Assembly (NCBI RefSeq): GCF_030499575.1
Contig: NZ_JASTLC010000001.1
Location: 5,666,001-5,730,000, forward strand
Direction: 5' to 3'
DNA: 64,000 nucleotides
DNA from: Streptomyces sp. DG2A-72
GTDB taxonomy: Bacteria; Actinomycetota; Actinomycetes; Streptomycetales; Streptomycetaceae
Shown here piece by piece: positions 1 through 64,000 of this stretch. Made by a program: the position numbers and the translations under genes. Positions within the stretch are counted from its first letter, which is position 1, and every line of letters starts with the position of its first letter. The notes beneath the pieces are model-generated. The model was not told the origin of the DNA. It made no database searches and saw nothing but the letters and a program-made list of their open reading frames with translations.

Positions 1-1067
1 TTCCACAGCAGGTCGAAACTCAAGGTCACACTCGGGTCGTCGGCAGGTCGCATGTGGTAGAAGGGCCGGATGCCGACCGGGTAGTGCGTGATGAACACGA
101 ACTCGTGCCCGGTGGCCTCCTTGATGTGGGCCGAAATACCCCGCTCGCCCTCCGGGTCCAGGTCTTCCTTGACGCCTGCGGGGTCCCAGCCGCCCTTACG
201 TAGGATCTCGTGCGCCTCGGCCATGGTGATGCAGGGAAAGGGCGACGTGGGGACGGTGACCTCGACGCCGAAGTGTTCGGTGATCGCCTCGCCGTGCGCG
301 TCGGCGACCTTGGCGATCGCGTGGGCGAGCATCTGCTCCTCGAACGCCATCACGTCCTCGACCCCGTCGATCCAGGCCAACTCCACATCGACGCCGGTGA
401 ACTCGGTGGCGTGCCGGGAGGTGAACGACGGCTCGGCACGGAAGACCGGCCCGATCTCGAAGACCTTGTCGACGCCGGCCGCGATCGCCATCTGCTTGAA
501 GAACTGCGGCGACTGCGCCAGGAAGGCGCTGCGGCCGAAGTAGCCGAGCTTGAAGACCTCCGCGCCGGACTCCGAGGCAGTGCCCATGAGCTTGGGGGTG
601 TGCATCTCGGTGGCGCCCTGCGCGTAGGCGTACTCGCGCATACCCTGTTCCAGGGTGGTCTGCACGGCGAACATCAGCTGGGTGGCGGGACGGCGGCGCA
701 CGTCCAGGAAGCGCCAGTCCAACCGCTGCTCCAAGCCTGTGTGGTCATCGATCGGCAGCGGCGTGGCGGCCGGGTTCAGGACCTCGACCGCTTCGGGGAC
801 GATCTCCAGGCCGCCGAGCTTGACCTGGGCAGCGTCGACGACGCGGCCGGTGATCCTGACGGCGGACTCGGATGTGAGGGCTTCGAGCTGGGCCTCCAGT
901 GGCCCATCGTCGCGCTTGTGGGTCACCTGGACCATGCCGGTGTGGTCGCGCACGATGACGAACTGCATCTTGCGCTGCAGGCGGAGGGTGTTCACCCATC
1001 CGCAGACGGAAACGGTACGGCCGACGTGTTCTCGCAGGTTGGAGACGTGTACGCGGCGGTGGATCAT
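1..1067 (-). CDS. aspS: Aspartyl-tRNA synthetase, archaeal/eukaryal type (3' end outside window)
   Basis: Class II aminoacyl-tRNA synthetase that charges tRNA with aspartate in the cytoplasm. Read on the minus strand, the protein starts MIHRRVHVSNLREHVG, has an OB-fold anticodon-binding domain over about residues 1-110, and then the class II core with motif 2 seen as FRAEPSFTSRHATEF. No bacterial GAD insertion is seen, so it resembles archaeal and eukaryal AspRS rather than the usual ~590-residue bacterial enzyme. About 355 codons are present; the family is usually ~430. The ATG is preceded by GGAGGA with 5-base spacing, and that site lies inside a hairpin of the T-box leader. Probably a second, accessory AspRS. 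Whether it discriminates tRNA-Asp from tRNA-Asn cannot be told from what is visible. Confidence 0.9.
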   Translation of the reverse strand, partial: MIHRRVHVSNLREHVGRTVSVCGWVNTLRLQRKMQFVIVRDHTGMVQVTHKRDDGPLEAQLEALTSESAVRITGRVVDAAQVKLGGLEIVPEAVEVLNPAATPLPIDDHTGLEQRLDWRFLDVRRRPATQLMFAVQTTLEQGMREYAYAQGATEMHTPKLMGTASESGAEVFKLGYFGRSAFLAQSPQFFKQMAIAAGVDKVFEIGPVFRAEPSFTSRHATEFTGVDVELAWIDGVEDVMAFEEQMLAHAIAKVADAHGEAITEHFGVEVTVPTSPFPCITMAEAHEILRKGGWDPAGVKEDLDPEGERGISAHIKEATGHEFVFITHYPVGIRPFYHMRPADDPSVTLSFDLLW

Positions 1068-1345
1068 TCGGGTCCTCCGAAGGACTTCGTCATGATCCCT
1101 TGGGAGTGCGGGCGAGAAGGGCAACTCGCGGTGCCACCGCACTTTCGCCGCCACAGAGTGGCGGCCTCATTCAGGCCCGGTGACGGGGGCCGGCCGGCGG
1201 GGCATTGGACCACCAGTCGGGGTCGTTCCTCCCCGCGCTCAGGAGGGTCTTCACCTCGGGGCGCGAGACCGCCTTCCCAGCTTCCGGCGGCTCTCTCTGC
1301 TCACGTGATCCGTGGCTACTCGTCTCCGTCAACGCGTTGCCCAGC
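1068..1345 (-). promoter_or_regulatory. T-box riboswitch leader of aspS, specifier GAC (Asp)
   Basis: Complete T-box layout on the minus strand. The Stem I base pairs GCGTT (1335-1331) with AGCGC (1239-1235), with UGA elements on both sides as in a kink-turn. AGTA (1320-1317) and GAA (1252-1250) form the loop E of the specifier loop, followed at once by GAC (1249-1247), an Asp codon. The AGAGAG bulge (1298-1293) and apical loop with GCTG (1281-1278) are present. Stem III is GCCGCCAC/GTGGCGGC (1165-1147). The T-box GGTGGCACCGCG spans 1138-1127; its TGGC would pair with a tRNA ending GCCA, fitting G73 of tRNA-Asp. A GTCCT/AGGAC hairpin (1085-1072) hides the ribosome site, so control is probably translational. 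T-box architecture is established knowledge; ligand and mode are inferred. Confidence 0.88.
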
Positions 1346-1599
1346 AGGATACGGAGCGTGCGGCAGCGGTGGCAATCAAGAAACTCACTCGTGGATGGGA
1401 GAACCTGCCGTGAGCCGTGCGACGGGTGGTGGACGCCGATGCCGAGGAACTCACCGGATCCGTTGGCTATCGCTGACCTGCCCGATGTAGCCACGGGCCC
1501 GAAAATTCGATGCGCTGGACCACCACGCAGTCGATAAAGTCGCCGCTTCCCATCCCTACTGGTCAGGCCAGTTGTCCGACCCAGGAGCGTATAGGCGCC

Positions 1600-3002
1600 A
1601 TGAGCCGTTTGAGCGAGTCCGTCACCCGTGTCATGCACATCCTCGATGGAGCGGACCTGGGCGTGGACTATACGGTCGCGCAGCTGCTGGGCGAGACAAC
1701 AGCACGGCGCTCCCTGGACCTCTCCGACCTCTCCCCCAGGAGCAGGCCGCCCTGGTCGAGGGGCGCGTGAACCACCTGATCCCCTCGGCCGCGGTGCTCG
1801 CCGAGAAGATCGAAGCCGCACGGGACGCGGGGCGTCCGTTCGTCGTCAAGTACGGCATCGACCCGACCTCGCCCGACGTTCACCTCGGGCACGCGGTGCC
1901 GATCATCATCGCCAGCCGGTTCCAGCGGATGGGCCACCACGTCGTCTTCATCATCGGTGACGTCACGGCCAAGATCGGTGACCCGTCGGGAAGGTCCTCG
2001 GAGCGACCGCCCCTCACCGACGAGGACATCGCCCGCAACCTGAGCGGCTACCAGCAGCAGGTCACGCCGTTCATCGACTTCGAGCGCGCCAGCCTGCGCT
2101 TCAACGGCGAGTGGCTCAACAAGGTCACCCTGCCGGAACTCGTCGGGGTCCTCGCCCGTGTGCCGGTCTCCATGTCGCTCCAGCGCGAGGACTTCCGTAC
2201 CCGGCTCGCCGAGGGCCACGGGCTGTCCGTCGCCGAGTTCGTCTACTCCGTCGTCATGGCGTGGGACTCGGTAGCCATTGACGCCGACGTCGAACTCGGC
2301 GGCGTGGACCAGCTGCTGAACCTCCAGATGTGCCGCAAGGTCATGGAGATCTCTGACCAGACCCCCGAGGTCGTCATCACCACCCCGCTCATCGAGGGCA
2401 CCGACGGCACGGGCACGAAGATGAGCAAGAGCAAGGGCAACTACGTGGGCCTGACGGCGTCGCCCGATGACGTCTACGGTCGGCTGATGTCCATCCCCGA
2501 CCACCTGACCGAGCAGTACCTCCAGCTGCTCACCGAGTGGACGGACGACGAGATCCGCGTGGTCACCAAGCGCCTGGAGGCGGGAACCGCGCACCCGATG
2601 GCGGTCAAGCGCATCCTGGCCGGCGAGGTGGTGGCCGCGCTCCACGGCCTGGACGCCGCTGCCGCCGCCCGCGCGGAGTTCACGGCGCGCTTCTCCAAGC
2701 GCTCCTTCGGGGACACCCAGAACCTCCCCGTCGTCTCCCTGAAGGACCACGCCGACGAGACGCTCGGCGCGCTGGTCAGCCGGACACTGGACTTCGCTCC
2801 CAGCATCTCCGCTGTGCGCCGTGTGGCTCAGCAGAAGGGCCTTCGCCTGATCCGCGAGTCAGACGGAGAGCAGCAGGCCACGCCTCTCGCCGAGGCTTCT
2901 GTCCAGCAGACGCTTAGCGAAGTCGTGAGCGAGGTAGGGGCACTTGAAGGTGCCGAGCTGTACCTGAAGGTGGGCCGCAAGGTCGCCCGCATCGACCTCT
3001 GA
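1600..3002 (+). CDS. tyrS: Tyrosyl-tRNA synthetase with apparent N-terminal frameshift
   Basis: Class I synthetase that charges tRNA-Tyr. The main frame has the HIGH-type motif HLGH soon after GIDPTSPD, the KMSKS loop as KMSKSKGN about 220 residues into the core, and a C-terminal S4-like segment ending VGRKVARIDL. A good-looking N-terminus (MSRLSESVTRVMHIL) starts at ATG 1600 behind AGGAG but runs in another frame and joins the core only if one C is added to the CCCCC run at 1733-1737. Without that, GTG 1768 behind GAGGGG gives a shorter protein whose HLGH is at residues 39-42 and may still be active. The one-base loss could be real or an assembly error. Likely a second TyrRS, divergent from the AspRS gene. 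No T-box was seen upstream. Confidence 0.85.
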
Positions 3003-3012
3003 GATCAGGCGC

Positions 3013-3042
3013 GGCGCCGACTCGCTGGTGTGAGTCGGCGCC
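3013..3042 (+). terminator. Hairpin terminator after tyrS
   Basis: Perfect 11-bp inverted repeat, GGCGCCGACTC and GAGTCGGCGCC, with an 8-base loop, 10 bases after the tyrS stop, followed by a modest T-containing stretch (GTTCTGCTT). Confidence 0.8.
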
Positions 3043-3178
3043 GTTCTGCTTGCTCTCGATGCGACCGGCAGGCGCGTTGTCGGGGCCGCGATCGAGGGTC
3101 ATGAGAAGGGACAGCAAATCCGCTCGGCGTTGGCACCGAGCGAGACCTTCGATGGCGTGCCCGCACCGTCCGAACGGA

Positions 3179-3835
3179 TCATGAAACCCAACCGTTGTCC
3201 AGGGCGAGTTGGCCAGCCTGATGCGCGTCGCGCTGCTGGGTGATCCACCGCTCGACCTGAACAACGGATTTCGTGACTGGTTGGTCCGTGGTGTCGAGCA
3301 GTTGAGTGCGCCATCGGGGATCATCGGCGTGCCACCCGGTCCAGCGGTGCCAGGCCATCTCGGGCCAGCTGTTGTCGATTATGACGTCGGGTCGGTGACG
3401 GGGGTCGAGGGCGTGCTTGCGGTGCCACGCGGCCCAGCCGAGGAAGGCATCGACGGCCGGGGCGTCCCACCGGCCGGGGTCGCGCTCGGCGAGGCGAACG
3501 CGCCGGAGGTCGTCGGCGACGTCGATCAGGCACACGGCGATGCCGTCCAGCAGCTGGGCGGAGGGCACGGCGAGGAGTTCGCCCAAGGGGGACTGCCCGG
3601 TGAGAAGAACATCGATGCCGCGGTCTTGGTACTCCAGCGCGCGTCGCACCCACATCTCGGTCATGCGATGACGCCAGTGCAGGTCGGCACCCTCCGGCAC
3701 ACCGAGCTCATCGAAGTCGTGCACGACGATCTGCTGGAGCCTGCTGGCGGCGGCGTAGGCGAGCGTCGTCTTGCCCGAGCAACTGGACCCGGTGAGCTTG
3801 AACAACATCGCCCCAGGGTGCCAGCGCCTCACCAC
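3179..3835 (-). CDS. P-loop kinase-like protein
   Basis: Small AAA/nucleotide-kinase-like protein of 209-218 residues. The Walker A motif GSSCSGKTT sits at the N-terminus (MLFKLTGSSCSGKTT), followed by an HDFDELG segment and a VCLIDV strand, the layout of small-molecule or nucleotide kinases of the shikimate/adenylate kinase superfamily. The substrate is not recognisable. Two starts are possible: GTG 3835 behind GAGAGAGG, or ATG 3808, which puts the P-loop nearer the terminus as is usual. The gene lies about 130 bases downstream of a nucleotidyltransferase gene on the same strand, so the two may be one unit. Both are accessory genes between the synthetase pair and the mobile element. Confidence 0.7.
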   Translation of the reverse strand: MVRRWHPGAMLFKLTGSSCSGKTTLAYAAASRLQQIVVHDFDELGVPEGADLHWRHRMTEMWVRRALEYQDRGIDVLLTGQSPLGELLAVPSAQLLDGIAVCLIDVADDLRRVRLAERDPGRWDAPAVDAFLGWAAWHRKHALDPRHRPDVIIDNSWPEMAWHRWTGWHADDPRWRTQLLDTTDQPVTKSVVQVERWITQQRDAHQAGQLALDNGWVS

Positions 3836-3963
3836 CTCTCTCGAACCATTTCTGCGCTCCGCCCGCCTCTGTCGGCGCCGAGCGAGGCAGCGGTTGTCCG
3901 GTCGATCCCAGTCCGCCCACGGTCACCAGAACCAGCGGGTACTGGCTGGTGTGCCGTGCCCGC

Positions 3964-4671
3964 TCACGGTGTCCCGCCACCGCGCTTGTAGCCGTCCCAC
4001 AACCGGCCGCCGACCTGCTCCAGTACCTCGTCCACCACACCGACGAGGGAATCATCCCGCCCCTCCAGCACCTGGTGAAGGGCGTGATGCAGACGCATGC
4101 TGAGCCCCGGCGCCGTGGACTCAAGACGTCGTGCCAGCCACTTTCCGCCTCCACCCCAAGATCCGCCAATGGCCAGCGCCAACTCGCCGGTTCGCCGCGC
4201 AAGTTCGGTAGCGATGAACAGTCGCTCGCCCTGGTCGGCACTGCCCGAGAGGTCGTCGAGGAGGTCGGTGATCGCGTAGCGGCGGTCCTCGATCTCTTCG
4301 GCCGGCACGGTGGGCGGTCCGGCCGCTGCCAGCCTCTGGGCTTCAGCGGCGAGGCGCGCACCGACTCCGTCGGTGTCGAAGAGCAGCAGCCCGTCGGCAC
4401 ACATCCACAGGAGGGGTGATCGGCGCTTGCGTACCTCCCGTTCGACGTATGTGTGCCAAGTTGCCTCGGTGTGCACGAACAGCTCCACCGGCCAGTCATC
4501 GTGCCGGAAACTTGCCCGGCACGGGGCTGGGGCTCCATGCAGGAGCACCACAATGTCGAGGTCCGACATCGCCGTACGGCGGCCCGTCATGACGCTGCCT
4601 CCCAGGAACGCCGCGCGGGCGTCAGGGTGGTGTTCCTCGGCAACGGCACGCGCAGCGTCAATCGCATCCAT
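3964..4671 (-). CDS. Nucleotidyltransferase-domain protein
   Basis: A 235-residue protein with the minimal nucleotidyltransferase signature near the N-terminus: GGS (in FLGGSVMTG) then SDLDIVV, whose two Asp residues would bind metal. The fold adds NMP to a small molecule, protein or RNA; members include aminoglycoside adenylyltransferase-like enzymes and the MNT half of HEPN/MNT toxin-antitoxins. The rest of the protein is alpha-helical and the target cannot be named. No HEPN partner is seen; the next gene on the strand is a P-loop kinase. It starts at ATG 4671 and appears intact. Confidence 0.7.
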   Translation of the reverse strand: MDAIDAARAVAEEHHPDARAAFLGGSVMTGRRTAMSDLDIVVLLHGAPAPCRASFRHDDWPVELFVHTEATWHTYVEREVRKRRSPLLWMCADGLLLFDTDGVGARLAAEAQRLAAAGPPTVPAEEIEDRRYAITDLLDDLSGSADQGERLFIATELARRTGELALAIGGSWGGGGKWLARRLESTAPGLSMRLHHALHQVLEGRDDSLVGVVDEVLEQVGGRLWDGYKRGGGTP

Positions 4672-5172
4672 GCAGCAACTATCAGCAGCCTGCGCGCAAC
4701 GCGCACGCTGTTTTGCTCCCGCACCGGCGATGGCACCCGTAGGGATCGCCAGTGCCGCCTGCGCGGTGGCGGGGTGCCACCCCGCTGACGATCACATGCC
4801 GGAGCTGCGATGGGCGGGGCTCGCTTCTTTGGGCAAGCTTGTTCACCTATTTGCCAGTTGTCCTTGGGCAGCGAATCCAGTCGTCCGCCCCGCGCTGACC
4901 TGCGGCGACTAACTTGATTGGCAAGGGCGTTGGTGAGGCCGTCCCCGCTCACCAGCGCCGTGACCTGCGACGACTGCGTTGGATGGCAAGGAACTCCACG
5001 GACTGGGTTCGATGTCGGCGGACACCAGTTCGCCACAGGCAGACAGCAAAGCCCCCGAAACGACTGGCGCACAGCTGCACAGCCATGTCAACCTGCAACA
5101 CCTTGCCGGAAGACCTGGTCAGCGAGGTGATGCTGGTGATCCTGGACGGCCAGTGTTCTACCCCCCGAGCCC
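4672..5172. other. Intergenic stretch with an imperfect direct repeat
   Basis: About 500 bases between divergent genes with no convincing coding frame. It holds two 31-base direct repeats (4896-4926 and 4961-4991), both starting TGACCTGCG and ending TGGCAAGG, 65 bases apart and matching at 25 of 31 positions. It probably contains the promoters of both flanking genes, but I cannot place them. Confidence 0.45.
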
Positions 5173-5922
5173 ATGGAGGCGCCCCTGCTCCCGCACCACT
5201 CCAGCGACCGCTCCCGACCAAACTTGCCGGACCCGGTGTACTGGGTCACCCCGCGTCATCTGGCCGGCGACGACGGTGTGCTCGCCGAGCGGATCGGCGA
5301 CACCCTGTCCGACCTCGGCTGGCGCATGTGGCCCACCTCCCGTCACACCCTTCTGTATGTAAGCCCGGACGGGCTGCGTGGCGCCGAGTGGATCCTCGCG
5401 GCTTACCCGTTCGAGCTGGGCGGTCTGCCCGTTGCCTGGCAGCTGAGCGCCCGAGGGCATGCCGCCTCCGCGATGCCGGAGTGGAACGCGTACTTCACCA
5501 CGGGCGTCTCCTACGAGGCCCTTGCAGATCTCCTCGTGGCGATCGACGGCCGTGAGGCGCCCGACCTCGCCTTCGAGGGGCCCGAGACGGTCCTCGACGC
5601 GCTGAGTTTCCGGGGCTGGATCCGCGACGTGGACCGCCACCGCACCACTGCCACGGATCCCGGGTTCTCCGCTTGTGTCTCCCTGGAGATGCTGCCGCCG
5701 CTCATCGAGGATGCCGTCCCGCGGCCTGACTTGGTGGGGTGGCAGGTGTGGGCGGAGCCCGTGCTCGGCGCGCCGTATTTGTGGTGTGCCAGCTTCAGCG
5801 CCAGCGTTCCGCATGACCTGGTGGCCGCGTTCGCGTCCTCACTCGCCTCCCCGGTCCCGGTGCCTCGCCACACTGTGCCCGAGAGCGCGGAGGGGCGGCT
5901 CACCGTCGTCCGCTGCAGCTGA
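5173..5922 (+). CDS. DUF317-family protein
   Basis: A 249-residue soluble protein with the features of DUF317, a family found mainly in Streptomyces accessory elements and often present in many copies: the PVYWVTPRHLAGDD opening, GWRMWPTSRHTLLYVSPDG, then a second half with similar spacing (DLVGWQVWAEPVLGAPYLWCASFS) suggesting an internal duplication. No catalytic motif is visible and the function of the family is unknown. ATG 5173 is used because the conserved opening follows closely. It is followed on the same strand by a short zinc-site protein and a lipoprotein. Confidence 0.72.
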   Translation: MEAPLLPHHSSDRSRPNLPDPVYWVTPRHLAGDDGVLAERIGDTLSDLGWRMWPTSRHTLLYVSPDGLRGAEWILAAYPFELGGLPVAWQLSARGHAASAMPEWNAYFTTGVSYEALADLLVAIDGREAPDLAFEGPETVLDALSFRGWIRDVDRHRTTATDPGFSACVSLEMLPPLIEDAVPRPDLVGWQVWAEPVLGAPYLWCASFSASVPHDLVAAFASSLASPVPVPRHTVPESAEGRLTVVRCS

Positions 5923-6038
5923 CGACGCCCGGCCCCAGAGGTGCCGCTGTTGCGCGGCTCGTCGCTGATCTCCCGAGTGGTAGCAGGTCAGACGCGGTGC
6001 GCCCCCGCACCCGCCCGATGACAGAAAAGGAGAGAGTC

Positions 6039-6485
6039 TTGTTCTTTCGACGCGCTCGTGAGGACCGTGCATTCCGTGAAGCCCAGCGTGCGGGCTACGA
6101 GTTGCTCCTGCGGCTGCAGTCCGCGCAGCCGTGGCCCGACTGCCCCGAGCCGACCTCACAGGACCCTGTCGCGGAGGAAGCGGCTGTGCCCGACTTCCTG
6201 CCGCCGGAGTTGCGGGTGCCGTCGCGCCAGGAGGTGGCCGGGATGATGATGCGCTGGCTGCAGCCGCTCGTCGTCGACGGTGAGGTCCGTACGTGCCCCG
6301 AGTGCGGCATGTACCGGGACTGGATCGTCTTGTGCATGCGCGACGGCTCGATATGGCTGCGCTGCAGGGCTGGCCACGAGATGCAGGAGGCCGGCCTGGA
6401 TGCGGTCTGGTTCAACCGCCACTCCGGTCCCGTCGACCGGTTCCACCCCACTCTCGAAGAGGGCCTGCGCCACCTCGGCCATTGA
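6039..6485 (+). CDS. Small protein with putative zinc site, TTG start
   Basis: Unrecognised protein of about 148 residues. The upstream ATG codons have no ribosome site, whereas TTG 6039 sits 6 bases after a strong AAAGGAG (6026-6032), so I take TTG as the start (protein MFFRRAREDRAFREAQ). The C-terminal third has CPECGMYRDWIVLC followed by CRAGHEM, a Cys/His set that could bind one zinc ion. Lies between a DUF317 gene and a lipoprotein gene on the same strand, all in accessory DNA. Function unknown. Confidence 0.6.
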   Translation: MFFRRAREDRAFREAQRAGYELLLRLQSAQPWPDCPEPTSQDPVAEEAAVPDFLPPELRVPSRQEVAGMMMRWLQPLVVDGEVRTCPECGMYRDWIVLCMRDGSIWLRCRAGHEMQEAGLDAVWFNRHSGPVDRFHPTLEEGLRHLGH

Positions 6486-6576
6486 CCTCCCGAAACCCCG
6501 TCCCCCTTCGTACTGCCGGCGCCCGGAGGGCCGGCCTGGTCAGACCGTCCGCTTCGCAGGCCACCAAGGGGTTTCT

Positions 6577-7290
6577 ATGCGCGTTCACACCACGACCGTC
6601 CTCAGCCTCAGCGCCCTCGCCGTCCTGGCCCTGACGGGCTGTTCCCGTGGCAGCGCCACCTTCTCCGGCCCGACGTCCTCCACGACCGTCCCGGTGCACC
6701 CGGACGGCCAGAGTGCCCCGGCGCCCACTCCCCTGTCCTCGACCGCACTGGCCAAGCGGCTCCTGGACGAGAGCGACCTCGGCGGGGACTACACCCGCAT
6801 GCCACAGCGCACCGCGGCGCACGACGACGTGACCGTGATCGGCTGCCCTGCGCTGGCCAAGCTCGGCAGCGACGCGGCGGCCGGCGCAAGCCTCGCCTTC
6901 CCCCGCAAGGCCAAGTCGTCCTTCACCTACGCCGGCGGCAGCAACTCTGAGCTGACCGAGGAGCTGTACAGCGACACCGAGGACAAACTCTCCCGGAGCG
7001 TGGGCCGGATCTTCGAGGCGATGACCTCCTGCCCCACCTACCAGGTCCTCGCTGGCGGTACCGCCGTCACGGTCACGACTCAGAAGGTGCTCGTCGCCCG
7101 CCAGCTGGGCGACGAGCAGTGGAGCCAGCTGCTTACCTTCACCGCTGGCAGGCGCAGCAGCATCGTCAAGCAGACGGCCGTCCGCACCGGGGCGGTGGTC
7201 GTCGTGGTCTCTGGTAGCCCCGGCCTTGTCGATGCCCACGTGCGCGAAGCGGTCGCCAAGGCCACGGTGGTCAGGTCTACGGGGTCATGA
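6577..7290 (+). CDS. Putative lipoprotein
   Basis: A 237-residue exported protein. The N-terminus MRVHTTTVLSLSALAVLALTGC has a short basic start, a hydrophobic core and a lipobox (LTGC), so it should be lipid-anchored outside the membrane. A Ser/Thr/Pro-rich linker follows, then a globular part with two further cysteines. The second half is rich in beta-branched residues. No enzyme motif seen; it resembles the many small actinobacterial sensor-type lipoproteins of unknown role. Followed by strong hairpins at 7391-7517. Confidence 0.68.
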   Translation: MRVHTTTVLSLSALAVLALTGCSRGSATFSGPTSSTTVPVHPDGQSAPAPTPLSSTALAKRLLDESDLGGDYTRMPQRTAAHDDVTVIGCPALAKLGSDAAAGASLAFPRKAKSSFTYAGGSNSELTEELYSDTEDKLSRSVGRIFEAMTSCPTYQVLAGGTAVTVTTQKVLVARQLGDEQWSQLLTFTAGRRSSIVKQTAVRTGAVVVVVSGSPGLVDAHVREAVAKATVVRSTGS

Positions 7291-7390
7291 GGCGGGATCG
7301 GCAGGCGTGGGCGGCTCCGGTCCCGTGGCGGCGCATCGGCTGGCCGCAGCCGGTGCAAGAGCCGATCGCGCCGAGCACCTCGCTCAACAA

Positions 7391-7430
7391 GCAGCGGGTC
7401 CCCGGCCTCAACGCCGGGGGGACCCGCTGC
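7391..7430 (+). terminator. Hairpin after the lipoprotein gene
   Basis: Long inverted repeat with arms GCAGCGGGTCCCCGGC (7391-7406) and its near-perfect complement (7413-7430, one or two bulged G), 100 bases after the lipoprotein stop. No T-run follows, as is common in Streptomyces. Confidence 0.7.
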
Positions 7431-7488
7431 TCACGTGGGAGCCCCGGAGCCGAGCACGGCTTCTTGGCAGCCGCTTTAGTCCTGCCGC

Positions 7489-7517
7489 AACGGCGGCCCA
7501 CTGGGTGGGCCGCCGTT
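7489..7517. terminator. Hairpin between converging genes
   Basis: Perfect 12-bp arms AACGGCGGCCCA and TGGGCCGCCGTT with a 5-base loop, just beyond the stop of the minus-strand gene at 7531. Probably ends the mobilisation operon on the minus strand and backs up the lipoprotein terminator on the plus strand. Confidence 0.75.
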
Positions 7518-7530
7518 GGTGTGCGCCCGG

Positions 7531-7920
7531 TCAGTTCTCTCCGTGCAGGGCGCGGTATTCAAGGGTGTCTTCCGCAGCGACGATCTTGACGAGGCGTTCG
7601 TACTCCGCGTAGTCCTCGTCGGTCATGATGGCAACGGCGTCGCTGACCACGGATCCCTTGGGGAGCTTGGCGAAGTACTTCATGAGCAGCTCGACGAAGG
7701 CATCCTGCATCGCGTCGAGTTCACGCTGCCATTCGGCTTCGAGCCGCATCTGTGCCTTGGCGGCGGCTATTTCTGCCGGGGTGCAGGTGGTCAGCAGGTC
7801 GTGCGCGACGGTGAACGGACGTCCATCGCGGTGGTACGGGCGCGTCGGGTCGTCGTGACGGTCGAAGTCCACGTTGGTGATGAAGACGACGACTTCGAGG
7901 CGAACGGACAACTGGGGCAT
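7531..7920 (-). CDS. Hypothetical protein of the mobilisation region
   Basis: A 129-residue charged protein (MPQLSVRLEVVVFIT) that I do not recognise. Its middle is helical (IAAAKAQMRLEAEWQRELD) with a Glu/Asp-rich C-terminal part. ATG 7920 is chosen because AAGGA lies 6 bases upstream; another ATG at 7926 abuts the ribosome site. It follows the relaxase gene on the same strand after about 250 bases with no gene and is the last gene before a hairpin, so it is probably the end of the mobilisation operon. Confidence 0.6.
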   Translation of the reverse strand: MPQLSVRLEVVVFITNVDFDRHDDPTRPYHRDGRPFTVAHDLLTTCTPAEIAAAKAQMRLEAEWQRELDAMQDAFVELLMKYFAKLPKGSVVSDAVAIMTDEDYAEYERLVKIVAAEDTLEYRALHGEN

Positions 7921-8171
7921 GGGCATTCCTTGTGTGGTGTCGTGAGATCGGTTGTGCTTGTGAGCGGTTCGGGGGTGTGCCGACAGGTGGTGCTGGGGGG
8001 CAAGACGAGCGGTGTCGTTCGCTGCCCCGTTCGCGGGTTGTGCGGCGGGCGCTGAGGGCGGGGCGCGGTGCTTGGCTCGTCCTGGGGGTTTTCCGGGGCG
8101 GGCAGGTGGGTGCTGCGGCGGAAGCGCCGTACGAGGACGTCGCTGAGGGCGGCGGCCGGGCGCAGAGGTGA

Positions 8172-9842
8172 TCAGCGCCGCCGTGCCTGAGGCTCCTGCG
8201 GGTGCGGAACGGTGGCGTGCTTGGCGGTGCGGTGTGCGTTGGCTGCTTGGGCTCGTGGGCCGGGCGCGTGGCGTTCGCCGAGGCGGCGGATACGCCAGGT
8301 CAGTGCTCGTGCGGGGCTGTGGGCGTCGTCCAGCGTGCGCTGGTTGAGGGCGCGGTCGAAGATCGCGGTCGCGTTGTGCCCGGCTGCTTCCGCCTCGGCG
8401 AGCACGGTGGCCAGGGCGTCCCAGGCGGAGTCGGCCAGGATGCGCTCGGCCTGCCCGGGGGCCGCCTGCTTCAGGTGGTGGGCGTAGCGGCGTTTGGTCT
8501 GCGGACTGGGTGCCCGGCTGGCGAGGCCGGCCAGGACCGGTCCGGTGACCTGCGCGTACGCGGCCTGCAGGTGGATCAGGGTCTGTTCGGCTGCCGCCTG
8601 CTGTTGGGCGTGCTGGCGGGTGCGGTGCCAGTGCATCGCGTAGGCGACCGCGGTGAGCGCGACGTCCAGCAGCATCGCCAGCCCGGCGTTGTCCCCATGC
8701 CGTGCGGGGTCCTTCCAGATCGCCTGGACGCTGCGACGCAGGACGCGGGCGCTGGCGTGGTCGGCGGCGACGCGGGAGCGGGTGGCGCGCTCGAAGGCGA
8801 CGGCGGCTCGTTCGAGTTCGGCCCTCGCTGCGGCGGGGGCGGTGAGCGGGAGCAGGTCGAGTGCTCCGCCGAGCGCGGCCAGCTGGCCCTGGGCCGCTTC
8901 GTCGTCGCTGCGGGTGAGGTGGTGGGGGATGCGTTCGGTGGCGGCGGTGGCCTGGTGCCAGGGGTTGCCCGGCCGGACGGCCATTGGTTCGGGGCTGGTG
9001 GTGGCGAGGCGTTGGCGGATCTTGGGCAGGGAGAGGTCGCTGGCGAGGGTGGAACCCGCGTAGAACACGGGCTCGCCCTTGTCGTTGGTGTCGCCGGGCA
9101 GGGCGAAGTTGCAGCCGAGCGCGTCGCCGGACGGGCCGAGTTTGAGGCGCACGGTCACGCCGGTCGCCTCCAGCAGGGCGAAGAACTCGGCCTCGGTGGA
9201 GGCGGCGGCCATCGCGCGGCGGACGTGCAGGCGCAGGATCTCGCGGGATGTGGCGTCGTGGCCCAGGCGCTTGGCCTTGAAGTGCTCCTTGCTGGTGGGG
9301 CGCTTGGCGGCGGTGCCGTCGCCCGGCTTCAACCGGCGGAGCCCGTAGTCGATTTCGATCTGGCGGGCTTCGCGTTGCACGGCGCGGATGTCGTAGTCCC
9401 GCTGGGGGCGGCGTCCGTCCTGGCGGACGAGGGTGGCGGCGATGTGGATGTGGTCGTCGGCGTGGCGTACGGCCACCCAGCGGCAGGCTTCCGTGTCTCC
9501 GGCGGGGGCGATGCCGGCGGCGGCCACGATCCGTCGGGCGATCTCGGCCCACTGGTCGTCGGTGAGGATCGGGTCCTCGGGTGCGGCGCGGACCGGGCAG
9601 TGCCAGACGGTGGTCTTGGGTGCCCGGCGGCCGAGCACGGCTACTGGCTGGTCGAGCTGGGTGTGGAGCTGCTTCTCCACCTCCTTGGGGTCGCGGTGGG
9701 GGCTGCGGCCGGGGTCGGGTGCGAAGTCGTTCCAGGACGCCACCAGGTGCGGGTCGACGTGTTCGTTGGCGGTGCCCTTGCCGAAGAGGTAGGCGATCAG
9801 GCGGCGGGTGTCGCCCTTGCCGAGGATGATCTTCGGTATCAC
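8172..9842 (-). CDS. Relaxase / mobilisation nuclease
   Basis: A 556-residue relaxase that would nick the element at its origin of transfer and lead the single strand into a recipient through a helper conjugation system. The metal-binding three-His motif is RHADDHIHI with His127, His131 and His133. The conserved start MIPKIILGKGDTRRLIAYLFG carries a candidate catalytic Tyr18. The C-terminal half is long, helical and Arg/Ala-rich without helicase motifs. The GTG start at 9842 is separated by 4 bases from the mobC stop, implying coupled translation. Family: MOBP-like actinobacterial relaxase, judged by motif only. Confidence 0.85.
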   Translation of the reverse strand: MIPKIILGKGDTRRLIAYLFGKGTANEHVDPHLVASWNDFAPDPGRSPHRDPKEVEKQLHTQLDQPVAVLGRRAPKTTVWHCPVRAAPEDPILTDDQWAEIARRIVAAAGIAPAGDTEACRWVAVRHADDHIHIAATLVRQDGRRPQRDYDIRAVQREARQIEIDYGLRRLKPGDGTAAKRPTSKEHFKAKRLGHDATSREILRLHVRRAMAAASTEAEFFALLEATGVTVRLKLGPSGDALGCNFALPGDTNDKGEPVFYAGSTLASDLSLPKIRQRLATTSPEPMAVRPGNPWHQATAATERIPHHLTRSDDEAAQGQLAALGGALDLLPLTAPAAARAELERAAVAFERATRSRVAADHASARVLRRSVQAIWKDPARHGDNAGLAMLLDVALTAVAYAMHWHRTRQHAQQQAAAEQTLIHLQAAYAQVTGPVLAGLASRAPSPQTKRRYAHHLKQAAPGQAERILADSAWDALATVLAEAEAAGHNATAIFDRALNQRTLDDAHSPARALTWRIRRLGERHAPGPRAQAANAHRTAKHATVPHPQEPQARRR

Positions 9843-9846
9843 CGGT

Positions 9847-10449
9847 TCACCGTCCCTCTACGACCTGGGCGACTGCGGTGTCGATGGTGGCGATGGCCGC
9901 TTCGATGCGCTCCAGGAGGCGGCGGACGGTGTCGGGCTGGGGCCACGCGCCGTCCTTGTTGAGGTGCCAGGTGAGCTGGTTGAGGTTGTTGCCGACTCCG
10001 CCGAGTTGTCCGTTGGCAGCCATCAGCGCCTTGACCATGGCGCGGTAGTCGGCGACCGCGGCCGAGGGGTCCTCGGCGCGGGCGGCGGCCAGTGATGCCT
10101 CGGCGACGTAACCGCCGACCGGCATCTGGCTGATGTCGGCGGCGCGTGCGAGTTTGGCGAACTCGCTGTCGCTGTAGCGCGGATGGACACGGCGCTTACG
10201 CAGACGCGACTGACGCATGCGGCGACGCGGCGCGGACGGCTGCACAGTATGCGACGACTTGGTGTCGTCCCCTTCCTCGGTCGGTCCCCCCGGGCCGGCC
10301 GACTCCGGCGCTACGCCGGACGCCTCCGTCCCCCTCGGGGCGGAGGCCGGGTAAGGACTCCTTACCCGACAACTTGCTGTGCTGTCTGGGGCTGAGATGG
10401 TGGATATCGCCTGCTGGGCAGCGAGGGGTTCGTGGTGCTGGTCGGGCAT
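9847..10449 (-). CDS. MobC-like mobilisation accessory protein
   Basis: About 200 residues. The C-terminal 120 have the MobC pattern: a basic RKRRVHPRYSDSEF stretch (ribbon-helix-helix-like DNA binding), then helices with GQLGGVGNNLNQLTWHLN, the family signature NNLNQ. It would bind oriT and help the relaxase. The N-terminal 75 residues are low in complexity. ATG 10449 behind GAGGA is the best start; a start nearer the basic segment is possible. It directly precedes the relaxase gene. Confidence 0.8.
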   Translation of the reverse strand: MPDQHHEPLAAQQAISTISAPDSTASCRVRSPYPASAPRGTEASGVAPESAGPGGPTEEGDDTKSSHTVQPSAPRRRMRQSRLRKRRVHPRYSDSEFAKLARAADISQMPVGGYVAEASLAAARAEDPSAAVADYRAMVKALMAANGQLGGVGNNLNQLTWHLNKDGAWPQPDTVRRLLERIEAAIATIDTAVAQVVEGR

Positions 10450-10694
10450 GGAGTGTGTCCTCAGGGGTGTGCGGGAAGTGGGCGTGTGTGTGGGGTCGTG
10501 GAGCCGGGTAGGAAGCGCTGTTCGTCGCCCTGGTGGAGGGCGTGAGGAAGTACCGCGGCGTCGTTGGATGAGCTGTTGGCGCAATCGAGTTGAAGAGCCG
10601 CCGAGCGGTGTGTGTAGAGGTGGCGGAGTTCGCGTGGCGGCGCCCGGCATTGGCGGGGTGGTCTTCCGCCACGCCGGGCATTCCGCCGTGGCGG
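10450..10694. other. Hairpin region between mobC and DUF2637 gene; candidate oriT
   Basis: No gene. At 10642-10679 an interrupted perfect inverted repeat: GCCCGGC (10642-10648) and TGGCGG (10651-10656) against CCGCCA (10666-10671) and GCCGGGC (10673-10679). A G/T-rich tract lies at about 10455-10505. Position just upstream of mobC and relaxase is typical for an origin of transfer, but the hairpin could equally be the terminator of the preceding minus-strand gene. Confidence 0.45.
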
Positions 10695-11600
10695 TTATGC
10701 AGCAGCGTCGGTGTTGGCGGCGGAGGCGAGTTCCGCCGTGACGGCGTTGGCGATCTCCTTGGCGCGGTCCTTCTGGATCGTGTAGCCCTGGGCCCTGATC
10801 GCGGCCTCCAGGGTGGTGCGGGGCACTGTGCCCTGTTCGGCGCCGATGGCGCGGGCCGTTGACCACAGCACCGTGTCGGGAGCAGTGGTCTTGCGCTCAC
10901 CCTTCTTCCGATTCGCCTTGGCTGGGGGCGACTTGGTGATCGTGGTGTTCGCCTCGGGCGCGGAGTTGGCCTTGGTGGAGGGAGCGGTGGCGTCGTCGTC
11001 CGTTTGCTCCTGGCGGATCGGGCGGTCGTCCCCTGGCGTGGCGGATGCGGCGGGCGGCGTGGCCGGGGATGCTTCCGCCATGGCGCCGCTTGCGAGGTGG
11101 CGGTTCATGACGAGGTAGAGGTGGACGGCGCCGGCGAGGGCGAGCGGGGCGATGGCGGACAGAGCGCCCGCGGTGGCGTTGTTGAGGCGGAGGCGGGTTC
11201 CCTCGTTGAGGCCGACGGCGTGTACGACGTTGGCCCCGATGCTGGTGCCGGTGGCTACGCCAACGAGCATCCATACATAGAAGCGGGAGCTCACCGGGGC
11301 GGTGCGGAGGATGATCAGGGCGACGATACCGATGGCGATGAAGCCGTCGATCACGAGCGGGAAGAGGTAGGTGAGCAGGCCGCGCACGTGGCCGGCGACG
11401 GCCATCTGGCGCAGCGCGTCGTAGGAGAGGGCGAAGGCGACCACGGCGAGCAGGGCGATGCCGACGCGGATGGTGCGTCCGCCGCGAATGGCGGACGGGG
11501 CTTTCGGGGCGGGGGAGGGCAAGCCAGATCTCTCCAGGGCTGGTGCGGTGGGACTTGCGGTGAGGGAGCGAGGGGCGTTCACGGGGACACGGGGCGGCAT
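10695..11600 (-). CDS. DUF2637 membrane protein (plasmid-spread type)
   Basis: A 301-residue protein with a Pro-rich cytoplasmic start, four hydrophobic segments within about residues 45-170 (the first being RVGIALLAVVAFALSY), and a charged C-terminal tail containing a winged-helix-like stretch. DUF2637 proteins occur in actinobacterial plasmids and integrative elements, near spdB-type spread genes, and are thought to help intramycelial transfer. Starts at ATG 11600. The next gene upstream encodes a related-looking membrane protein, and DnaC-like and replication-type genes follow further upstream on the same strand. Confidence 0.75.
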   Translation of the reverse strand: MPPRVPVNAPRSLTASPTAPALERSGLPSPAPKAPSAIRGGRTIRVGIALLAVVAFALSYDALRQMAVAGHVRGLLTYLFPLVIDGFIAIGIVALIILRTAPVSSRFYVWMLVGVATGTSIGANVVHAVGLNEGTRLRLNNATAGALSAIAPLALAGAVHLYLVMNRHLASGAMAEASPATPPAASATPGDDRPIRQEQTDDDATAPSTKANSAPEANTTITKSPPAKANRKKGERKTTAPDTVLWSTARAIGAEQGTVPRTTLEAAIRAQGYTIQKDRAKEIANAVTAELASAANTDAAA

Positions 11601-11622
11601 GAGTGTGTGATCGCTGCGGTGT

Positions 11623-12213
11623 TCACATGGTGGAGGCGCTCGCGGTGAACGCCTTACGCGGCCGATCGATGCCGGGAGTCCGATGACGCCGTTCGGTCCC
11701 CATGGCCAGGTGCCACATCGCTGCCGCCATCACCGGCCCGAAGAAGCCGTTCCACGTGCCGCTGACGAGGCCGTACTCGGCGTAGGCGGGGACGGTCAGC
11801 ACGGCGGCGAGCACCCAGATGAGGACAGCAGGGATGCCAGCGGCCTGCCGTGGTCCGTGCAGGTTCTGGCGGGCTATCACCGCGTTGGCGACCATGGCGA
11901 GTTCCCCGATGGCGAAGAAGGCGCAGCGCTCGACGGTGTTGTGCATGTCGAGGTAGTCGGCGGCGAATCGCCAACTGGTACTGGCGCTGTAGGCGGTGCA
12001 GCCGACAGCAGCGATGGCGGCGACCCAATCTGCGACGGTTCCACGTCGCCGCCCGTTGGCAAGTTTTCGGGCGCTCTGCCACAGCAGGCAACCAGCGGCA
12101 AGGGCGGCGGGGACGAGCAGCGACAGGGCTGCCACGGAGGAAGTTGTCCAGTGCGCCACGAACGACGTGGCGGTCTCTTCGGCGCTCACGGGCGCGGTGT
12201 TGCGAGGTGTCAT
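11623..12213 (-). CDS. Small membrane protein, spread-associated
   Basis: A 196-residue protein with about four hydrophobic segments (LSLLVPAALAAGCLLW; VAAIAAVGCTAYS; and two in the C-terminal half). Resembles SpdB/DUF2637-like membrane proteins of Streptomyces elements but no family can be fixed. ATG 12213 follows GGAG by 9 bases. It lies in the minus-strand series from replication protein to relaxase, 23 bases before the DUF2637 gene, so the two probably work together in spread of the element. Confidence 0.65.
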   Translation of the reverse strand: MTPRNTAPVSAEETATSFVAHWTTSSVAALSLLVPAALAAGCLLWQSARKLANGRRRGTVADWVAAIAAVGCTAYSASTSWRFAADYLDMHNTVERCAFFAIGELAMVANAVIARQNLHGPRQAAGIPAVLIWVLAAVLTVPAYAEYGLVSGTWNGFFGPVMAAAMWHLAMGTERRHRTPGIDRPRKAFTASASTM

Positions 12214-12301
12214 GCCGGAGTTCTCCAAGTGCCCGCGCGGTCGAGGGCATGCCTGTACACGGGCGGGTGAGGCGAGGTGGGCAGGGAAGGCGCGGCTGTC
12301 G

Positions 12302-13000
12302 TCAGACGGGAGGCGCGGTGCGGCGTCGGTCCGGGCCGGTGAGGACGACGCGCTCGGTCATCTCGGCGAGGCGGGACGCGACGCGGTCTCCGAGCGCGAT
12401 GCGCAGCTCGGCGGTGGGGAGGTTGGTGGTGATGAGGGTGGGGAGCATGCGCTCGTACCGGTGGTTGATGAGCCGGTAGGTGACCTCCTCGGTCCACTCG
12501 GTGGTCTTGGCCGCGCCGAGGTCGTCCAGGAGCAGCAGAGGGCAGCGTGCCAGCGTCTGCAGATCCCGTTCGGCGTCGTGCCCCACACGGGGGCGGAGCC
12601 GTGCGTGGAGGTCGGCGGTTGTGGTGGCTTCCCAGCGCAGGCGCACACCTCGGGTGAGGAGGGCGCGGATGGCGCCGTACGCCTGGTACGTCTTGCCGGT
12701 GCCGGTGGGGCCGGCGATCAGCAGCGACGGGCCTTCGGCGATGCCGGGCCCGCCGGGGCCGGGGCGTCCGGCGCGGGCGATCTGGTCGGCCCAGGCGGTG
12801 ACCTGCGGGTGGTCGGCCAGGGCACTGCGGTAGCGGGCGGGGATCCGGGCGTCGGCGAGCTCCAGGGCGGTGATGGGCTCGGCCTGCGGTTCCTCGGTGG
12901 CAGCGGTGGCGCGGTCGATCCCGCGGCTGGCCAGGATGCCGTTGAGCCGGTCGGCGAGCGGGCCGACCCGGTGGGGCTCTCGGGTGAGGGTGGCGGTCAG
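12302..13000 (-). CDS. DnaC/IstB-like ATPase (helicase loader), probable CTG start
   Basis: AAA+ ATPase of 232 residues. Walker A is GPTGTGKT, Walker B is LLLLDDLG, followed by sensor-like TLITTNLP, the pattern of DnaC/IstB helicase loaders. No ATG, GTG or TTG exists in frame before the Walker A motif: the first one (GTG 12646) would lose it. CTG 13000 lies 6 bases after GGAGGTGA and overlaps the stop of the upstream gene (CTGA), giving MTATLTREPHRV as the start. Works with the replication-type protein just upstream, probably loading a helicase on the element. Confidence 0.8.
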   Translation of the reverse strand: MTATLTREPHRVGPLADRLNGILASRGIDRATAATEEPQAEPITALELADARIPARYRSALADHPQVTAWADQIARAGRPGPGGPGIAEGPSLLIAGPTGTGKTYQAYGAIRALLTRGVRLRWEATTTADLHARLRPRVGHDAERDLQTLARCPLLLLDDLGAAKTTEWTEEVTYRLINHRYERMLPTLITTNLPTAELRIALGDRVASRLAEMTERVVLTGPDRRRTAPPV

Positions 13001-13938
13001 AGGTCACCTCCGAAGGCGGCTTCAACGTCGGTGGGATTTGTCCACGCCCTGTGGGCAACCGGCGCGGTTGGCGTGGCGGGGGTCGCGTTCATCGCCTCGT
13101 GGACGAGGCTCGGCAGGGTGCTGGGGTGCAGCCCCTTGGCGCGGTGCCGTTCGAGTCCGGCCCGGATATGGGCGGGGGCGATGCCCTCGTCGACGAGCTT
13201 GCGCACCTCCCGGCCGAGGTGGCCCAGGACATCCTTGGGCGGGCGGTGGGCGCAGGCGGCGGCGTACTCGGCGATGAGCTGCTGGGCCGAGACGGTGTCG
13301 GGTGCGGGGGCGCTCGCGCCCCCCGAAGGGGTATCTCCTAGATCCATGATCCTAGGTCCTAGATCCGGACCGTGAGGCGTCACTGCTGCCTCACGGAGTC
13401 CTCCCTGCGCCCTCACGGAGGGCTCCGTGAAGTCGATCTGACCTGCGGTTTCGTGATCGGCGCTGGGATTCACCGCAGGCTCGCGCACTTGCCCGGAGCT
13501 TTCACGGAGGGTTCCGTGAGGCTGCGGTGCGGGCTCCGTGATGCTGGCCCGCGCAGTCGGCGCGGCGACGCCTGGCGCGGTGCCGACCGGTGTGGCGTGG
13601 TGGGGGCAGTTGGGAAGGCGGCTCGTGCTGGGCCGGTTGATCTTCTGGTGCTGGTGCCAGGTGACGATGTGCAGGTACCGCTTGTCGTCCGGCCCCTTGT
13701 AGCGGCAGATCAGCCCGGCGTCGGCGAGCTGGGCGAGGTCTGTCTCGACATCGGGTGGGGTGTGCTCCGGGCGCAGGACCCACAACTGGCCCGCGATGAT
13801 CGCGGCGTGGTCGCGATGGCGGCCCTGGTCGTCGGCTTGGGTGAGCAGGCCGAGGAAGGTGCGTTCCGCGGTCAGGGAGACGGCGGCCAGGGACTCGGAG
13901 ACGAAGGCTTCGGGCTTGATGGTGCGGATTCGTGCCAA
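12997..13938 (-). CDS. Replication-type protein of the element
   Basis: About 313 residues. The start MARIRTIKPEAF is the conserved opening of phage/plasmid DnaD-like replication proteins, followed by a winged-helix region (TFLGLLTQADDQGRHRDH to GLICRYKGPDDKRYLHI) in residues 1-105, a variable linker and a C-terminal helical domain before EAAFGGDL. TTG 13938 fits the conserved opening; GTG 13956 lacks a ribosome site. Its stop overlaps the CTG start of the DnaC-like gene. The linker is encoded by DNA full of short palindromes that may serve as replication sites. Confidence 0.75.
   Translation of the reverse strand: MARIRTIKPEAFVSESLAAVSLTAERTFLGLLTQADDQGRHRDHAAIIAGQLWVLRPEHTPPDVETDLAQLADAGLICRYKGPDDKRYLHIVTWHQHQKINRPSTSRLPNCPHHATPVGTAPGVAAPTARASITEPAPQPHGTLRESSGQVREPAVNPSADHETAGQIDFTEPSVRAQGGLREAAVTPHGPDLGPRIMDLGDTPSGGASAPAPDTVSAQQLIAEYAAACAHRPPKDVLGHLGREVRKLVDEGIAPAHIRAGLERHRAKGLHPSTLPSLVHEAMNATPATPTAPVAHRAWTNPTDVEAAFGGDL
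13337..13541. repeat. Iteron-like repeats inside the replication gene
   Basis: Two repeat families in 205 bases. CCTAGATCC occurs at 13337-13345 and 13358-13366, with CCTAGGTCC between at 13351-13359. TCACGGAG and its complement CTCCGTGA occur at 13391-13398, 13413-13420 paired with 13423-13430, 13502-13509 paired with TTCCGTGA 13512-13519, and 13534-13541. Two of these form short palindromes with 2-base loops. Such clusters in a rep gene often mark a plasmid-type origin; binding by the encoded protein is inferred. Confidence 0.6.
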
Positions 13939-13956
13939 GAGTGGGGCGGTCCTCAC

Positions 13957-14442
13957 TCGGCGGCCTGTGGGCGGACACCACGGCTCACCGTCGGTCGGGG
14001 CAGGATTCGAACGGAGGGGTCGGGATGCTGGCGCGGGGTGCGCCGCGAACCGACTGCGTTTTCCGGGGGTGTCGTCAACATAGCCACACCCGGGTCGCGC
14101 AAGTCCAGCCTGATCCGGCGCAATCTCTCACGGCAGAAAGGCCGCAGGAAATCAGGCTGGTAGCGGGCGGGACCAAAACCGTAGGGCACGATCGCCGGTT
14201 GACCAAATAGTTGCCCTATCGACCGAGCCAGAAGCATCACATCGGGAAGCCGTTGACGCGCTGGCGACGGCGAAGCTACAACACAACACCCCACGTCAGA
14301 AGCGCTTCAAGGCGTCTATGCGAGCTTGCGCGACATCAGAGTGGAGAACTGGAATTTCCCCCTGCTCGCTGACCAAGCGGGCGCAACATAGCCGACGATC
14401 GCCGGTTAACCAAACCGGGGAATGCACGCTACAACTGGAGCT
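13957..14442. promoter_or_regulatory. Control region between rep and regulator genes
   Basis: About 490 bases, no gene. It holds a 10-bp inverted repeat CCAGCCTGAT (14105-14114) / ATCAGGCTGG (14151-14160) and two near-identical 19-base boxes with sequence CGATCGCCGGTT, then G or A, then ACCAAA (14189-14207 and 14396-14414). The second box overlaps a possible -35 TTAACC placed 18 bases from TACAAC ahead of the XRE regulator gene, so the boxes may be its operators. Likely the switch for the divergent rep/mob and int/xis transcripts. Confidence 0.55.
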
Positions 14443-14700
14443 ATGGCAGCACGTTCTCTGGAAATGGGTCCGGCAGGAATACGGACCGCCCACACCATCG
14501 AAATCCTCCGCACCGAACGCGGTCTCGCCCAGCGTCAGTTGGCCGACCGCGTCACGGCCCTCGGCCGTCCGATGTCCAACACGATGCTGTCTCGAATCGA
14601 ACGTGCCCAGCGGCGTTGCGACGTCGACGACCTCGTCGCGATAGCCGAGGCACTCCTCGTCTCACCCCTCGTGCTGCTGGAGGGACCGAGTACCACCTGA
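14443..14700 (+). CDS. XRE-family HTH regulator
   Basis: An 85-residue protein that is almost wholly a Cro/C1-type helix-turn-helix: TIEILRTERGLAQRQLADRV then SNTMLSRIERAQRRCDVDDL. It would act as a repressor or activator of the element. ATG 14443 follows CTGGAG closely; ATG 14464 behind TGGAA is an alternative. Two matching 19-base boxes upstream are candidate operators. It heads the plus-strand series regulator, excisionase-like, integrase. Confidence 0.8.
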   Translation: MAARSLEMGPAGIRTAHTIEILRTERGLAQRQLADRVTALGRPMSNTMLSRIERAQRRCDVDDLVAIAEALLVSPLVLLEGPSTT

Positions 14701-14759
14701 GGCGGGCCACCCACCGCCGCTGATCGAGCATCCTCCACCGAGTAAGGACCCCATCCCTC

Positions 14760-15152
14760 TTGCCCCACCCCTCGATGCCCCCTGCCCTCGCACGCCTTCC
14801 GCACCGAACGGATGGTGAAGCCGCCCTGCCCCGTCTCTACCGCCCCGAGGAGATCGCCGAGACCCTCGGCTGCTCGGCCTGGTGGGTCAAGGACCGCGCA
14901 CGCCGGCGCCTGATACCGCACACACGAGTCGGCCGCGCCTACCGCTTCACCGCGGACCACCTCGCCGAGATCATCTGCATCCACGAGGAGTCGGCGCCAC
15001 AGCGAGCCCAGGGAGCGCCGTCACCGGCCAGTCCGCCGGAGTTGGCTATGACCCCGTCGCGTCCGACTCGGCAGACGCGGCCCTCCACGTCCTCCGCCCC
15101 ACGTCTCAGGGCTCGACCGCCCCGCAGGTCCCAGTACGGCACTGCTGCGTAG
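14760..15152 (+). CDS. Excisionase-like MerR-type HTH protein
   Basis: About 130 residues with a winged-helix core RLYRPEEIAETLGCSAWWVKD followed by RRLIPHTRVGRAYRFT, the pattern of helix_turn_helix_17/excisionase proteins that bend attachment-site DNA and steer the integrase toward excision. The C-terminal 50 residues are Pro/Ser/Arg-rich and disordered. TTG 14760 or ATG 14775 may be the start. It sits 39 bases before the integrase gene, the usual xis-int order in actinobacterial integrative elements. Confidence 0.75.
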   Translation: MPHPSMPPALARLPHRTDGEAALPRLYRPEEIAETLGCSAWWVKDRARRRLIPHTRVGRAYRFTADHLAEIICIHEESAPQRAQGAPSPASPPELAMTPSRPTRQTRPSTSSAPRLRARPPRRSQYGTAA

Positions 15153-15191
15153 CTGTACCCAGCACATCCGAGAAAGGAGGGGATACGAGGC

Positions 15192-16709
15192 GTGGGCTTC
15201 GCCGAGAAGCGCGGCAGTTACTGGCGCGGTAGATACAAGGTCAGCGAGGGCAAGTACGGAACCGTCGTCGACCCGACGGGCGCGGTGGTCAAGTTCGCCA
15301 CCAAGCGGGAGGCCAAGCAGGCCGCGGACGAGGAAGAGGCAAAGGTCCGGCGCGGCACCTGGCGCGACCCGGCGGCCGGACAGGAGACCTTCGGCGCGTA
15401 CGCCAGCCGCTGGTACGACGCCCAGGACCTGGCCGCGTCCACCATGCAGAACTACCGCCGCCACATCGAGGAGCACCTGCTCCCCGAGCTCGAGGACAAG
15501 GCCCTCGCCGGCATCCTCCGCACGGACGTGGACACCTGGGAGAAGCGGGAGAAGGCCGTCTATGCGGCATCCAGTGTCAAGACGTGGCGTTCGACGCTCC
15601 ACCTCATCCTGGAAGACGCCGTGGACGAGGGGCTTATTGCGTCCAACCCCGCAGCGAAGCGGCGCGGGCGCGGCAAACGTGCCGGCCGCTCTCGCGACCG
15701 CGGTCCTGAGAAGGTGATCACCGACCCGCTCGGTCTGCTCCTGATCGCCGAACGTGCAGCCCTGCTGTCCGGCCGCGACGACGAGTTCGTCGCCGTGATC
15801 CTCAAGGGCTACACGGGGATGCGGTGGGGCGAAATAGTCGGCCTGGAGACCGAGTTCGCCCGGCCCGGCGCCATACGCGTGGAACACCAGCTGTACGAAC
15901 TGGACTCGGGCGAGCTGATCCGCTGCCCGCCCAAGGACGACAGCTACCGCACCATCGACGCGACGGACTGGCTGTCGGCCCTGGTCGCCGACCACATCGC
16001 CCGTACGAAACCGACGCCGTGCCCCTGCCACGGCAAGCGCTACGTCTTCCGCGGCCAGGGCACCGCACGCACCGGCGGACACACGGGCGCCAAGCTCGTG
16101 GACGTCGCCCGCCGCGCGGAAGTTTCCAGCGGCACCGTGTCCAATGTCCTCAACCACCCCGAGCGGGTACGGGAGGACACCCGCGTCCGTGTTGAACGCG
16201 CCATAGCCGAGCTGAAGTTCGTCCGAGGAGGCGTCCCGACGGAGAACGCCGCTCACTGGCGCCGCAACGGCTTCGCCACCTGGCTGTTCGCGCCTGCCAC
16301 CTCCGGCTGGTACCCGAAGAAAGCACCTCAGGAGGCCCGCCCGGTCCCGCTGCTCGGCGAGCCCTGGCCCGGCGTCCCGGTCCGCGGCCGCAACGCCCAA
16401 GGCCGGGCCGACGCTTGCTGGCTGCCCATCGCCAGAGGGCTCACCCCGCATGGCCTGCGCCACTCCCACCGCACGCACATGGAGGACCTCAGCACCGAGA
16501 AGGTACTGATGGACGAGCGCATGGGCCACATCGACGGCTCGATCTCGGCCCGCTACGCCCACGTGACTCCTGGCATGCGCGAACGTCTCAAGGCCGGCCT
16601 GACTGAGCAGTGGGAGGCAGCGCTCGATGCCCGGCGGGGCCTGCACCCGCGCTCGCCGGTCGCCGTACTCGATCGGCTGCTGCGCGCTCGCGCCACGAGG
16701 ACGGCCTGA
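15192..16709 (+). CDS. Tyrosine integrase with inserted LacI-type HTH
   Basis: Site-specific recombinase of 505 residues. An N-terminal SAM-like arm/core-binding part is followed by the catalytic domain with Arg in GMRWGEIVGLE (about residue 210), HGLRHSH (about 420) and the nucleophile Tyr in SARYAHV (about 454). Between the first and second catalytic boxes (about residues 300-346) lies a complete LacI-type helix-turn-helix: KLVDVARRAEVSSGTVSNVL then HPERVREDTRVRVERAI. GTG start 15192 behind AAAGGAGG. Probably integrates the element into the tRNA-Pro region or at another site; target not proven. Confidence 0.9.
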   Translation: MGFAEKRGSYWRGRYKVSEGKYGTVVDPTGAVVKFATKREAKQAADEEEAKVRRGTWRDPAAGQETFGAYASRWYDAQDLAASTMQNYRRHIEEHLLPELEDKALAGILRTDVDTWEKREKAVYAASSVKTWRSTLHLILEDAVDEGLIASNPAAKRRGRGKRAGRSRDRGPEKVITDPLGLLLIAERAALLSGRDDEFVAVILKGYTGMRWGEIVGLETEFARPGAIRVEHQLYELDSGELIRCPPKDDSYRTIDATDWLSALVADHIARTKPTPCPCHGKRYVFRGQGTARTGGHTGAKLVDVARRAEVSSGTVSNVLNHPERVREDTRVRVERAIAELKFVRGGVPTENAAHWRRNGFATWLFAPATSGWYPKKAPQEARPVPLLGEPWPGVPVRGRNAQGRADACWLPIARGLTPHGLRHSHRTHMEDLSTEKVLMDERMGHIDGSISARYAHVTPGMRERLKAGLTEQWEAALDARRGLHPRSPVAVLDRLLRARATRTA

Positions 16710-16718
16710 TGGTCGGGA

Positions 16719-16755
16719 GACGGGCTTCGATTACCTCGAATGGAGCCCGTCTTTT
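16719..16755 (+). terminator. Rho-independent terminator after integrase gene
   Basis: Arms GACGGGCT (16719-16726) and AGCCCGTC (16744-16751), with an inner TTCGA/TCGAA pairing, followed by TTTT (16752-16755), 10 bases after the integrase stop. Confidence 0.85.
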
Positions 16756-16828
16756 CCGATCTCGGTGGAAGGCATGAGAATGGAGTACGGTCACCAGGGA
16801 TCCGATGGGGGCGGAGAGGAGGAACGCG

Positions 16829-17470
16829 GTGTCGTATGAGCCCAAGCTCGCCGCCGCCCTTTCCGGCGCCACCCTGCGGCAGCTCTCCCACTGGCGCCGT
16901 GCTTCCGGCATGAAGGGCGCGCTCCTCGTTCCGGAGATCTCCGACTCGCGCCCGATCCTGTATTCCTTCCGCGACGTGGTCGCTCTGCGGGCCTGTGTGA
17001 AGCTCCGCAAGGAGACGTCGCTGCAGAAGATCCGCAGGGCGGTGGACACACTCCGAGAAGACCTGGGTGAGCGTAAACACCTGTCCTCCTACGTGCTCGT
17101 GGCGGGACCGAAGACGGTCTACCTTGCGGAGCCCGAGCAGGCGGTCGATCTGACCAGGGGCGGGAACGTGGTCATCCACCAGTTGGTGGATGTGCTTGCC
17201 CCCTTCTACAAGGATGGCCGACACATCCCTGACCTGCTGAAGCCACGCGATCACGTCGCCGTCGACTCCGCGGTGCGTGGCGGTGAGCCGGTCATCGAAG
17301 GAACTCGGATTCCCGCCGCAGAGGTAGCGGCCCTGGTCAGGGACGGTGTACCCCCGGACAGGATCAGCGACTTCTACCCAGGGGTCAGTGCGGCAGCCGC
17401 ACGCGACGCGGTCGATTTCAGCGACTACGTGGACAGCTACGTCGATGGCTCTCGGCAGGTTGTCGCTTGA
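16829..17470 (+). CDS. DUF433 antitoxin-like protein with N-terminal MerR-like HTH
   Basis: About 213 residues. The first half looks like a MerR-type DNA-binding unit (ATLRQLSHWRRASG, then YSFRDVVALRACVKLRK). The second half is a DUF433 domain: GGEPVIEGTRIPAAEVAALV with the typical FYPGVSAAAARDAVDF helix. DUF433 proteins commonly pair with DUF5615 PIN-like proteins as VapB-like antitoxins. GTG 16829 is preceded by GAGGA at good spacing. The stop overlaps the TTG start of the next gene (TTGA), a strong sign of a coupled pair. Confidence 0.8.
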   Translation: MSYEPKLAAALSGATLRQLSHWRRASGMKGALLVPEISDSRPILYSFRDVVALRACVKLRKETSLQKIRRAVDTLREDLGERKHLSSYVLVAGPKTVYLAEPEQAVDLTRGGNVVIHQLVDVLAPFYKDGRHIPDLLKPRDHVAVDSAVRGGEPVIEGTRIPAAEVAALVRDGVPPDRISDFYPGVSAAAARDAVDFSDYVDSYVDGSRQVVA

Positions 17471-17919
17471 AGCTGCTGCTCGATGAGAACGTCCCCAGGC
17501 CCATGGCCGAGATCGTGCGCATCCTTTTGACCGCGCATGACGTGCTGCACGTCCACGAGCTGGACGGTTGGGCCGGAACGAAGGACATCGAGCTGTACGC
17601 GAAGGCCAGGTTGGAGGGCTTCCAGGCGATCATCACCAATGACGCCAAGCAACTGAACCGGCCCATGGAAGTCGAGGCGATCGCTCGGTCGGGACTCCAC
17701 CGCATCCAGTACCGCCAGAACAACAAGCACGGCGGCCTGGTCGGCCTCGGCACCGCCATCGCCACCGTATGCGCCGCGCTTCCTCACGCCTTGGCCGAGC
17801 TGGAGGAGGCGGACGGCCAGCGACTCGTCTCTCTCACGGCCGTCGACCCCTCCCGACGCAGCCGATTGCAGGTCACCGACCCGGCTGTGGAGCCGCCGAA
17901 GCACTGGCCAGGGCGCTGA
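17467..17919 (+). CDS. DUF5615 PIN-like toxin candidate
   Basis: A 150-residue protein with the start MKLLLDENVPRPMAEI and the segment AIITNDAKQLN, the two acidic motifs of DUF5615 (Mut7-C/PIN-like RNase fold). In toxin-antitoxin pairs such proteins are expected to cut RNA. TTG 17467 overlaps the stop of the DUF433 gene by four bases. The C-terminal 60 residues are an extension beyond the usual ~115-residue family length. Probably forms a type II toxin-antitoxin pair that stabilises the island; activity is inferred. Confidence 0.78.
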   Translation: MKLLLDENVPRPMAEIVRILLTAHDVLHVHELDGWAGTKDIELYAKARLEGFQAIITNDAKQLNRPMEVEAIARSGLHRIQYRQNNKHGGLVGLGTAIATVCAALPHALAELEEADGQRLVSLTAVDPSRRSRLQVTDPAVEPPKHWPGR

Positions 17920-18035
17920 ACACGACGTCTACGCCGCCGGCATCAATCGGGCTGACGCTCAGACTCGATGCGTAGTGCTCCCGATTGAGCGGATTCCTCC
18001 CCGTTGCCTGGCATATCCCTGCCAGGATCGGACGC

Positions 18036-19178
18036 GTGACTTACGTAGTGACTGTGGACGCCCACATCCCGAAGGGCACTCCGGAGATGGACCCACTTCA
18101 ATGCGCCGGCTCCGTGGCGCTCATCGAGGGTGGCTTCGACTCCGTTGAGGCCATCGAGGGACCCGACGGCATGGAGGTCGATCTCCTCGACACCATCGTG
18201 GCCGTCTACCCGGGCGGAGCGCTTCTGAAAGTGTTCGTGGAGGCTCCGGCTCTGGAGTTTGCCGAGGAAGCCGTGCGCTCGGTCGTGGGTGAACTGCTGG
18301 AACGGTCCGAGCTGTTGGCTGACTGGCAGATCGAGCGATGCGAGGTCGAACTGCACCCGGAGCTCGCCCAGGAGAGCCTCGCCGCCGCCGACGGTCCCGA
18401 TGCCCCGCCTGATGATCCTGCTGATCGTAAGGCCCGGCATACCGAGCGTCCCACGGCTGAGGACGGCAGTGAGGGCTACGACACCGAGGCGAAAGCTGAG
18501 GCGGTACGCGGCCAGATGCTGGCACTGGCAGACGAGCTGCGCTCCTTCCCGCCCGTGATGTTCGGCGTCGTGGACGACGAAGACGACGAGGAGGAAGACG
18601 GCGACACCGAGTTCGCCGTCTCGCCGGAGGACGCCAAACTCGCTGCCGGTGCCTTGGTGTACGCGACGGACATTCTGGTGGACGAGCTGTTCCAAGACGT
18701 GCAGACCCTGACGGAGGAGGACACCACCGCTGCGGAATGCGACGGTCCCCTGTGGCACTTCGAGGACCTTCCCGAGCGATACGCTATGCAGTACGACGCC
18801 CGTTTCGCCCGCCGCTTCCTGGTGACGGTGATCGCCATGACCACACGCTTCACGGATGGCAGCTTCCAGCAGCTGAGCTGTGTCGCCGAGGAACTCGCAC
18901 TGAAGCTGCTGCTGAATGAGACGAACGTGACCCTGGAGACTTTCGGGCTGCTCGACGAGGGCGTCTCGGCCGCGCTCGACTCGTTCGCCGACAACGTCTA
19001 CGAGGACATGGACCACGAGTGGCTCTATGACGATTCCATGGACGGGATTGACGAGAGCGCCGTCGGGGCGACTCTTGGAGTTGCGCCCATGGCGTTCAAG
19101 GCGTGGTTCACTCCGTTCAACGAGGGCAGGTACGTCCACCCGTCCGCGGCTGATGAACCAGAGGGGGCAGCGCAGTGA
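18036..19178 (+). CDS. Acidic hypothetical protein
   Basis: About 380 residues, very acidic, with a run DDEDDEEEDGD near the middle and a linker PPDDPADRKARHTERP around residue 135. Not recognised. The N-terminal 110 residues alternate strands and helices (VTYVVTVDAHIPKGTPEM); the C-terminal 180 are helical. GTG 18036 behind a weak AGGA is preferred because codon use becomes regular there. It lies between the toxin-antitoxin-like pair and the Shedu-like gene and could be a defence accessory, but nothing in it proves that. Confidence 0.55.
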   Translation: MTYVVTVDAHIPKGTPEMDPLQCAGSVALIEGGFDSVEAIEGPDGMEVDLLDTIVAVYPGGALLKVFVEAPALEFAEEAVRSVVGELLERSELLADWQIERCEVELHPELAQESLAAADGPDAPPDDPADRKARHTERPTAEDGSEGYDTEAKAEAVRGQMLALADELRSFPPVMFGVVDDEDDEEEDGDTEFAVSPEDAKLAAGALVYATDILVDELFQDVQTLTEEDTTAAECDGPLWHFEDLPERYAMQYDARFARRFLVTVIAMTTRFTDGSFQQLSCVAEELALKLLLNETNVTLETFGLLDEGVSAALDSFADNVYEDMDHEWLYDDSMDGIDESAVGATLGVAPMAFKAWFTPFNEGRYVHPSAADEPEGAAQ

Positions 19179-19265
19179 GTTGTCCCGCTGCACGAGGACC
19201 CTTCCAGACCTGGGAGCCGCAAAACCCCGCACCACGAGCCAGCTCATCCGAGCAGTCGGCTGAGC

Positions 19266-20063
19266 TCAAGCTGAGCCGGAACTGGGGCGCCGAGGCATAA
19301 AGCGCAGCTTCCTGGAAGGATTAGGGTCTTCAGGCGGATCACTTTCGCCTGGCGCGCGCGTCTGAGGGCGGTATACGTCTTCGTACTGCCCAGAGTGCTT
19401 CGACAGGCGGACACATCCGAGCGTCGTCGCACGTGGGTGCGGGCTTTCAATGAGGCGATCCCAGGACATTGCGGTTTCGTCAGGCCGGTCATCCGCTGCA
19501 AGTAGCCGGGTCCGTCGCCGATCTCCGTCGTATTCGGAACGTCGACCCATGACGAAGAAGTAATGCTGCCGGACCTCTAGTGACCGCATCTGTTCCGGTA
19601 CTTGGTATTCGTCCAGGAGGCGAGCGGTATTGAGAGGTTCGCGAAACCACGAACGCCACTCGGTCAGTTGTGCGCGAGCATGAACCCAGTCTCCATGAGG
19701 TTTGTTATCTTCCCTAAACCACTTCTTCGCCGGGATTTCGATTTCGACACATACAACAGTCAAGTAGCGGCTGTCGCTAGCCAACCACATGAAGTCCGGA
19801 CGGCGCTCGAGCAAGCCCGTAAGGGGCGGCTGAGTGATTACCGCATTTGGCCATGGAAGCCAGCCTGAGGCGCCGTGCGGCCCGAATGCGCCTGGCACAA
19901 ATGCCGGGTGCTTCTCCAGCCACTCCTGTAGAACTTTCTCGTCCTTGTGTCCGTCAGTTTCAACGAGTGCCTGCAACTCGGCGGCTGCATCCGCCAGACT
20001 AGGGTCGGGTACTCCTACGTTGATCACATACGCAGTATCTCTCATGAGGGGGGAATCTGACAT
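19266..20063 (-). CDS. Shedu-like (DUF4263) nuclease
   Basis: A 265-residue protein whose middle matches the Shedu immune nuclease pattern, a PD-(D/E)xK fold: ERRPDFMWLASDSRYLTVV, then VCVEIEIPAKKWF, then HARAQLTEWRSWF. The Asp of RRPDF and the EIE...K set would be catalytic. The N-terminal part (LQALVETDGHKDEKVLQEWL) is a helical region common in the family. Shedu proteins defend against phage by cutting DNA. Its ATG (20063) overlaps the ATG of the divergent gene; ATG 20045 is an alternative start. The Pro/Arg-rich C-terminus is unusual. Confidence 0.68.
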   Translation of the reverse strand: MSDSPLMRDTAYVINVGVPDPSLADAAAELQALVETDGHKDEKVLQEWLEKHPAFVPGAFGPHGASGWLPWPNAVITQPPLTGLLERRPDFMWLASDSRYLTVVCVEIEIPAKKWFREDNKPHGDWVHARAQLTEWRSWFREPLNTARLLDEYQVPEQMRSLEVRQHYFFVMGRRSEYDGDRRRTRLLAADDRPDETAMSWDRLIESPHPRATTLGCVRLSKHSGQYEDVYRPQTRAPGESDPPEDPNPSRKLRFMPRRPSSGSA

Positions 20064-21483
20064 GACTTCTAGCGATCAGCTATGGCGTCTTTGGACGGCG
20101 GCACTGGGCGAGGCGATCGTGGCACCAGGTGACGACGACGAGTGGAACGAACCTCCGGTGCCCCGTATCGCTGATGACGGTGGCTTGACCACGCATGTGG
20201 TGGGCGACATCGACGTGCGCCTCAGCTCTCGGGGTGTTGAAGCTTTGGCCTCAGCTGTCGAAACGTTGCGTGAGTTGCTTGCGCCAGACGTTGAAGTCAG
20301 TCCTTATGAACTGGAGGATGTTCTCTTGCGGCGCTTGGCCTACATTGCCGCCGGCAAGGAGGCCCGCCTAACTGATGTTACAGCTTTGCTGGGACATGTG
20401 CGGGAGGCAACGGAGAAGTCTCTCGTTGCTGTGGCTGTTGGGGGAATTTTTAATTCTGCTGTTGATGCGGATGGTGCCGTAGTCCCGCTTAAGATTGCTG
20501 ATCGAGTAATTGCTGGTCATCTTGATGATTCGTATGCGACAGAACTCAGCAAACATGCGCGTGACCTTGGCCTGGTAGGGTTTCGCTTCGATGAAGTTTG
20601 GTGGACTGCGGACTATTGGGCTTCCATCAATGACCCGGATGTGATCCCGGAAATCCTGGAAGACTATAACGAGCAGGGCACCTGGCCATGGATGATTATA
20701 GCTGTGCCAGTTAGGGGGATCGGATATCCTGCAGTGTACGCTGCGGTGTATCACGTGGAAGCAATTCTTGGTGCCCTTCTGGCTCTTGATGCTCACCCCG
20801 CGCGGGCTGGCGGGAGAGCAGTTCCATGGGTGGGCGGACAGACCACGGTAGCAGACAATCCGCTGGTTCCTGTGTTGGGCGATAGTCCGAAATCTCAGAT
20901 TGCGGTGCAGGTTATTGACACCAATGCCCACGCCCGCCTCTACACGCTGGACAAAGCTGATGTTCCTTCAGGGTTTCACCTGGGCCTGGACATCGACATC
21001 AACTCGGCTATGAATAGTCCTGGACGCTACCTTTTGGAGATGATTGCGGCTAGCACTTCGCCTGAGCCCGGTGACTCTAGTGGATGGCGTCTCGCTTCGG
21101 CTTGTAGGCAGTTGTGGAAGGCGATTGGTTCTAACTCTCTGGATTCCACAATTCGCGAGGCGTGGCTTGGCTTGAGGCACATTGATGTGGCATTCTCGAA
21201 TGCATCTGCCGCCAGGGCTCTTATGGAGCGTTATGATTCCGTGGGTAAAATTCTGTGGAGTGTAGATCGTCACGGCATTGCCGCAGGCGACGATTCAAAC
21301 CTCAAGGAGTTGTTGCCATCCATCGTCGAAGCGTACGGTGATATTTCACGTACGATTCTTGCGCTTGAGGCAGGGGAGATACGCCCCTGGAGCTACAATC
21401 TTGCCCATTGTGCGAGTAAGGCTACTGCCCTCTTGCATGTTGCCTGCCTAGCTAGCATCCCAGATACTCTAATTGAAAGGTGA
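20062..21483 (+). CDS. Unknown protein divergent from the Shedu-like gene
   Basis: About 473 residues starting MTSSDQLWRLWTAAL. Not recognised. Many helices, no transmembrane segment, no nucleotide-binding motif. Codon use is clearly AT-richer than its neighbours (many GAT, ATT, GCT and CTT codons), pointing to recent acquisition. ATG 20062 follows a GGGGGGAA site; its first bases are shared with the start codon of the divergent Shedu-like gene, so the two promoters must lie inside each other's coding sequence. Could be a partner in a defence cassette; function unknown. Confidence 0.6.
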   Translation: MTSSDQLWRLWTAALGEAIVAPGDDDEWNEPPVPRIADDGGLTTHVVGDIDVRLSSRGVEALASAVETLRELLAPDVEVSPYELEDVLLRRLAYIAAGKEARLTDVTALLGHVREATEKSLVAVAVGGIFNSAVDADGAVVPLKIADRVIAGHLDDSYATELSKHARDLGLVGFRFDEVWWTADYWASINDPDVIPEILEDYNEQGTWPWMIIAVPVRGIGYPAVYAAVYHVEAILGALLALDAHPARAGGRAVPWVGGQTTVADNPLVPVLGDSPKSQIAVQVIDTNAHARLYTLDKADVPSGFHLGLDIDINSAMNSPGRYLLEMIAASTSPEPGDSSGWRLASACRQLWKAIGSNSLDSTIREAWLGLRHIDVAFSNASAARALMERYDSVGKILWSVDRHGIAAGDDSNLKELLPSIVEAYGDISRTILALEAGEIRPWSYNLAHCASKATALLHVACLASIPDTLIER

Positions 21484-21554
21484 AAGGCAAGTATTGCCAG
21501 GTGGTCAGGGCTATAGGAGTCGCAGCGGTTCCTCATAGTGTGTGCAGGAGCGTG

Positions 21555-22388
21555 TTACTCACCGAACAGGCTGTCCTGCACATACTCGACGACCTTCCGC
21601 TCTGGGTAGAAGACGGCTAGCAGCATGAAGGTCTTGGGATGCGCTGCGATGTTGCCGACGAAGAAGTGGACGGCCCGGTTCGGGGCGCACATCCGGTCGT
21701 ACCAAGTCTCGCGCAGTGCCTGAAGGACACCGCGCTCGCCGTACTTGCGCAGGAACTTGCGGTACGACTGGCCAGCTTCCCAGTCCTTCAGCCCCATGTC
21801 GTGGGTCGGACAGTCGTCGTCGGCGCAGCGGAAGCTGTAGCGGAAGTCGAGTGGCACCCACTCCAGCGGATTCAGTTCCTGCTCGAACAGGTCGAGCTGG
21901 TCGGCCAGGGCGGCCTTGGAGACGGACCAGGGTTCGGCGGGCTCCAGCCGGAAGCGGGTGATCTCGGCGGGCTGGAAGATGCCGAGGGACGTTCCTCGCT
22001 TCTCCTGATCCCGCTTGATGGCGCAGAGCGACGGGGCGACCAGCGGCTCCACATGTCGGTACCGCTTCTTCCAGCCGCCGTCGGACGGTACCTCACCCAC
22101 GACCTCCAACGTGTCGAGGTCGGGCCGGAGACTCTCCGGGCGGGAGTCTCGACCCGGGCGGTGCGGTTCGACATCGACTTCGATGATCGAGTACTTGGAG
22201 AACTGAGCGTCCTCACTGAGGAGCCGGAAGGGCACCGGGAAGAGCCGTACGTGCTGTGGCTCGCCCTGGTCCAGACGGATGCCGGCCACGCAGCTGGTCT
22301 CGCGGTACTTGTTGGACAGCTCTGGATACGTCTTGACCGTGATCATGATCCGTGCGCGCTGCCGTTCCCCGAATGCCGACGACGCCAT
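21555..22388 (-). CDS. Unknown protein with Cys motif, partner of HTH-DUF488 gene
   Basis: A 277-residue protein (MASSAFGERQRARIM). The N-terminal half begins with a beta-rich MITVKTYPELSNKYRETSCVAGI segment and continues QHVRLFPVPFRLL. The C-terminal half has FRCADDDCPTHDMGLKDWE, a two-Cys/His motif that may bind metal, then GQSYRKFLRKYG, and an FFVGNIAAHP strand. No family name can be assigned. ATG 22388 follows GGAGGGGG. It lies 88 bases downstream of the HTH-DUF488 gene, so the two are likely one operon and one system. Confidence 0.62.
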   Translation of the reverse strand: MASSAFGERQRARIMITVKTYPELSNKYRETSCVAGIRLDQGEPQHVRLFPVPFRLLSEDAQFSKYSIIEVDVEPHRPGRDSRPESLRPDLDTLEVVGEVPSDGGWKKRYRHVEPLVAPSLCAIKRDQEKRGTSLGIFQPAEITRFRLEPAEPWSVSKAALADQLDLFEQELNPLEWVPLDFRYSFRCADDDCPTHDMGLKDWEAGQSYRKFLRKYGERGVLQALRETWYDRMCAPNRAVHFFVGNIAAHPKTFMLLAVFYPERKVVEYVQDSLFGE

Positions 22389-22476
22389 GGTGTACCCCCT
22401 CCATCGATCTCCCCGATCTGATTGGAAGAGAGGCATGCATCGCTGGCAAGGGCGCGCGCGAAAGCCGGGGACGAAG

Positions 22477-23166
22477 TCAGGCCAAGGGATTTACTGGCAC
22501 TGAGATCCGGTTGCGGACCGTCTCCAGGACGACCTGCCGGTGGCAGCGGCTCTCGTCCTTCTCGAAGCACAGCACGGCGACCCGCGACGACCGGGCGTGC
22601 TCCGCGAGGCGATCGAGGTCGGACTGCGCTTCCTCGGACCGCAGCAGGCCACGGAAGCGCGCCCGGCCCACTTCGACGCGGCCGTCCCAGAAGGGCTCCC
22701 GGTTGTCCTTCGGATTGCCCAGGCCGCGCAGGTGGGTGTACTTGATGTCGGCCTCGGCCAGGGCTTCCCCAAGGCGGGTCTTGCTGAAGCCCTTCTTGCG
22801 GCTGATCGGGGTGAGCCGTACGTCCGCTACGACGCTGATGCGGTTGCCGACGAGCGAGGCGACGAATGAGTCGATGTCCCGCCCTTCGTATCCGGCTGAC
22901 CAGAGACCGGGCGTGACGGGCGTGGCCCGGGTCGCCCGGAACAGATCATCGAGGGAGACATCGAGCGCCTGGGCCACCGCGCCGACGGTGAGGAAACCTG
23001 GCTGGATCGCTCCCTCGCTCTCCAGACGGCCCAGCGTCCCGACGGCGATGCCTGCCTCCTTGGCCAGCCGCTCCCGCGTCCACCCGCGGTCTTCCCGCAA
23101 CGCACGCACCCGCTGGGCGAGCGCACGGGCGTGGTCGTGGGAAGGCGCTGAGCGATGACCTGCCAT
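22477..23166 (-). CDS. XRE-type HTH fused to DUF488 domain
   Basis: A 229-residue fusion. Residues ~15-80 are a Cro/C1-type HTH (RVRALREDRGWTRERLAKEAGIAVGTLGRLE); residues ~85-225 are DUF488: GLWSAGYEGRDIDSFV, VVADVRLTPISRKKGFSK, KYTHLRGLGNPKDNRE and VLCFEKDESRCHRQVV with the conserved E-x4-CHR. DUF488 proteins have been linked to nucleic-acid modification and defence contexts but the reaction is not settled. ATG 23166 follows AGGAA by 8 bases. The HTH suggests self-regulation or DNA targeting. First gene of a two-gene unit beside the tRNA-Pro integration site. Confidence 0.75.
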   Translation of the reverse strand: MAGHRSAPSHDHARALAQRVRALREDRGWTRERLAKEAGIAVGTLGRLESEGAIQPGFLTVGAVAQALDVSLDDLFRATRATPVTPGLWSAGYEGRDIDSFVASLVGNRISVVADVRLTPISRKKGFSKTRLGEALAEADIKYTHLRGLGNPKDNREPFWDGRVEVGRARFRGLLRSEEAQSDLDRLAEHARSSRVAVLCFEKDESRCHRQVVLETVRNRISVPVNPLA

Positions 23167-23297
23167 GTGCGGTGTTCCTAACGACCGTTGGGGCGGCCCG
23201 CCGCGGTGTTCCTGGTCAGCTACGAGCCCTGGATTCGCGAACGCGCAGGTCCGAGGGCGCGTAGGCGCCGCTCTTCCTGCGGCACTGGAGACTGCTC

Positions 23298-23340
23298 CTG
23301 GGAGAAGCCGACCAAGATCTTCTCCCAGATTTCTCCCAAG
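23298..23340. other. Arm-site-like repeats next to tRNA-Pro
   Basis: Three copies of one short motif in 43 bases: CTGGGAGAAG (23298-23307), inverted CTTCTCCCAG (23319-23328) and TTTCTCCCAAG (23330-23340). Clusters like this beside a tRNA 3' end are typical of integrase arm-binding sites at an attachment junction. The inference is that an element edge lies here. Confidence 0.45.
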
Positions 23341-23358
23341 CGATCTCCAGGAACCACT

Positions 23359-23393
23359 CAGGGGCCCGACCCGCACTGCGGATCAGGCCCCTG
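23359..23393 (-). terminator. Hairpin downstream of tRNA-Pro
   Basis: Inverted repeat CAGGGGCC (23359-23366) and GGCCCCTG (23386-23393), 17 bases beyond the 3' end of the tRNA gene on its strand. Likely the tRNA terminator. Confidence 0.65.
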
Positions 23394-23409
23394 ACCTTGT
23401 ACTTCACTG

Positions 23410-23483
23410 TCGGGGTGGCGGGATTTGAACCCACGACCTCTTCGTCCCGAACGAAGCGCGCTGCCAAGCTGCGCTACACCCCG
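23410..23483 (-). tRNA. tRNA-Pro (anticodon CGG)
   Basis: Full cloverleaf on the minus strand: acceptor CGGGGTG/CACCCCG with A73, D-arm GCGC/GCGC, anticodon stem CTTCG/CGAAG with loop TTCGGGA giving anticodon CGG, and a T-arm with TTCAAAT loop and GTGGG/CCCGC stem. CCA is not encoded. The accessory island abuts its 3' end, the usual point of integration for actinobacterial elements; pSAM2-type elements are known to use a tRNA-Pro gene. Confidence 0.95.
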
Positions 23484-23517
23484 ATCGTCGCTGCTCGTCG
23501 CGGCGACGTCGTTTACT

Positions 23518-24315
23518 TTAGCCCACCGGTGGCTGGAGACGAAATCCGGTTTTCGCGCGGTGACGGGGGCGGTGGCGCAGGGGATTCGGGCGGATGTGGT
23601 CGAGGGCTGTCAGGAGGACGGCCAGGGCGTAGATGGCGAGGCCGAGGAGGAGGGCGTTGCCGAGGACGCTCTTGTAGCCGTGCTGGTCGACGTCCAGGAA
23701 GGGGTAGAGGTAGCGGGCCGGCGTGCCGGGCAGGATCAGTTCGCCCCGGGCGAGGGAGAACGCCAGGTAGGCGAGCGGGTAGAGGAGCCACGTCGCCGCC
23801 TGGCGCAGGTGCAGGTGGCCGGGTGCCGTCAGCAGCAGCCAGTCCAGGACCGCCGCGATCGGCGTCACCGTGTGCAGCACCTGGTTGGTGATCGCCTGTA
23901 TGCCCGTCGGTGCTGCCAACTCGTCGGTCATCGAGAACGGGCTCGCGGCGTTCGCCAGCAGCAGGTGGTGGACAAGGCCGGTGATCGCGACGTAGAGGAG
24001 TGTCGCGCCGGTCAGGGCCGACGGCAGCGGGCGGCGGGCGGTCCAGGAGCGGCGGGCCGCGAGGGTGAGGACCAGGGCCAGCAGGATGTTGCTCTGGATC
24101 GTGAAGTAGCTCAGGACCCGGACCGGGCTGCCCAGGGCCAGGTCGATGGCTACGGCTCCGGCCGCCACCAGGGCGACCAGCAGCCGGAACAGGGCGGCCA
24201 CCGGGCGCCGTACGGGAGGCACCACCGCTGTGGCGGGGACGGGCGAGGGCAGCAGCGCGGGTACTCCGGGAATCGCGGGCAGGTCCGGGATGTCCCTGGG
24301 TATCGGGGCGGTCAT
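23518..24315 (-). CDS. Pr6Pr-family membrane protein
   Basis: A 265-residue integral membrane protein with about six hydrophobic segments. The motif SYFTIQSNILLALVL is the signature of the Pr6Pr (FAR-17a/AIG1-like) family, followed later by YPFLDVDQHGY. Function in bacteria unknown. A Pro-rich cytoplasmic start and Arg-rich end flank the membrane part. It is the first gene of the core chromosome after tRNA-Pro and reads toward it. Confidence 0.8.
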   Translation of the reverse strand: MTAPIPRDIPDLPAIPGVPALLPSPVPATAVVPPVRRPVAALFRLLVALVAAGAVAIDLALGSPVRVLSYFTIQSNILLALVLTLAARRSWTARRPLPSALTGATLLYVAITGLVHHLLLANAASPFSMTDELAAPTGIQAITNQVLHTVTPIAAVLDWLLLTAPGHLHLRQAATWLLYPLAYLAFSLARGELILPGTPARYLYPFLDVDQHGYKSVLGNALLLGLAIYALAVLLTALDHIRPNPLRHRPRHRAKTGFRLQPPVG

Positions 24316-24467
24316 GCCCTCACGCTACTGAGCGTGGACAAAACGGGCGATACGGGTGGGCCGTGTGGGTTACCCGGTCATCGCCTTCACCGCTGCTACT
24401 TCCGCCCTACTCCCGCCTACTCCCCGGCTGCTCCCCGGCTGCTCCCCTCGTACTCCTGAACCCCCTC

Positions 24468-25394
24468 CTACTCCCGCCCCACCAGCGTCAACAACGTCGC
24501 CTCCGGCGGGCACGCGAACCGTACCGGCGCATACCTGCTCGTCCCGCACCCCGCCGACACATGCAGATACGCCGTACGGCCCTCCGCCTGATGCGTGGAC
24601 AGCCCCTTCACCCGCTCCGTGTCCAGGTCGCAGTTGGTGACCAGGGCGCCGTAGAAGGGGATGCACAGCTGGCCGCCGTGTGTGTGGCCAGCGAGGATCA
24701 AGGGATAGCCGTCCGCCGTGAACGCGTCCAGCGTGCGCAGATACGGTGCGTGCACCACGCCCATCGAGAAGTCGGCGTCGCCGGAGGGGCCGCCGGCCAC
24801 CCGCTCGTACCGGTCCCGCTTGATGTGCGGGTCGTCCAGTCCCGTCAGCTCGACCGACGCGCCCTCGATCTTCAGCGTGCCGCGCGTGTTCGTCAGGTTC
24901 AGCCAGCCCGCCGCGTCGAAGCCGTCCCGGATGTCCTCCCACGGGTTGTGGACGGCGCCCACGACCGGCGGGTTGCCGTTGAGGCCGTGCTTGCCCCGGA
25001 CCTTCTCGATCAAGTACCGGCCGGGGTTGCGGAGTGTGGGGCCGTAGTAGTCGTTGGAGCCGAAGACGTACGCACCCGGGAACTCCATCAGCGGTCCCAG
25101 CGCGTCCAGCACCTCGGGGACGCCCTCCGGGTCGGACAGGTTGTCACCCGTGTTGAGGACGAAGTCGGGGCGCAGACCGGCCAGCGAGCGCAGCCAGCGC
25201 TGCTTCTTGCGCTGGCCCCTCACCATGTGGATGTCGGAGACCTGGAGCACGCGCAGCGGCCGCATCCCGGCGGGCAGGGCCGGGACGGTCACCCGCCGGA
25301 GACGGAAGGAGCGGGTCTCGAAACCCGCCGCATAGACCAGACCGGCGGCACCAGCCGCCGCGATTCCCAGGGGGACTCCGTATCGCGCGCGCAT
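24468..25394 (-). CDS. Metallophosphoesterase
   Basis: A 308-residue calcineurin-like phosphoesterase. Metal-binding motifs in order: SDIHM (D-x-H), NTGDNLSD (GD-x-x-D/N), FGSNDYYG (GN-D variant, GSND) and AGHTHGGQ (GH-x-H). A hydrophobic N-terminal stretch (GIAAAGAAGLVYAAG) probably anchors it in the membrane with the enzyme outside. YaeI/YkuE-type family that cleaves phosphodiesters; substrate unknown. It is read convergently toward the Pr6Pr gene's start side, with 150 bases between. Confidence 0.88.
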   Translation of the reverse strand: MRARYGVPLGIAAAGAAGLVYAAGFETRSFRLRRVTVPALPAGMRPLRVLQVSDIHMVRGQRKKQRWLRSLAGLRPDFVLNTGDNLSDPEGVPEVLDALGPLMEFPGAYVFGSNDYYGPTLRNPGRYLIEKVRGKHGLNGNPPVVGAVHNPWEDIRDGFDAAGWLNLTNTRGTLKIEGASVELTGLDDPHIKRDRYERVAGGPSGDADFSMGVVHAPYLRTLDAFTADGYPLILAGHTHGGQLCIPFYGALVTNCDLDTERVKGLSTHQAEGRTAYLHVSAGCGTSRYAPVRFACPPEATLLTLVGRE

Positions 25395-25509
25395 CCATCC
25401 ATCGTGTCAGACCGCGGCGGTTTCCTGCGCCGGGCCCTCGGCAGACTGCGCCCGCCCTCCGGTTAAATCAACGGGCGTTGGTCGTCTCGTACCTGCGACA
25501 ATCAAACGC

Positions 25510-25974
25510 ATGACCAACCTCAAGTCGAAGCTCCAGGACGACCTCAACACCGCGATCAAGGAGCGCGACGAGCTCCGCTCCTCGACGCTCCGGCTGACGC
25601 TCTCCGCGATCACCAAGGAGGAGGTCGCGGGCAAGGAGAAGCGCGAGCTCTCCGACGACGAGGTGCAGAAGGTGATCACCCGCGAGGCGAAGAAGCGACG
25701 CGAGGCCGCCGACGCCTTCGCGCAGGGCGGTCGCCCCGAGCAGGCCGAGCGGGAGAAGGCGGAGGGCGAGGTGCTCGCCGCGTACCTGCCCAAGCAGCTC
25801 AGCGACGCCGAGCTGGAGCAGATCGTCGCGCAGGCCGTCGAGGAGGCCAGGGCGGCGGGCTCCGAGGGGCCGCGCGCCATGGGCGCCGTGATGAAGATCG
25901 TGAACCCGAAGGTCGCCGGCCAGGCGGAGGGCGGCCGGGTCGCCGCCGCGGTCAAGAAGCTGCTCGCGGGCTGA
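25510..25974 (+). CDS. GatB/YqeY domain protein
   Basis: A 154-residue all-helical protein (MTNLKSKLQDDLNTAIKERDELRSS...) of the YqeY family, related to the tail domain of GatB, the tRNA amidotransferase subunit. It has conserved KEEVAGKEKREL and YLPKQLSDAELEQI. Likely binds tRNA or works with amidotransferase; its exact role is not known. It is divergent from the metallophosphoesterase gene and is followed 6 bases later by a strong hairpin. Confidence 0.88.
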   Translation: MTNLKSKLQDDLNTAIKERDELRSSTLRLTLSAITKEEVAGKEKRELSDDEVQKVITREAKKRREAADAFAQGGRPEQAEREKAEGEVLAAYLPKQLSDAELEQIVAQAVEEARAAGSEGPRAMGAVMKIVNPKVAGQAEGGRVAAAVKKLLAG

Positions 25975-25979
25975 GTGCG

Positions 25980-26011
25980 CTCGACGGCCGAGAGCACTCT
26001 CGGCCGTCGAG
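25980..26011 (+). terminator. Strong hairpin terminator after YqeY gene
   Basis: Perfect 15-bp arms (CTCGACGGCCGAGAG and its complement) with a 2-base CA loop, no T-run. Confidence 0.85.
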
Positions 26012-27523
26012 TGGCGGTGGACCGGCCCTCGAACGCCTTTCGGCGGTGGCCGATTGCGCCGGGTGGCGGTGCCGTGTCAACGTGACGCCTGTCCCTCAGG
26101 CCGGGCGTCGCACACCGGGCACGGATCTCGACGGCAATCCTCGCCGGGCCCCGATGGAGTGATCTCGGCGACGCCGTCACAGGCCGTTCCCTTCAGGTTC
26201 GGGTCGCCGGTGGACACGGGAGGCGCCCGGGTCCGGAAATCCCCGTTGTCGGTGACCGCAGGTTGGCCGCGGCCCGGGAAGGGCCGGCCGGCATCGACGG
26301 CGGTGGCCGCGAAGTTCCCGAACCAGACACTTGGCCGTTGAGGATCATGGCGACGGTGAGTGACCAGTGCCCACGTGCCGGTGGTACGGCGACCGGGCGG
26401 TTCTTCAGGCGCCCGGGTGCCGCGCCGAACACGCCGCCGGCGGTGTCGTCGGCCGTGCACAAGTGATCATCGACCTGTTCCAGCGGACTTCATCGCCCCG
26501 GAACCGGGATGGAAGTACATGGGCGGCAGCTTGTATCCATCTGATGAAACCCCGTCATCTGGCCACGGGCACTCGTGCGCCGGCAGCTCTCCGGATACGT
26601 AGCCAGGCTCCCGTCAGGTAGTCGAACGGTCCGGCCCGAGATCGTCCACGCCGGGGACAGCGCGAAGTCTTGCTTACGGGACAAACCTTCCCGAAGGCGC
26701 CCCAGGCGCATCGGTGTGTCTGTGCTGTACCACAGCCAAGCGGAACGGCCGAAAAGGCACTCTCGGCGTGACCGTAATCGAATGAGGTCGAAAGATGTCG
26801 AGTGTTTCAGCCTGCAGGGGGTCGAGGCGGTCACGCTGAATACAGGAGCTCACGTGTTAATCAGTTGGCGAAATATCTCCCTTGAGGCCTGTGAAGGAAT
26901 GGCGGCAAAGCGCAACATAGGAAATTCCTGTGCATTTCAGGCATTCTGAATACCCGTATCGCTCCAAGTGGCCGCTGCCGTCCGGCTCTGGTTTCCTCGG
27001 TGCGTCAAAGAGTCTTCCCGTATCTGCCCGGATGATTTAAATTCCTAGTGATCACGAGGGCTCTTCAAGGCGCTCGTAGGGTGGGATACGGCCGTTCTCC
27101 GGGGGGATTCGGGCATGTGGAACACGGGCCGAGGGCAACGTGCGCCCAAGAGTGACCCCGGCGCGGTCCCGGGGCTCTCGATCCCGTCGTTGTTCACCTG
27201 AGGCCGTTCCCCTGGGGCCGCTGCAGTACTCGGCTTTTCGCCGTAGGCGTCCCTGTCAGTCCGGGGTCCTGTCAGTCCGATTTCACCGCTCGTGGGTCGT
27301 GCCCGGCCCCGAGCCGAAGGTGCAGTGCTGCGGTCGCCCCGGGGTGAGCCGTCGGGAAATCGGCAGCCTGGCACCTCCTGTCCCGCGCAGTGAGCCCGGA
27401 AAATGCCAGCTGGATTTCCGGCGGCCGTGCGGACCATCGGCCGTTGCGGTATCAGGACCGTTTCCTCGCCCCACCTCCGATGGTGAGTCAATCTGGTGTG
27501 CGCCGAGATGCCCACCCGCCCCT
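26012..27523. other. 1.5-kb stretch without a recognisable gene
   Basis: Several short open frames exist on both strands but none has a ribosome site plus convincing composition. A minus-strand frame near 26080-26460 contains VWFGNFAATAVDAG and NLKGTACDGV, which read like scraps of a decayed gene. The part from about 26800 to 27060 is AT-richer than the surroundings. It may be an old insertion or deletion scar between the core YqeY gene and the DUF1906 gene. Confidence 0.4.
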
Positions 27524-27553
27524 ACTCCTCTCTTCATGACTCCTCTCTTCATG
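27524..27553 (+). repeat. 15-bp perfect tandem duplication before DUF1906 gene
   Basis: ACTCCTCTCTTCATG occurs twice back to back (27524-27538 and 27539-27553), ending 11 bases before the ATG at 27565. The duplication includes an ATG each time and places TGGAAGGACC as the ribosome site of the real start. Confidence 0.8.
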
Positions 27554-27564
27554 GAAGGACCTCA

Positions 27565-29804
27565 ATGGCCGACGAGATGGTGCTTCGCGCCCAGAGATTC
27601 ATCAACACCACCTATGGGAACGGCGCCACCCTCGGGATTTCCAAACTGGAGGAGAACGGCCGCACGGGCTGGGTTGTCATGTATGCCCTCACTCGTGCCC
27701 TGCAGTACGAGATGGGCATCACCGCGCTGTCGAACAACTTCGGCCCGACCACGCTCTCGGCCCTCCAGGAGAAGTACGGCAAGCTCGACGAGACCACGAT
27801 CCCGTCCGCGAACTTCTGCCGGATCATTCAGTCGGCCCTCTACTGCAAGGGCTACGACGGCGGCGAGATCGACGGGACCTACAACTCCCGCGTCAAGGCC
27901 GCGGTGGCGAAGCTGAACGAGAACATGGGCGTCAGCGGAACCTACCCCGGCAGCTCCCTGTGGCCAAAGGTGGTCAAGGGCCTGTTCAACATGGACGCCT
28001 ACGTCACCGTCAACAACGGATCGGACACGATCCGGTCCATACAGCAGTGGCTGAACGGCCGTTACGTCCTGCGCAAGGACTACTACATCATCCCCTGCGA
28101 CGGTCATCATTCCCGTGACGTCACCAAGTCGATGCTCCTGGCCATTCAGTACGAGCTGGGCATGGCCGACGGCGTCGCGAACGGGGTCTTCGGTCCGGGC
28201 ACACAGTCCGGGCTGAAGAGCCACAGTGTGTCCACCGGATCCTCCGGGGTTTGGGTGCAGCTGTTCACCGGGGCGATGATCCTCAACAAGCGTCCGGCGG
28301 CCTTCTCGGGTTCGTTCACGTCCTCGCTGGCCAACAGCGTCAGCACGTTCCAGTCGTTTCTGAAGCTCCCCGTGACCGGCAAGGGGGACTTCCAGACCTG
28401 GGCCTCACTGCTCGTCTCGTACGGGGACCAGAGCCGCCAGGGGGAGGCGTGCGACGGCGTCACGAAGATCACCCCCGCCCGGGCACAGGCCCTGAGGTCC
28501 GCCGGTTACACGTACGTCGGGCGGTACCTCTACAACCCCTCCACCACGTCCCTGCCCGAGAAGGAGATCCAGCCGGGCGAGCTTGCGACGATCAAGGAGT
28601 ACGGGCTCCGCTGCTTCCCGATCTACCAGACGTGGGCGCGATCGGTGGACTACTACAGCCCCGAGCAGGGCGTCACGGACTGTCTGACCGCCGCGTTCAA
28701 GGCGGAGGAGCACGGGTTCAAGCCGGGCACGCGCATCTACTTCGCCGTCGACTACGACGCGGTGGACGAGGAGGTCACCTCGCACATCCTGCCGTACTTC
28801 CGGAGCGTCAGGGAGCAGATGAACGCGTTGGGCAGCCCCTACAAGATCGGGGTGTACGGCCCGCGCAACGCGTGCTCCCGGATCGGTGCGGCCGGCTACG
28901 CGGACACCAGCTTCGTGTCGGACTGTCATCCGGGTTCTCCGGCAACCTCGGCTACTCGATGCCCGAGAACTGGGCCTTCGATCAGATCGTCACCAAGACG
29001 GTCGGCTCCGGTAGCGGCCAGATCGAGATCGACAACAACATCGCCTCGGGCCGGGACACCGGGCAGGGCGACTTCTACCCCACTCCCGCCCAGAAGCTGG
29101 ACATCGGATTCGACATCGCCCTGTTGCCCTCGCTGCTGAAGGAGGTCGAGGACTACATGGCGTTGATCGGCAAGCCCGGCGGGGCGCGTATCTACACCCT
29201 GCGGGAGTGCCTCGAAACGATCATCAGCCATGACGCGGCGATCACCTCGGCGGCCCGCAGGTACCGCATGCGCAAGGCGCTCATCCAGACCTCGGCCTTC
29301 TGGGAGTTCTGCCACTACAGCCAGAAGGATCTGATCGAGGACGCCGGCGTCGGGCTCTACCACACCGGCATCATCCCGGACTGGGCCAAAGACCTCCCAG
29401 GGATCGTGCGCCTGGTCGACAGCAGCACCGGCATCGCCAAGATCTCGGGCCGCACCTGCATCCTGTCGCGCAACAACTCGATCCGCGCGGGACTGCTGGA
29501 GGGCGCCATCCTCGACGCGACCGCCGACGGCGATCGCTGGGCCATGTGGCAGAAGGTCAACCAGGACAACGTGTTCAACTTGAGCACCGTGCCGCACCTG
29601 CACATATGGGCGGCCGATGGAAAGCAGGGGGATCACGCCGAGACCCCGATACGCCGTCCGGCCCTCGACTACACCGCCACGGAGATCTTCGAGGTCCTGC
29701 GCCGGTACCAGGGCTTCGGCGACGAAGCGGTGGCACACGCGCAGGAGCGCATGCCGCTCTACGACATCTTCGAGAAGTACAACCTCGCCGTCCGCGGGGC
29801 CTGA
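27565..29804 (+). pseudogene. DUF1906 glycoside-hydrolase-like protein with frameshift
   Basis: Secreted-type cell-wall protein without a visible signal peptide. The order is: peptidoglycan-binding-like repeats in the first ~280 residues (ALQYEMGITALSNNFGP, then IQYELGMADGVANGVFGP), then a DUF1906 domain (GVTKITPARAQALRSAGY, VGRYLYNP, YFAVDYDAVDEEV, IGVYGPRNAC), then a ~250-residue C-terminal helical region ending EKYNLAVRGA. After TSFVSDC (near 28924) the frame breaks; the next frame resumes SSGFSGNLGYSMPENWAFDQ, which continues the domain exactly. One missing base explains it, so the intact product would be about 746 residues. Either a pseudogene or a sequence error. ATG 27565 follows GGAAGGACC. 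Confidence 0.75.
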
Positions 29805-29816
29805 CCGGTCGTGGTC

Positions 29817-30293
29817 ATGGCATCCGATCCCTGGCAGGGACATGATGTCACCGGGCTGCTCACGGTCCTGCTCACAGGAGTACCGACCGTGGTCGGTCTC
29901 ACCGTGTACCTCTGCTCACGGCTCACACGGCGGGCCCGCCGCCGGAACACCCCGTTCCGGACATGGCGGGACGTCTCCTTGGCGGCGGTCGCCGCGGCAA
30001 TCGCCGTCTACCTGTGGGGGCTTCTCCACATCCTGTTCCTGGAGGACCAGGAACAGGCCGAGGAGTGCGAGCGGCAGCGTCCCGAAGGAACGCCGGCCCT
30101 CGTCGGCCGCAGAGGGGACTTCATCCTGCTGCGGCTCGTCTGCGAGGCCTCGGACGGCCGTGACTACTCCGTCGTCATCCCCGGCTACATCAACCCGTCC
30201 CTCGCCGTTCTGCTGCTGCTCGCGCTCCTCAGCGCCGTGGCCTCCGGCCTCCTTCACCGCAAGCAGCGCACGTCAACACGGAAGAAAGGCTGA
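29817..30293 (+). CDS. Small membrane protein
   Basis: A 158-residue protein with three hydrophobic segments: VTGLLTVLLTGVPTVVGLTVYL near the N-terminus, VSLAAVAAAIAVYLWGLLHIL, and SLAVLLLLALLSAVASGLL near the end; the loop between the last two has two cysteines and faces outside. Unrecognised. It begins 13 bases after the DUF1906 gene and runs into the next gene with no gap, so the three are one operon, perhaps a secreted cell-wall-active protein with its membrane helper. Confidence 0.6.
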   Translation: MASDPWQGHDVTGLLTVLLTGVPTVVGLTVYLCSRLTRRARRRNTPFRTWRDVSLAAVAAAIAVYLWGLLHILFLEDQEQAEECERQRPEGTPALVGRRGDFILLRLVCEASDGRDYSVVIPGYINPSLAVLLLLALLSAVASGLLHRKQRTSTRKKG

Positions 30294-30294
30294 G

Positions 30295-31041
30295 TTGTTG
30301 AACAACCCCGGCATAACCCGCAGAGTCACTCTCATCGCCGCCGGTGTCACCGCCACTGCGAGCCTCGCCACCACAGGCCTCCTGTCGACCCCTGCCGTCG
30401 CCGCGCCGCAGCCCCTAAGGAACGACGAGTTGAAGGAGGCGTTGCGCCGTGCCGAAGCCCGTCGCCGGCGTCTCCTCACCGGTCGTCCGTCCGCCAACGC
30501 ATGGGAGATGCAGAAGGCCGTCGACGCCGACGGCGACATCGTCACCTGCGCCGTGGTGGGTACCGGTCTGGCCGTCGCGATGCGTATGGGCGACGCCGCA
30601 GCGGTCCTGATCCATGTGGTCCGCCGCTTCCACTACGAGGTGGACCGTCTGGGTGCGCACGGAGAACCGACCCCCCTGGAAGGCTGGGTGGCGCCGTCGG
30701 CGGTGCGTGACACCCGGCTTCCCGAGTCGGCGCTGGCCTCCGGTACCGCCCTCGTCATCCGGCCGGGCTCCTACCCGCCGGGCGTGCGGGACGGTTTCAC
30801 CGCGGGACAACAGTTGATCATCCGTGACATCATCGCCGACACCGAAGGCGTCGTCCGCTGGGGTGGCGACGACCGCCGCCCCTACGAGGGACTGTTCTAC
30901 CTCGACGTGCCGCCGGGCGACGAGCGTCTGACGCGGGTAGCGGCCAAGATCCGTGACTGGGCCGGGACACCGGGTGCAGGGGCCGGCGTGGTGCCCGATG
31001 TCACGGAACCCTCCCGCCGCCAGGCTGCTCGCTACCGCTGA
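30295..31041 (+). CDS. Secreted protein with Tat-like signal, TTG start
   Basis: About 248 residues. The start NNPGITRRVTLIAAGVTATA has twin Arg, a hydrophobic core and an AVA cleavage-like end, so Tat or Sec export is likely. The mature part has no motif I know; it contains AWEMQKAVDADGD and a beta-rich middle. TTG 30295 or 30298 is the start (no ATG nearby), 2-5 bases after the previous stop, with a partial GAAAGG site. Third gene of the DUF1906 operon; ended by a hairpin at 31063. Confidence 0.6.
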   Translation: MLNNPGITRRVTLIAAGVTATASLATTGLLSTPAVAAPQPLRNDELKEALRRAEARRRRLLTGRPSANAWEMQKAVDADGDIVTCAVVGTGLAVAMRMGDAAAVLIHVVRRFHYEVDRLGAHGEPTPLEGWVAPSAVRDTRLPESALASGTALVIRPGSYPPGVRDGFTAGQQLIIRDIIADTEGVVRWGGDDRRPYEGLFYLDVPPGDERLTRVAAKIRDWAGTPGAGAGVVPDVTEPSRRQAARYR

Positions 31042-31062
31042 GGGATCCGTCACCCGACTTCA

Positions 31063-31096
31063 CGGTCTCCGGCAGCGCTCGCGTTGCCGGAGACCG
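31063..31096 (+). terminator. Hairpin terminator of DUF1906 operon
   Basis: Perfect 12-bp arms CGGTCTCCGGCA and TGCCGGAGACCG with a 10-base loop, between converging genes. Confidence 0.8.
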
Positions 31097-31124
31097 CGAC
31101 TTCCTTCGTTGCCGCCACAGCTGC

Positions 31125-31382
31125 TCACTGTGCGGCGGGGACGACCGTGCGCGGTGAGCGCAGCAGACCCAGTTCCTGGGCCCGTGCTCCCAGGGCCACT
31201 CGCCCGTTGGCCTGCAGCAGCTCCATGAGCCGTTGAACCCTGCGTTGGACAGTACGGTGCCCTATGGCGAGTTCCCGTGCGATCGAAGCGTCGCTGAGGC
31301 CCGCATACAAGAGGTTCAAGATCTTTCGGTCGCTGGCGTCGATATGGGAGATATCGACAAAGGGTTCCGAGCCGGCGGTCAA
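31125..31382 (-). CDS. Small LuxR-type HTH regulator, TTG start
   Basis: An 85-residue protein that is mainly a LuxR/sigma-region-4-like helix-turn-helix: SDRKILNLLYAGLSDASIAREL then HRTVQRRVQRLMELLQ. The TTG at 31382 follows AGGGGGA closely; upstream the frame lacks any sensible coding composition, so I take it as a stand-alone HTH rather than a truncated regulator. Its target is unknown. It lies between a secreted-protein operon and a DUF2690-like secreted protein gene. Confidence 0.65.
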   Translation of the reverse strand: MTAGSEPFVDISHIDASDRKILNLLYAGLSDASIARELAIGHRTVQRRVQRLMELLQANGRVALGARAQELGLLRSPRTVVPAAQ

Positions 31383-31501
31383 AATTCCCCCTGTGCGGTA
31401 TGTGGCCTCTCTTTCACCCGATATTTTAGATGGGATTATTGTCCCGGGGAAGTCGAATAAATGGAACCAAAGGCTGGCGAAAGGGTGGGCCCTGGGCCGG
31501 C

Positions 31502-32002
31502 TCAGTACCAGGGCGTGCAGCTCTGCGTGCCCGAGGGGCTCTCGACGCAGGCTCGCATCATGTGTGTCGAGGGGTTGTAGTACATCGGTGTGCGTGTCCA
31601 GTAGTAGTTCGTCCCACCCGGGATCTTGGCGCTCCAGCCCGAGGCGCCGCCCTTCTTCAGGCCGAGCCGCCAGTAGCAGGTCGACTGGTCCTTGGTGCAG
31701 CGCTGGACGTACACGCTCCAGTCCTGCTGGTTCGAGCCGCTGATGTAGTGCAGCCGGGCCCAGCTGTACTGGTCGCCGTCCGTCTTCCCCCACCGCAGCT
31801 CGTACAGGAAGGAACCGCCGAGGTCGTAGGGGCCGTGCGGGCTGACGGGACCGGACTCCCAGCTCTGGATGTTGGGGTCGTGGCCGTCGCACCCGAAGTT
31901 GTCACAGGCCAGAGCGGCGGCCGACGCCGAATTCGGGACGGCGAGTGCGAGGGTGCTCATCAGTATGCCGAGTGTCACACCGAGACGGGTTCGGATTTTC
32001 AT
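31502..32002 (-). CDS. Secreted DUF2690-like protein
   Basis: A 166-residue secreted protein. The signal peptide is MKIRTRLGVTLGILMSTLALA with cleavage near SASA. The mature start CDNFGCDGHDP matches the C-x4-C-x-G-x-DP opening of DUF2690 proteins of Streptomyces. Three more cysteines in the body, two of them at the very end. ATG 32002 follows GGAGGGCC. Function unknown, probably extracellular and disulfide-bonded. Confidence 0.7.
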   Translation of the reverse strand: MKIRTRLGVTLGILMSTLALAVPNSASAAALACDNFGCDGHDPNIQSWESGPVSPHGPYDLGGSFLYELRWGKTDGDQYSWARLHYISGSNQQDWSVYVQRCTKDQSTCYWRLGLKKGGASGWSAKIPGGTNYYWTRTPMYYNPSTHMMRACVESPSGTQSCTPWY

Positions 32003-32308
32003 GGCCCTCCATATGAGTGGAAACGGAAATGGGCACCCTCGTGGCCGTGCCGTGAGTGAATATTTCACGGTCTTCGCCGGTCGGGTGCCCAATTCGAGCA
32101 GTTGGCGCAATTACGCCAGGCCGTCCCAGTGGTGGGTGGGAAATGAATGGATCCTGTTCAGCGGCCGATCAGTGGTGTCCCCGGGACCGTTCCCGGGGTC
32201 CTGGACCAATCCCTCCGGGATCGTGAACCCCGTGTCCGGCTCGGTGTCTCCACTGCCACCGCCATTGCCGGCGCCCTCAGCGCCGTACCACCGCATCGGC
32301 CGGACCCG

Positions 32309-34597
32309 TCAGGGCCAGTTGCCCCCGTTGCCGTTTCCGTTGTTCCCGCCGTCCTGCCCCTGGAAGAGGTTCTCCGGGATGGAGAAGGAGGGCGTCGGTT
32401 CCGCGCCGCCGCCGTTTCCGCCGCCGATCAGGCCACCGATGAGGCCGCCGTTTTCGTCGCCGTTGTCGCCGTCTTCGTCACCGCGGCCGTTGCCGTTTCC
32501 GTCGCCGTCGCCGCGGTCCTCGTCGCCGTCCGGGATGTTGACGAGGTTGAAGTCGGGCGCTTCCTTGTTCGCCAGCGCGCCGGTCATCATGTCCCGCCAG
32601 ATGGGGCCGGGGACCTGACCACCGAACACCTTGTCGTGCCAGACGCCGCCGATGGTGATGTCGGACATCTGCCGGTCGTGCGCGGGGTCGCCGACCCAGA
32701 CGGCACCGGCCATGTTGGGCGTGTAGCCCACGAACCAGGCGGCGTAACGCTCGTCCGTCGTACCGGTCTTACCGGCGCTCGGCCGGCTGCCGAGTCCGGC
32801 CTGCGTACCCGTACCGTCCTCGACCACGCCTCGCAGCAGCGTGTTGATGGTGTCGGCCGTGGTCTCGGACATGGCGCGCGAGCAGGTCGACTTCGGGACG
32901 TCGAGCGACTTGGTCTGCCCGCCGATCCGCTGGCTGATGGACTCGATGGCGACCGGTGTGCAGTACATCCCGCGCGAGGCGAAGGTCGCGTAACCGGCGG
33001 CCATGGTCAGCGGGGACATCTCCTGGGTGCCGAGGGCGATCGCCGGACCCTGGTCCATCTTCGCGCCGTCCGCCCGCTCGACGCCCATCTTCTTGGCCAT
33101 CTCGACCACCGGGCAGGTGCCGACGTCGGCGATCATCTGCACAAAGTAAGTGTTGACGGACTTCGCCGTCGCTTCCTTCATAGAGTACGGGCCGACCTCG
33201 GACTCGTTCTCGTTGGTGAGCGTGACCGGCTTGGGCCCGTCGTTCCGGTAGACCTTGCCGCCGCACTGCTGGATCGGGCTCGGGTACTTCATCTCGTACG
33301 GCGCCGAGTACGTCTTCGTCGCGGGCATACCGCCCTCCAGCGCGGCCGCCGCCACGATCGGCTTGAACGTCGAACCGGGCTGATAGCCCGCGCCGCCCCC
33401 CATCGACCGGTCCACGGAGAGGTTGATCTGCGTCTCGTTCTTGCCGAAGCCGTACGGACGCGACTGGCCCATCGCCAGGATCTTGCCGGTGCCCGGCTCG
33501 ACGATGGTGGCGGCGGTCGCCACGTCGTCGGTCTTGTACACGTGCTCCTTGATCGACTGCTGGGCCGAATCCTGGGCCTGCGGGTCGAGCGTCGTACGGA
33601 TCGTCAGACCGCCCTGGTTCCAGACCTTCGCCCGGTCCTCCTTGGTCTTGCCGAAGGTCCGGTCGCTCAGGAACACCTCGCGCACGTAGTCGCAGAAGAA
33701 GCCGGCGCCCTTGACCGCCGTGATGCAGCCGTTCTTCGGCTTGCTGACCTTCAGCCCCAGCGGTGCCTCCTTGGCCTTGTCGGCCTCCGCCTGGGAGACG
33801 TCGCCGACCTCGACCATGCGCTGCAGCACGGTGTTGCGCCGCTTGGTGGCCTCGGCCTCGTCGTTGACCGGGTCGTACCGGCTGGGGGACTGGACGATGC
33901 CGGCGAGGAGGGCCGACTCCTGGAGGTTGAGGTCCTTGGCGGACTTGGAGAAGTACCGCTGTGCGGCCGCCTCGACGCCGTAGGCCTGCTGGCCGAAGAA
34001 CGTGATGTTCAGGTAGTTCTCGAGGATCTTCTTCTTGCCGAGCTCCTCCTCGACCTGGATCGCGTACTTCAGCTCCTTGATCTTGCGGCCGAGGGTCTGC
34101 TGGGTGGCCTGGGCGACCTTCGTCGGGTCGTCGCCGGCCTCCTCCACGAAGACGTTCTTCACATACTGCTGGGTGAGCGTGGACGCGCCCTCGGCGACTC
34201 CGCCGCTCTGCGCGTTCCGGTTCAGCGCGCGCAGGACGCCCTTCAGGTCGATCGCGCCGTGCTGGTAGAAGCGCGAGTCCTCGATGGCGACGATCGCCTT
34301 CTGCATGTACGGCGAGACGCTCTTGAGGTCGACCACCGTGCGGTCACGGGAGTAGACCGTGGCGATCTGGTCGCCCTTGGCATCGAGGATGGCGGTGCGC
34401 TGGCTCAGCGGTGGCTGCTTGAGGTTGGCCGGGATCTCGTCGAACCCCTCGACCGATCCCTTCGCGGCCAGCCCCAGCGCGCCGAACGCGGGCAGCGCGA
34501 TGCCGGCCAGCACGGCTCCCGCGAGCACACTGACACCGAGGAACTTTGCGGCCTCCTGCGTGGGCGACAGCCCACCACCCGAGCGCTTCTTTGGCAT
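32309..34597 (-). CDS. Class A penicillin-binding protein
   Basis: Bifunctional murein synthase of 762 residues in the cell membrane. One N-terminal membrane helix (FLGVSVLAGAVLAGIALPAFG); GT51 transglycosylase domain with catalytic Glu in EDSRFYQHGAID (about residue 104) and the conserved GASTLTQQYVKN; transpeptidase domain with S-x-x-K in GSTFKP (about 407), S-x-N in KSVNTYF, and KTGTT (about 609). The C-terminal tail is a low-complexity Gly/Asp/Asn-rich stretch, outside. Typical length for actinobacterial class A PBPs. Lies back to back with wblA across 530 bases. Confidence 0.93.
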   Translation of the reverse strand: MPKKRSGGGLSPTQEAAKFLGVSVLAGAVLAGIALPAFGALGLAAKGSVEGFDEIPANLKQPPLSQRTAILDAKGDQIATVYSRDRTVVDLKSVSPYMQKAIVAIEDSRFYQHGAIDLKGVLRALNRNAQSGGVAEGASTLTQQYVKNVFVEEAGDDPTKVAQATQQTLGRKIKELKYAIQVEEELGKKKILENYLNITFFGQQAYGVEAAAQRYFSKSAKDLNLQESALLAGIVQSPSRYDPVNDEAEATKRRNTVLQRMVEVGDVSQAEADKAKEAPLGLKVSKPKNGCITAVKGAGFFCDYVREVFLSDRTFGKTKEDRAKVWNQGGLTIRTTLDPQAQDSAQQSIKEHVYKTDDVATAATIVEPGTGKILAMGQSRPYGFGKNETQINLSVDRSMGGGAGYQPGSTFKPIVAAAALEGGMPATKTYSAPYEMKYPSPIQQCGGKVYRNDGPKPVTLTNENESEVGPYSMKEATAKSVNTYFVQMIADVGTCPVVEMAKKMGVERADGAKMDQGPAIALGTQEMSPLTMAAGYATFASRGMYCTPVAIESISQRIGGQTKSLDVPKSTCSRAMSETTADTINTLLRGVVEDGTGTQAGLGSRPSAGKTGTTDERYAAWFVGYTPNMAGAVWVGDPAHDRQMSDITIGGVWHDKVFGGQVPGPIWRDMMTGALANKEAPDFNLVNIPDGDEDRGDGDGNGNGRGDEDGDNGDENGGLIGGLIGGGNGGGAEPTPSFSIPENLFQGQDGGNNGNGNGGNWP

Positions 34598-35128
34598 GAG
34601 GGCAGCCTAATCCGTACTTGAGTCCGATCCGAGGGACCGGTGCGTCCCGAGAGGTTCGAACCCGTCACATACAGGGGTACACACAAGTGTCCCCAGCCCG
34701 TCCGCATCACGGCATGGCAACGCCGACCGCCTACCTTCTCATTCGCCGGACACGCCGACAGGCCTTGGCCTAAGCTGCTCTCAACTGTCACAGCAGTGAG
34801 GTCACGTATCAATACGTCCGGCGACCCCGAATCGTTCCGGAGGTAGCCCAACTTTTTGTGGGGCGCGTGCCCGAATCCGCCTTGTGTGTCACTCGGCGTC
34901 CGTTGTGACTCTGGAGAACTGTCCCGGTTTGCCGGGATAATCACGCATGTCGTCACCTCACTCCCCCGGGTGATCTGCCGCTTACCCATAGTCCGTTCGG
35001 GCCATTCAAGATTGGGCCCGCTGGGGGTGTTGCGCTGTGCCCACCTTCCGTAACGTCCTCAACTGGCGGCGGTGAATATGCCGCTGCCGCCGTGGGGGAG
35101 CCTCGATTCGGGAGAGGACGGCGCCGGT
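34598..35128. promoter_or_regulatory. Long non-coding region upstream of wblA
   Basis: About 530 bases between the divergent PBP and wblA genes, no convincing coding frame. Long leaders are usual upstream of developmental Wbl genes. No clear consensus -35/-10 was located. Confidence 0.5.
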
Positions 35129-35467
35129 ATGGGCTGGGTAACCGACTGGAGTGCGCAGGCGGCCTGCCGCACTACCGATCCGGATGAACTGTTCGTTCAA
35201 GGAGCAGCGCAGAACAGGGCCAAGGCGGTGTGCACCGGATGCCCGGTGCGGACCGAGTGCCTGGCCGACGCGCTGGACAACCGCGTCGAGTTCGGCGTGT
35301 GGGGAGGAATGACCGAGCGGGAGCGCCGCGCGCTGCTGCGCAGGCGACCCACCGTGACCTCTTGGCGCCGACTGCTGGAGACCGCGCGGACGGAGTACGA
35401 GCGGGGGGCCGGCATCCTGCCCCTCGACGACGACGAGGTGTACGAGAACTACGCGGCCGTGAGCTGA
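35129..35467 (+). CDS. wblA: WhiB-like iron-sulfur regulator WblA
   Basis: A 112-residue Wbl protein starting MGWVTDWSAQAACRTTDPDELF. Four cysteines that ligate a [4Fe-4S] cluster: ACRTT, then VCTGC, then TECLADAL. The turn motif GVWGGMTERERRAL is the Wbl signature that contacts sigma-A. WblA is a pleiotropic regulator of antibiotic production and development in Streptomyces and the counterpart of WhiB4. ATG 35129 fits the known N-terminus; a longer frame upstream exists but lacks similarity. Neighbouring order (class A PBP, wblA, ArsA-like pair, crp, nth) matches that around wblA in S. coelicolor. Confidence 0.92.
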   Translation: MGWVTDWSAQAACRTTDPDELFVQGAAQNRAKAVCTGCPVRTECLADALDNRVEFGVWGGMTERERRALLRRRPTVTSWRRLLETARTEYERGAGILPLDDDEVYENYAAVS

Positions 35468-35490
35468 GGCCACCCCTTCAGGGGTTTCCC

Positions 35491-36876
35491 TCAGTCACTG
35501 CTCGGTAGCTCCGGCCGGTTGGCCGCGAGCCGGTTCCCGATGTCCCGCAGCCCCGCGAGGTCGTGTACGTCGCCGGGCAGCGCGGCCACTTCGGCCATCG
35601 CCACCTCGGGGTGGAGTGCGGTGAAGCGATCACGCGTGCGCTGCTCGCGGAAGAGCAGCTGCATACGCTCGGCGTGCAGCCTCAACAGGCCTGCGGTGAG
35701 CTGGTCGACGGAGCGCTCCGGGTCCGGGTCGGCGGTATCGGCGGGGGAGCCTTCGGCCGGCGCTGGTGTTGCGGGAGCGGGAGATTCTGAACTGCCGTAC
35801 GGGTCGGGAGAGTTACGAAGTCCAGCTTTCCCGCCCTCCTGATCGACAATGCGGGGCTCTTCAAGATTTTCCGCGGCGGGGTCACCCACGGGATCGCCCA
35901 CGAGATCAAGATTCTCCGCGGCGGCGAGCGCCCGCTCGGCCGACAGCCGGGTGGCGCCGCTGCCGTGGACCCGGTTGAGCACCAGACCCGCCAGCGGCAT
36001 GTCCTCTGCGGCCAGCCGCTCCACGAAGTACGCCGCCTCCCGCAGCGCGTCCCGCTCGGGCGCCGCGACCACCAGGAACGCCGTCCCGGGCGCCTGCAGC
36101 AGCTTGTACGTCGCGTCCGCACGGGTACGGAAGCCGCCGAAGGTCGTGTCCATCGCAGCCACGAACGTCTGTACGTCCTTCAGAAGCTGTCCGCCGAGCA
36201 GCTTGCCGAGAGTGCCGGTCATCATCGACATGCCGACGTTCAGGAACTTCATCCCGGCGCGCCCGCCCAGCTTTGCCGGGGCCGTCAGGAGCCGGATCAG
36301 TCGGCCGTCCAGGAAGGAGCCGAGCCGCTTGGGCGCGTCCAGGAAGTCCAGCGCGGAACGGGACGGGGGCGTGTCGACGACGATCAGGTCCCACTCGTCC
36401 TTCGCCCGCAGCTGCCCCAGCTTCTCCATCGCCATGTACTCCTGCGTGCCCGCGAAGCCCGCCGAGAGCGACTGGTAGAAGGGGTTGCCCAGGATCGCTG
36501 CTGCCCGCTCGGGGTCCGCGTGCGCTTCGACGATCTCGTCGAAGGTGCGCTTCATGTCGAGCATCATGGCGTGCAACTCGCCCTCGCCGTCCACGCCCTT
36601 CACCCGGCGCGGGACGTTGTCGAGGGAGTCGATGCCCATGGACTGGGCGAGCCGGCGGGCCGGGTCGATGGTGAGGACGACCACCTTCCGGCCGCGCTCG
36701 GCGGCGCGCAGCCCCAGCGCCGCCGCCGTGGTCGTCTTGCCGACCCCGCCCGAGCCGCAGCACACCACGATGCGGGTCTCCGGATCGTCGATCAGCGGAT
36801 CGACGTCGAGCATGCGTGTGGGGGAGAGGTGGTGGCGGGCGGTGTCGTGCGTGTGGGCCGAGTGGTCCGGACTCAT
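35491..36876 (-). CDS. ArsA-like ATPase, second of pair
   Basis: A 461-residue soluble ATPase of the ArsA/GET3/MinD family. Deviant Walker A is CGSGGVGKTTTAAAL, then VVDTPPSRSALDF in the switch II position. The C-terminal ~120 residues contain an acidic/Pro/Ala-rich linker, then helices ending LPSSD. The ATG (36876) overlaps the stop of the other ATPase gene (ATGA), so they are co-translated and probably form a heterodimer. Actinobacterial ArsA pairs are not arsenic pumps; a role in protein targeting or cell-envelope functions is suspected. Confidence 0.85.
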   Translation of the reverse strand: MSPDHSAHTHDTARHHLSPTRMLDVDPLIDDPETRIVVCCGSGGVGKTTTAAALGLRAAERGRKVVVLTIDPARRLAQSMGIDSLDNVPRRVKGVDGEGELHAMMLDMKRTFDEIVEAHADPERAAAILGNPFYQSLSAGFAGTQEYMAMEKLGQLRAKDEWDLIVVDTPPSRSALDFLDAPKRLGSFLDGRLIRLLTAPAKLGGRAGMKFLNVGMSMMTGTLGKLLGGQLLKDVQTFVAAMDTTFGGFRTRADATYKLLQAPGTAFLVVAAPERDALREAAYFVERLAAEDMPLAGLVLNRVHGSGATRLSAERALAAAENLDLVGDPVGDPAAENLEEPRIVDQEGGKAGLRNSPDPYGSSESPAPATPAPAEGSPADTADPDPERSVDQLTAGLLRLHAERMQLLFREQRTRDRFTALHPEVAMAEVAALPGDVHDLAGLRDIGNRLAANRPELPSSD

Positions 36877-37850
36877 GACATCCCCTGTTCCCGCAACTCG
36901 GTGGCCAGTTCGTACAGGCCCGCCAGGTCCATGCCCTCGGCGAGCAGCGGCAGTTCGTGCAGCGGCAGGCCCAGCTCGCTCAGGACGGCCCGCTGTTCGT
37001 GCTCCAGCGCGTACCGCTCGGCGTACTCCTCGGCCTGCGCCAGCAGCGGATCGACCAGCTTCTCGGCGTTTCCGCCGCGCCGCGCGCCGCCGAGTCCGGC
37101 CGCGGACAGCGACCTGGCGACCGAGGTCCGCGGCACTGCTCGTACGAGATCCAGATCGGCCCCGTCCAGCACCTCGGGCCGCACCATGTTCACCATGATC
37201 CGCCCCACCGGCAGCCGCGCTCCCCGCAGCTCGGAGATCCCGTCCACGGTCTCCTGTACGGGCATCTCCTCGAGCAGCGTCACAAGGTGGACGGCTGTCT
37301 CCTTGGACTTCAGAACCCGCATCACGGCCTGCGCCTGATTGTGTATCGGGCCGATCTTCGCGAGCCCGGCCACCTCGTCGTTGACGTTCAGGAAGCGGGT
37401 GATGCGCCCGGTGGGCGGCGCGTCCATGACGACGTAGTCGTACACGAACCGCCCGGCCTTGTCCTTCCTGCGCACGGCCTCGCATGCCTTGCCGGTCAGG
37501 AGTACGTCCCTCAGGCCCGGCGCGATGGTGGTGGCGAAGTCGATGGCGCCGAGCTTCTTCAGGGCCCGGCCCGCGCCGCCCAGCTTGTAGAACATCTGGA
37601 GGTAGTCCAGCAGGGCCAGTTCGGGGTCGATGGCGAGTGCGTACACCTCCCCGCCCCCGGGAGCGACGGCGATCTTGCGCTCCTCGTAAGGCAGCGCCTC
37701 CGCCTCGAAGAGCTGTGCGATGCCCTGCCGACCCTCGACCTCGACGAGAAGCGTGCGCTTCCCCTCGGTGGCAAGGGCCAGCGCGAGTGCGGCGGCCACC
37801 GTGGTCTTACCGGTTCCGCCCTTGCCGCTGACGACCTGGAGCCTGCTCAC
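36873..37850 (-). CDS. ArsA-like ATPase, first of pair
   Basis: A 325-residue ATPase with Walker A SGKGGTGKTTVAAAL directly at the N-terminus (MSRLQVVSGKGG), IDPELALLDYLQM, and VMDAPPTGRITRFL as the switch II motif. GTG 37850 is chosen because the P-loop starts about 8 residues later, as usual; little ribosome site is seen, so the message may be leaderless or nearly so. Forms an operon with the second ArsA-like gene by 4-base overlap. Confidence 0.85.
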   Translation of the reverse strand: MSRLQVVSGKGGTGKTTVAAALALALATEGKRTLLVEVEGRQGIAQLFEAEALPYEERKIAVAPGGGEVYALAIDPELALLDYLQMFYKLGGAGRALKKLGAIDFATTIAPGLRDVLLTGKACEAVRRKDKAGRFVYDYVVMDAPPTGRITRFLNVNDEVAGLAKIGPIHNQAQAVMRVLKSKETAVHLVTLLEEMPVQETVDGISELRGARLPVGRIMVNMVRPEVLDGADLDLVRAVPRTSVARSLSAAGLGGARRGGNAEKLVDPLLAQAEEYAERYALEHEQRAVLSELGLPLHELPLLAEGMDLAGLYELATELREQGMS

Positions 37851-37945
37851 ATATTCGAGCCTAACCAAACGGCCACCGGAGTACGCCGGAGGCTGTGGAC
37901 AACGTGTGCGCGAGGCCTCGCGCGGCAGCGGATACAGTCGGCCCC

Positions 37946-38104
37946 ATGACCAAGTGGGAATACGCAACCGTGCCACTGCTCGTCCACGCCACGAAGCAGA
38001 TTCTGGACACCTGGGGCGAGGACGGCTGGGAGCTCGTCCAGGTCGTGCCCGGGCCGAACAACCCCGAGCAGCTGGTGGCCTACCTGAAGCGGGAGAAGCA
38101 GTGA
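37946..38104 (+). CDS. DUF4177 small protein
   Basis: A 52-residue protein (MTKWEYATVPLLVHATKQIL) of the DUF4177 family: a beta-alpha-beta unit with WGEDGWELVQVVP as signature. Function unknown. Divergent from the ArsA-like operon by about 95 bases, and its stop overlaps the GTG of the RidA gene, so both are one transcript. Confidence 0.85.
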   Translation: MTKWEYATVPLLVHATKQILDTWGEDGWELVQVVPGPNNPEQLVAYLKREKQ

Positions 38105-38565
38105 GCGCGGTCGAGACGAAGCTGGCCGAGCTCGGCCTGACCCTGCCGGAGGTCGTCCCGCCGCTCGCCGCGTACCAGCCGGCCGTGCGGAGCGGTGTGT
38201 ACGTCTACACCGCCGGCCAGCTCCCGATGGTGGACGGCAAGCTTCCGGTCACCGGCAAGGTGGGCGCCGAGGTCACGCCCGAGGAGGCCAAGGAGCTCGC
38301 CCGCACGTGCGCGCTGAACGCCCTCGCCGCGGTCAAGTCCGTCGTGGGTGACCTGGACCGCATCGCGCGCGTGGTGAAGGTCGTCGGCTTCGTCGCCTCG
38401 GCCCCGGACTTCACCGGCCAGCCGGGTGTCCTCAACGGCGCGAGCGAACTCCTGGGCGCGGTCCTGGGCGACAAGGGTGTGCACGCGCGCAGTGCGGTGG
38501 GCGTGGCGGTGCTGCCGCTGGACGCGCCGGTGGAGGTCGAGGTGCAGGTGGAGCTGGTGCCGTAA
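38101..38565 (+). CDS. RidA-family protein
   Basis: A 154-residue YjgF/YER057c/UK114 protein. Enamine/imine deaminases of this family remove reactive 2-aminoacrylate made by PLP enzymes. The signature is YVYTAGQLPMVDGKLPVTGKVG with EEAKELARTCALNALAAVK; the key Arg usually near the C-terminus is seen as VHARSAVGVAVLP. GTG 38101 overlaps the DUF4177 stop. Slightly longer than the 128-residue family norm owing to the N-terminal region. Confidence 0.87.
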   Translation: MSAVETKLAELGLTLPEVVPPLAAYQPAVRSGVYVYTAGQLPMVDGKLPVTGKVGAEVTPEEAKELARTCALNALAAVKSVVGDLDRIARVVKVVGFVASAPDFTGQPGVLNGASELLGAVLGDKGVHARSAVGVAVLPLDAPVEVEVQVELVP

Positions 38566-38616
38566 CGGCGCCGGGTACATCTCGAACATCAGCCCACCCC
38601 GGGATACCCTCCGCCC

Positions 38617-39483
38617 ATGGCAAACGGGCAGTGGTATCCCCAGGAGTGGCCGGCCCTGATCCGCGCCCTCGCGGAAGGGACCCTCACCCCGGTCACCCCG
38701 AGGCGCGCGGCCACCGTCATGCTCCTGAAGGACACCGACGCCGGCCCCGCCGTCCACATGCTGCGCAGACGCGCCTCCATGGCCTTCGCCGGAGGCGCGT
38801 ACGCGTATCCGGGCGGCGGTGTCGACCCGCGCGACGACGACCACCACATCCGCTGGGCGGGCCCCACGCGCGCGTGGTGGGCGGACAGACTCGGCGTCGA
38901 CGAGACGACGGCGGCCCAGGCGATCGTCTGCGCGGCGGTACGGGAGACGTACGAGGAGGCAGGCGTCCTTCTCGCCGGCCCCACCCCCGACTCGGTCGTC
39001 GGTGACACCACCGGCGACGACTGGGAGGCGGACCGTGCCGCCCTGGTCGCCCGGGATCTGTCCTTCGCCCAGTTCCTGGAGCGCCGTGGACTGGTCCTTC
39101 GCTCGGATCTGCTGGGCGCCTGGACCCGCTGGATCACCCCGGAGTTCGAACCCCGCCGCTATGACACCTGGTTCTTCGTGGCGGCCCTCCCCGAGGGCCA
39201 GCGCACCCGGAACGTCTCCACGGAGGCCGACCGCACGGTGTGGACAGCACCGGCCGACGCCGCCGCGTCGTACGACAAGGGCGAGCTGCTGATGATGCCG
39301 CCCACCATCGCGACCCTGCGTCAGCTGTCCCCGTACGCCACGGCCGCCGCGGCGCTCGCCGCCACCCCCGACCGTGACATGACCCCTGTCCTGGCCAAGG
39401 CCCGCCTCGAGGACGACGAGATCGTGCTGTCCTGGCCGGGCCACGACGAGTTCACGAAGCACATCCCCACAGGCGGGGCCTGA
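38617..39483 (+). CDS. NUDIX hydrolase
   Basis: A 288-residue protein. The Nudix box is read as a Gly after YAYPGG and AAVRETYEEAGVLL, with an insertion of about 40 residues between them. Such proteins (NUDT19-like group) hydrolyse CoA-type or nucleotide diphosphate substrates. A C-terminal region MPPTIATLRQLSPY is shared by close relatives. It is followed by an MBL-fold hydrolase gene on the same strand after 70 bases. Confidence 0.83.
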   Translation: MANGQWYPQEWPALIRALAEGTLTPVTPRRAATVMLLKDTDAGPAVHMLRRRASMAFAGGAYAYPGGGVDPRDDDHHIRWAGPTRAWWADRLGVDETTAAQAIVCAAVRETYEEAGVLLAGPTPDSVVGDTTGDDWEADRAALVARDLSFAQFLERRGLVLRSDLLGAWTRWITPEFEPRRYDTWFFVAALPEGQRTRNVSTEADRTVWTAPADAAASYDKGELLMMPPTIATLRQLSPYATAAAALAATPDRDMTPVLAKARLEDDEIVLSWPGHDEFTKHIPTGGA

Positions 39484-39554
39484 AGCATGACGCACGCCAC
39501 AGCCACTCGCATGAACCGGACCGCCGCCCCGTACGCCCCGGAGGATCCCCTCGT

Positions 39555-40385
39555 ATGACGGACGCAGCCGCCCTTCCCGGCCAGCCGAGGGGCGGGGTCC
39601 TCTCGGGCCCCGCCACCCCACGGGCCGTCAACGTCCTTGCGCCCAACGCCTCGGCGATGACCCTGGACGGCACCAACACGTGGATCCTGTCGGAGCCCGA
39701 CTCCGAACTGGCCGTGGTGATCGACCCGGGCCCACGGGACGAGAGCCACCTGCGCACCGTCCTCGACACCGCCGAGAAGGCCGGCAAGCGCATCTCCCTG
39801 ACCCTGCTGACACACGGTCACCCCGACCACGCCGAAGGCGCCGCCCGTTTCGCCGAACTGACGGGCACGAACGTGCGGGCCCTGGACCCGGCGCTGCGAC
39901 TGGGCGACGAGGGGCTGGCGGCCGGGGACGTGGTCACGGTCGGCGGCCTGGAGCTGAGGGTCGTACCGACGCCCGGGCACACCTCGGACTCCCTGTGCTT
40001 CCATCTCCCGGCCGATCGCGCGGTCGTGACCGGCGACACGATCCTGGGCCGCGGTACGACGGTCGTGGCGCACCCCGACGGCCGCCTGGGCGACTATCTG
40101 GACTCCCTGCGACGGCTCAGGTCCCTCACCGTCGACGACGGCGTCCACACCGTCCTGCCGGGCCATGGACCGGTCCTGGAGGACGCCCAGGGCGCCGTGG
40201 AGTTCTATCTCGCCCACCGTGCCCACCGTCTCGCCCAGATCGAGACGGCCGTGGAGGACGGCTACCGTACGCCGTCGGAGGTCGTCGCCCATGTGTACGC
40301 GGACGTGGACCGGTCCCTGTGGCCCGCGGCGGAGTTGTCGGTACGGGCACAGCTGGACTACCTGGAGGAGCACGGCCTCATCTAG
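39555..40385 (+). CDS. MBL-fold metallohydrolase
   Basis: A 276-residue beta-lactamase-fold hydrolase. Zinc-binding motif THGHPDHAEGA (H-x-H-x-DH), then TPGHTSDS (His), TGDTILGRG (Asp) and VLPGHGP (His). LACTB2/glyoxalase II-like group; the C-terminal helical domain ends YLEEHGLI. Substrate unknown. The stop overlaps the 3' end of the convergent nucleotidyltransferase gene by 4 bases. Confidence 0.88.
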   Translation: MTDAAALPGQPRGGVLSGPATPRAVNVLAPNASAMTLDGTNTWILSEPDSELAVVIDPGPRDESHLRTVLDTAEKAGKRISLTLLTHGHPDHAEGAARFAELTGTNVRALDPALRLGDEGLAAGDVVTVGGLELRVVPTPGHTSDSLCFHLPADRAVVTGDTILGRGTTVVAHPDGRLGDYLDSLRRLRSLTVDDGVHTVLPGHGPVLEDAQGAVEFYLAHRAHRLAQIETAVEDGYRTPSEVVAHVYADVDRSLWPAAELSVRAQLDYLEEHGLI

Positions 40386-41197
40386 GAGTGGGGCCGGGGC
40401 GCTTTGACGCCGTGCACGCGCGCGTACTCCTCGGCGAGCCACGGCCCGAGGTCCTCGACGTACGACACCAGGACTTCCCGCTCGCCGGTGGGCTCGTACC
40501 CGAGGACCGCGGCGGCCTGCATCTGCTCTCCGCGCGCGGGGTAGTACGCGGCGAACACCTCGGCCATCTCCGTCAGATCGCTGGTCCAGCCGTTCCAGCG
40601 GGGCATCACGAGCGTGAAGCCGGTGCGGACGAGGCGGCGGGACATGAAGCGTACGAGGGGCCGCCGGGCCTCGTCGGCCGCGGCGATCCGCTCGCGCCAG
40701 CTGGGGAGGAGCAGGGCGAGGTCACCGTTGGTCTCGCGGGCGAGCAGCGAGTCGGGCCGGTAGCGCGGCAGGTACTCGGCGAGATCCTCGCCGAGCAGCG
40801 GGGTGCACAGGCACGCGACGAACCACCCCAGGTCGTAGCGCTCCGGCTCGCTCAGCACCTGCGTCCGGCTGACCAGCAGGATCCCGACGCCGTCGACCTG
40901 CGGAAACTCCTTGTCGACCGCCTCACCCAGCGTCCGCGCCCCCTCCCGGTCCGCGTCACCTGGCTCCTCGCGCAGCACGGCGAGCAGGTCCAGATCACTG
41001 AGCCCCACGCGCGCGGTGCCCCGCGGAATCGACCCGTAGAGGTAGGCGCTGTCCAACCGCGCCCCGAAGAGATCCAGCACGCGGTCACGGGTGGCGGCGA
41101 CGACGGGACGGAAGGCGGGCGGGACTCGCCCGAGAGAGCCCTCACGTTCGATGAAGCCGAGGGAGTCGAGCCCTCTGCGGGGAGCGGCTGCGGCCAT
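40382..41197 (-). CDS. Nucleotidyltransferase-domain protein
   Basis: A 271-residue protein with YLYGSIPRGTARVGLSDLDLLAVL, the GS...D-x-D signature of the nucleotidyltransferase fold, near residues 50-75. The rest is helical, similar to aminoglycoside adenylyltransferase-like proteins of the core Streptomyces genome. Substrate unknown; not proof of resistance. It starts at ATG 41197 and lies between the MBL and crp genes. Confidence 0.8.
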   Translation of the reverse strand: MAAAAPRRGLDSLGFIEREGSLGRVPPAFRPVVAATRDRVLDLFGARLDSAYLYGSIPRGTARVGLSDLDLLAVLREEPGDADREGARTLGEAVDKEFPQVDGVGILLVSRTQVLSEPERYDLGWFVACLCTPLLGEDLAEYLPRYRPDSLLARETNGDLALLLPSWRERIAAADEARRPLVRFMSRRLVRTGFTLVMPRWNGWTSDLTEMAEVFAAYYPARGEQMQAAAVLGYEPTGEREVLVSYVEDLGPWLAEEYARVHGVKAPRPHS

Positions 41198-41257
41198 GGG
41201 GTCACTGTGCCCTGACGGAATCGCCGGGGCCGGGCGTCAACGTCGTCAACGGCGTGG

Positions 41258-41932
41258 CTACCGCGAGCGCTTGGCGAGCCGCTCCACGTCCAGCAGGATC
41301 ACCGCGCGAGCCTCGAGGCGGAGCCATCCGCGCTGGGCGAAGTCGGCGAGCGCCTTGTTGACCGTCTCGCGGGAGGCGCCGACCAGCTGGGCCAGCTCCT
41401 CCTGGGTGAGGTCGTGGACGACGTGGATGCCCTCCTCGGACTGCACGCCGAAGCGGCGGGAGAGGTCCAGCAGGGCGCGTGCGACACGGCCGGGGACGTC
41501 GGAGAAGACCAGGTTGGACATCTGGTCGTTGGTCTTGCGCAGCCGGCGGGCGACGGCGCGCAGCAGCGCGGTGGCCACCTCGGGGCGGACGTTCAGCCAG
41601 GGCTGGAGGTCGCCGTGGCCCAGGCCCAGCAGCTTGACCTCGGTCAGCGCGGTGGCGGTCGCCGTGCGCGGGCCCGGGTCGAAGAGCGACAGTTCGCCGA
41701 TGAGCTCGCCGGGGCCGACGACGGCCAGCATGTTCTCGCGGCCGTCGGGCGAGGTGCGGTGGAGCTTGACCTTGCCCTCGGTGACGACATAGAGCCGGTC
41801 GCCCGGGTCGCCCTCGTGGAACAGGGAGTCGCCACGTGCGAGGGTCACCTCACTCATGGAGGCGCGCAGCTCCGCGGACTGCTCGTCATCGAGCGCCGCG
41901 AAGAGCGGGTTGCGCCGCAGAACGTCGTCCAC
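41258..41932 (-). CDS. crp: Crp, cAMP-receptor protein family regulator
   Basis: A 224-residue transcription factor. The cyclic-nucleotide-binding beta-roll carries GELIGELSLFDPGPRTATATAL, the phosphate-binding cassette, then the long C-helix, then a winged HTH with THD-like TQEELAQLVGASRETVNKAL as recognition helix. GTG 41932 gives VDDVLRRNPLFAALDD and the usual length. Crp in Streptomyces controls germination and antibiotic production. Divergent from nth. Confidence 0.95.
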   Translation of the reverse strand: MDDVLRRNPLFAALDDEQSAELRASMSEVTLARGDSLFHEGDPGDRLYVVTEGKVKLHRTSPDGRENMLAVVGPGELIGELSLFDPGPRTATATALTEVKLLGLGHGDLQPWLNVRPEVATALLRAVARRLRKTNDQMSNLVFSDVPGRVARALLDLSRRFGVQSEEGIHVVHDLTQEELAQLVGASRETVNKALADFAQRGWLRLEARAVILLDVERLAKRSR

Positions 41933-42136
41933 GAGTTCTCTCCTTGTCGACCTGCTCAGGGGATCACTCCCCCGCGTACCAGGGGACCGTGCTCCCCATT
42001 TTGCCGGACGGTCCAAACAGTGTGATCTGTCACAAGGATGCCGCACAGGTGCGCCGGGGTACGCGGCAGGGGTCCAATCGGGGGCCGATCTCACGGGTCC
42101 GGGGCGGATGTCAGTGCCGGGCTTTAGGCTGGCCGG

Positions 42137-43123
42137 GTGTCCAAATCGCCGGTGAGAGCACAGGCCAAGGGGGCTGTACGGGTGGTTGTACGTCGGGATT
42201 CTGCTGTGGGCGAACAGATCCCCACCGGCGGAGAGAAAGCGACAAAAGTGACAAAGGAGCCTGTGAAGGAGCCTGTGGAAAAGAAGGCCGCGGTGAAGAA
42301 GGCGGCTTCGAAGCCTCCGAAGGATTCGAAGCCTCCGAAGCCTCCCAAGGACGAGTCCCGCACCGCCCTCGTCCGCCGGGCCCGCCGGATCAACCGCGAG
42401 CTCGCCGAGGTCTATCCGTACGCCCACCCCGAGCTGGACTTCGAGAACCCCTTCCAACTGCTGGTGGCCACCGTGCTGTCCGCCCAGACCACCGACCTCC
42501 GCGTCAACCAGACCACCCCGGCGCTCTTCGCCAAGTACCCGACGCCCGAGGACCTGGCGGCCGCCAACCCGGAGGAGGTCGAGGAGATCCTTCGCCCGAC
42601 CGGCTTCTTCCGGGCCAAGACCAAGTCGGTGATGGGGCTGTCGAAGGCTCTCGCGGCGGACTTCGGCGGCGAGGTCCCCGGCAGGCTCGAAGACCTCGTC
42701 AAGCTCCCCGGCGTGGGCCGCAAGACCGCGTTCGTCGTGCTCGGCAACGCCTTCGGCCGCCCCGGCCTCACCGTGGACACGCACTTCCAGCGGCTGGTGC
42801 GGCGCTGGCAGTGGACCGACGCGACCGAGCCGGACAAGATCGAGGCCGCCGTCGCCGCGCTCTTTCCCAAGAGCGACTGGACGATGCTCTCGCACCACGT
42901 GATCTTCCACGGCCGGCGCATCTGCCACGCCCGCAAGCCCGCCTGCGGCGCCTGCCCCATCGCCCCGCTCTGCCCGGCGTACGGCGAGGGCGAGACGGAC
43001 CCGGAGAAGGCGAAGAAGCTGCTCAAGTACGAGAAGGGCGGCTTCCCGGGCCAGCGTCTGAAGCCTCCGCAGGCGTATCTGGACGCGGGCGGCAAGCCGG
43101 CGCCGCCGCTGGGGGCCGGATGA
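42137..43123 (+). CDS. nth: Endonuclease III
   Basis: DNA glycosylase/AP lyase of base-excision repair that removes oxidised pyrimidines. The core has [14 protein letters not shown], the helix-hairpin-helix LPGVGRKTA with catalytic Lys near it, [12 protein letters not shown] with the catalytic Asp, and the [4Fe-4S] cluster set [17 protein letters not shown]. The first ~75 residues are a Lys/Pro/Glu-rich tail ([17 protein letters not shown]) outside the fold, so the true start may be GTG 42137 or a codon further in, near 42247. Total 328 residues; the family core is ~215. Confidence 0.93.
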
Positions 43124-43184
43124 GTCCTCAGGAACGATCTCGGTGCCGTCCCGCGTTGGGCAGTGCAGGACGACGGGGGTGGCG

Positions 43185-43880
43185 ATGACGCGAGCAAGCG
43201 ACACACAGGGCGGCCCGGTGGCGCTCAGCAAGGAGGGCCTGCCCGGCTGGCTCGATCCGGTGGTGTACGCGGTGGAGACGGTGCAGCCGCTCCAGCTGAG
43301 CCGCTTCCTGCCGCCGGAGAACGGCGCGGGGCGGCAGTCCGCCGTACTGATCCTGTTCGGTGAGGGCGAGCGCGGTCCCGAGCTGCTGCTGATGGAGCGG
43401 GCGAGTTCGCTGCGCTCGCACGCCGGGCAGCCGTCCTTCCCGGGCGGTGCCCTCGACCCCGAGGACGGCGACCCGAAGGCCGACGGGCCACTACGGGCCG
43501 CTCTCCGCGAGGCCGAGGAGGAGACCGGCCTTGATCCGGCCGGCGTCCAGCTCTTCGGCGTGCTGCCCAAGCTGTACATCCCCATCAGCAGCTTCGTCGT
43601 GACCCCGGTGCTGGGCTGGTGGCGCGAGCCGAGCCCGGTCGGGGTGGTCGATCCGAACGAGACCGCGCGCGTCTTCACCGTTCCCGTGGCGGATCTCACG
43701 GATCCCGCCCACCGCGTCACCGCCGTCCACCCCAGAGGTCACCAAGGTCCGGCATTTCTGGTCGAATCGGCCCTGGTGTGGGGGTTCACGGCGGGGATCA
43801 TCGACCGCCTGCTGCACTACGCGGGCTGGGAGCGACCATGGGACCGCGCGAAGCAGGTCCCGCTCGACTGGCGCTCATGA
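43185..43880 (+). CDS. CoA-pyrophosphatase-type NUDIX hydrolase
   Basis: A 231-residue NUDIX enzyme. Nudix box PGGALDPEDG followed by AALREAEEETGLD, preceded by RSHAGQPSFPGG, which is the UPF0035 signature (L-L-T-x-R-S-x3-R-x3-G-x3-F-PGG type) of CoA diphosphatases. ATG 43185. It lies between nth and the membrane protease gene, with 60 and 13 bases between. Confidence 0.87.
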   Translation: MTRASDTQGGPVALSKEGLPGWLDPVVYAVETVQPLQLSRFLPPENGAGRQSAVLILFGEGERGPELLLMERASSLRSHAGQPSFPGGALDPEDGDPKADGPLRAALREAEEETGLDPAGVQLFGVLPKLYIPISSFVVTPVLGWWREPSPVGVVDPNETARVFTVPVADLTDPAHRVTAVHPRGHQGPAFLVESALVWGFTAGIIDRLLHYAGWERPWDRAKQVPLDWRS

Positions 43881-43893
43881 CAGGGTGGCCCCC

Positions 43894-45093
43894 GTGAATG
43901 TGCTGGACATCCTGCTCCTGGTTGCCGCTGTGTGGTTCGCCATCGTCGGCTATCGCCAAGGCTTCGTCGTCGGCATCCTGTCGGTGATCGGCTTCCTGGG
44001 CGGCGGTCTCGTCGCGGTCTATGTGCTGCCCGTCATCTGGGACGCGCTGACCGACAACGCCGAGGTCGGCACGACCGCCGCCGTCGTCGCGGTCGTGGTC
44101 GTCATCGTCTGCGCCTCCGTCGGCCAGGCGCTCACCACCCACCTCGGCAACAAGCTGCGCCGGTACATCACCTGGTCCCCGGCCCGCGCCCTGGACGCGA
44201 CCGGCGGCGCGCTCGTCAACGTCGTGGCGATGCTCCTGGTCGCGTGGCTCATCGGCTCCGCCCTCGCGCAGACCACGCTGCCCACGCTGGGCAAGGAGGT
44301 CCGTAACTCCAAGGTGCTGCTGGGGGTGTCGGAGGCGCTGCCCACCCAGGCCGACACCTGGTTCAAGGACTTCACCTCGGTCCTCGCGCAGAACGGCTTC
44401 CCGCAGGTCTTCAGCCCGTTCTCGAACGAGCCGATCAAGGAGGTCGCGCCCCCGGACCCGGCCCTCGCGGGCAGCGCCGTCGCCGCCCGCGCCCAGCGCT
44501 CCATCGTCAAGGTCATGGGCACCGCCGAGAGTTGCGGCAAGGTCCTCGAAGGCACCGGCTTCGTCTTCTCCGACCGCCGCGTCATGACCAACGCGCATGT
44601 CGTCGGCGGCGTCGACGAGCCCACCATCCAGATAGGCGGCGAGGGCAGGAAGTACGACGCGACGGTCGTCCTCTACGACTGGGAGCGCGACATCGCCGTA
44701 CTCGACGTACCCGATCTGGACGCTCCGGCGCTCGAGTTCACCACCGAGGACGCCGGCAGCGGAGACAGCGCGATCGTCGCCGGCTTCCCGGAGAACGGGG
44801 CGTACGACGTGCGGTCCGCGCGGGTTCGCGGGCGCATCACGGCCAGCGGCGCGGACATCTACCACCGCGGCACCGTCAGCCGCGACGTCTACTCCCTGTA
44901 CGCGACCGTCCGCCAGGGCAACTCCGGCGGCCCGCTGCTCACCCCCGAAGGCCAGGTGTACGGCGTGGTCTTCGCCAAGTCCCTCGACGACGCCGAGACG
45001 GGGTACGCGCTCACCGCGGACGAGATCCAGGAGGACATCACCAAGGGGCGCACCGCGAACCAGCGGGTGGACAGCGACAGCTGCGCTCTGTAG
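43894..45093 (+). CDS. MarP-family membrane serine protease
   Basis: A 399-residue protein with four N-terminal membrane helices (CvpA-like colicin V domain, starting NVLDILLLVAAVWFAIVGY) and a periplasm-facing trypsin-like protease. Triad: His in TNAHVVGG, Asp in WERDIAVLDV and Ser in RQGNSGGPLL. Homologues (MarP of Mycobacterium) protect against acid and cleave cell-wall enzymes. GTG 43894 or GTG 43885 is the start. Confidence 0.9.
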   Translation: MNVLDILLLVAAVWFAIVGYRQGFVVGILSVIGFLGGGLVAVYVLPVIWDALTDNAEVGTTAAVVAVVVVIVCASVGQALTTHLGNKLRRYITWSPARALDATGGALVNVVAMLLVAWLIGSALAQTTLPTLGKEVRNSKVLLGVSEALPTQADTWFKDFTSVLAQNGFPQVFSPFSNEPIKEVAPPDPALAGSAVAARAQRSIVKVMGTAESCGKVLEGTGFVFSDRRVMTNAHVVGGVDEPTIQIGGEGRKYDATVVLYDWERDIAVLDVPDLDAPALEFTTEDAGSGDSAIVAGFPENGAYDVRSARVRGRITASGADIYHRGTVSRDVYSLYATVRQGNSGGPLLTPEGQVYGVVFAKSLDDAETGYALTADEIQEDITKGRTANQRVDSDSCAL

Positions 45094-45421
45094 GTCGTAC
45101 GGAGTACGGAGCTCAGCCGCGCGTATGACGCAGCCGTACGGAGACCCAGCGGGCCCGGCGGCGCAGGATGTGCGGGATGCCCACGCGGAGGTCGGTGCCC
45201 GGCAGCTGCGGGGTGCCTCGCTGGTGAGAGCTCAAGGCGTTGCCCGAGCGTCGATTGCGTGCTGCGTCACTGTAGTCGTGCGTCCAGCCCATACCCGGAC
45301 GTGTGCCCCTGCCCCAAGGTCGATAACCGCCCCCACGCCCCCCAATTGGCCTATGCGCCAGGCATTTGGCTGTTCGTAGGACGGTTGTTCCGAACGGGCG
45401 ACACGGCACGCGCCGACACGG

Positions 45422-45521
45422 TCACCGATCGGGTTCGGGATCCTTCAGCCAGCTGATCAGTTCGGTCGAGAAGGCGACCGGATCCTCCTCGTGCGGGCTG
45501 TGTTTTCCCGAGGGCTGTGAC
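45422..45521 (-). pseudogene. Duplicated 3' end of the alpha/beta hydrolase gene
   Basis: Read on the minus strand, this 33-codon scrap ends HEEDPVAFSTELISWLKDPEPDR, almost the same as the C-terminus of the intact hydrolase whose gene ends at 45578 (HEEDPVAFSAELISWLKDPEPDR). The DNA has drifted at many third positions, so the copy is old. It begins with an ATG (45520) and may be a relic of a deleted tandem paralogue. Confidence 0.7.
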
Positions 45522-45577
45522 ATCAGCGGCTCCGCCGCGGGCCCCGGACCCCCAGCCGGTCGCAGCTCAGGCGCACT

Positions 45578-46507
45578 TCATCGGTCCGGCTCGGGATCCT
45601 TGAGCCAGCTGATGAGCTCTGCGGAAAACGCCACTGGGTCCTCTTCATGCGGGAAGTGCCCGAGTCCGTCGAACAGGCGCCAGCGGTACGGTGCTTCGAC
45701 GTACTCTCCGGAGCCGGCCGCGCTGCGGGTCCGCATCACCGGGTCAAGGGAGCCGTGGAGATGGAGCGTCGGCACCCGTACGGGTCGCTTCATCCGCCGG
45801 TTGAACTGGACGCCGTCCAGGCGGGCGAGGGACCGCACCATCCACCGGTACGGCTCGATCGAGCAGTGGGCGGTCGACGGGATGCACATGGCGCGTTGGT
45901 ACGTCTCCACCGCCTTGTCGTCCGGCAGGCTCGGCCCGGACCAGTCCCGCATCAGCCGGGCGACGAGCGCCCCGTCGTCCGCGACGAGCTGCCGCTCCGG
46001 GATCCAGGGCCGCTGGAACCCCCAGATGTACGAACCCGCGGCCGTCTGCCTGACGTCGGAGAGCATGGCGGCCCGCCAGCGCCGCGGATGCGGCATCGAG
46101 GTGACCGCGAGCCGCCGTACGAGCTTCGGGCGCATCACGGCCGCCGTCCACGCCATGTAGCCGCCCAGGTCGTGCCCGACGAGCGCGGCGTCCGGCTCGC
46201 CGAGCGACCGTACGACGCCCGTGATGTCGAGGGCGAGGTTGCCCGGGTCGTAACCCCGGGGCGTACGGTCGCTGCCGCCGACACCCCGCAGGTCCATCGC
46301 GACGGCCCGGAACCCGGCGTCGGCGAGGGCGACCAGCTGGTGCCGCCAGGTCCACCAGAACTGCGGGAAGCCGTGCAGCAACAGCACCAGCGGCCCGTCG
46401 CCCATCTCGGCGATGTGGAAGCGCGCCCCATTGGCGGCCACGTCCCTGTGTGTCCAGGGACCGTCCGGCCGTACGACAGAGGCGGGCTGAGCCGAAGGGT
46501 CGGTCAT
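45578..46507 (-). CDS. Alpha/beta hydrolase, epoxide-hydrolase-like
   Basis: A 309-residue hydrolase. The oxyanion motif HGFPQFWWTWR, nucleophile Asp in VGHDLGGYMAW, a later acid in GSLDPVM and the catalytic His in GLGHFPHEEDP give the Asp-Asp/Glu-His triad of epoxide hydrolases and haloalkane dehalogenase-like enzymes. Cytoplasmic. ATG 46507 overlaps the stop of the preceding membrane-protein gene by 4 bases. A drifted copy of its 3' end lies just beyond (45422). Confidence 0.88.
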   Translation of the reverse strand: MTDPSAQPASVVRPDGPWTHRDVAANGARFHIAEMGDGPLVLLLHGFPQFWWTWRHQLVALADAGFRAVAMDLRGVGGSDRTPRGYDPGNLALDITGVVRSLGEPDAALVGHDLGGYMAWTAAVMRPKLVRRLAVTSMPHPRRWRAAMLSDVRQTAAGSYIWGFQRPWIPERQLVADDGALVARLMRDWSGPSLPDDKAVETYQRAMCIPSTAHCSIEPYRWMVRSLARLDGVQFNRRMKRPVRVPTLHLHGSLDPVMRTRSAAGSGEYVEAPYRWRLFDGLGHFPHEEDPVAFSAELISWLKDPEPDR

Positions 46508-46992
46508 GACGACGAGCGTGCCACAGCTTCGATGGCCTCCGGGACCCGGTCCTGCGGCAGTTCGGCACGCGGGTGCGGCTTGGCCTTCTGCAGGACGACC
46601 GCCGTCTCCTTCATGGAGGCCGCGACCTTCTGCGGGCCCTTGCCCTTCTTGGCCTTCTTCGCGAACACGACGCCGATCAGGGCCAGGACGAGCGCGATCA
46701 GCACGTTCGCCGCGAAGGACAGCAGGAAGCAGATCGCGAGATTCCAGTCGCTCCAGGTCCGGATGCCGTACGCCAGAGCGAAGTTCAGCATCGGCAGGGA
46801 GAAGACCAGCACGCCGGCGGCCACCGTGAACGCGCCGCCGCTCATCGCCCCGCGCTTGACGTCCTGCTTGAGCTGCGCCTTGGCCAGCGCGATCTCGTCG
46901 TGCACCAGCGCGGACATCTCGGTGGTCGCCGAGGCGAACAGCTGGCCGATGCTGCGTTCGGTACCGACCGGGCTGCCGTCGGGTGCGCTCAT
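46504..46992 (-). CDS. Phage-holin/DUF1469-like membrane protein
   Basis: A 162-residue protein of the actinobacterial holin-X group (DUF1469): an amphipathic start SIGQLFASATTEMSALVHDEIALAKAQLKQD, two membrane helices (GGAFTVAAGVLVFSLPMLNFA; and AICFLLSFAANVLIALVLALIG), and a charged Lys-rich tail. Function unknown; housekeeping rather than phage. Overlaps the hydrolase gene by 4 bases. Confidence 0.82.
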   Translation of the reverse strand: MSAPDGSPVGTERSIGQLFASATTEMSALVHDEIALAKAQLKQDVKRGAMSGGAFTVAAGVLVFSLPMLNFALAYGIRTWSDWNLAICFLLSFAANVLIALVLALIGVVFAKKAKKGKGPQKVAASMKETAVVLQKAKPHPRAELPQDRVPEAIEAVARSSS

Positions 46993-47090
46993 CGCGGTCT
47001 CCCTCTCCTGCCTGACTTCTTTTCGACGGTCATTTTGTACCGTCCCGTCAGATCATGCCGGACCGTCGTCCCCGTCGCCTGCCCCGGTCG

Positions 47091-48503
47091 TCACTTCGGC
47101 ATGCCGGTGCCGTTCTCCGCGGTCATCAGCTCGGCGATCCGGCGGTGCTCGGCGGCCTTGCGCTCGTAGATGCCGGCCATCCGCAGGTGGTACGCCGGGT
47201 CGTCCTCCTCGTAGATGTCCGGGATGCCGTCGAGGTCGTCGTCGCGCTCCTCGTCCTCGCACATCTTGCGGTACTTGGTGTTCCGTACCTTCAGCAGGAC
47301 GGTCGCCAGAGCCGCCGAGATGAGCGAGCCCAGCAGCACGGCAGCCTTGATCTCGCCGGTCAGCACCGCGTCGCCGTCGAAGGCGAGCTCGCCGATCAGC
47401 AGCGAGACGGTGAACCCGATGCCGGCCAGCGACGCCACCGCGAACACGTCCGGCCAGGCGAGGTCGTCACTGAGCGACGCCCTGGTGAAACGTGCCGTCA
47501 GCCACGTACCCCCGAAGATGCCGAGCGCCTTGCCGACGACCAGACCCAGGACCACGCCGAGCGTCTCCGGCTGGGCGAATACGTCGCCCAGGACGCCCCC
47601 CGAAAGGGAGACACCGGCGCTGAACAGCGCGAACAGCGGCACAGCGAGGCCCGCCGACAGCGGCCGTACGAGATGCTCGATGCGCTCGCCGGGGGAGTGG
47701 TCCTCGCCCTCGTGGCGGTGGCAGCGCAGCATCAGGCCCATCGCGACGCCCGCGATCGTGGCGTGGATGCCGCTGTTGTACATCAGCCCCCAGACGACGA
47801 GGGCGAGCGGGACGTAGACGTACCAGCCGCGTACGCCCTTGCGCAGCAGCAGCCAGAAGACGAGCAGGCCGACGACGGCGCCGCCGAGCGCGGCGAAGTC
47901 GATGGTGTCGGTGAAGAAGACCGCGATGATCAGGATCGCGAACAGGTCGTCGACGACGGCGAGGGTGAGCAGGAAGGCGCGCAGGGCGCTCGGCAGGGAT
48001 GTACCGATGACCGCGAGCACCGCCAGCGCGAAGGCGATGTCGGTGGCGGTGGGCACGGCCCAGCCCACCAGCGAGCCGCCGCCGGTGACGTTGGTGAGGG
48101 CGTAGACGAGCGCCGGTGCGGCCATGCCGCACAGGGCCGCGACGACGGGCAGCACGGCGGCCTTGGGGTCGCGCAGATCACCGGCGACCAGCTCACGCTT
48201 GAGCTCGATACCGGCGACGAAGAAGAAGATCGCGAGCAGTCCGTCGGCCGCCCAGTGCGCGATCGACAGGTTCAGGCCGAGCGCCTCGGGGCCGAGGTGG
48301 TAGTGGCTGACGCTCTCGTAGCTGTCGTGCAGCGCGGGTATGTTCGCCCAGAGCAGCGCGGCGATCGCGGCGAGGAGCAGCAGCACACCGCCGACCGTCT
48401 CGGCGCGCAGCGCGTCCGCCACGAAGGTTCGCTCGGGCAGGGACAGACGTCCGAAAACCTTGCGGGTGCTGGCGTTTTCCCTGTTACGGGCGGGCGCGGC
48501 CAC
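47091..48503 (-). CDS. nhaA: Na+/H+ antiporter NhaA
   Basis: A 470-residue antiporter with about 12 membrane helices. The transport-site pair of Asp is in LTLAVVDDLFAILII; other signatures are FFFVAGIELKREL and VPTATDIAFALAVLAV. It expels Na+ in exchange for protons and controls pH. A ~60-residue cytoplasmic tail (CEDEERDDDLDGIPDIYEED) is added. GTG 48503 follows GGAGGTCTCCTC; a longer frame from 48563 lacks such a site. Confidence 0.93.
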   Translation of the reverse strand: MAAPARNRENASTRKVFGRLSLPERTFVADALRAETVGGVLLLLAAIAALLWANIPALHDSYESVSHYHLGPEALGLNLSIAHWAADGLLAIFFFVAGIELKRELVAGDLRDPKAAVLPVVAALCGMAAPALVYALTNVTGGGSLVGWAVPTATDIAFALAVLAVIGTSLPSALRAFLLTLAVVDDLFAILIIAVFFTDTIDFAALGGAVVGLLVFWLLLRKGVRGWYVYVPLALVVWGLMYNSGIHATIAGVAMGLMLRCHRHEGEDHSPGERIEHLVRPLSAGLAVPLFALFSAGVSLSGGVLGDVFAQPETLGVVLGLVVGKALGIFGGTWLTARFTRASLSDDLAWPDVFAVASLAGIGFTVSLLIGELAFDGDAVLTGEIKAAVLLGSLISAALATVLLKVRNTKYRKMCEDEERDDDLDGIPDIYEEDDPAYHLRMAGIYERKAAEHRRIAELMTAENGTGMPK

Positions 48504-48652
48504 GAGGAGACCTCCAGTCGGTGGGCAGGACGGAACACATGCCGACCAGACTTCCCGGCGCACCTTGGTTCGTTGTCACGTTCTTGACGGTTTGCTTAGT
48601 TTACCTAAGATGCGGCCCGGGCTCGTCGGGGGGTCTTCACGTTAAGCGCGAA

Positions 48653-48687
48653 AGGGGCACCCGGCGCGCTTGTCGCCGGGTGCCCCT
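48653..48687 (-). terminator. Hairpin terminator after acs
   Basis: Perfect 14-bp arms AGGGGCACCCGGCG and CGCCGGGTGCCCCT with a 7-base loop, 11 bases beyond the acs stop on the minus strand. Confidence 0.85.
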
Positions 48688-48698
48688 GAGGGCGTGCT

Positions 48699-50654
48699 TC
48701 AGTCCTCGGTCGGCGCCGCCGGAAGCTTCGCCTGGATGAGGTCCATGACCGTCGAGTCGGTCAGCGTGGTGACATCGCCGAGCTGACGGTTCTCCGCCAC
48801 GTCCCGCAGCAGACGGCGCATGATCTTGCCGGAGCGGGTCTTCGGCAGCTCCGCAACCGGCAGGATCCGCTTCGGCTTGGCGATGGGGCCGAGGGCGGCG
48901 CTGACGTGGCCCTGCAGGTCGGCGACGAGGTTCTCCGTCTCCGACGCCGTGCCGCGCAGGATCACGAAGGCGACGATGGCCTGGCCGGTCGTCTCGTCGG
49001 CCGCACCGACGACGGCCGCCTCGGCGACCGACGGGTGCGAGACGAGCGCCGACTCCACCTCGGTCGTGGAGATGTTGTGCCCGGACACGAGCATGACGTC
49101 GTCCACCCGGCCGAGCAGCCAGATGTCACCGTCGTCGTCCTTCTTCGCCCCGTCACCGGCGAAGTACTTGCCCTCGAACCGTGACCAGTAGGTGTCGAGG
49201 AACCTCTGGTCGTCACCCCAGATGGTGCGCAGCATCGAGGGCCACGGCTCGGTGAGCACCAGATAGCCACCGCCGCCGTTGGGCACCTCCCGCGCCTCGT
49301 CGTCGACGACGGTCGCGGAGATACCGGGCAGCGGGACCTGAGCGGAACCCGGCTTGGTCTCCGTGGCGCCCGGCAGCGGCGAGATCATCATCGCGCCGGT
49401 CTCGGTCTGCCACCAGGTGTCCACGATCGGCGTCCGGTCGGCCCCGATGTGCTTGCGATACCAGATCCAGGCCTCGGGGTTGATGGGCTCGCCGACCGAG
49501 CCGAGGACACGGAGGGAGGAGAGATCGAACTTCGCGGGGATGTCGTCGCCCCACTTCATGAACGTACGGATCGCGGTCGGCGCCGTGTACAGGATCGTCA
49601 CCCCGTACTTCTGCACGATCTCCCAGAACCGCCCCTGGTGCGGGGTGTCCGGCGTGCCCTCGTACATCACCTGGGTCGCGCCGTTGGCCAGCGGCCCGTA
49701 GACGATGTATGAGTGCCCGGTGACCCAGCCGACGTCGGCCGTGCACCAGTACACGTCCGTCTCCGGCTTGAGGTCGAAGACGGCGTGGTGGGTGTACGCG
49801 ACCTGCGTGAGGTAGCCGCCCGAGGTGTGCAGGATGCCCTTCGGCTTACCCGTCGTACCGGACGTGTAGAGGATGAACAGGGGCTGCTCGGCCTCGAAGG
49901 GTTCCGGCGTGTGCTCGGCGGACTGCCGGTCGACGATCTCGTGCCACCACACGTCCAACTCGTCGTTCCAGGCGACCTCCTGGCCCGTACGGCGGACCAC
50001 GAGCACATGCTCGACATTGCCCGCCTTGGTGATCGCCTCGTCGACGGCCGGCTTCAGCGCGGACGGCTTGCCGCGCCGGTAGCCGCCGTCGGACGTGATG
50101 ACGACCTTGGCGTCCGCGTCCTGGATACGGGTCGCGAGCGCGTCCGCCGAGAAGCCGCCGAAGACCACGGAGTGCGCTGCGCCGATCCGGGCGCATGCCA
50201 GCATCGCGATCGCGGTCTCGGGGATCATCGGCATATAGACGGCGACCCGGTCGCCCTTGCGCACGCCCAGCTCCAGCAGGGCGCCCGCGGCCTTGGAGAC
50301 CTCGTCCTTCAGCTCGGCGTAGGTGATGGTGCGGCTGTCGCCGGGCTCCCCCTCGAAGTGGATGGCGACCCGGTCGCCGTGCCCCGCCTCGACATGCCGG
50401 TCGACGCAGTTGTACGCGACGTTCAGCTCGCCGTCCTTGAACCACTTGGCGAACGGCGGGTTCGACCAGTCCAGTGTCTCCGTCGGCTCCTTGGCCCAGG
50501 TCAGCCGCCGGGCCTGCGTGGCCCAGAAGCCGAGCCGGTCAGCCTTGGCCTGTTCGTACGCCTCCGCCGTGACATTGGCGTTCGCGGCCAGGTCAGCGGG
50601 CGGCGCGAAGCGTCGCTCCTCTTTCAAGAGGTTGGCCAGGCTTTCGTTGCTCAC
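48699..50654 (-). CDS. acs: Acetyl-CoA synthetase
   Basis: AMP-forming acetate-CoA ligase, 651 residues, of central metabolism. Signatures: [15 protein letters not shown] (A3 ATP loop), [30 protein letters not shown] (A5), and the conserved C-terminal [14 protein letters not shown] whose Lys is the acetylated control residue. GTG 50654 follows GGGAG by 6 bases. Ends at a strong hairpin. Confidence 0.96.
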
Positions 50655-50856
50655 GACATCTCCCTTTCCCAGGGTGTCCGTTGTGTCCCAGGCCACAGCT
50701 CATCAGACCTGGGGGCCGGATGACAAGGGTCGACCGGAAATTGGTTTAGACCTGCCGGTCCGGTTCCGTAGCGGCCTTCCGGTGACCGGGGTCATCCCTT
50801 CCCACGGACGGCGGAGCCGGCGAGTTCAGATGGTGTAACGCCTCTCACATCGCTGG

Positions 50857-53214
50857 TCACGCCGATACGTCCGCCGCCCCCACCCAGTCGAACACCTCGC
50901 CCCCGTCCGACTCGGCGAGCAGGTACGCCTGCGCCTCGCCCACGTGGAAGTACATCCCGTGCAATTCCAGCGAGCCCTCGCGCAGCGCGCGGGTCACCGA
51001 CTCGTGGGCGCGCAGGTGCTCCAACTGCTGGACCACATTGGTCAGGCACAGCTGCTCGACCGCGTCGGCGGGCCGGCGTCCGGCCAGCCGGGCCCAGGGG
51101 CGGCTGTCGTCGACCATCCGCTCCAGGCTGGGTACCCCGTGCCGCAGCCACCGCTTGAGCGGCGTCTGGACGTCACCGGCCTCGGAGTCGAGCAGCGCCT
51201 GCATGGCTCCGCACCCGGAGTGCCCGCACACCGTGATGGACCGCACCTTCAGCACCTCCACCGCGTACTCGATCGCTGCCGCCACCGAGTCGTCCCCGCT
51301 CTCCTGACCGGGGGGCGGCACGAGGTTGCCCACATTGCGCACCACGAACAGATCGCCCGGACCACTGGAGGTGATCATCGACGTGACCAGCCGTGAGTCG
51401 GCGCAGGTGAGGAAGAGCTGAACCGGCTGCTGTCCCTCGCGCGCCAGCCGGGCCAGCTCGCCCCGCACCAGGGGCGCGGTGTTGCGGTGGAACGCGTCGA
51501 TGCCACGGGCCAGTTCATGGCCGCTGCGCCCGATCTCGGCCGTTTCGGCGAGGCCGGTCGGCTGCCCGTCGGGCGTGGCCGCGGACTGCGGGGGTTCGCA
51601 CTGGTGGTTGCGCCACGGTGTCCAGGGACGGCAACGGCAGCCGGCGTGCTCACCGCCACCGGTGCCGACGGGCTCGGCGATCCGGACCCCGGTGCGACGG
51701 CCGCTGACCTCGACGGTGCCGCCGTGCGCGGTGTGCGAGTTCTGCCAGTCCTGCAGTGACTCGTACGCCGCATGGTCCATGAACGAGCCGTCCAACTCGA
51801 CGACGACATGGGCCCCTTCGGGAACGAGATGCAGGGCACGGCTGAGCCGCGGCACCGCGAGGAACGTCAACTGCCCTCGTACATGGACGTGATGGACTCC
51901 TTCCTTCTCTTCGTGCGTGATGCGTGTGCGGGTGAGGCGGTGCAGGGCGACGGCGACGGCGACGGCGATCCCCAGCGCCACGCCCTCCAGGACGCCGAAG
52001 AGCACCACGCCGAGTGTGGTGACGGCGTACACCAGCACTTCTCGGTGGCGGGTCACCGTGCGGATGTGGTGCAGGGACACCATCTGGATGCCGACGGCCA
52101 TCACCAGGGCGGCGAGCGAGGCGAGCGGGATGAGCTCCAGGATCGGGACCAACAGCAGCGCGGCGACTACTACGAAAACGCCGTGCAGCATCGTGGAGTT
52201 CCGGCTCACGGCACCGGATCGGACATTCGCCGCGCTGCGCACCGCGACCCCGGTGACGGGCAGTCCGCCGAGCGCGCCCGAGACGAGATTGGCGGCGCCC
52301 TGGCCGCGCAGCTCCCGGTCGAGGTCGGCGCGCGGCACGGGCGGCGCCTGAGTCCGGGCGGCGGCCAGCTTGTCCACGGCCACCGCGGACAGCAGCGACT
52401 CCACTCCGCCGACCAGGGTGATGGTCAGGACGGCGGCGACGATCCCGAGCACGGGGCCTTCCGGCAGCCCGGCCAGGGCGTGACTGCTCCACGAGGGCAG
52501 GTCGACCCGGGGCAGCCGCAACCCGGCGAGAGCGGCCACCGCCGTCGCCGTCGCCACCGCGGCGAGGGGCACCGGCAGCAGTCGTACGACTCGCCCCACC
52601 TGACCCGGAATCCGCGGCCAGACCAGCAGCACGGCCAGGGTCAGGGCGCTCATGGACAGGGCGGTGGGATGCGGGTCGGCCAGTTGGGCGGGCAGTTCGC
52701 GCACGTTGTCGACGACCGAGCTGTGCGGGGTGCCGCCGAGGACGATGTGCAGTTGGGCGACGGCGATGGTGGCGCCGATGCCGGCGAGCATGCCGTGCAC
52801 GATGGCGGGGCTCACGGCGAGCGCGGAGCGCGCCACGCGCAGGAAGCCCAGGCCGAGTTGGGCGAGACCGGCGAGCACGGTGATGGCGCAGGTCGTACGC
52901 CAGCCGTAGCGCTGGATGAGATCGGCGGTGACCACCGTCAGGCCGGCCGCGGGGCCGCTGACCTGGAGGGGGGCGCCACCGAGGCGTCCGGCCACGAGCC
53001 CGCCGACGGCTGCGGCGACCAGTCCGGCCTGGAGGGGCGCGCCGGTGGCGAGGGCGATGCCGAGGGACAGGGGCAGAGCGATCAGGAAGACCGCGATCGA
53101 GGCCGACACATCGGCGCCCGCGATACGGAAGCGGCGACGGGACGGCGGAGGGCTGTGGGGCTCGTGCTCGGGCCGGGGGGAATCGGATGGGCGGGTGGGG
53201 ACGCAGGCTGACAT
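50857..53214 (-). CDS. SulP transporter-STAS-carbonic anhydrase fusion
   Basis: A 785-residue fusion. Residues ~35-430: SulP anion carrier with about 11-12 membrane helices, opening DVSASIAVFLIALPLSLGIALATG. Then a STAS domain (VEGVHH-type strand, VVVELDGSFMDHAAYESLQDW). Then a short Cys-rich linker (CRCRPW) and a beta-class carbonic anhydrase with zinc ligands in LTCADSRLVT (about 606) and CGHSGCGAMQ (about 664). It probably imports bicarbonate and interconverts it with CO2 at the inner face. SulP-carbonic anhydrase fusions are known from actinobacteria (e.g. Rv3273). ATG 53214. Confidence 0.92.
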   Translation of the reverse strand: MSACVPTRPSDSPRPEHEPHSPPPSRRRFRIAGADVSASIAVFLIALPLSLGIALATGAPLQAGLVAAAVGGLVAGRLGGAPLQVSGPAAGLTVVTADLIQRYGWRTTCAITVLAGLAQLGLGFLRVARSALAVSPAIVHGMLAGIGATIAVAQLHIVLGGTPHSSVVDNVRELPAQLADPHPTALSMSALTLAVLLVWPRIPGQVGRVVRLLPVPLAAVATATAVAALAGLRLPRVDLPSWSSHALAGLPEGPVLGIVAAVLTITLVGGVESLLSAVAVDKLAAARTQAPPVPRADLDRELRGQGAANLVSGALGGLPVTGVAVRSAANVRSGAVSRNSTMLHGVFVVVAALLLVPILELIPLASLAALVMAVGIQMVSLHHIRTVTRHREVLVYAVTTLGVVLFGVLEGVALGIAVAVAVALHRLTRTRITHEEKEGVHHVHVRGQLTFLAVPRLSRALHLVPEGAHVVVELDGSFMDHAAYESLQDWQNSHTAHGGTVEVSGRRTGVRIAEPVGTGGGEHAGCRCRPWTPWRNHQCEPPQSAATPDGQPTGLAETAEIGRSGHELARGIDAFHRNTAPLVRGELARLAREGQQPVQLFLTCADSRLVTSMITSSGPGDLFVVRNVGNLVPPPGQESGDDSVAAAIEYAVEVLKVRSITVCGHSGCGAMQALLDSEAGDVQTPLKRWLRHGVPSLERMVDDSRPWARLAGRRPADAVEQLCLTNVVQQLEHLRAHESVTRALREGSLELHGMYFHVGEAQAYLLAESDGGEVFDWVGAADVSA

Positions 53215-53550
53215 GGTTCCCGTCTCCTCCGGGGCAGCGCGGTCGCGGATCTGGTGGTCCTCCGCTCGGTGGCGGGGGGTCGGGTCGCGGCCGTGGGTCA
53301 CGGCGTGCAGCGGCGGGATGAATCAACGCTCGGTAAATGGATCGTAATGGAGAGTAAAGGGCGAGCATAGATTTTTCGGGCAAATGGGCTAATACACAAC
53401 TCTCATGAGTGAAGCGAGCTTTTTATCGGCTTGTCGTATTAATTCCTTCTCTGTCCCGTGCGACCTTGGCGCCACTGTCGGCCCTTCCCGGCACATCACC
53501 CGAGATCGACTCATCAGCGTTGGCCTGAGAGAAGGAAAGGTGGGCGGAGT

Positions 53551-54825
53551 ATGGCCGCCACCCAGAGGATCGCCGCCGGCGCTGTGGCCGCCGCGGCCTG
53601 TGCCGCATCCCTCGCCGGTTGTACGGCGGGGGACACCGGTTCCCAGGGCGCAGAACAAGGAGCCCCCGGCCCGCAGAAGGCAGCGGCGGCACCCAAGAGC
53701 GTGGTCCGTCTGATCGGTGACGGCTCCACCTCGTACACCGGAGCCCAGCCGCATCTGCCCAGACCCGAACGCCTGAAGCCCGGTCAGAAACCCCCGCAGT
53801 TCGTGGTGTTCTCCTGGGACGGAGCCGGCGAGGACAGCCAGAAGCTGTTCTCCCACTTCCGCAGGGTTGCCAAGCAGAACGACGCGACGATGACGTACTT
53901 CCTCAGCGGCGTGTACATGCTGCCTGAGGAGAAGCGCGACCTCTACAGGCCTCCGCAGCACTCGCCCGGCCGCTCCGACATCGGCTTCAACGACGACCGC
54001 GGCATCGCCGACACCGCCAAGCAGCTGCGCCTGGCATGGCTGGAGGGCAATGAGATCGGCACCCACTTCAACGGTCATTTCTGCGGCAGCGGCGGCGGGG
54101 TCGGTGAGTGGTCGGTCGAGGAATGGAAGGACGAGATCGCCCAGGCGAAACGATTCGTGAAGTCCTGGAAGACCAACACCGGCATGAGAAGGGCCGCCCC
54201 GCTGCCCTTCGACTACGACAAGGAACTCATCGGCGCCCGCACGCCTTGTCTGGAAGGCCAGGAGAACTTCATGAAGGCGGCCCGCGACCTCGGCTTCCGC
54301 TATGACACCAGCGGCGTCAACGACCAGGTCTGGCCGAAGAAGAAGCTGGGCCTGTGGGATCTGTCGATGCAGCTCGTGCCGTTCCCCGGGCACACCTACG
54401 AACAGCTCACCATGGACTACAACTTCATGGTCAACCAGTCCGGCACCACCACCCAGGGCGACCCGGACAAGTACGACTACTGGGGCGACCAGATGCGGGA
54501 CGGCCTGCTCAAGGGCTTCTACCGGGCCTACGACGGCAACCGCGCGCCCCTGATCATCGGCAACCACTTCGAGTCCTGGAACGGCGGCACCTATATGCGG
54601 GCCGTCGAGGAGGTCATCGAGGAGGTGTGCACCAAGTCCGAGGTGCGCTGTGTCTCCTTCCGGCAACTGGCCGACTGGCTGGACGCCCAGGACCCCACGA
54701 CGCTGCGCAAGCTCCGCACCCTGAAGGTCGGCGAGGCCCCGAAGCAGGGCTGGGCATCCTTCCTGTCCGCCCGCCCGGCCCCGGCCCCGAAGGGCGCGCC
54801 CGGGGCACCGGCGGGCCGGCGGTAG
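53551..54825 (+). CDS. Polysaccharide-deacetylase-like lipoprotein
   Basis: A 424-residue lipoprotein (lipobox SLAGC near residue 24). The body has polysaccharide deacetylase features: VVFSWDGAG in place of the usual TFDDG, TYFLSGVYML, HFNGHFCG (two His for metal) and IGNHFESW. The first motif has only one of the two usual Asp, so activity is uncertain. ATG 53551 sits behind a GGAG run; the upstream extension is not coding-like. Likely acts on cell-wall or extracellular glycans. Confidence 0.8.
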   Translation: MAATQRIAAGAVAAAACAASLAGCTAGDTGSQGAEQGAPGPQKAAAAPKSVVRLIGDGSTSYTGAQPHLPRPERLKPGQKPPQFVVFSWDGAGEDSQKLFSHFRRVAKQNDATMTYFLSGVYMLPEEKRDLYRPPQHSPGRSDIGFNDDRGIADTAKQLRLAWLEGNEIGTHFNGHFCGSGGGVGEWSVEEWKDEIAQAKRFVKSWKTNTGMRRAAPLPFDYDKELIGARTPCLEGQENFMKAARDLGFRYDTSGVNDQVWPKKKLGLWDLSMQLVPFPGHTYEQLTMDYNFMVNQSGTTTQGDPDKYDYWGDQMRDGLLKGFYRAYDGNRAPLIIGNHFESWNGGTYMRAVEEVIEEVCTKSEVRCVSFRQLADWLDAQDPTTLRKLRTLKVGEAPKQGWASFLSARPAPAPKGAPGAPAGRR

Positions 54826-54831
54826 GAGCCG

Positions 54832-55812
54832 TCACGCGGGGGTGCCGACGCCCTCGCCGAGCACGAAACCGGGGTCGATCTGCGCGGCCAGGTCGACCCC
54901 GAGGCGTTCATTGCCCCAGGACTCGGCGTTCTTCAGATGGAAGTGGACCATCTGACGCGTATAGCGCTCCCAGTCGCGCAGCTCATACGTCGCGTCGGCG
55001 GCCGTCCGCAGCAGGCGCAGGGCGCGGCGGCTCGCGTCCTCCAGGAACTCGAACCGGGGTGGCCGGCCCTTCTCCATGGCCCGCACCCAGTCCGAGTAGC
55101 CCACTGACACCAACAGGTCGTCCCCGACTTCGGCGCGCAGGAAGTCGAGGTCCTCCTGGCCGTGCACCTTGTTGCCGATGACCTGCAGGACGACTCCGAA
55201 GTCGGCGGCGTACTCCTTGTACTGGCGATAGACGGAGACCCCCCTCCGGGTCGGTTCGGCGACGAGGAACGTGATGTCGAAGCGGGTGAACAGCCCGGAG
55301 GCGAAGGAGTCCGAGCCCGCAGTCATGTCGACCACGACATACTCGTCGCGGCCGTCCACCAGGTGGTTCAGGCACAGCTCCACCGCTCCGGTCTTGGAGT
55401 GGTAGCAGGCGACCCCCAGGTCGGCGTCCGTGAAGGGGCCCGTGACCATCAAACGGACGTCGCCGCCGTCGAGTTCCACCGGCCGGGCGCAGGCGTCGTA
55501 CACGGGATTGTTCTCACGGACCCGCAGCAGCCGTGAGCCCTCCCCGGGCGGCGTCGTCTTGGTCATCGTCCCGGCGGAGGTGATGCGGGGGTTGGTGCCG
55601 CGCAGATAGTCCTTGATCATCGGCAGCCGGTCGCCCATCGCGGGCAGCTCGCCCGCCTCCGTCTCGTCCAGGCCGAGCGCGACCCCAAGGTGCTGGTTGA
55701 TGTCCGCGTCGATCGCGACGACCGGTGCGCCGTCGGCCGCGAGATGACGGATGAACAGGGAGGACAACGTGGTCTTGTCGCTGCCGCCCTTCCCGACGAA
55801 AGCAATTTTCAT
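54832..55812 (-). CDS. CooC/MinD-like ATPase with altered P-loop
   Basis: A 326-residue soluble ATPase: MKIAFVGKGGSDKTTL at the N-terminus, then VVAIDADINQHLG and VVVDMTAGSDSF. The deviant Walker A should read KGGxGKTT; here the second Gly is Asp (GGC AGC GAC AAG), a residue change directly in the nucleotide loop. CooC-like proteins insert metal or assemble complexes. Either the protein binds ATP weakly or it belongs to a subgroup with this change. Start is ATG 55812 or GTG 55818; it is divergent from the Fic-like gene. Confidence 0.8.
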   Translation of the reverse strand: MKIAFVGKGGSDKTTLSSLFIRHLAADGAPVVAIDADINQHLGVALGLDETEAGELPAMGDRLPMIKDYLRGTNPRITSAGTMTKTTPPGEGSRLLRVRENNPVYDACARPVELDGGDVRLMVTGPFTDADLGVACYHSKTGAVELCLNHLVDGRDEYVVVDMTAGSDSFASGLFTRFDITFLVAEPTRRGVSVYRQYKEYAADFGVVLQVIGNKVHGQEDLDFLRAEVGDDLLVSVGYSDWVRAMEKGRPPRFEFLEDASRRALRLLRTAADATYELRDWERYTRQMVHFHLKNAESWGNERLGVDLAAQIDPGFVLGEGVGTPA

Positions 55813-55913
55813 GTTCACGAAGGGTAGTGCGGCGATAGCTGTAGGTGGCAGACGGGCGTGAAGAAGACCACTCCATCGTGGGGTGCGCGCCCGGTGTGGC
55901 TAGTGTCGTACTC

Positions 55914-56765
55914 ATGAGTACGACAGGTGCGACCGCCGATCCGCTCGCGGCTCTGGGCTCGCTGCCCGGAGTGGCCGAGTCCGTGGAGTCCGTGCGCAAG
56001 GCCGTGGACCGGGTCTACGGCCACCGGATCATGCGGCGTCGCAGCAACGAGATCACTTCCGAGGCGGCGTTGCGTGGTGCCCGTGGCTCCGGGGCGCTGT
56101 CCGGTGCCGACTGGGCCCTCGAAGAGGTGCGTCGGCGCACCGACTTCAGCGGCGACGACGAGGCCCGCACGATGGGCGCGGCCCTCAGGCTGACCGCAGA
56201 GGCAGGCCAACTCCTGTCCGTCTGGCGGCAGTCACCCCTGCGTGTGCTGGCCCGGCTGCATCTGGTGGCGGCGGCAAGCGACTCCGACGAGGTCGGGCGG
56301 CCCCGCCAGGAGGGCGAGCCGGTCGACGAGCCGCTGGTCGAACTGCCGCTGCCGAGCGCGGCCGAAGTGTCGGGGCGGCTGGACGGCCTGTCCGAGCTGA
56401 TCATCGCGGGGAGTTCCGCACCCGCACTGGTGACGGCCGCGGTCGTGCACGGGGAACTCCTTGCGCTGCGGCCCTTCGCCTCCCACAACGGCCTGGTCGC
56501 GCGCACGGCCGCGCGCATCGTCCTGGTCGGCAGCGGCCTCGACCCGAAGTCGGTCTGTCCGGCGGAGGTCGGCCACGCAGAACTGGGCCGCGCCGCCTAT
56601 CTGGCGGCGCTCGACGGCTATGTCTCCGGCACTCCGGAGGGCATGGCCGCCTGGATCGCCCACTGCGGCAGGGCTGTCGAGCTGGGGGCGCGCGAGTCGA
56701 CGGCGGTGTGCGAGGCGCTGCAGCGCGGGGCGGCGCAGCAGGCGAGTCGCGGGCCGGCGCAGTAA
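55914..56765 (+). CDS. Degenerate Fic-like protein
   Basis: A 283-residue helical protein. The segment AVVHGELLALRPFASHNGLVARTAARIVL follows the Fic layout (HPFxDGNGRxxR) but the catalytic His is Arg and the Gly/Arg anchor is changed. It keeps the upstream helix and ends before a helical tail. Fic proteins transfer AMP or other groups to proteins; this one is likely inactive or altered. In Streptomyces it is often labelled oxidoreductase, which the sequence does not support. ATG 55914. The core genome location suggests it is conserved. Confidence 0.72.
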   Translation: MSTTGATADPLAALGSLPGVAESVESVRKAVDRVYGHRIMRRRSNEITSEAALRGARGSGALSGADWALEEVRRRTDFSGDDEARTMGAALRLTAEAGQLLSVWRQSPLRVLARLHLVAAASDSDEVGRPRQEGEPVDEPLVELPLPSAAEVSGRLDGLSELIIAGSSAPALVTAAVVHGELLALRPFASHNGLVARTAARIVLVGSGLDPKSVCPAEVGHAELGRAAYLAALDGYVSGTPEGMAAWIAHCGRAVELGARESTAVCEALQRGAAQQASRGPAQ

Positions 56766-56794
56766 GAATGCAGTGAGAAAAGGCGCATGAAAAA

Positions 56795-56848
56795 GCCCCC
56801 CAAAGGGGGCATGAAGGGTTGCGGCGGTACGAGTCCTCGTACCGCCGC
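56795..56848 (+). terminator. Two hairpins after the Fic-like gene
   Basis: GCCCCC/GGGGGC (56795-56810) and a perfect 13-bp pair GCGGCGGTACGAG/CTCGTACCGCCGC (56821-56848), 30-83 bases after the stop. A further 320 bases to the next gene hold nothing recognised. Confidence 0.7.
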
Positions 56849-57169
56849 TGGCATGTCCACCGGGGTACCAAGCGTCCTCGATATATTGCCCATCAGGTCG
56901 GGACTTCGCCCGTCCCTGGTGCGGCTGGCCCGTAATCGACGGGTCGACGTCGCGTGGGTGCCCGGTGTCCATGCCCGGTCCGTGGGGCCAAATGCGTTAT
57001 TAAGGTGATCCTCTCGGATGTCCTTGGTCTCGCGGGCCGTTGACTCCTTTGTACTCCAGGACATGGGCAAGCGGAAGTGGTGGCTGCACTTCTTTACTTT
57101 TATGTTCAAAGGCGTACTAAACGGTCACCGATATGTCGAAGCACGCGCGCGTGACGGCAACGAAGCAGG

Positions 57170-58003
57170 TCAGGCCGCTGTGGCACGACGCCGACTGGCG
57201 TACCAGACGAGGCCCGCGGTGGCCGCCGCGGCCCCTATGGCGGCTGCCGCGACGAGCGCCGGACGCGACGGTACGGAGAGGGTGGGCATCCGCTGCTTGA
57301 GCCGTACCGGGCGGTGGAAGTCCAGAATCGGCCACCCGCGCGCGAGTGCTTCACGGCGCAGTGTGCGGTCGGGGTTCACGGCATGGGGATGGCCGACCGC
57401 CTGAAGCATCGGCAGATCGGTCGCCGAGTCGCTGTAGGCGAAGCAGCGTGCGAGGTCGTACCCCTCGGATTCGGCCAGTTCCCTGACCGCCTCGGCCTTC
57501 GTCGGACCGTAGGCGTAGTACTCCACCTCCCCGGTGAAGCAGCCGTCGTCGCCCACGACCATGCGGGTGGCGACCACCCGGTCCGCGCCGAGCAGTTCGC
57601 CGATGGGCTCGACCACCTCGGCACCCGACGTGGACACGATCACGACGTCCCGCCCTGCGGTGTGGTGCTCCTCGATGAGGGAAGCGGCCTCGTCGTAGAT
57701 GATCGGGTCGATCAGGTCGTGAAGGGTCTCGGCCACGATCTCCTTCACCTGCTGGACGTTCCAGCCGCGGCACAGCGCGGACAGGTACTTGCGCATCCGC
57801 TCCATCTGGTCGTGGTCGGCGCCGCCTGCGAGGAAGACGAACTGGGCATATGCGGTGCGCAAGGCGGCTCTGCGGTTGATCAGCCCGCCTTGGTAGAACG
57901 ACTTGCTGAAGGTGAGCGTGCTCGACTTCGCAATGACCGTCTTGTCCAGGTCAAAGAAGGCCGCTGTGCGGGGCAAGGAGTGGTTTTCCACAACCCTGAG
58001 CAT
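57170..58003 (-). CDS. HAD-superfamily phosphatase, SerB-like
   Basis: A 277-residue HAD-IB hydrolase. Motif I TAAFFDLDKTVI with the nucleophile Asp; motif II IVSTSGAEV; motif III YAYGPTKAEAV region; motif IV CFAYSDSATDLPML. The tail has one C-terminal membrane helix (ALVAAAAIGAAAATAGLVWY) and basic anchor, so it sits on the membrane with the catalytic part inside. ATG 58003 is chosen since it leaves the usual 12-residue lead before motif I. Divergent from the 6C RNA gene. Confidence 0.88.
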   Translation of the reverse strand: MLRVVENHSLPRTAAFFDLDKTVIAKSSTLTFSKSFYQGGLINRRAALRTAYAQFVFLAGGADHDQMERMRKYLSALCRGWNVQQVKEIVAETLHDLIDPIIYDEAASLIEEHHTAGRDVVIVSTSGAEVVEPIGELLGADRVVATRMVVGDDGCFTGEVEYYAYGPTKAEAVRELAESEGYDLARCFAYSDSATDLPMLQAVGHPHAVNPDRTLRREALARGWPILDFHRPVRLKQRMPTLSVPSRPALVAAAAIGAAAATAGLVWYASRRRATAA

Positions 58004-58059
58004 AGGGGCAGCCCATTCGGCGTAAGGTGGGCGCGTGGGTTTGCCTGAGAGGGCTCTCG

Positions 58060-58170
58060 GGTACACCATGGAAGTCACGGATCGTTCGCGACCGTGCTAA
58101 CCCGGTCCGGCTCCTCCCCCCCGAGTCGGCCGTGGAGACGACCCCCGCTCTCCCCGGCGGGGGTCGTCGC
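58060..58170 (+). ncRNA. 6C RNA
   Basis: Two hairpins with C-rich loops, the definition of the actinobacterial 6C motif: stem CCGGCTC/GAGTCGG (58107-58129) with loop CTCCCCCCC holding seven C, then stem GACGACCCCCGC/GCGGGGGTCGTC (58137-58168) with loop TCTCCCCG, which also ends transcription. Upstream end is not defined. The 6C RNA of S. coelicolor (scr3559) lies in the same neighbourhood next to the HAD and CpaE/TadA genes. Role uncertain; linked to replication or envelope stress in some species. Confidence 0.78.
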
Positions 58171-58354
58171 ATGTCCGGACGCGTTTTCCTCCCTCTGTTC
58201 ACGGCCGTAGGGCCATCGCGAGGCCGCTGCCGCGAGTCTTGGCATGCCCATGATATGTGACTGAGTGTAGTCATTGGGCTGCTCTGCGGAAGTCGCACAG
58301 TGGGCAGTACAGGGGTCACCGGTATGGGTGAGGGCGATATTCACAACCGTCGAG

Positions 58355-58363
58355 TTGTCCACA
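58355..58363 (+). promoter_or_regulatory. Single DnaA-box match
   Basis: TTGTCCACA, a perfect match to the Streptomyces DnaA box, in the leader upstream of the cpaE-like gene. Isolated boxes outside oriC can act as regulatory or titration sites; one site alone proves little. Confidence 0.35.
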
Positions 58364-58596
58364 GTTATCGACCAAGATCCACACGATTTCCCGGTTCGCT
58401 GCACCGTGATTCCAGCGCGCCCCGACCGGGCCGACTTCATGGCCGGTTCCGGTTTGTCGGGCGTGTTTGGCCGGTTCCTATCGGCCGTTCATATGGAGAC
58501 CGGTTGCCGGTTCTTCACACGTTTGGGAATCGCGGGGCCTCAGGGGGCTGCGCGAGAGATGTGTCGCGGGTCCTGCGTGGGCCCGCGCGAAGGGGG

Positions 58597-59709
58597 ATGG
58601 ACATCGTGGCCGCAGCCGTCACTCACGATCCGCAGCCCGCCGCCGGAGGGCGACAGGGCGGACCGCTGATCGTCACGGAAGACGCCGATCTGCTCGACGA
58701 CCTGCTGCGCCTGTGCGCGGCGGCCGGTGCCACACCCGAGGTGCATCACGGGGTGCCGGAGCCCAGAGGCCGCTGGGAGGCGGCGCCGCTGGTCCTCGTC
58801 GGGGACGACGCGGTGCGGCGGGTGCGCGGGGCCGCCCGCAGAAGGGGAGTCGTGCTCGTCGGCCGGGACCAGGACGACCCCGGCGTCTGGAAACGGGCCG
58901 TCGAGATCGGCGCCGACCATGTGCTGATGCTGCCCGATGGCGAGCAGTGGCTGGTGGACCGCATCGCCGACGTGGCGGAGGGCGTCGGGCGGCCCGCGCT
59001 CACTGTGGGCGTCATCGGTGGCCGTGGCGGGGCCGGCGCGTCCACGCTCGCGTGCGCTCTCGCCGTCACCTCCGCCCGGGAGGGCCTGCGCACACTCCTC
59101 GTCGACGCCGATCCGCTGGGCGGCGGACTCGACGTGCTCCTCGGTGGCGAGACCGCCGAGGGACTGCGCTGGCCCGCCTTCGCCGCCTCGCGCGGGCGGG
59201 TCGGCGGCGGCGCCCTGGAGGAGTCGCTGCCGCGGCTGCACTCGCTGCGGGTGCTCAGCTGGGATCGCGGCGACCGTATCGCCGTCCCGCCGCAGGCCGT
59301 ACGCGCGGTGCTCGCCGCCGCCCGACGCCGGGGCGGCACGGTCGTGGTCGATCTGCCCCGCCGTATCGACGACGGCGTCGCCGAGGTACTCGCGCAGCTC
59401 GATGTCGGGCTGCTCGTGGTGCCCGCCGAACTGCGCGCGGTCGCCGCCGCCGGGCGGGTGGCCTCCGCCGTCGGCATGGTCCTGCGCGACCTGCGGGTGG
59501 CGGTGCGCGGACCTTATGCGCCCGGCCTCGACGACCGCGAAGTGGCCCGGCTGCTCGCACTGCCGCTGGCCGGCGAAGTGCCCGTGGAGTCCGGGCTGCT
59601 GCGCCCGCACGAGAGCAAGTCGCCACCCGGGGCCTCCGGACGCGGACCGCTGGCGCGGTTCTGCAAGGGGTTCTGGGAGCGGGCGCTGATGGAGGCGAAC
59701 GCCGCATGA
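58597..59709 (+). CDS. CpaE/Ssd-like septum-site or pilus ATPase
   Basis: A 370-residue MinD/CpaE-like protein. N-terminal receiver-like domain (VTEDADLLDDLLRLCAAAG to GADHVLMLPDG, residues ~20-125), then ATPase with VIGGRGGAGASTLAC (deviant Walker A lacking the usual Lys-Thr pair), LLVDADPLGGGLDVLL and VVVDLPRRIDD. Members localise Tad/Flp pili or act as septum site-determining (Ssd). ATG 58597. Its stop overlaps the start of the tadA gene (ATGA), a Tad-type operon order. Confidence 0.85.
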   Translation: MDIVAAAVTHDPQPAAGGRQGGPLIVTEDADLLDDLLRLCAAAGATPEVHHGVPEPRGRWEAAPLVLVGDDAVRRVRGAARRRGVVLVGRDQDDPGVWKRAVEIGADHVLMLPDGEQWLVDRIADVAEGVGRPALTVGVIGGRGGAGASTLACALAVTSAREGLRTLLVDADPLGGGLDVLLGGETAEGLRWPAFAASRGRVGGGALEESLPRLHSLRVLSWDRGDRIAVPPQAVRAVLAAARRRGGTVVVDLPRRIDDGVAEVLAQLDVGLLVVPAELRAVAAAGRVASAVGMVLRDLRVAVRGPYAPGLDDREVARLLALPLAGEVPVESGLLRPHESKSPPGASGRGPLARFCKGFWERALMEANAA

Positions 59710-60440
59710 ACACCTTCCCCGGGCCACTGCTGGACGGCGTGCGGCAGTGGCTGGCCGAAAGCGGTGCCGAGCCGACACCCGCGCGCGTGGCACAGGCCCT
59801 GCGGGAGCAGGGGCGGGTGCTGGGGGACGCCGAAGTTCTCGGCGCGGCCCGGCAGTTGCGGTCCGAGCTGGTCGGCAGCGGCCCGCTGGAACCGCTGCTC
59901 GCCGACCCGTCGGTGACCGACGTCCTGGTGTCCGCCCCGGACCGGGTCTGGGTCGACCGGGGCGGCGGACTGGAGCTGACGGCGGTCTCCTTCACGGACG
60001 CGTCGGCCGTACGACGTCTTGCGCAGCGTCTGGCCGCGGTGGCCGGACGGCGGCTGGACGACGCCCGGCCGTGGGTGGACGCCAGGCTGCCCGACGGGAC
60101 GCGGCTGCATGCGGTGCTGCCTCCGGTCGCCGTGGGCTGTGCGTGCCTGGCACTTCGAGTCGTACGGCCCCGGGCCTTCACGCTCGACGAGCTGGTGACG
60201 GCGGGCACGGTGCCGCCCGGCGGGGACCGGGTGCTGCGGGCGCTGCTGGAGGCCCGGCTGTCCTTCCTGATCAGCGGCGGGACCGGCAGTGGCAAGACGA
60301 CGCTGCTGAGCGCACTGCTGGGGCTCGTCGGCTCCGGCGAGCGGATCGTGCTTGCCGAGGACTCGGCGGAGCTGCGTCCCGACCACCCGCACGTAGTGCG
60401 GTTGGAGACACGGCCCGCCAATCAGGAGGGCGCGGGTTAG
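59706..60440 (+). pseudogene. TadA/CpaF ATPase gene cut off by an inserted element
   Basis: Secretion ATPase of the Tad/Flp pilus apparatus. The first 244 residues are normal: N-terminal helices, ELVGSGPLEPLLADPSVTD, GTRLHAVLPP and Walker A ISGGTGSGKTTLLSALLG. The frame ends at PANQEGAG followed at once by TAG; in intact relatives this point continues into the Walker B/His-box half (~150 more residues). What follows is foreign DNA with recombinase genes. The product cannot hydrolyse ATP, so any Tad pilus here should be lost unless the element excises. Confidence 0.88.
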
Positions 60441-60542
60441 GGAAAGTAAATGTAACTGTCTCAATGGTTCTTACGGGGCAGATGAGTTCACTGATGAAGC
60501 TGTTAGGTTCGGTGATCTCTACTTGTCTCATGGGGAGTTGGG
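60438..60542 (+). other. Left end of the recombinase element
   Basis: A 105-base AT-richer stretch between the broken tadA frame and the first recombinase gene. It contains two related motifs, CTGTCTCAATGG (about 60455) and CTTGTCTCATGGG (about 60523), which may be recombinase or promoter sites. The ribosome site GGGGAG precedes the recombinase ATG. Confidence 0.5.
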
Positions 60543-62009
60543 ATGGAGCACTTCTTTGTCTCGCCGAGCAAGGTGCGCCGGTTCTACGAGGCGCCTTCTG
60601 GTGTCGACCCGGACTTCGATGCCGAGGCGTACGTACGTCGGCCGGGAGCGGTGAAGGAGGGTACGCCGTTCTACCTCGGGCCGGACATGCGCCCGTTGGA
60701 GCCGCTTTGCTCCTTCTTCCTGGAGCTGTCCAAGACGCTGAAGGCGAAGTCCCTTCAGGACTACGGCTACGACGCCATGGACGTGGTGGAGTTCCTGGCC
60801 GAGCTTGATCCGCCCACTGACCTTCTGTCTGCCACCGAAGAGGATCTGGTGGCCTACCGGGAGGACTGCACCGAGAACCGCGAGAAGCCGGATGAGCCGG
60901 CCACGTGGAAGCGGCGCCGGGTCTTGATCAACAGCTTCTACGACTGGGCGACGGATTCGAAGACGAAGCTGCTGGAGGAGCGGCCCTACTACCGGCGGCC
61001 CAACGGCCGGGATGTGCTGTCCTGGGGTGCGGTGAGCGAACTGGACGTGCGCCACCTGACCTATCGGCAGTGGCGTTTCCTCAAACAGGTGGGCCTGCGC
61101 GGCTACTTGCCCGATGGCCGGGTCGATCCGGCATTCCGTTGCAGGACACCGCTGCGCAACAGCGTGGCGCCGGAGCTGGCGATCACGACGGGGATGCGGT
61201 CGCGGGAGTTCAGCTCGCTGCTGGACATTGAGGTCGGGCCTCCGCGTCGGGACGCATCACCGGCCGAGGTTCTGCTGAGGGCGACCGCGAAGCGTGGGTG
61301 GCCGCGCATGGCAGCTATCCAGGATCCGACGCTGCGTGAGCTGGACCTATACCGCCGCACGGAGCGGGCCGCGATGGTGCGGGCGTCGGCGAAGACCCTC
61401 TATAAGGCCCGTGCGGAGCTGTTCGTCGTGGACGACATCGACCTGCGGAAGATGGAGCTGAAGGGCGTGCTGCACGGTCGCCGCCGCACTTTCAAGGTCG
61501 CGGGGATGCCGGCGGAGATCCGTCGCATCGCTGTCATCGAAGGCGACCGGGGGCTGGAGGCGATGGCCCTGTTCATCGGCCGGGGCGGCCGGATGCTGTC
61601 CAAGCAGCGGTGGGGGCAGATCTTTGACGAGGCTCACCTGCGGTCTCTGCGGCTGAGCGAGGAGTACAAGTCTGATGTCGTGATGCCTGCCCGGCTTCGG
61701 ATCCATGACACGCGGCACACGTTCGCGATCTACATGCTGCATATGCTCACCCGGCTCATCCTGCGTGAGGAGGCCGAGCGCTACCTGGCGGGCGACGTCT
61801 CCGCTTACCTCACGGACCACCTGTCGAGGAACCCGCTGCTGATCCTCCAGCGAATCCTCGGACATCAAAATCCGAAAACCACTCTGCGTTACCTCACCTA
61901 CATCCGGAACACGAACGCGCTGGTCACCAGGGCCATCGCTGAGTGGAACGACCAGGAGGCGACCTACGCGGACTACGCGAGTGCCCTGGCGGACAAGGAG
62001 GTCGCGTAA
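60543..62009 (+). CDS. Tyrosine recombinase, first gene of the inserted element
   Basis: A 488-residue recombinase. Catalytic residues: Arg in ITTGMRSREFSSLL, HDTRHTF (His-x-x-Arg box), HQNPKTTLRYLTYI with the nucleophile Tyr. A large N-terminal region with a core-binding SAM-like domain. The final HQNP...Y box is near residue 440. The stop TAA overlaps the next ATG (TAATG). Resembles TnpA of Tn554 or the first protein of recombinase-in-trio elements. It probably put the element into tadA. Confidence 0.87.
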   Translation: MEHFFVSPSKVRRFYEAPSGVDPDFDAEAYVRRPGAVKEGTPFYLGPDMRPLEPLCSFFLELSKTLKAKSLQDYGYDAMDVVEFLAELDPPTDLLSATEEDLVAYREDCTENREKPDEPATWKRRRVLINSFYDWATDSKTKLLEERPYYRRPNGRDVLSWGAVSELDVRHLTYRQWRFLKQVGLRGYLPDGRVDPAFRCRTPLRNSVAPELAITTGMRSREFSSLLDIEVGPPRRDASPAEVLLRATAKRGWPRMAAIQDPTLRELDLYRRTERAAMVRASAKTLYKARAELFVVDDIDLRKMELKGVLHGRRRTFKVAGMPAEIRRIAVIEGDRGLEAMALFIGRGGRMLSKQRWGQIFDEAHLRSLRLSEEYKSDVVMPARLRIHDTRHTFAIYMLHMLTRLILREEAERYLAGDVSAYLTDHLSRNPLLILQRILGHQNPKTTLRYLTYIRNTNALVTRAIAEWNDQEATYADYASALADKEVA

Positions 62010-63970
62010 TGCCCAGACGAGGCGAGCGCAAGACCCGCATCCGCAGCAAGGGCCCGGCCAATACCCAGGTGACGCCGGGTCGCATCGGAGTACGGGTGTT
62101 CCTGGAGCAGCGCCGAGGCCGCACCATCAAACACAGCATCGACCCGTCTGATTACCGGTGCACGACGTTGGCGGCTCAACTGGCGGACGAGTGGCTGAAG
62201 ATGACCCGCCACGCGGCTCTGAGCGGCGGGGGCTCCGAGTACTCCGGCGCGGTGCGGAGCTTCGCCCAGTTCACCGACAAGCACCTGTCCGAGGCCGGCG
62301 TGAACCCGGTGGATGTCCGGCTGGACGGTCACGGCGTCGATCTCGTGGAGGTCCTCTACGCGTGGGAGGGAGACCTGCGGCAGAAGCACGGCGTGAAGTC
62401 CAAGCAGCCCTATCGTCTCGCGCGGGCACTGCTGGCCCTGATCGAACAACGGGCCTCCGTCGACTCCGGGATTCCCGAGCATCTGCGGCAGCGGGCCAAG
62501 GCGCCGGCGTCCTACGGCAAGCCGACGCCTCAGCCGCTGGACGAGTTCTCAAACGCTGAGCGGATCGCTCTGCGCGACGCAGCCCGCGCGGCAGTGCGGG
62601 CCACGGAGGCGAGACTGGCACGTGGGCGTGAGCTACTGGCCGCGGGCACCGACCCACGGGAAGGTGGCTGGCGTGACCTTCCCAATCTCCTCTGGGCAAC
62701 CCAGATGCGGATGGTGAACTCCCAGACACTGCAGACGCATCTACCGGCCAAGACGCGATGGTGGCCACCCGAGGTCGTCGACCTGCTGCCCGCCCCGGAA
62801 GGCCAGTCGAGGCGACCCGGCGTTCGAGTTCTGGGACAGGAGCTGGGGCGGCTGCTGTTCCCCGATGAGTACGACCTTCAGGCGTTTCGCATCCTTCTCC
62901 TGCTGGGAATGGCGGACACGACCCCGGAGGAACTGCACGACCTGCAGCTTGACGACATCGAGTTCACCGACGGCGGCCTGCGGCTGGTGCAGACGAAGAT
63001 GCGGGCCGCGCGGATCCGCGCAGATCTGCACCCGGAGGTCGACCTGGAGGTCGTGAGCGAGGACGGTGAGGGCCAGGAATTCACGGGCGGCGGAGCTTGG
63101 GACGTGCCGGGCCTGATGCGGCGCCTGCTGGCGGCCACGGCGCTGATCAGGGAGATCTTCGACCCGGAGCCCTACCTGTTCGTGGCAGTACGACAGTTGC
63201 TCGGTGGTGGTGAACTCACCGGCAAGGTGGCGCAATTCAGGACGCCGCAGCGGTGCCGGTTCAGCTTCTGGATCACATCCCAGCGGGACGCGCAGGGCCG
63301 CCCTCTGGACATCTCCGAACCGCACGAGGTGCGTCGGCTGCGCAAGACCACCAAAGTGGTGCGGGCGGTCGCCCTGGGCGGCACGGTCTCGGACCTGGCC
63401 GGCGATGACCACCACGTCGAGGTCTACCGGGGCCACTACGCCCACGGCACCACCGCCCACATCATGGCCGGGCGGGCCATCAACCGGTCCCAGGAGTGGG
63501 TCTTCCAGAGAGTCGTACACAAACCGGTGCTGGTTGACGAGGCGGCCGAGGAAAGGCTGGAGGAGTCAGAAGTCGCCGGGGAACTCGGAATGGACATCGA
63601 GGTCGCCAAGGCCATGCGGGCCGGGGAACTGGACATGGGCCTGGTGAACTGCCGCAATCCCTACGACTCCCCGCAGCGAACCGACAACAAGCTCTGCCAC
63701 GTCGCGCCGGGAATGTGCATGCTCTGCCGCAACGCCGTCATCTTCTACTCGCAGCTGCCGCGGCTGCTTCTCATGTCCGACCGCATCGAACGGATGCGGA
63801 CCGCGTTGCCGCCTCCGAGATGGCACGCCATCTACGGGCAACAGCGCGCCGCCCTGGACGAGGTCTTCGCGGAGTGCGCCGACCGGCTGCCCGCAGCCCG
63901 GCAACAGATCACCGAGATGGAGCTGAATCTGGACGTGCCCCTCGGCCAGCGAACGGAGTTCGACCGATGA
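62009..63970 (+). CDS. Large tyrosine recombinase, second gene
   Basis: A 653-residue protein starting MPRRGERKTRIRSKG at the overlapping ATG behind AAGGAGGT. The layout follows the large Tn554 TnpB-like or trio-type integrases: GMADTTPEELHDLQLDDIEF (first box, Arg nearby), VRRLRKTTKVV (second box), YRGHYAHGTTAH (third box, Tyr), then a C-terminal Cys set NCRNPYDS, LCHVAPGMCMLCRNAV that may bind zinc. Catalytic residues differ from the textbook set so its role may be structural or auxiliary. The stop overlaps the next ATG (ATGA). Confidence 0.82.
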   Translation: MPRRGERKTRIRSKGPANTQVTPGRIGVRVFLEQRRGRTIKHSIDPSDYRCTTLAAQLADEWLKMTRHAALSGGGSEYSGAVRSFAQFTDKHLSEAGVNPVDVRLDGHGVDLVEVLYAWEGDLRQKHGVKSKQPYRLARALLALIEQRASVDSGIPEHLRQRAKAPASYGKPTPQPLDEFSNAERIALRDAARAAVRATEARLARGRELLAAGTDPREGGWRDLPNLLWATQMRMVNSQTLQTHLPAKTRWWPPEVVDLLPAPEGQSRRPGVRVLGQELGRLLFPDEYDLQAFRILLLLGMADTTPEELHDLQLDDIEFTDGGLRLVQTKMRAARIRADLHPEVDLEVVSEDGEGQEFTGGGAWDVPGLMRRLLAATALIREIFDPEPYLFVAVRQLLGGGELTGKVAQFRTPQRCRFSFWITSQRDAQGRPLDISEPHEVRRLRKTTKVVRAVALGGTVSDLAGDDHHVEVYRGHYAHGTTAHIMAGRAINRSQEWVFQRVVHKPVLVDEAAEERLEESEVAGELGMDIEVAKAMRAGELDMGLVNCRNPYDSPQRTDNKLCHVAPGMCMLCRNAVIFYSQLPRLLLMSDRIERMRTALPPPRWHAIYGQQRAALDEVFAECADRLPAARQQITEMELNLDVPLGQRTEFDR

Positions 63971-64000
63971 CGAGTCAACCTGTCATCGAGCCGCTGACGT
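63967..64000 (+). CDS. Third gene of the recombinase element (start only)
   Basis: ATG 63967 overlaps the stop of the second recombinase (ATGA) and opens MTSQPVIEPLT before the window ends. By position it should be the third member of the set (TnpC-like or third integrase), but eleven codons say nothing about its function. Confidence 0.5.
   Translation, partial: MTSQPVIEPLT

Follow-up and report, generated by a model that had tools for sequence, protein, structure and literature searches.

The stretch of Streptomyces sp. DG2A-72 DNA analysed here, 64,000 nucleotides long and termed the window below, carries a full-length T-box at positions 1105-1341 of the minus strand, located upstream of the aspS2 gene. 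We consider it probable that this RNA senses tRNA-Asp and lets a spare AspRS be translated when the housekeeping AspRS falls short. An Rfam scan at E<=1 aligns the leader with the entire RF00230 model (model 1-219 of 219) at 78.4 bits, with an E value of 3.8e-17, or 1.1e-16 for the same match when the whole genome (10.58 Mb) is scanned. The preliminary description had called this leader a complete T-box riboswitch, and the significant score of the covariance search agrees with it, yet the score is under the curated gathering cut-off of 93. At that threshold the T-box is absent from the cmscan output and only a tRNA is listed in the window. However, the gathering cut-off says little for Streptomyces, because 93 of 101 genomes have a T-box match at E<=1e-5 and 0 of 101 have one above 93.

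In addition to the full-length match, the leader has a Stem I with the AGTA/GAA specifier loop and a codon that fits the gene, as well as an antisequestrator whose UGGN sequence, here UGGC, is complementary to the tRNA discriminator of the host genome, G73. The AGTA, GAA, GAC and UGGC elements, the antisequestrator, and the hairpin carrying the SD and start codon all fall at the positions first assigned to them (Table 1). A CRISPR-DR20 match at 1142-1176 on the plus strand (E 0.011) is below its gathering score, overlaps Stem III, and was taken as chance. No paper describing these leaders was found among the listings and passages that the literature search covered.

Table 1. Features of the aspS2 leader and its surroundings, in window positions.
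Feature	Position	Strand	Basis
-10-like element TATCCT, presumed leader promoter	1346..1351	-	TANNNT pattern in homologous leaders
Stem I: k-turn base, AGTA/GAA specifier loop, distal loops; leader start near 1338	1237..1338	-	Rfam alignment, covariation
AGTA of specifier loop	1317..1320	-	Rfam alignment
GAA of specifier loop	1250..1252	-	Rfam alignment
Specifier codon GAC (Asp), immediately 3' of GAA	1247..1249	-	GAC in 36/36 aligned leaders
Stem II	1197..1236	-	Consensus fold, covariation
Stem IIA/B region; one pseudoknot helix only predicted	1170..1195	-	Rfam alignment, consensus fold
Stem III	1147..1165	-	Both-side changes in 5/8 pairs
Antisequestrator with T-box bulge	1105..1143	-	12 pairs, both-side changes in 3, 100% of cells paired
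UGGC, complementary to GCCA end of tRNA-Asp (G73)	1133..1136	-	Rfam alignment, tRNA read
CCCUU, apical loop of antisequestrator, complementary to AAGGG 1097-1101	1117..1121	-	Invariant in 36/36
AAGGG, invariant in 36/36	1097..1101	-	Proposed partner of CCCUU
Hairpin with SD (GGAGGA 1073-1078) and start codon (1065-1067)	1061..1098	-	Consensus fold
aspS2, 436 aa, predicted archaeal-type non-discriminating AspRS	1..1067, on to genome C1:5665757	-	Profiles
Divergent TyrRS gene, outside the switch	1767..3002	+	TIGR00234; start codon read

Judged by its profile matches, the aspS2 product is an archaeal-type, non-discriminating AspRS. The 355 residues (of 436) encoded inside the window score 353.6 bits with PRK05159, just passing the cut-off of 353, and 272.5 bits with TIGR00458, for which the cut-off of 368.4 is not reached. 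The best solved relatives are the archaeal AspRS structures 3nel and 1b8a, and class II motifs 2 and 3 are found in the protein. A second AspRS of archaeal type had been suspected in the preliminary description, and the genome indeed encodes a housekeeping AspRS of bacterial type (589-aa open frame) elsewhere. Whole-genome scanning at E<=1 identifies three T-boxes, before aspS2, a second SerRS gene and ileS, and the housekeeping AspRS gene is near none of them. The gene for TyrRS, which diverges from aspS2, is also without a T-box: the Rfam scan at E<=1 reveals no further T-box in window 900-1800, so none is located upstream of TyrRS.

When folded alone, the aspS2 leader is no more stable than shuffled sequence (z-score of -0.53), and the structure analysis was therefore moved to homologues. 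An alignment of 36 leaders from Streptomyces aspS2 copies was folded with RNAalifold, which recovers stems I and II, one IIA/B helix, Stem III, the antisequestrator and the SD/start hairpin. Compensatory changes on both sides are present in 22 of the 69 predicted pairs and 98.6% of cells are paired, values unmatched by any of 500 shuffles, although this control overstates significance because the aligned rows are related. If the structures are slid along the alignment, paired cells fall to 37-50%. The outer helix of the SD/start hairpin shows no covariation because it is invariant, and the one inner pair that varies (C-G in 20 leaders, U-A in 16) reflects largely a two-clade difference. A TANNNT element lies 12-13 bases before the AACGCG of the leader in all 36 homologues, compared with 14% of letter-shuffled segments. 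One other aspS2 leader (L132) keeps Stem II through the antisequestrator but has lost Stem I and the specifier.

A leader peptide was also considered. In the host leader, a frame of nine codons begins at the ATG in GGATCATG, and its TGA stop overlaps the aspS2 ATG. This frame was rejected as a conserved feature because its relation to the aspS2 frame shifts with hairpin length, and because L062-L064, L071, L072 and L075 have this ATG at another place or not at all.

The Asp specifier proposed at the outset holds throughout the alignment, where GAC is invariant in 36 of 36 leaders, and UCC occupies those columns before SerRS2. A second locus set has 68 readable specifiers: GAC in 67 loci and, in L148, GAT, which is likewise an Asp codon. 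The 110 T-boxes of the scanned loci (L149 included) were sorted by downstream gene: the 97 AspRS2 leaders carry GAC (96) or GAT (1), all 13 SerRS2 leaders carry UCC, and the codon agrees with the downstream gene in every one of the 110. The T-boxes at L206-L213 read TCC as specifier. Comparison of the distinct sequences, 78 for Asp and a small and related group of 10 for Ser, shows fixed differences at >90% in only two of 247 columns, namely those of specifier bases one and two; the >80% level gives six such columns. Median identity between Asp and Ser leaders is 80%, compared with 82% among the Asp leaders themselves.

Selection on the specifier is best supported by the two columns that follow the gene, which also fix the codon register. 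A specifier read one base later, as the spacing in ileS would have it, gives ACC (Thr) or CCC (Pro), matching neither gene. Most aspS2 leaders have C just 3' of the specifier, where the accessible portion of the literature describes a conserved purine for other T-boxes. The Asp and Ser leaders constitute a natural specifier swap, alike elsewhere but with two bases that track the gene, which makes specifier recognition directly testable in a probably translational T-box.

AspRS2 is found (E<=1e-60) in 36 of 392 sampled Streptomyces genomes; G020, with a 40% relative, and G256, G269 and G288, with partial copies, are counted among them. Of 38 aspS2 copies fetched with flanks, 36 have a T-box upstream, and the exceptions (L073 and L074) are 5'-truncated copies. 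The second set comprises 76 loci and overlaps the set of 38, with some genomes in both. The T-box motif is present in 69 of these loci. It is missing from a Thermomonospora copy (78% identical), from the loci of five distant proteins (44-47%) and from one partial copy, seven loci in all. Because T-box-bearing aspS2 loci are also located in Lentzea, Nocardiopsis and Microtetraspora, and on a Streptomyces plasmid (80.6 bits), this patchily distributed module appears to be mobile between genera. Archaeal-type AspRS genes are likewise carried on plasmids of Rhizobium, Paraclostridium, Macrococcus and others. The Paraclostridium plasmid aspS has a T-box of 119.5 bits, and its AspRS is 38.8% identical; the Macrococcus and Rhizobium plasmid aspS genes have no T-box at E<=0.01. 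On the Macrococcus plasmid (L204, 2244-7275), the archaeal-type aspS comes after genes for a methyltransferase, an MFS transporter and two proteins that match no Pfam family, and it could be the immunity gene of a small antibiotic cluster formed by this region.

A survey of the genus yielded 32 T-box loci with downstream DNA, in which the gene codes for IleRS (18), AspRS2 (12) or SerRS2 (2). SerRS2 itself is present (E<=1e-120) in 25 of the 392 genomes, although the three with 49-55% identity are possibly not genuine SerRS2. In 18 of the 25 the T-box motif lies ahead of the gene, and Rfam adds three, one of them partial, among 14 loci scanned. AspRS2 and SerRS2 occur together in 13 genomes versus 2.3 expected, with a hypergeometric value of 8.8e-9 that is inflated by relatedness. 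SerRS2 lies within the aspS2 flanks in 8 of 38 loci.

Other neighbours of aspS2 include a convergent cassette just downstream, beyond the start of the window (L006:6213-9698), which codes for two radical-SAM proteins, one of them SPASM-like, a Cupin_8-like protein and a 118-aa protein without a family match. The SPASM-like member of the cassette adjoins aspS2 in 19 of 38 first-set loci and in 35 of the 76 second-set loci, the two sets overlapping. This association might indicate that AspRS2 is part of a biosynthetic cassette, in which it would supply Asp-tRNA or provide self-protection for the product of the adjacent radical-SAM genes. We think this unlikely, as the other half of the loci have no SPASM-like gene in the searched flanks and yet carry the same T-box. 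A divergent RlmN/Cfr-like radical-SAM gene lies upstream of aspS2 in 8 of 38 loci (L055-L059, L061, L065 and L066).

The UGGC bulge had been predicted to fit a tRNA with G73, and the tRNA-Asp of the host has this base: two tRNA-Asp(GUC) genes end in G73 in the genome stretches, which cover part of 70 tRNA matches. One tRNA-Asp from each of two further genomes also has G73. A pattern search for tRNA-Asp with CTGTCAC returned no tRNA, because the loop reads CTGTCAA. ARAGORN reports a 97-nt tRNA-Arg at window 9491-9587 on the plus strand that Rfam does not, and this is probably a false call.

Host tRNA-Asn also has G73, which bears on a possible but clearly less probable function in amino-acid homeostasis, where the auxiliary AspRS2 would be raised on Asp/Asn limitation and the T-box would perhaps also sense uncharged tRNA-Asn. 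A response to tRNA-Asn is possible because AspRS2 is of the non-discriminating type, and the anticodon GUU could pair with GAC through one G-U. The available sections of a study of B. cereus lysK report that the T-box on this ancillary LysRS gene is partly induced by tRNA-Asn (PMC2916919). However, no Asn codon is present among the specifiers read, and the restriction of AspRS2 to 36 of 392 genomes and its co-occurrence with SerRS2 fit an accessory defence better.

The match with tRNA-Asp that we favour is not equally good in all leaders. Of the 69 T-box loci of the second set, 41 end UGGN in C, 22 in U and 6 in A. UGGC pairs with G73 and UGGU can do so by wobble, whereas UGGA cannot. UGGA leaders were observed in L062, L063, L064, L071 and L072 of the first set and in L134, L135, L136, L148, L158 and L167 of the second, despite G73 in the tRNA-Asp read from two such genomes. 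SerRS2 adjoins all six second-set UGGA loci and all five first-set ones, where one is a piece only.

In textbook translational T-boxes, the sequestrator and antisequestrator are mutually exclusive. The preliminary description held control to be probably translational, and the conserved hairpin that holds the SD and start codon makes translational control of aspS2 likely, as its 3' arm falls within the coding sequence and is not followed by a run of U. Less easily reconciled with this prediction is that in 33 of 36 leaders, the host leader included, the best fold holds the antisequestrator and the start-site hairpin together. Freeing the SD and AUG is calculated to cost 9.3-14.2 kcal/mol. The platform is not uniform, because exclusive pairing of the SD with the antisequestrator forms in 8 of 36 leaders when the 5' strand of the antisequestrator is blocked, and 3 have it already in the best fold; the five first-set UGGA leaders are all among these eight. 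Constrained consensus folds of the aspS2 leaders gave no common alternative structure. Upstream of serS2, the best fold of 9 of 10 distinct leaders pairs the SD to GCUCC beside the antisequestrator, which corresponds to an exclusive sequestrator.

The sole candidate link seen between the antisequestrator and the start hairpin is CCCUU/AAGGG, a pairing that we propose. Since the linker is short, this pairing would be difficult to form alongside a closed antisequestrator. The GGAUCA copy in Stem I was tried as a second partner of the start region, and it is not conserved (L047, L051, L054, L059, L070 and L075 differ). The coexistence of antisequestrator and hairpin in 33 of 36 best folds would suit a relic that no longer switches and whose hairpin merely lowers expression, as would the UGGA clade and the L132 leader without Stem I. 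We regard a relic as highly improbable, given that compensatory changes are kept in Stem I, Stem III and the antisequestrator and that the specifier tracks the gene in 110 of 110 leaders.

For a functional T-box that senses tRNA-Asp, the anticodon of uncharged tRNA-Asp would pair with the GAC specifier, and its GCCA end would pair with UGGC, which would stabilise the antisequestrator. Translation of the spare AspRS would follow, whereas the SD and start codon would otherwise be held in the hairpin. We infer from these sequence features both tRNA binding and the direction of switching, such that AspRS2 would be made only when charged tRNA-Asp runs low, namely when charging of tRNA-Asp by the housekeeping AspRS falls behind. 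With UCC as its specifier, this scaffold would control the spare SerRS.

We interpret the module as a mobile, starvation-induced spare synthetase, and it might plausibly confer inducible resistance to an AspRS inhibitor, as its Ser counterpart might to SerRS inhibitors. Duplicated SerRS, IleRS and TrpRS act as antibiotic resistance according to the accessible part of a review of such enzymes (PMC9437257). Dealanylascamycin, a Streptomyces product, gives Asp and Ser adducts, among others, in Plasmodium, as stated in the available text of another report (PMC12262901), and compounds like it might select for AspRS2 and SerRS2. Our most far-reaching suggestion is a speculative one that we hold with considerable doubt, wherein a mobile actinomycete T-box family has spread between the genes for spare AspRS and spare SerRS by specifier change. 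In most aspS2 leaders, tRNA binding would open a start hairpin that is compatible with the antisequestrator, perhaps via CCCUU/AAGGG, and the family would provide jointly inducible resistance to antibiotics that mimic adenylates and have several class II synthetases as targets. Should the spare enzymes prove to confer resistance, the T-boxes guarding them would point to unknown antibiotics that target AspRS or SerRS and to biosynthetic clusters worth mining, and would broaden the Streptomyces T-box repertoire beyond ileS.

Translational T-boxes of actinobacterial ileS genes are reportedly the subject of work by Sherwood in 2015. The portion of an earlier study that was available describes these ileS leaders as having, in place of a terminator, a hairpin that covers the SD (Seliverstov 2005, PMC1262725), and the aspS2 leader resembles them in having an SD hairpin and no terminator. 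It differs in its gene and specifier and in its higher Rfam score (78.4 vs 42.1 bits for the ileS T-box of this genome). Also unlike ileS T-boxes, the start-site hairpin of most aspS2 leaders does not exclude the antisequestrator. Among firmicutes, Saad et al. are said to have described a two-codon T-box on an extra AspRS gene. One of the three aspS copies of C. acetobutylicum has a T-box, as given in the accessible text (PMC2494555), and aspS2 is similarly the T-box-led member of several AspRS genes. Firmicute T-boxes act mostly on transcription, judging from the parts of the literature at hand, whereas the aspS2 leader is likely translational.

The albomycin SerRS2, indolmycin TrpRS and mupirocin IleRS systems, as covered in the available part of the review cited above (PMC9437257), have a divergent second synthetase beside the housekeeping one, as is the case for AspRS2. 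In that part, the AspRS row of Table 1 names no resistance duplicate and T-box control is unmentioned. The lysK gene of B. cereus represents another amino acid and another phylum, but its T-box, according to the sections available (PMC2916919), is located on an ancillary LysRS1 and not on the main synthetase, an arrangement like that of aspS2.
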